Below, piece after piece: positions 1 to 10,907 of a stretch of DNA of 10,907 nt. The position numbers and the translations under genes are program-made. This stretch comes from Sulfurimonas sp. (lineage in GTDB: Bacteria; Campylobacterota; Campylobacteria; Campylobacterales; Sulfurimonadaceae): positions 1-10,907 of the forward strand of contig JALSMC010000229.1 in the NCBI GenBank assembly GCA_026987995.1. Reading direction: 5' to 3'. Positions within the stretch are counted from its first letter, which is position 1, and every line of letters begins with the position of its first letter. Below the pieces are notes generated by a model that was not told the DNA's origin, did no database searches, and saw only the letters and a program-made list of their open reading frames with translations.

Positions 1-331
1 GTTTGATAGCTGCTGAGTTTACACTTACCTTATCACAGCCTACATTGAGCAGTCCGTAGATATCATCAAGTTTACGTATACCACCACCAACAGTAAGTGG
101 TATAAATATCTCACGTGCAACTTGTGCAACTATATCTACAATTGTGTCACGGTTATCGCTTGATGCCGTAATATCTAAAAATGTTAACTCATCAGCACCC
201 TCTTCGTTGTAACGACGTGCAACTTCAACTGGATCACCGGCATCTTTTAGGCCAACAAAATTTACACCTTTTACAACACGTCCATCTTTCACATCTAAAC
301 AAGGAATAATTCTTTTTGCAAAATAATTCAT
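1..331 (-). CDS. hisF: Imidazole glycerol phosphate synthase cyclase subunit HisF, 5' part only
   Basis: The minus strand reads an uninterrupted 110-codon N-terminal fragment from ATG at 331-329 to the window edge. HisF, with the glutaminase HisH, converts PRFAR and ammonia into imidazole glycerol phosphate and AICAR in cytoplasmic histidine biosynthesis. Visible hallmarks are the opening [19 protein letters not shown] (residues 7-25), with the expected catalytic Asp of the first beta strand at D13, the phosphate-binding strand FLDITAS (51-57), and the barrel motif PLTVGGGIR (78-86). The fragment then continues through [13 protein letters not shown]. About 140 further residues of the roughly 250-residue family length lie outside the window. 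The start is supported by AAGG of a ribosome-binding site on the minus strand about 10 nt upstream (near 341-346). The gene is divergent from the CZB-like gene. Identification is secure from these motifs. Confidence 0.95.
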
Positions 332-340
332 ACTTAAGAT

Positions 341-388
341 ACCTTATGGGAAGTTCAAATTCCCTTATATTATATATTTTGAATTATA
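341..388 (-). promoter_or_regulatory. Putative hisF promoter and leader
   Basis: On the minus strand a perfect TATAAT hexamer lies at 388-383, which would start transcription near 376. The resulting leader of about 45 nt contains a small hairpin, GGGAA (348-352) pairing with TTCCC (360-364), just before the AAGG ribosome-binding site near 341-346. No clear -35 element is visible, as is common for Campylobacterota promoters. The assignment is by sequence only. Confidence 0.4.
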
Positions 389-424
389 CTACTTTAGACT
401 TATAATTTGATAATATATTTAAGC

Positions 425-452
425 TATGAATGTTTCATGTGAAACATTCATA
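425..452. promoter_or_regulatory. parS-like: 28-bp palindrome containing a near-consensus parS site
   Basis: Two 13-nt arms, TATGAATGTTTCA (425-437) and TGAAACATTCATA (440-452), are perfect reverse complements around a central TG. The inner 16 bp at 431-446, TGTTTCATGTGAAACA, differs at one central position (T438 for C) from the widely conserved chromosomal ParB-binding consensus TGTTTCACGTGAAACA. The site lies between divergent genes, so it could also be an operator. Its identity to parS over 15 of 16 positions makes a centromere-like role in ParABS chromosome segregation the leading reading. No parA or parB gene is in the window. Confidence 0.6.
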
Positions 453-459
453 ATGTAGA

Positions 460-481
460 GCTCTTAATATGCTCTTAATAT
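460..481. repeat. Perfect tandem 11-bp direct repeat
   Basis: GCTCTTAATAT occurs twice back to back, at 460-470 and 471-481, between the parS-like palindrome and the -10 element of the CZB-like gene. It overlaps the place where the -35 region would lie. It may be a small slippage duplication or a regulator half-site pair; the sequence does not decide. Confidence 0.6.
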
Positions 482-490
482 AGATAGATA

Positions 491-519
491 TATAATGAAT
501 CCTAATATAAACGAGGAAG
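491..519 (+). promoter_or_regulatory. Putative -10 element and ribosome-binding site of the CZB-like gene
   Basis: A consensus TATAAT stands at 491-496, followed by GAGGAAG (513-519), a good Shine-Dalgarno match 7 nt before the ATG at 527. No obvious -35 box is present; the upstream tandem repeat occupies that position. Confidence 0.5.
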
Positions 520-526
520 AATAAGA

Positions 527-997
527 ATGACAAAAGAAGATGTACTCAAACATTTAGGAGCAGCTAAAAGTGCACATATCAAGCTAGTGCAAAAAGCAAA
601 ATCCCTAATAGATAGTATAGATATGAGTGAACCGACATCACCTATTAATTTTAAAGAGTCTGATTTTGGAAAATGGTTTTATGGTGATGGTCAGAAACTC
701 AGTGGACTTTCTAACAATCCTTTATCATGTATGGAAAATATGCAAAAGCAACATCTTGCTTTGTATGAGATAAATGAAAGTATTTTTAATATATATTTTG
801 GAGAAAATCAAAAAGCTGGATTTTTTTCTAAAATGATGGGTTCTGCAAATAAACCAGTGGATGATGCTGGTAGAAAGCTGGCATTAGAGTATTATGAAAA
901 TATGCAAAGTACTTTAAACGATTTAGAGAGCGAGATAAGTAGACTAGAACGTCGCTTAAGTGCACTTTCAGAGGAAAAAATAGAAGCTTTAGGTTAA
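527..997 (+). CDS. Small stand-alone CZB-like (chemoreceptor zinc-binding) protein
   Basis: This 156-residue protein has no signal peptide or membrane segment and should be cytoplasmic. Residues about 12-85 follow the CZB pattern: a first helix with H17, then SDFGKWFYGDGQKL (45-58) matching the family core [C]xxGKWxxGxG, then a helix with H76. CZB domains usually bind zinc through three His and one Cys; they are found at the C-termini of chemoreceptors such as H. pylori TlpD and on some diguanylate cyclases. Here Asp (D46) replaces the core Cys, and Y80 stands where the last His of H-x3-H would be expected, so the metal site is altered or lost. Residues about 112-154 are charged and heptad-like, probably a coiled coil for dimerisation. 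The start has a good ribosome-binding site. The gene is monocistronic by appearance, with its own promoter and a possible downstream hairpin. Family assignment is by motif recognition; the function is unknown. Confidence 0.65.
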   Translation: MTKEDVLKHLGAAKSAHIKLVQKAKSLIDSIDMSEPTSPINFKESDFGKWFYGDGQKLSGLSNNPLSCMENMQKQHLALYEINESIFNIYFGENQKAGFFSKMMGSANKPVDDAGRKLALEYYENMQSTLNDLESEISRLERRLSALSEEKIEALG

Positions 998-1013
998 AAT
1001 ATGTGTTAAATAG

Positions 1014-1051
1014 TAGTAAATATAGCAATTCTTTATATTTATTACCTTTTT
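1014..1051 (+). terminator. AT-rich terminator-like hairpin after the CZB-like gene
   Basis: An 11-bp stem pairs 1014-1024 with 1034-1044 (one G-T wobble) around a 9-nt loop and is followed by CC and five T (1047-1051). The stem is AT-rich and therefore weak, but its position 16 nt after the stop codon fits a Rho-independent terminator. Confidence 0.4.
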
Positions 1052-1056
1052 ATAAG

Positions 1057-1076
1057 TATAATTAGTATAGTATAGC
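1057..1076 (+). promoter_or_regulatory. Putative rsmA promoter with no visible ribosome-binding site
   Basis: TATAAT (1057-1062), TATAGT (1066-1071) and TATAGC (1071-1076) are overlapping -10 candidates immediately before the rsmA ATG at 1081. Using the first gives a leader of about 12 nt; using the last puts the transcription start at the ATG itself. No purine-rich Shine-Dalgarno sequence is present between 1063 and 1080. Confidence 0.4.
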
Positions 1077-1080
1077 TTCA

Positions 1081-1854
1081 ATGAATACTAATAGTGTAGT
1101 AGCGAAGAAGAAATTCGGACAAAATTTTTTAAAAGATCAATCCGTTTTGAGAAAGATCGTCGAAGCGATGCCCAAGAATGAGAATAAACTCGTTGAAATT
1201 GGACCTGGCTTAGGTGATTTAACTAAATTTTTAGTTGATGTCAGAAGTGTAGAAGCTTTTGAGGTAGATACCGATTTGTGTAAACTATTACAAAATATAT
1301 TTAAAGAAGAGATCGATACCAAGCGACTCCACATAAACTGTGGGGATGTTCTACAAACTTGGAAGAGCACTTTAGTAGATGAAGCGTATGACTTAGTGGC
1401 AAACTTGCCCTACTACATAGCTACGAACATCATACTCAAAGCACTCGCAGATCCAATGTGTAAAAATATACTAGTAATGGTACAGTTAGAAGTTGCAGAG
1501 AAGTTTTGTGCATCAGCTGGTGAGAAAGTATTTGGAAGTTTAGGCATTATAGCCCAAACTGTAGGAACAGCGACAATAGTCACAAAAGTTCCCCCAACTG
1601 CGTTTGACCCACAGCCAAAAGTAGACTCTGCAGTTTTTCTCATACAAAAACATGCCGATAGATCAGATAAAGAGTTCGAGGATATGCTTAGAGTTGCATT
1701 TACGCAACCTCGAAAAACTCTTATGAAAAATCTTTCGCAAAAGTATGATAAAGAACTTCTAAAAGAAGCATTTGATAAGCTTCAGCTGATACATACGATT
1801 CGCCCTCATCAAGTTAGCACTCAGGACTATCACCAACTCTATAAAATAATATAA
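1081..1854 (+). CDS. rsmA: 16S rRNA (adenine1518-N6/adenine1519-N6)-dimethyltransferase RsmA (KsgA)
   Basis: RsmA uses S-adenosylmethionine to dimethylate two adjacent adenosines in the 3'-terminal hairpin loop of 16S rRNA, a late checkpoint in 30S subunit assembly. The 257-residue protein shows the family in order: KKFGQNFL near the N-terminus (10-17), the SAM-binding motif I VEIGPGLGDLT (38-48), an acidic ribose-binding residue (E61 or the nearby VD), GDV (88-90), and the catalytic motif IV NLPYYI (108-113). The C-terminal part carries the expected FDPQPKVDSAV and TQPRKTLMKNL segments. Length is normal for Campylobacterota. The ATG at 1081 is the first possible start, because an in-frame stop lies at 1063-1065; it leaves only a few residues before KKFGQNFL, as is usual. 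There is no Shine-Dalgarno sequence. The RNase J gene follows after 13 nt, suggesting co-transcription of two RNA-processing enzymes. Confidence 0.97.
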   Translation: MNTNSVVAKKKFGQNFLKDQSVLRKIVEAMPKNENKLVEIGPGLGDLTKFLVDVRSVEAFEVDTDLCKLLQNIFKEEIDTKRLHINCGDVLQTWKSTLVDEAYDLVANLPYYIATNIILKALADPMCKNILVMVQLEVAEKFCASAGEKVFGSLGIIAQTVGTATIVTKVPPTAFDPQPKVDSAVFLIQKHADRSDKEFEDMLRVAFTQPRKTLMKNLSQKYDKELLKEAFDKLQLIHTIRPHQVSTQDYHQLYKII

Positions 1855-1867
1855 CAAAGGAGTTTGG

Positions 1868-3940
1868 ATGGAAGAAGAAAACAGAGGGTCAGAGCAAAAT
1901 TCTGCACCTAAAACAGAAGCGAAACCAAATATGCAAGCTAACCCACAGGGAACTATGCAAGCAAAACCACAAACAAGTACAACTGAGTCTAAGCCAGAAG
2001 TAAACGCAGAAGCTAAAACAGAAGCAAAACCGGCACAAAATAGAAACAACAACAGAAACAACAACAGAAACAACAATAACCGTAGACCTAATAATAACCA
2101 AAATAGAAACGGTAATGGCGATAAACCAGCAGGTAACAAACCTAATAATAATCGTAATAGAAATAAAAATCGTCATCGTAGACAACCTACGCCAGTTGAT
2201 GAAAACCTTAAAGCATTTGTTGCAAAAAATCAAGAAGCACATAAGCAGCGTCTTAATCCACACTATAAACTTGATCTTAATTCTAAGGCAAAAATCCGTA
2301 TCACTCCACTAGGTGGACTTGGTGAGATTGGTGGAAACATCATGGTTATGGAGACTGATAACGAAGCAATTCTTATTGATATTGGTATGAGTTTTCCTGA
2401 TGAGACTATGCACGGTGTTGATATTTTAATCCCTGATTTCTCTTACCTTAGAGAGATTAAAGATAAAATTGTTGCGGTAATCATTACTCATGCTCACGAA
2501 GATCACATCGGTGCAATGCCTTACCTTTATAAAGAGATGCAGTTTCCTATATATGGTACGCCACTTCCACTTGCTATGATTGGTAACAAGTTTGACGAGC
2601 ATCATATTAAAGAGCATAGAAAGTTCTTTAACCCAATCGTTAAACGCCAAGTATATGAGATAGGAAATGATTTTAAAATTGAGTGGATGCACATGACTCA
2701 CTCTATCATTGACTCTTCAACTATTGCCGTTACAACTGATGCGGGTACTCTTATCCACACAGGTGACTTTAAGATAGATTACACTCCTGTTGATGGGTAT
2801 ACTGCTGACTTACACCGTTTAGCTTACTATGGAGATAAAGGTGTTCTTTGTCTTCTTTCTGACTCAACAAACTCACATAACCCTATTGCAACAGGTTCTG
2901 AGTTAAGTGTTGCTCCGGCATTAGATAGAATCTTTTCTAAAGCAGAGGGACGTATACTTCTTTCTACTTTTAGCTCAAACATTCACCGTGTTCAGCAAGC
3001 TATTCAGTATGGTATTCAGTATGGTCGTAAGATCTGTGTTATTGGTCGTTCAATGGAGAGAAATATTGAACTTGCAATGCAGTATGATTATGTACGTTTT
3101 AATAAAAACATCTTTGTTGATCCAGATGAAGTTGCACAACTTGAAGATAAAGAAGTACTTATTGTTACAACTGGTTCTCAGGGTGAAACAAATTCAGCTC
3201 TTTTTAGAATGAGTATTGGTGAGCATAGACATATTAAAATCAAACCATCAGATTTAATTGTTCTTTCATCTCGTGCTATTCCTGGTAACGAAGGTTCTAT
3301 CTCTGCTATGCTTAACAACATTCAGCGTGCAGGTGCAAGTGTTGCTATGAGTAAAGATATTCACGTATCAGGTCATGCTTCTATGGAAGAGCAAAAACTT
3401 ATGCTGCGTTTAGTTAATCCTAAGTTCTTCTTACCTATCCACGGTGAGTACAATCATGTTATGCGTCACCGTGAAACGGGTATGATGTGTGGCGTTCCTG
3501 AGAGAAATATCTTACTTATGACAGATGGTGAGCAGATAGAAATAGCACCAAAATACATGAGAAAAGTTAAAACTGTAAAAACAGGTAAGACTTACATAGA
3601 TAACCAAAACAACCACAAAATTGATGATGACATTATCTTAGATCGTCAAAAACTTGCATCTGATGGTGTAGTTATGATAGTTGCTGAAGTAAGTGAGCAA
3701 AACTCTAAGATGTTAGCGAAGCCAAAAGTAACTACATTTGGTATAGTTCCAGATAGACTCGATAAAGCATTTGCTAAAGAGATAGAAGATGTACTAGAGA
3801 TCTTCTTAACTAACATCAAACCAGGACTTATCGAGAACTCTCGTGCATTAGAAAATGATGTTCGTCAAGTTGTTCGTAAACACATCTTTAGAAAGATGAA
3901 AAAGTATCCTCTTATTGTTCCACATATGCTTGTGCACTAA
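1868..3940 (+). CDS. rnj: Ribonuclease J with long Asn/Arg-rich N-terminal extension
   Basis: RNase J is a metallo-beta-lactamase/beta-CASP nuclease with 5'-3' exonuclease and endonuclease activity in mRNA decay and RNA maturation. Of 690 residues, roughly 140 form an N-terminal disordered extension: an Ala/Lys/Glu/Pro part with two TEAKP copies (16-20, 51-55), then a basic Asn/Arg part with three RNNN units (59-70). The catalytic core starts near residue 142 with ITPLGGLGEIGGN. Metal-binding motifs are THAHEDH (207-213), H278, and HTGDFKID (297-304). A typical LPIHGEY segment and C-terminal RNase J domain follow. The length and the basic extension match what I recall of H. pylori RNase J, whose extension is species-variable; the neighbourhood with ksgA is also shared. 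AAAGGAG (1856-1862) is a strong ribosome-binding site with 5-nt spacing. A terminator follows. Confidence 0.95.
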   Translation: MEEENRGSEQNSAPKTEAKPNMQANPQGTMQAKPQTSTTESKPEVNAEAKTEAKPAQNRNNNRNNNRNNNNRRPNNNQNRNGNGDKPAGNKPNNNRNRNKNRHRRQPTPVDENLKAFVAKNQEAHKQRLNPHYKLDLNSKAKIRITPLGGLGEIGGNIMVMETDNEAILIDIGMSFPDETMHGVDILIPDFSYLREIKDKIVAVIITHAHEDHIGAMPYLYKEMQFPIYGTPLPLAMIGNKFDEHHIKEHRKFFNPIVKRQVYEIGNDFKIEWMHMTHSIIDSSTIAVTTDAGTLIHTGDFKIDYTPVDGYTADLHRLAYYGDKGVLCLLSDSTNSHNPIATGSELSVAPALDRIFSKAEGRILLSTFSSNIHRVQQAIQYGIQYGRKICVIGRSMERNIELAMQYDYVRFNKNIFVDPDEVAQLEDKEVLIVTTGSQGETNSALFRMSIGEHRHIKIKPSDLIVLSSRAIPGNEGSISAMLNNIQRAGASVAMSKDIHVSGHASMEEQKLMLRLVNPKFFLPIHGEYNHVMRHRETGMMCGVPERNILLMTDGEQIEIAPKYMRKVKTVKTGKTYIDNQNNHKIDDDIILDRQKLASDGVVMIVAEVSEQNSKMLAKPKVTTFGIVPDRLDKAFAKEIEDVLEIFLTNIKPGLIENSRALENDVRQVVRKHIFRKMKKYPLIVPHMLVH
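2042..2077 (+). repeat. Three tandem 12-bp units coding RNNN
   Basis: AGAAACAACAAC is repeated at 2042-2053 and 2054-2065, and with one base change at 2066-2077, in frame inside the RNase J extension. Because 12 is a multiple of three, slippage here would lengthen or shorten the basic tail by whole RNNN units without disrupting the enzyme. Confidence 0.9.
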
Positions 3941-3959
3941 AGAACTGAACTATTTTTAA

Positions 3960-3998
3960 AAGGAGAGCAATATGATGCTCTTCTTGCTCCTCTTTTTT
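3960..3998 (+). terminator. Probable Rho-independent terminator of the rsmA-rnj unit
   Basis: About 20 nt after the rnj stop, AGGAGAGCAA (3961-3970) can pair with TTGCTCC (3984-3990) with a small bulge, or the inner arm AGAGCA can pair with TGCTCT. A run of six T at 3993-3998 follows. It separates the housekeeping pair from the three-gene signalling set. Confidence 0.6.
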
Positions 3999-4028
3999 AC
4001 TTTTATCGCATTTTAATTCTTTTAAGTA

Positions 4029-4062
4029 TATAGTATAAAGATAAGCTTTATTTAAAAAGGGG
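4029..4062 (+). promoter_or_regulatory. Putative promoter and ribosome-binding site of the signalling operon
   Basis: Overlapping -10 candidates TATAGT (4029-4034) and TATAAA (4034-4039) lie after a T-rich stretch, the usual form of Campylobacterota promoters. AAAAAGGGG (4054-4062) is a strong Shine-Dalgarno sequence 5 nt before the GTG start at 4068. No other promoter-like sequence is obvious before the next two overlapping genes, so this probably drives all three. Confidence 0.5.
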
Positions 4063-4067
4063 TTGTT

Positions 4068-5837
4068 GTGCCTAAATTTTTTTTACTCTTACTATTTTTT
4101 TTCATTGTTCCTCTGTTTGCAGAGAAGAGTCCTTCTGATGTTTATAGTCAATCTGTTGTACTTGAAAGAATTGTCATTACTCTACGTAAAGAGAATGGTA
4201 TTAATGAAAAACTTCCCTTTGTTGCACTACAAAAAGCAAAACGTCCACGACATGTTTTGCAAAAAACCCTTGAGGTACTCACTAAAGTAAATAAATATCG
4301 TGAACTCAAAGGTTATGGTAGCATTACTCTACCGCCTGTACCTTCACGTGATATCACTCCTGAAGATGTTTACTATAATGTACTGCGTTTAAAAAAAGAG
4401 GTAGCATTTCTTTTAAAAGAGCAATCACAAGTTAAAAAAAACCTTTTTACACTCAAAAAATATACAAACAAAACACCAAGTGATGTTTATAAAGTACTAT
4501 GGGGTATCTCTCTTGGTTTTGATGCCCTCATAGGGCAGGGTTTTACACCTACTGATGTTTATGCCTTAAGTGAACAGATACTTAAAAGAGTAAAGTTTTT
4601 ACGTAAGTTACAATGCATCAATAGCTCCGTAGTAGTCCCAGAAAAAAAAGAGAACCTTCATCCAAACCATGCACTCTACACATCATTAGAACTACTAAAA
4701 AAAATTCATACTATAGAGAAAAAACTTTGGATGCCACCTGTTCCTATTGTTGCAGCAAAAGAGAAAGTAATTAGTCCTACGGAGGTGTATGATTCCTTGC
4801 AAACAGTCAATGCAGAGCTTAACAGAATCTCATGGCGTTTAGGAGTAGAGCGACATTTTGAAAATATAGAGCCAGATGAAGAGAAGACACCAAGTGATGT
4901 TGTTCAAAACCTCGAGTTTGCAATTGCCCTGCTTCCCTCTTTTGACTTTAATGAGGGGGTAAATCAGTATCCTATTGACTCACTAAAAAAGAGTCCAAAT
5001 GATGTTTTTGCTCTTTCAGAGTATATTTTAGAGAAAATCAATGCTATCAAAGCAGATAAAGGGATACGAAAAACACCCAAAGAAACACAGTATATCTATG
5101 GATTGAAACCTATTCATGTTTATGTGAAAGGGATAGAAGCACTTGAAAAAGTGCAAAAACTTAAAATTTTAGAGGGTTCACATATCTCTGAATCTCCTGA
5201 ATCGCCAGATAGAAAAATTTCTCCTAGTGAAGTGTATGAGTTGATTTTACGCTTAGACGATGAGTTGAGTTTGCTCTATCCAAACAGTGCAAAACAAGCA
5301 TATAGAGAAGTTCTCGATAAAAAAGAGTATAGTGATAAAACACCTTCGGATGCTTACAATAATCTCTGGAAAATCACCTATCAACTAGATACGATACTCA
5401 ATCAAGAGTACACACCAAATGAGACCTATGTATTGGCACTCAAGATCAATAAAGATGTGCAAAATATCGTAAAATATTTTTTAAATAAAAAGGTAGTAGT
5501 AAAGAAAAAAGAAGTTCTTTCTAAGCGTCCCCATGATGTGTTTAATCAATCAAAAAAAGTGCTAGAAAAACTAGAACAGATAAAAAAGCGAGGAAATATT
5601 GAGTCAGTAAGAGTTGCACTGCCTAAAGATAAACATATCACACCTACTTCTGTATATAATGCTCTTCGCATTATTAGTGCAACAATATCAGAGATTAATG
5701 TTGCATTTGGTATTGGGCATATTACTATTGCAAATGTTGATACAAAAGGGAAAACCCCCTCTGATGTATATGAGATAGTCGAGCAAACGAATGAGCTTTT
5801 AGAGTATCTTTTTAAAGATAGTAGTTATGAAAATTAG
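4068..5837 (+). CDS. Secreted protein made of [ST]P-x-[DE]-V-Y helical repeats
   Basis: I do not recognise a named family. The 589-residue product starts with a Sec-type signal peptide (one Lys, a hydrophobic stretch at about 4-17, likely cleavage after LFA at residue 18), so the mature protein begins almost at once with the first repeat and should be periplasmic or secreted; no lipobox Cys is present. Sixteen motif positions can be read, at 20, 58, 96, 135, 159, 197, 235, 273, 308, 346, 384, 424, 448, 486, 524 and 562. Each is a variant of KTPSDVY followed by an amphipathic helix of about 20 residues. S/T-P-x-D/E is a classic helix N-cap. Spacing is usually exactly 38, and the units cycle in fours with KTPSD-type motifs at 135, 273, 424 and 562. 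The start is GTG, chosen for its ribosome-binding site and intact signal peptide. It overlaps the downstream kinase gene by 11 nt, suggesting a sensory partner of that kinase. Confidence 0.85.
   Translation: MPKFFLLLLFFFIVPLFAEKSPSDVYSQSVVLERIVITLRKENGINEKLPFVALQKAKRPRHVLQKTLEVLTKVNKYRELKGYGSITLPPVPSRDITPEDVYYNVLRLKKEVAFLLKEQSQVKKNLFTLKKYTNKTPSDVYKVLWGISLGFDALIGQGFTPTDVYALSEQILKRVKFLRKLQCINSSVVVPEKKENLHPNHALYTSLELLKKIHTIEKKLWMPPVPIVAAKEKVISPTEVYDSLQTVNAELNRISWRLGVERHFENIEPDEEKTPSDVVQNLEFAIALLPSFDFNEGVNQYPIDSLKKSPNDVFALSEYILEKINAIKADKGIRKTPKETQYIYGLKPIHVYVKGIEALEKVQKLKILEGSHISESPESPDRKISPSEVYELILRLDDELSLLYPNSAKQAYREVLDKKEYSDKTPSDAYNNLWKITYQLDTILNQEYTPNETYVLALKINKDVQNIVKYFLNKKVVVKKKEVLSKRPHDVFNQSKKVLEKLEQIKKRGNIESVRVALPKDKHITPTSVYNALRIISATISEINVAFGIGHITIANVDTKGKTPSDVYEIVEQTNELLEYLFKDSSYEN
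4125..5771 (+). repeat. Protein-level repeat array: about 38-residue units in a four-unit super-repeat
   Basis: Super-repeats begin at codons for residues 135 (base 4470), 273 (4884) and 424 (5337); a fourth opens at 562 (5751), and a partial one lies at the N-terminus (motifs at 20, 58, 96). Distances are 138, 151 and 138 residues. Within a super-repeat the second motif follows after 24 (twice) or 35 residues, then steps of 38. The KTPSD codons differ between copies (AGT, AGT, TCG, TCT for Ser), so the DNA is diverged while the motif is kept: an old, selected repeat rather than a recent duplication. Confidence 0.85.
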
Positions 5838-7776
5838 TCTCTCTACAAAAGTTGCATTAGGGACATTTTTTGTTGCAGGTATTGGTGTTCTTATGGTTGC
5901 ATTTTTATCTTATGCACAAATAAGTAGTTATTTTAAAGAGAATATCTTAAATACATTAGCATTTGAGCTCAAAGATAATATTGAAATTATGAAAAAAAAT
6001 ATTACTGATATCAAAAAAGATGCTAAATTATTGAAGTTTAATAAAAATATAGCACCCATAAAACGTTCTCTTGAGAATAACTATCATTATGATGCAAAGA
6101 GTAATAAAACACTCAAAGGACTTAAAGAGGAGCTAGGGGATACATTTAAATCTGTTCTTGAACATAGTGAGGCATATTTTAATATTCGACTCATAGCCAG
6201 AGATGGTGAAGAGTTAGTGGTAGCATTGCGGGATGGAGAGGGCACTGTTTTTGTTCAGAAGAAAAAGCTCTTACAAAATAAAGCAAAACGTCCCTACTTT
6301 CAAGATGCAATTAGTCTAAAAGATGGAGATTTCTATGTCTCAAAAATCAATCTTAACAGAGAATATGGCAAGATAGTCTATCCTCATATACCAACAATTC
6401 GTGTGGCCACTCCTATTTACATAGACAAAGAACTTTTTGGTATCATAATTATCAATGCAAATATAAACAAACTATTTACACCTTTAGTAAACAATACACT
6501 CTCTGAACAGAGAATTTATTTGGCAAATGAGGATGGATACTATCTTTTTCATGAAAATATAGAGAAAACTTTTGGTTTTGACTTGGGAACAGAAGATAAG
6601 CTAGCAACTGATTTTAACCTACAGATAAAAAAATATTTTGGTGGACATATTGCATTTGTTTTTGATACTTTTGAGTTAAACAGCAGAGAGAGACTCTACG
6701 TAGCACTCACTACAACAGACAAATTTTTGAAAGAGCAATCCTTTCAGTATAAACAAAAATTAGGAATTTATGTATTAGGGGTTTCACTCTTTATAGCTGT
6801 TATGACACTACTCCTTGTGCAGTATTTGATAGTGCCGATTAGACGATTAACAAAGAGCGCTAGAAGTATTGCCGATGGAAAAGATAATGATACAGATCTT
6901 TTAAATATTGATTCAAATGATGAGCTAGGAGAACTCTCCTTTTCTCTGCAGAAGATGTTTGATACACTTCAAGAATCTAAGAGAAGTGTAGAGAAACAGG
7001 TAGAGGAGCGAACACGAGAGCTTAACGAACTCAATGAAAATCTTGAAAAGATGGTTACAAAAAAAACTGATGAAAATATAAGGCAACTCAAAGCTATGGA
7101 AGAACAAGCAAAGATGGCTTCTATGGGGGAAATGATTGGAGCAATTGCACATCAATGGCGCCAGCCTCTTAATGAGATATCTGTGAGTATTCAAAACCTT
7201 CGTTATGATTATGAGGATGGTCTTGTGGATGAGGCATTTATAGAGAAGTTTATTGCTAAAAATAAAAAAGTGATAGAGTTCATGTCCCATACTATCGATG
7301 ATTTTAGGAATTTTTATAGAGTAGATAAAACAAAAAAGCCTTTTGATGTTAAAGAGGCGGTAGAAGCTACCATCTCTCTGCAATTAGCACAGCTGAAGAA
7401 CAATGATATTGACATTCTTGTAGAGGGTAAGAGTTTTATTGTAAATGGTTTAAAAAATGAGTTTCAACAGGTAGTGCTTAACATTATAAATAATGCAAAA
7501 GATGCACTCCTTGAAAATGGTGTTGCAGATGCCAAAATATGGATAATTCTTAAAGATAATAGTGTTAGAATAGAAGATAATGCAGGAGGTGTGCCTCTTG
7601 AGGTAATTGATAGGCTTTTTGAGCCATACTTTACAACAAAAGAACAGGGAAAAGGAACTGGGATGGGACTTTACATGTCGAAGATGATTATAGAAGAGAA
7701 TATGAAGGGGAGAATTAGTGTGCACAACAGCGATGCAGGTGCTATATTTAGGATAGAATTTTATGAAAAAAAATAG
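5827..7776 (+). CDS. Membrane sensor histidine kinase with Cache-like periplasmic domain
   Basis: This 649-residue kinase has an N-terminal membrane segment (about 9-30), a periplasmic region (about 31-312), a second membrane segment (about 314-335), HAMP (about 336-388), a coiled coil (about 383-430) and a catalytic core. The periplasmic part has Cache-like features: RPYFQDA (155-161), VSKINLN (171-177), IRVATPIYI (191-199), and a second subdomain with NEDGYYLFHE (234-243); this suggests a double-Cache small-ligand sensor. The phosphoacceptor is H442 in AHQWRQPL (441-448). The ATPase domain shows the N box NIINNAKDAL (552-561), G1 DNAGG (584-588), F box FEPYFTTK (598-605) and G2 GKGTGMGL (608-615). 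All key residues are present, so it should be active. The start overlaps the repeat-protein gene by 11 nt and the end overlaps the regulator by 14 nt, indicating translational coupling. The ligand is unknown; the upstream secreted protein may present it. Confidence 0.93.
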   Translation: MKISLSTKVALGTFFVAGIGVLMVAFLSYAQISSYFKENILNTLAFELKDNIEIMKKNITDIKKDAKLLKFNKNIAPIKRSLENNYHYDAKSNKTLKGLKEELGDTFKSVLEHSEAYFNIRLIARDGEELVVALRDGEGTVFVQKKKLLQNKAKRPYFQDAISLKDGDFYVSKINLNREYGKIVYPHIPTIRVATPIYIDKELFGIIIINANINKLFTPLVNNTLSEQRIYLANEDGYYLFHENIEKTFGFDLGTEDKLATDFNLQIKKYFGGHIAFVFDTFELNSRERLYVALTTTDKFLKEQSFQYKQKLGIYVLGVSLFIAVMTLLLVQYLIVPIRRLTKSARSIADGKDNDTDLLNIDSNDELGELSFSLQKMFDTLQESKRSVEKQVEERTRELNELNENLEKMVTKKTDENIRQLKAMEEQAKMASMGEMIGAIAHQWRQPLNEISVSIQNLRYDYEDGLVDEAFIEKFIAKNKKVIEFMSHTIDDFRNFYRVDKTKKPFDVKEAVEATISLQLAQLKNNDIDILVEGKSFIVNGLKNEFQQVVLNIINNAKDALLENGVADAKIWIILKDNSVRIEDNAGGVPLEVIDRLFEPYFTTKEQGKGTGMGLYMSKMIIEENMKGRISVHNSDAGAIFRIEFYEKK

Positions 7777-9241
7777 TATATCGATTCTGTATGTCGAGGA
7801 TGAAAATAGTGTCAGGGAGATGCTTGGACATTTTATAGGACGTTTTTGTGAGTCTATTTATACTGCAGCAGATGGTGCGGAGGGACTTGCACTCTATGAG
7901 CAGCATAGAGTAGATATTGTTATCTCTGATATTAAGATGCCAAAGCTCAATGGTATAGAGATGGTTGAGAAGATTAAAGCGATGAATCCTGAACAGATTG
8001 TTATCTTCACAACAGCACATATAGATAGTGACTACCTCTTTCGTGCGATAGAGTTACAAGTTGGTGCTTATGTGCCAAAGCCTGTAGATCTTGATATGCT
8101 CAAAGACAATATCGATAAAGCAATTAGAGAGTTAGAGTCCCGCACGGCACTAAAACGTCTTCAAGAGAGTGAAGAGAAGTTTAGAAGAGTAGCTAATATG
8201 GCACATATGGGGATTATGATCTATAAAGAGTATTTTCTTTATGTGAATGATGCCTTATGTGAGATGACAGGCTACAGTAGAGAGGAATTACTTGCTATGC
8301 ATCCTTGGGAAATTGCACCAAAAGAGCAGCAGAAATATTTTAAAGATATAGCAATGCGAAGACTTAAAGGAGAGCATTTCCAAGCAAGGTACAATGACCT
8401 TACAATACCGACAAAGAACGGCGAACTAAAAACAATACGTGTAAATGCTGATACTATGAAGTATGAAGATGGTTATGCAGGTTTTAGTACTATGGTTGAT
8501 GTGACAGATATAGTCCATACAAGCAAAAGGTTAAAACAATTAGCACAGGCGATGGAGCAGATGGATGAGATGGTTCGCATTAGTGACACAAATGGTACTA
8601 TCTCTTTTGTAAATGAGGCACTTACAAAGCATACAGGGTATAAAAAGAGTGAACTCATTGGAGTGAATAATAATATTTTCCAATCTGGTAAGCACTCCAA
8701 ACAGTTTTATGCAAATTTTTGGGAAAAAATACTCTCAAAAAATCCCCATCAGATAACATTTGTAAATAAAAAGAAAAATGGTGAACTCTATTATGAAGAA
8801 TTAACCGTAACACCTATACTTGATGAAGAGGGTGAGATAGAGTATTTTGTATCTACAGGTAAGGATATTACACAGAGACTTGAACTTGAAAAAAAACTCC
8901 AAGAGTTAGCAACAGTAGATACACTGACAGGTGTGTGGAATCGTTATAAGACAAACGAGTATATTGATGATGCATTGATAAAGAATAGACGCCATAAACG
9001 CAAACTAGGACTGATAATGTTTGATATCGATCACTTTAAACATGTAAATGACACATATGGGCACGATGTCGGAGACATTGTTTTAAAGGAGTTTGCTGCA
9101 CTTATTAAGAAGTCGATACGAGAAAGTGATAAGTTTGGTCGATGGGGTGGTGAAGAGTTTATGCTGTTGAGTGAAGAAACAAAAGAAGAGAATATTGTAC
9201 TCTTTTCTGAAAAGCTCTGTAGGATAGTAGAGGCACCCTAA
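7763..9241 (+). pseudogene. REC-PAS-PAS-GGDEF response regulator, C-terminally truncated at an insertion sequence
   Basis: The 492-residue frame encodes a receiver domain (about 6-122) with the acidic pocket E12/D13, phosphoacceptor D56 in SDIKMP, T83/T84 and K106 in PKP. Two PAS domains follow (about 135-250 and 255-372), the second ending in a clear PAC segment, STGKDITQRLELEKKL. A GGDEF domain opens with VDTLTGVWNR (385-394) and contains FDIDHFKHVND, an RxxD inhibitory site (R453, D456) and an intact GGEEF (462-466). It should receive phosphate from the upstream kinase and make cyclic di-GMP. However, the frame stops 26 residues after GGEEF, before the expected SIGV strand and the RADxALYxAKxxGRN helix, so about 45-55 residues are missing. 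The stop codon lies in CCCTAA, at the probable left end of an IS1380-type element. Diguanylate cyclase activity is probably lost; REC and PAS parts may still be made. Confidence 0.88.
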
Positions 9242-9257
9242 TAATTCCATACCAAAT

Positions 9258-9285
9258 TAGACAACAAGCCAAATTGCTCTATAAT
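9258..9285 (+). promoter_or_regulatory. Putative transposase promoter
   Basis: TAGACA (9258-9263; 5 of 6 to TTGACA) and TATAAT (9280-9285) are separated by 16 bp, the best sigma-70-like promoter in the window. Transcription would start near 9292, upstream of the hairpin at 9301-9346. Confidence 0.6.
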
Positions 9286-9300
9286 TAGGTACTTTAAAGC

Positions 9301-9346
9301 GAAAAAGTCACACTTAAAACTTTCACCTACTAGGTGTGACTTTTTC
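9301..9346 (+). terminator. Strong terminator-like hairpin in the transposase leader
   Basis: GAAAAAGTCACAC (9301-9313) and GTGTGACTTTTTC (9334-9346) are perfect 13-nt inverted repeats around a 20-nt loop; the 3' arm ends in five T. A nested alternative stem, CACCTA (9324-9329) with TAGGTG (9331-9336), shares part of the 3' arm and would compete. Such structures near the ends of insertion sequences commonly block transposase expression from outside transcription. Here the hairpin also lies downstream of the element's own promoter. Confidence 0.75.
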
Positions 9347-9361
9347 CAACACGGAAGAATT

Positions 9362-10666
9362 ATGCCACAAACAATATTAAAATTTAGACTAGAATCCACA
9401 AACGAAAAATTAACACCAAGAACAGGTATCGCAATACTAGGTGAACACCTCAAAGGTATGAACTTAGAGAGAATTTGTAATTCCAATATGCCTCAAGCTA
9501 AAAGAGCAAATGGATATAGTGCATTTGAATTTATCTATCCTCTAATATTAATGCTTCATAGTGGTGGTCGTGTACTTGATGATATCAAGGAGATAAGAGA
9601 AGATACTGCACTTTCAACACTTCTAAAAATGGACAATATCCCAACTGCATCTGCTATCGGGAAATATCTTCATAAGCATAAACTCAACGGCAGAGATGCC
9701 ATCAGAAAAATAGATAAAGAGTTTCTCAAAAGATATCTTAAAAGCATTTCAAATGAAGAATTGATTTTAGATATTGATGCAACATTTATCGAAGCACATA
9801 AAAACACAGCTAAATGGTCTTATAAAGATGCACCTGGTTATATGCCTATGGTAGGACACATTAACGGAGGCTATGTAATTGATGTAGATTTCAGAGAGGG
9901 TAGCGAAGCACCTGCAAAAGAAAACTTAGAGTTTATAAAACAGTGCCAACAACAACTTCCATTAGGTATAAAATTTGATAGATTTAGAGCAGACAGTGCA
10001 TCATATCAAGCAAGTATCTTTAACCACTGTGATACAGAGAATATTCTATATACTGTTACAGCTAAAAAATCTAAAACAATGTTTGATTCAATCTATGAGA
10101 TAGAAGATTCTAAATGGAAACAATTCACTCAGAGAGAAAAAGTATTTGAGTTTATACATTCAATGCAAGATACAGATAATGCATTCAGAGTAATTGTAAT
10201 TAAAGAAGATATAACTCCTACTCTGCCGACATTAGAAGAGTATATATCAGATGAAGTGATGGCTCAACATGAAGATGAAATTTATTACTGCATAGCTACA
10301 AACGATAATAATTCAACCCAAGAGGAGATAATTAAACTACATCGCCAAAGAGGTGAAACAAGCGAAAACAAAATCAAAGAGTTGAAAAATGGTTTTAATA
10401 TGAGTTATCTTCCAACATCAAACTTTGAAGCAAATGCATTCTACTTTGCTATAGGTACTTTAGCTTACAATCTATTTTTATTGTTCAAACAGATTTTAGA
10501 TAAAAGCTTTCAAAAATATACAGTTAGAACTATCCGATATAAACTTTATAACATCGCTGGTAAGGTTGTTAGCCATGCCAGAGAGCTAACTTTAAAAGTG
10601 AATGAACAGTTTAGAGAGTTACTGCAAAATATAAGATATAGAGCTTATTCAGAGTGTTTACAATGA
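9362..10666 (+). CDS. IS1380-family DDE transposase
   Basis: The 434-residue protein catalyses cut-and-paste movement of the surrounding element. Catalytic motifs of the IS1380/IS4-like DDE fold are visible: LDIDATFIEAH (136-146; first Asp D137 or D139), GYMPMVGH followed by a Gly-rich strand and FREGSEAPAKEN (159-189), FRADSASY (208-215; second Asp D211), and HRQRGETSENKIKELKNGF (327-345), with E335 as likely third acid and K342 six residues later. The C-terminal part is basic and helical. Length fits the usual 430-450 residues and the frame is intact, so the enzyme may be active. GGAAG (9354-9358) precedes the ATG at short spacing. It lies in the same direction as the interrupted regulator gene. 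It could be placed in a neighbouring IS4-superfamily group, but the R-G-x-x-x-E-N-x-I-K-E-x-K segment favours IS1380. Confidence 0.9.
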   Translation: MPQTILKFRLESTNEKLTPRTGIAILGEHLKGMNLERICNSNMPQAKRANGYSAFEFIYPLILMLHSGGRVLDDIKEIREDTALSTLLKMDNIPTASAIGKYLHKHKLNGRDAIRKIDKEFLKRYLKSISNEELILDIDATFIEAHKNTAKWSYKDAPGYMPMVGHINGGYVIDVDFREGSEAPAKENLEFIKQCQQQLPLGIKFDRFRADSASYQASIFNHCDTENILYTVTAKKSKTMFDSIYEIEDSKWKQFTQREKVFEFIHSMQDTDNAFRVIVIKEDITPTLPTLEEYISDEVMAQHEDEIYYCIATNDNNSTQEEIIKLHRQRGETSENKIKELKNGFNMSYLPTSNFEANAFYFAIGTLAYNLFLLFKQILDKSFQKYTVRTIRYKLYNIAGKVVSHARELTLKVNEQFRELLQNIRYRAYSECLQ

Positions 10667-10907
10667 TAAATGTAACTCATTTAAATTCACATATTAAAAA
10701 ACTACATACAGGATACTATTGTCAAAAAAAGCTCAATATTGCAAAAAGTATCTCAATTTTAATAAAGATAGAGTAAGAATATGTAAAAAATAATTTTATA
10801 GCCTAAAGAGGCACTATTTCTCTGAAAAAAAGATAGATTTCTAGAATTTGCATGGTGTTGCTTATGCTATGGATTTATTTGGGCTTAAATTCTTCAATAC
10901 TTTTATG
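10667..10907. other. AT-rich segment after the transposase; no supported gene
   Basis: The sequence holds many stops and long A or T runs. A 37-codon frame (10663-10776) starts in an ATGA overlap with the transposase stop but resembles nothing I know. From about 10878 to the edge, the minus strand reads HKSIEEFKPK and then TAA at 10877-10875, which could be the C-terminus of a minus-strand gene entering from the right; the plus strand there also stays open from ATG at 10851. Neither can be confirmed. The missing GGDEF C-terminus is not encoded here in any frame. Confidence 0.4.

Follow-up and report, generated by a model that had tools for sequence, protein, structure and literature searches.

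A helix-repeat protein of Sulfurimonas encoded beside a Cache-type receptor is a probable periplasmic co-receptor

The 589-residue helix-repeat protein encoded in the window (the entire 10,907-nucleotide stretch of Sulfurimonas sp. DNA analyzed here) is probably a periplasmic co-receptor, that is, an accessory sensor protein that docks on a sensor and sets its output. Because in related bacteria a receptor gene lies nearly always directly downstream of the repeat gene, the protein is probably the sensor's helper outside the inner membrane. By sequence prediction, the protein would be exported by Sec, and AlphaFold2 models it with high confidence as folding into eight-helix modules, one in the short form and two in the long form. 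It would then dock on the sensor domain of the receptor. The contact between repeat protein and sensor could be altered by a small ligand at a conserved polar cluster or by an envelope change, upon which the receptor output would shift along a path from kinase to response regulator to c-di-GMP, the domain content of these proteins being known and their activities presumed. The protein is best read as representing a new, unnamed family that performs a known kind of job. The features of the window are as follows.

4068..5837, + strand: helix-repeat protein, 589 aa, GTG start
4068..4121, + strand: likely Sec signal peptide, residues 1-18, sequence MPKFFLLLLFFFIVPLFA|EK
4128..4544, + strand: Block 1, units D1 A1 B1 C1, residues 21-159 (AlphaFold2 helices, profile comparison)
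4545..4991, + strand: Block 2, units D2 A2 B2 C2, residues 160-308, 149 residues (motif positions, AlphaFold2 helices, profile comparison)
4992..5411, + strand: Block 3, units D3 A3 B3 C3, residues 309-448 (AlphaFold2 helices, profile comparison)
5412..5834, + strand: Block 4, units D4 A4 B4 C4, residues 449-589 (AlphaFold2 helices, profile comparison)
5827..7776, + strand: partner receptor, a histidine kinase (PF21623, HAMP and HATPase_c above cut-off)
7763..9241, + strand: response regulator with two PAS domains and a shortened GGDEF domain (Pfam; matches residues 1-489 of a 539-aa homologue)
9362..10666, + strand: IS1380-family transposase, outside the system (NF033539, E 2e-91)

Repeat architecture and predicted structure

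Sixteen repeat units were recovered, with starts at residues 21, 59, 97, 136, 160, 198, 236 and 274 in the first half of the protein and at residues 309, 347, 385, 425, 449, 487, 525 and 563 in the second; a 17th loose match at residue 49 was off register and was discarded. The strict motif [ST]P.[DE][VA]Y matches 8 times, compared with a mean of 0.003 and a maximum of 1 in 5000 residue shuffles, and the loose motif 17 times, compared with a mean of 2.6 and a maximum of 10 in as many shuffles. The regular [ST]P-x-[DE]-V-Y repeat described in the earlier note is thus recovered well beyond the shuffled background. Successive units are spaced by 38, 38, 39, 24, 38, 38, 38, 35, 38, 38, 40, 24, 38, 38 and 38 residues and follow the register D-A-B-C four times. 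Ten of the 15 spacings are exactly 38, so that the number of such spacings claimed earlier (at least eight) holds, although the unbroken run that had been claimed for them never exceeds three. The four-unit super-repeat stands, with class C units at 136, 274, 425 and 563 spaced by 138, 151 and 138 residues (1-based positions; the earlier note counted from 0). Both the unit and the four-cycle are far above chance.

The four blocks are not evenly joined. The C-to-D step spans 24 residues between blocks 1 and 2 and between blocks 3 and 4, compared with 35 between blocks 2 and 3. Comparison of unit profiles, derived from an alignment of 88 homologues, gave a mean similarity of +11.9 for unit pairs of the same class, -3.0 for pairs of different class and -30.5 (sd 12.1) for random offsets; the highest-scoring pairs were C1-C3 (42.4), B1-B3 (42.0), B1-C4 (32.0, of different class) and A1-A3 (28.1). 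Block 4 is the least conserved of the four. An hhalign comparison of the two halves of the long form gives an alignment of 270 columns at 30% identity (E 9e-46), and the entire short form, which at ~300 aa is a single module, can be aligned to either half (E 1.8e-40 and 2.1e-34). The simplest account of the long form is a duplicated eight-helix, two-block module. The repeat is therefore layered, from the helix to the four-helix block, to the eight-helix module and to the duplicate of that module.

The AlphaFold2 model of the repeat protein (pLDDT 90.1, pTM 0.88) starts all 16 repeat helices at motif position 2, one residue past the motif start, which identifies the motif as a helix N-cap, in agreement with the earlier reading. 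Linkers of at least 15 residues separate most helices in the model, so several helix packings are possible, of which the elongated solenoid proposed in the earlier note would be one. The VIA-align matches, to the aspartase/fumarase family and to Roquin, were read as generic helix packing, and the missing structural match is no proof of a new fold. Since the motif is a generic helix start, the repeat might in principle have arisen by chance or from composition, with no protein function attached; this explanation is effectively excluded by hundreds of homologues of steady length, by the high-confidence folds and by the invariant polar residues described below.

The N-terminus is hydrophobic and ends in LFA|EK near residue 18, which makes the Sec/SPI site anticipated there likely, and the hydropathy rule detects no further membrane segment in the protein. 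By the same rule alone, an N-terminal hydrophobic stretch is present in 84 of the 88 long homologues, in all 86 short ones and in 27 of the 29 distant ones. Judged from hydropathy, the repeat protein is likely exported by Sec.

Relatives and distribution of the family

The window protein has no Pfam or NCBIfam match above cut-off, in keeping with the earlier statement that no known family fits it, and the sole sub-threshold Pfam match is HTH_63. A PDB sequence search returned nothing better than E 0.3, and the only match listed in PDB profile searches was one designed protein (E 0.045). Two weak PHROGs matches of the window protein, both of unknown function (E 6e-4 and 5e-3), were disregarded. 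Profiles of named helical solenoid repeats (TPR, HEAT, Sel1 and the like) matched neither the window protein nor the homologues scanned. No solute-binding protein (SBP) profile of Pfam matched the window protein, and none is among the two families matched by 29 distant members. The Oomycete WY repeat (PF22748) resembles some homologues in a short match at the TP-x-D-V-[YF] helix start; it has no match in the window protein. Two homologues, P0108 and P0111, score 26.6 and 25.8 bits, below the cut-off of 27, in matches of 16 residues, and are the 2 among 120 homologues listed to which the protein database assigns PF22748.2. Of the 29 distant members, 4 match at E<=0.01. The WY assignment was rejected, the resemblance being read as a shared helix-start motif. 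In the parts of open-licence PMC papers returned by full-text searches, a description of the family was not found.

Recurrent homologues, which the earlier note had expected, were found in number by protein searches. At E<=0.001 the long query retrieved at least 243 relatives, the short query 180 and the distant query 104, sets that may overlap. Full-length relatives from the genus share 59-61% identity with the window protein. Source labels among the matches listed include Sulfurimonas, Hydrogenimonas, Persephonella and Arcobacteraceae, and those of the distant query, again among the matches listed, include Thiotrichales, Methylophagaceae, Methylococcaceae, Aliiglaciecola and Planctomycetes. 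Carriage of the repeat gene is patchy. With the window's own genome counted each time, the gene is present in 16 of 99 relatives' genomes, 11 of 397 genomes drawn evenly from the phylum (a further match, in G112, proved to be an S24 peptidase and was not counted, leaving 11 carriers rather than 12), 22 of 398 genomes of the order and 28 of 135 genomes of the genus, the last including one remnant and one gene at a contig end. Scans of genome contigs by peptide pattern found no relative, and a plasmid tblastn search with one distant member as query gave no match.

Receptor pairing and co-divergence

The earlier reading was sound with respect to export, the N-cap, novelty and homologues; it overlooked the eight-helix module, the duplication of that module and the receptor gene downstream, and this receptor gene is the pointer to function. 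In the window, the repeat gene overlaps the histidine kinase gene by 11 nt. The kinase carries a PF21623 sensor at residues 96-255 (88.9 bits, E 3.8e-25, cut-off 27), flanked by predicted membrane segments that start at residues 5 and 310, and its HisKA match is below cut-off (19.4 of 26.9 bits). PF21623 (PDB 2p7j, 3lid), which is of Cache type, includes the outside domain of this receptor. The GGDEF regulator that follows ends at 492 aa (539 in the homologue), immediately before the IS1380 transposase; its c-di-GMP output may, judging from the gene sequence, have been lost in the host genome. Elsewhere in the window, positions 527-997 encode a 156-aa protein with a sub-threshold match to CZB, the chemoreceptor zinc-binding domain (E 0.011).

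Forty-nine repeat loci were compared, comprising an initial 37 (20 long, 14 short and 3 distant) and then 12 from the genus. A receptor gene lies directly downstream on the same strand in 45 of them, with 42 of the 45 receptors carrying a PF21623-type sensor and three distant ones another sensor (two in L037, one in L039). PF21623 was called by Pfam at part of the loci, by full-length BLAST to a Pfam-positive receptor for G204, G124, G449, G398, G407, G335 and G424, and by an HMM of paired sensors for the last ten. The four loci without a pair are L030 and L143, which have no adjacent receptor, L159, which holds a 65-aa remnant, and L160, at a contig end. The gaps between repeat and receptor ORFs range from -98 to +73 nt over the 45 pairs and are within 20 nt either way in 36. 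By a hydropathy scan, 43 of the 45 paired receptors have at least two membrane segments; the receptor ORF L037:6187-8187 has a single predicted segment, and the L161 receptor gene is split over two ORFs in two frames with one segment each. Among the 12 genus loci, retrieved after the pairing rule had been noted and incompletely independent as they come from the same genus, 10 fit the rule, one is the remnant and one is at the contig end.

Association at the genome level points the same way. PF21623 is present in 16 of 16 genomes with the repeat gene, compared with 25 of 83 without it (99 genomes, Fisher p 9e-8). Of the PF21623 genes in relatives, 37 of 54 (36 fetched, two of them at a contig start and one with its ORF uncalled, plus one in L039) have no repeat gene directly upstream, which indicates that the domain works mostly without the repeat protein. 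The receptor outputs vary. As in the window, they may consist of a histidine kinase and a GGDEF regulator, or of a hybrid kinase, a CheB-CheR protein and a GGDEF regulator (L031), a PF21623-SpoIIE phosphatase (L065), a chemoreceptor (L039), or PAS and GGDEF/EAL proteins whose outside domains look helical (L037). Since outputs swap between loci, the constant part is the outside of the receptor.

Several loci have further distinctive neighbors. A CheB-CheR fusion follows the hybrid kinase at L031:13268-14935 (Pfam) and in L033, L035 and L038 (BLAST cluster-mates), and L061-L064 contain ORFs sized like CheB-CheR genes; the gene order may point to a histidine kinase that adapts by methylation. At L065:4880-9083, a short repeat protein and a DUF6272 protein precede the SpoIIE phosphatase. 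At L037:3856-14266, two repeat genes are clustered with the PAS/GGDEF/EAL proteins, whose outside domains appear by eye to be all-helical and not Cache-like. The receptor-less short repeat gene at L143:475-2690 is convergent with a gene for a double-receiver GGDEF protein. At L034:237-2024, just upstream of the repeat gene, a chemoreceptor shows weak cytochrome c7-like similarity (22.3 bits, below the cut-off of 24.8). The 65-aa remnant at L159:4617-4814 has no adjoining receptor, as if both had been lost jointly.

A tree of 58 receptor sensor domains was built, which includes 25 of the 45 paired receptors and one unpaired receptor from L039, and omits 4 of the 36 unpaired loci: L078 and L089 (copies), L087 (ORF not found) and L101 (contig edge). 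The paired label changes 5 times on this tree, compared with a shuffled mean of 19.1, and none of 500 shuffles was as low. Receptors of long and short forms fall into separate subclades, each with support of 100/99; the fork joining the subclades is weak (93/48). Four unpaired receptors lie within the paired clade, one at a contig start and the others from G070, G023 and G057. G070 has an unpaired long repeat gene on a different contig from its receptor of the same clade, and in G023 (94% complete) and G057 (67%) the repeat gene was not found in the genome.

The divergence of the repeat protein is tied more tightly to that of the sensor domain than to that of the kinase. For 12 long pairs, from which L026 was omitted because its kinase is of a different type, the distance correlation with the repeat protein was r = 0.918 for the sensor, 0.896 for HAMP and 0.797 for the kinase. 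The partial correlation of repeat and sensor given the kinase was 0.75, and that of repeat and kinase given the sensor -0.04. With L026 included (13 pairs), the values were 0.91 for repeat-sensor, 0.61 for repeat-kinase and 0.55 for sensor-kinase. For the short forms (8 of 12 pairs), they were 0.832 for repeat-sensor, 0.705 for repeat-kinase and 0.796 for repeat-GAF. These distances are raw and non-independent. As they share history, what is telling is the difference among the domains of a single polypeptide. Some of the co-divergence could stem from transfer of the two genes together as a linked cassette.

These data bear on whether the two proteins touch at all. The repeat protein might instead be a separate operon-linked binding protein or scaffold, handling an envelope substrate that the receptor also senses and making no contact with it. 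Adjacency is by itself no proof of contact, the two genes are apart in G070, and some flanking genes recur: L061:2151-6276 has ABC ATPase, sigma-54 and DUF2400 genes upstream of the repeat gene (Pfam, L061 only), and L032, L062 and L152, which were not domain-scanned, have ORFs similar to these in size and order. We regard this alternative as quite improbable, since the repeat protein diverges in step with the sensor domain and not with the kinase, both being parts of one polypeptide, and no enzyme or transporter gene is common to the flanks scanned across lineages (part of the 49 loci).

The polar cluster and comparison with known systems

Nine polar residues of Block 1 (Q65, K66, E69, K73, R78, R107, E111, S148 and D152) do not vary in any of the 88 long forms, which are otherwise 35-64% identical to the window protein. 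In unit coordinates they are A+6 Q, A+7 K, A+10 E, A+14 K, A+19 R, B+10 R, B+14 E, C+12 S and C+16 D. Eight of these positions are 91-100% conserved in 86 short forms, in which A+7 is K in only 57. Block 3 contains a second copy of most of the cluster (K354, E357, K361, R395, D397, T437 and D441), and blocks 2 and 4 retain few of its residues. The distant alignment keeps the A+14 K in 29 of 29 members and differs at the other eight positions, which makes the cluster a feature of the long and short forms. This cluster may be a ligand or partner site, or else a buried structural network.

The cluster also bears on a mode of action like that of CpxP, in which the repeat protein would be a periplasmic inhibitor or envelope-stress gauge that restrains the receptor and is titrated off by misfolded protein or membrane damage, with no small ligand involved. 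The all-helical model, the likely export and the location beside a sensor kinase gene fit this explanation, as does the precedent of CpxP itself, an accessory protein that keeps the kinase CpxA inactive (PMC4755656). The gene-pair logic would be the same as in the co-receptor reading and the sign opposite. A CpxP-like role is nevertheless unlikely, because nine invariant polar residues suit a specific site better, even though a buried network would look alike, and because the window protein has no Pfam or NCBIfam match to the CpxP/LTXXQ family. The co-receptor reading is preferred.

More tentatively, and with somewhat less than even confidence, the tandem N-capped helices in eight-helix modules can be viewed as a receptor-partner family unrelated to SBPs. 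Such a family would lend signal recognition to Cache-like and other receptors irrespective of output type, and each module of the long and short forms would contain one polar signal site. The source labels of its relatives comprise Campylobacterota, several lineages of Gammaproteobacteria and a planctomycete. This wider proposal is weighted lower because the distant group keeps one cluster residue. Many transmembrane receptors have no known signal. If the family does mark a subset of Cache-like receptors as two-part sensors, this would explain why a screen on such a sensor domain alone may fail and would make the repeat protein, as the partner, a route to the receptor's signal. The proposal also suggests what several hundred proteins without a name may do, and the polar cluster, present in two copies, pinpoints the exact residues of interest.

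SBPs that partner receptors, as in BctC-BctE, are exported and soluble and act with the outside domain of several receptor types (PMC9602780). The repeat protein would resemble the SBP partners of sensor kinases, chemoreceptors and GGDEF/EAL receptors as a likely exported soluble protein paired with several receptor types. TorT-TorS is another pair of solute-binding protein and sensor. The SBP fold is two-lobed and is recognized by Pfam profiles, whereas the repeat protein lacks such a match and its predicted modules are all-helical rather than two-lobed. The PF21623 sensor domain belongs to the partner receptor and not to the repeat protein. CpxP, whose fold is helical, would be similar to the repeat protein as a periplasmic regulator of a sensor kinase. 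In contrast to CpxP, the repeat protein has up to 16 repeat helices in duplicated modules, and its partners are mostly Cache-like sensors with several types of output.
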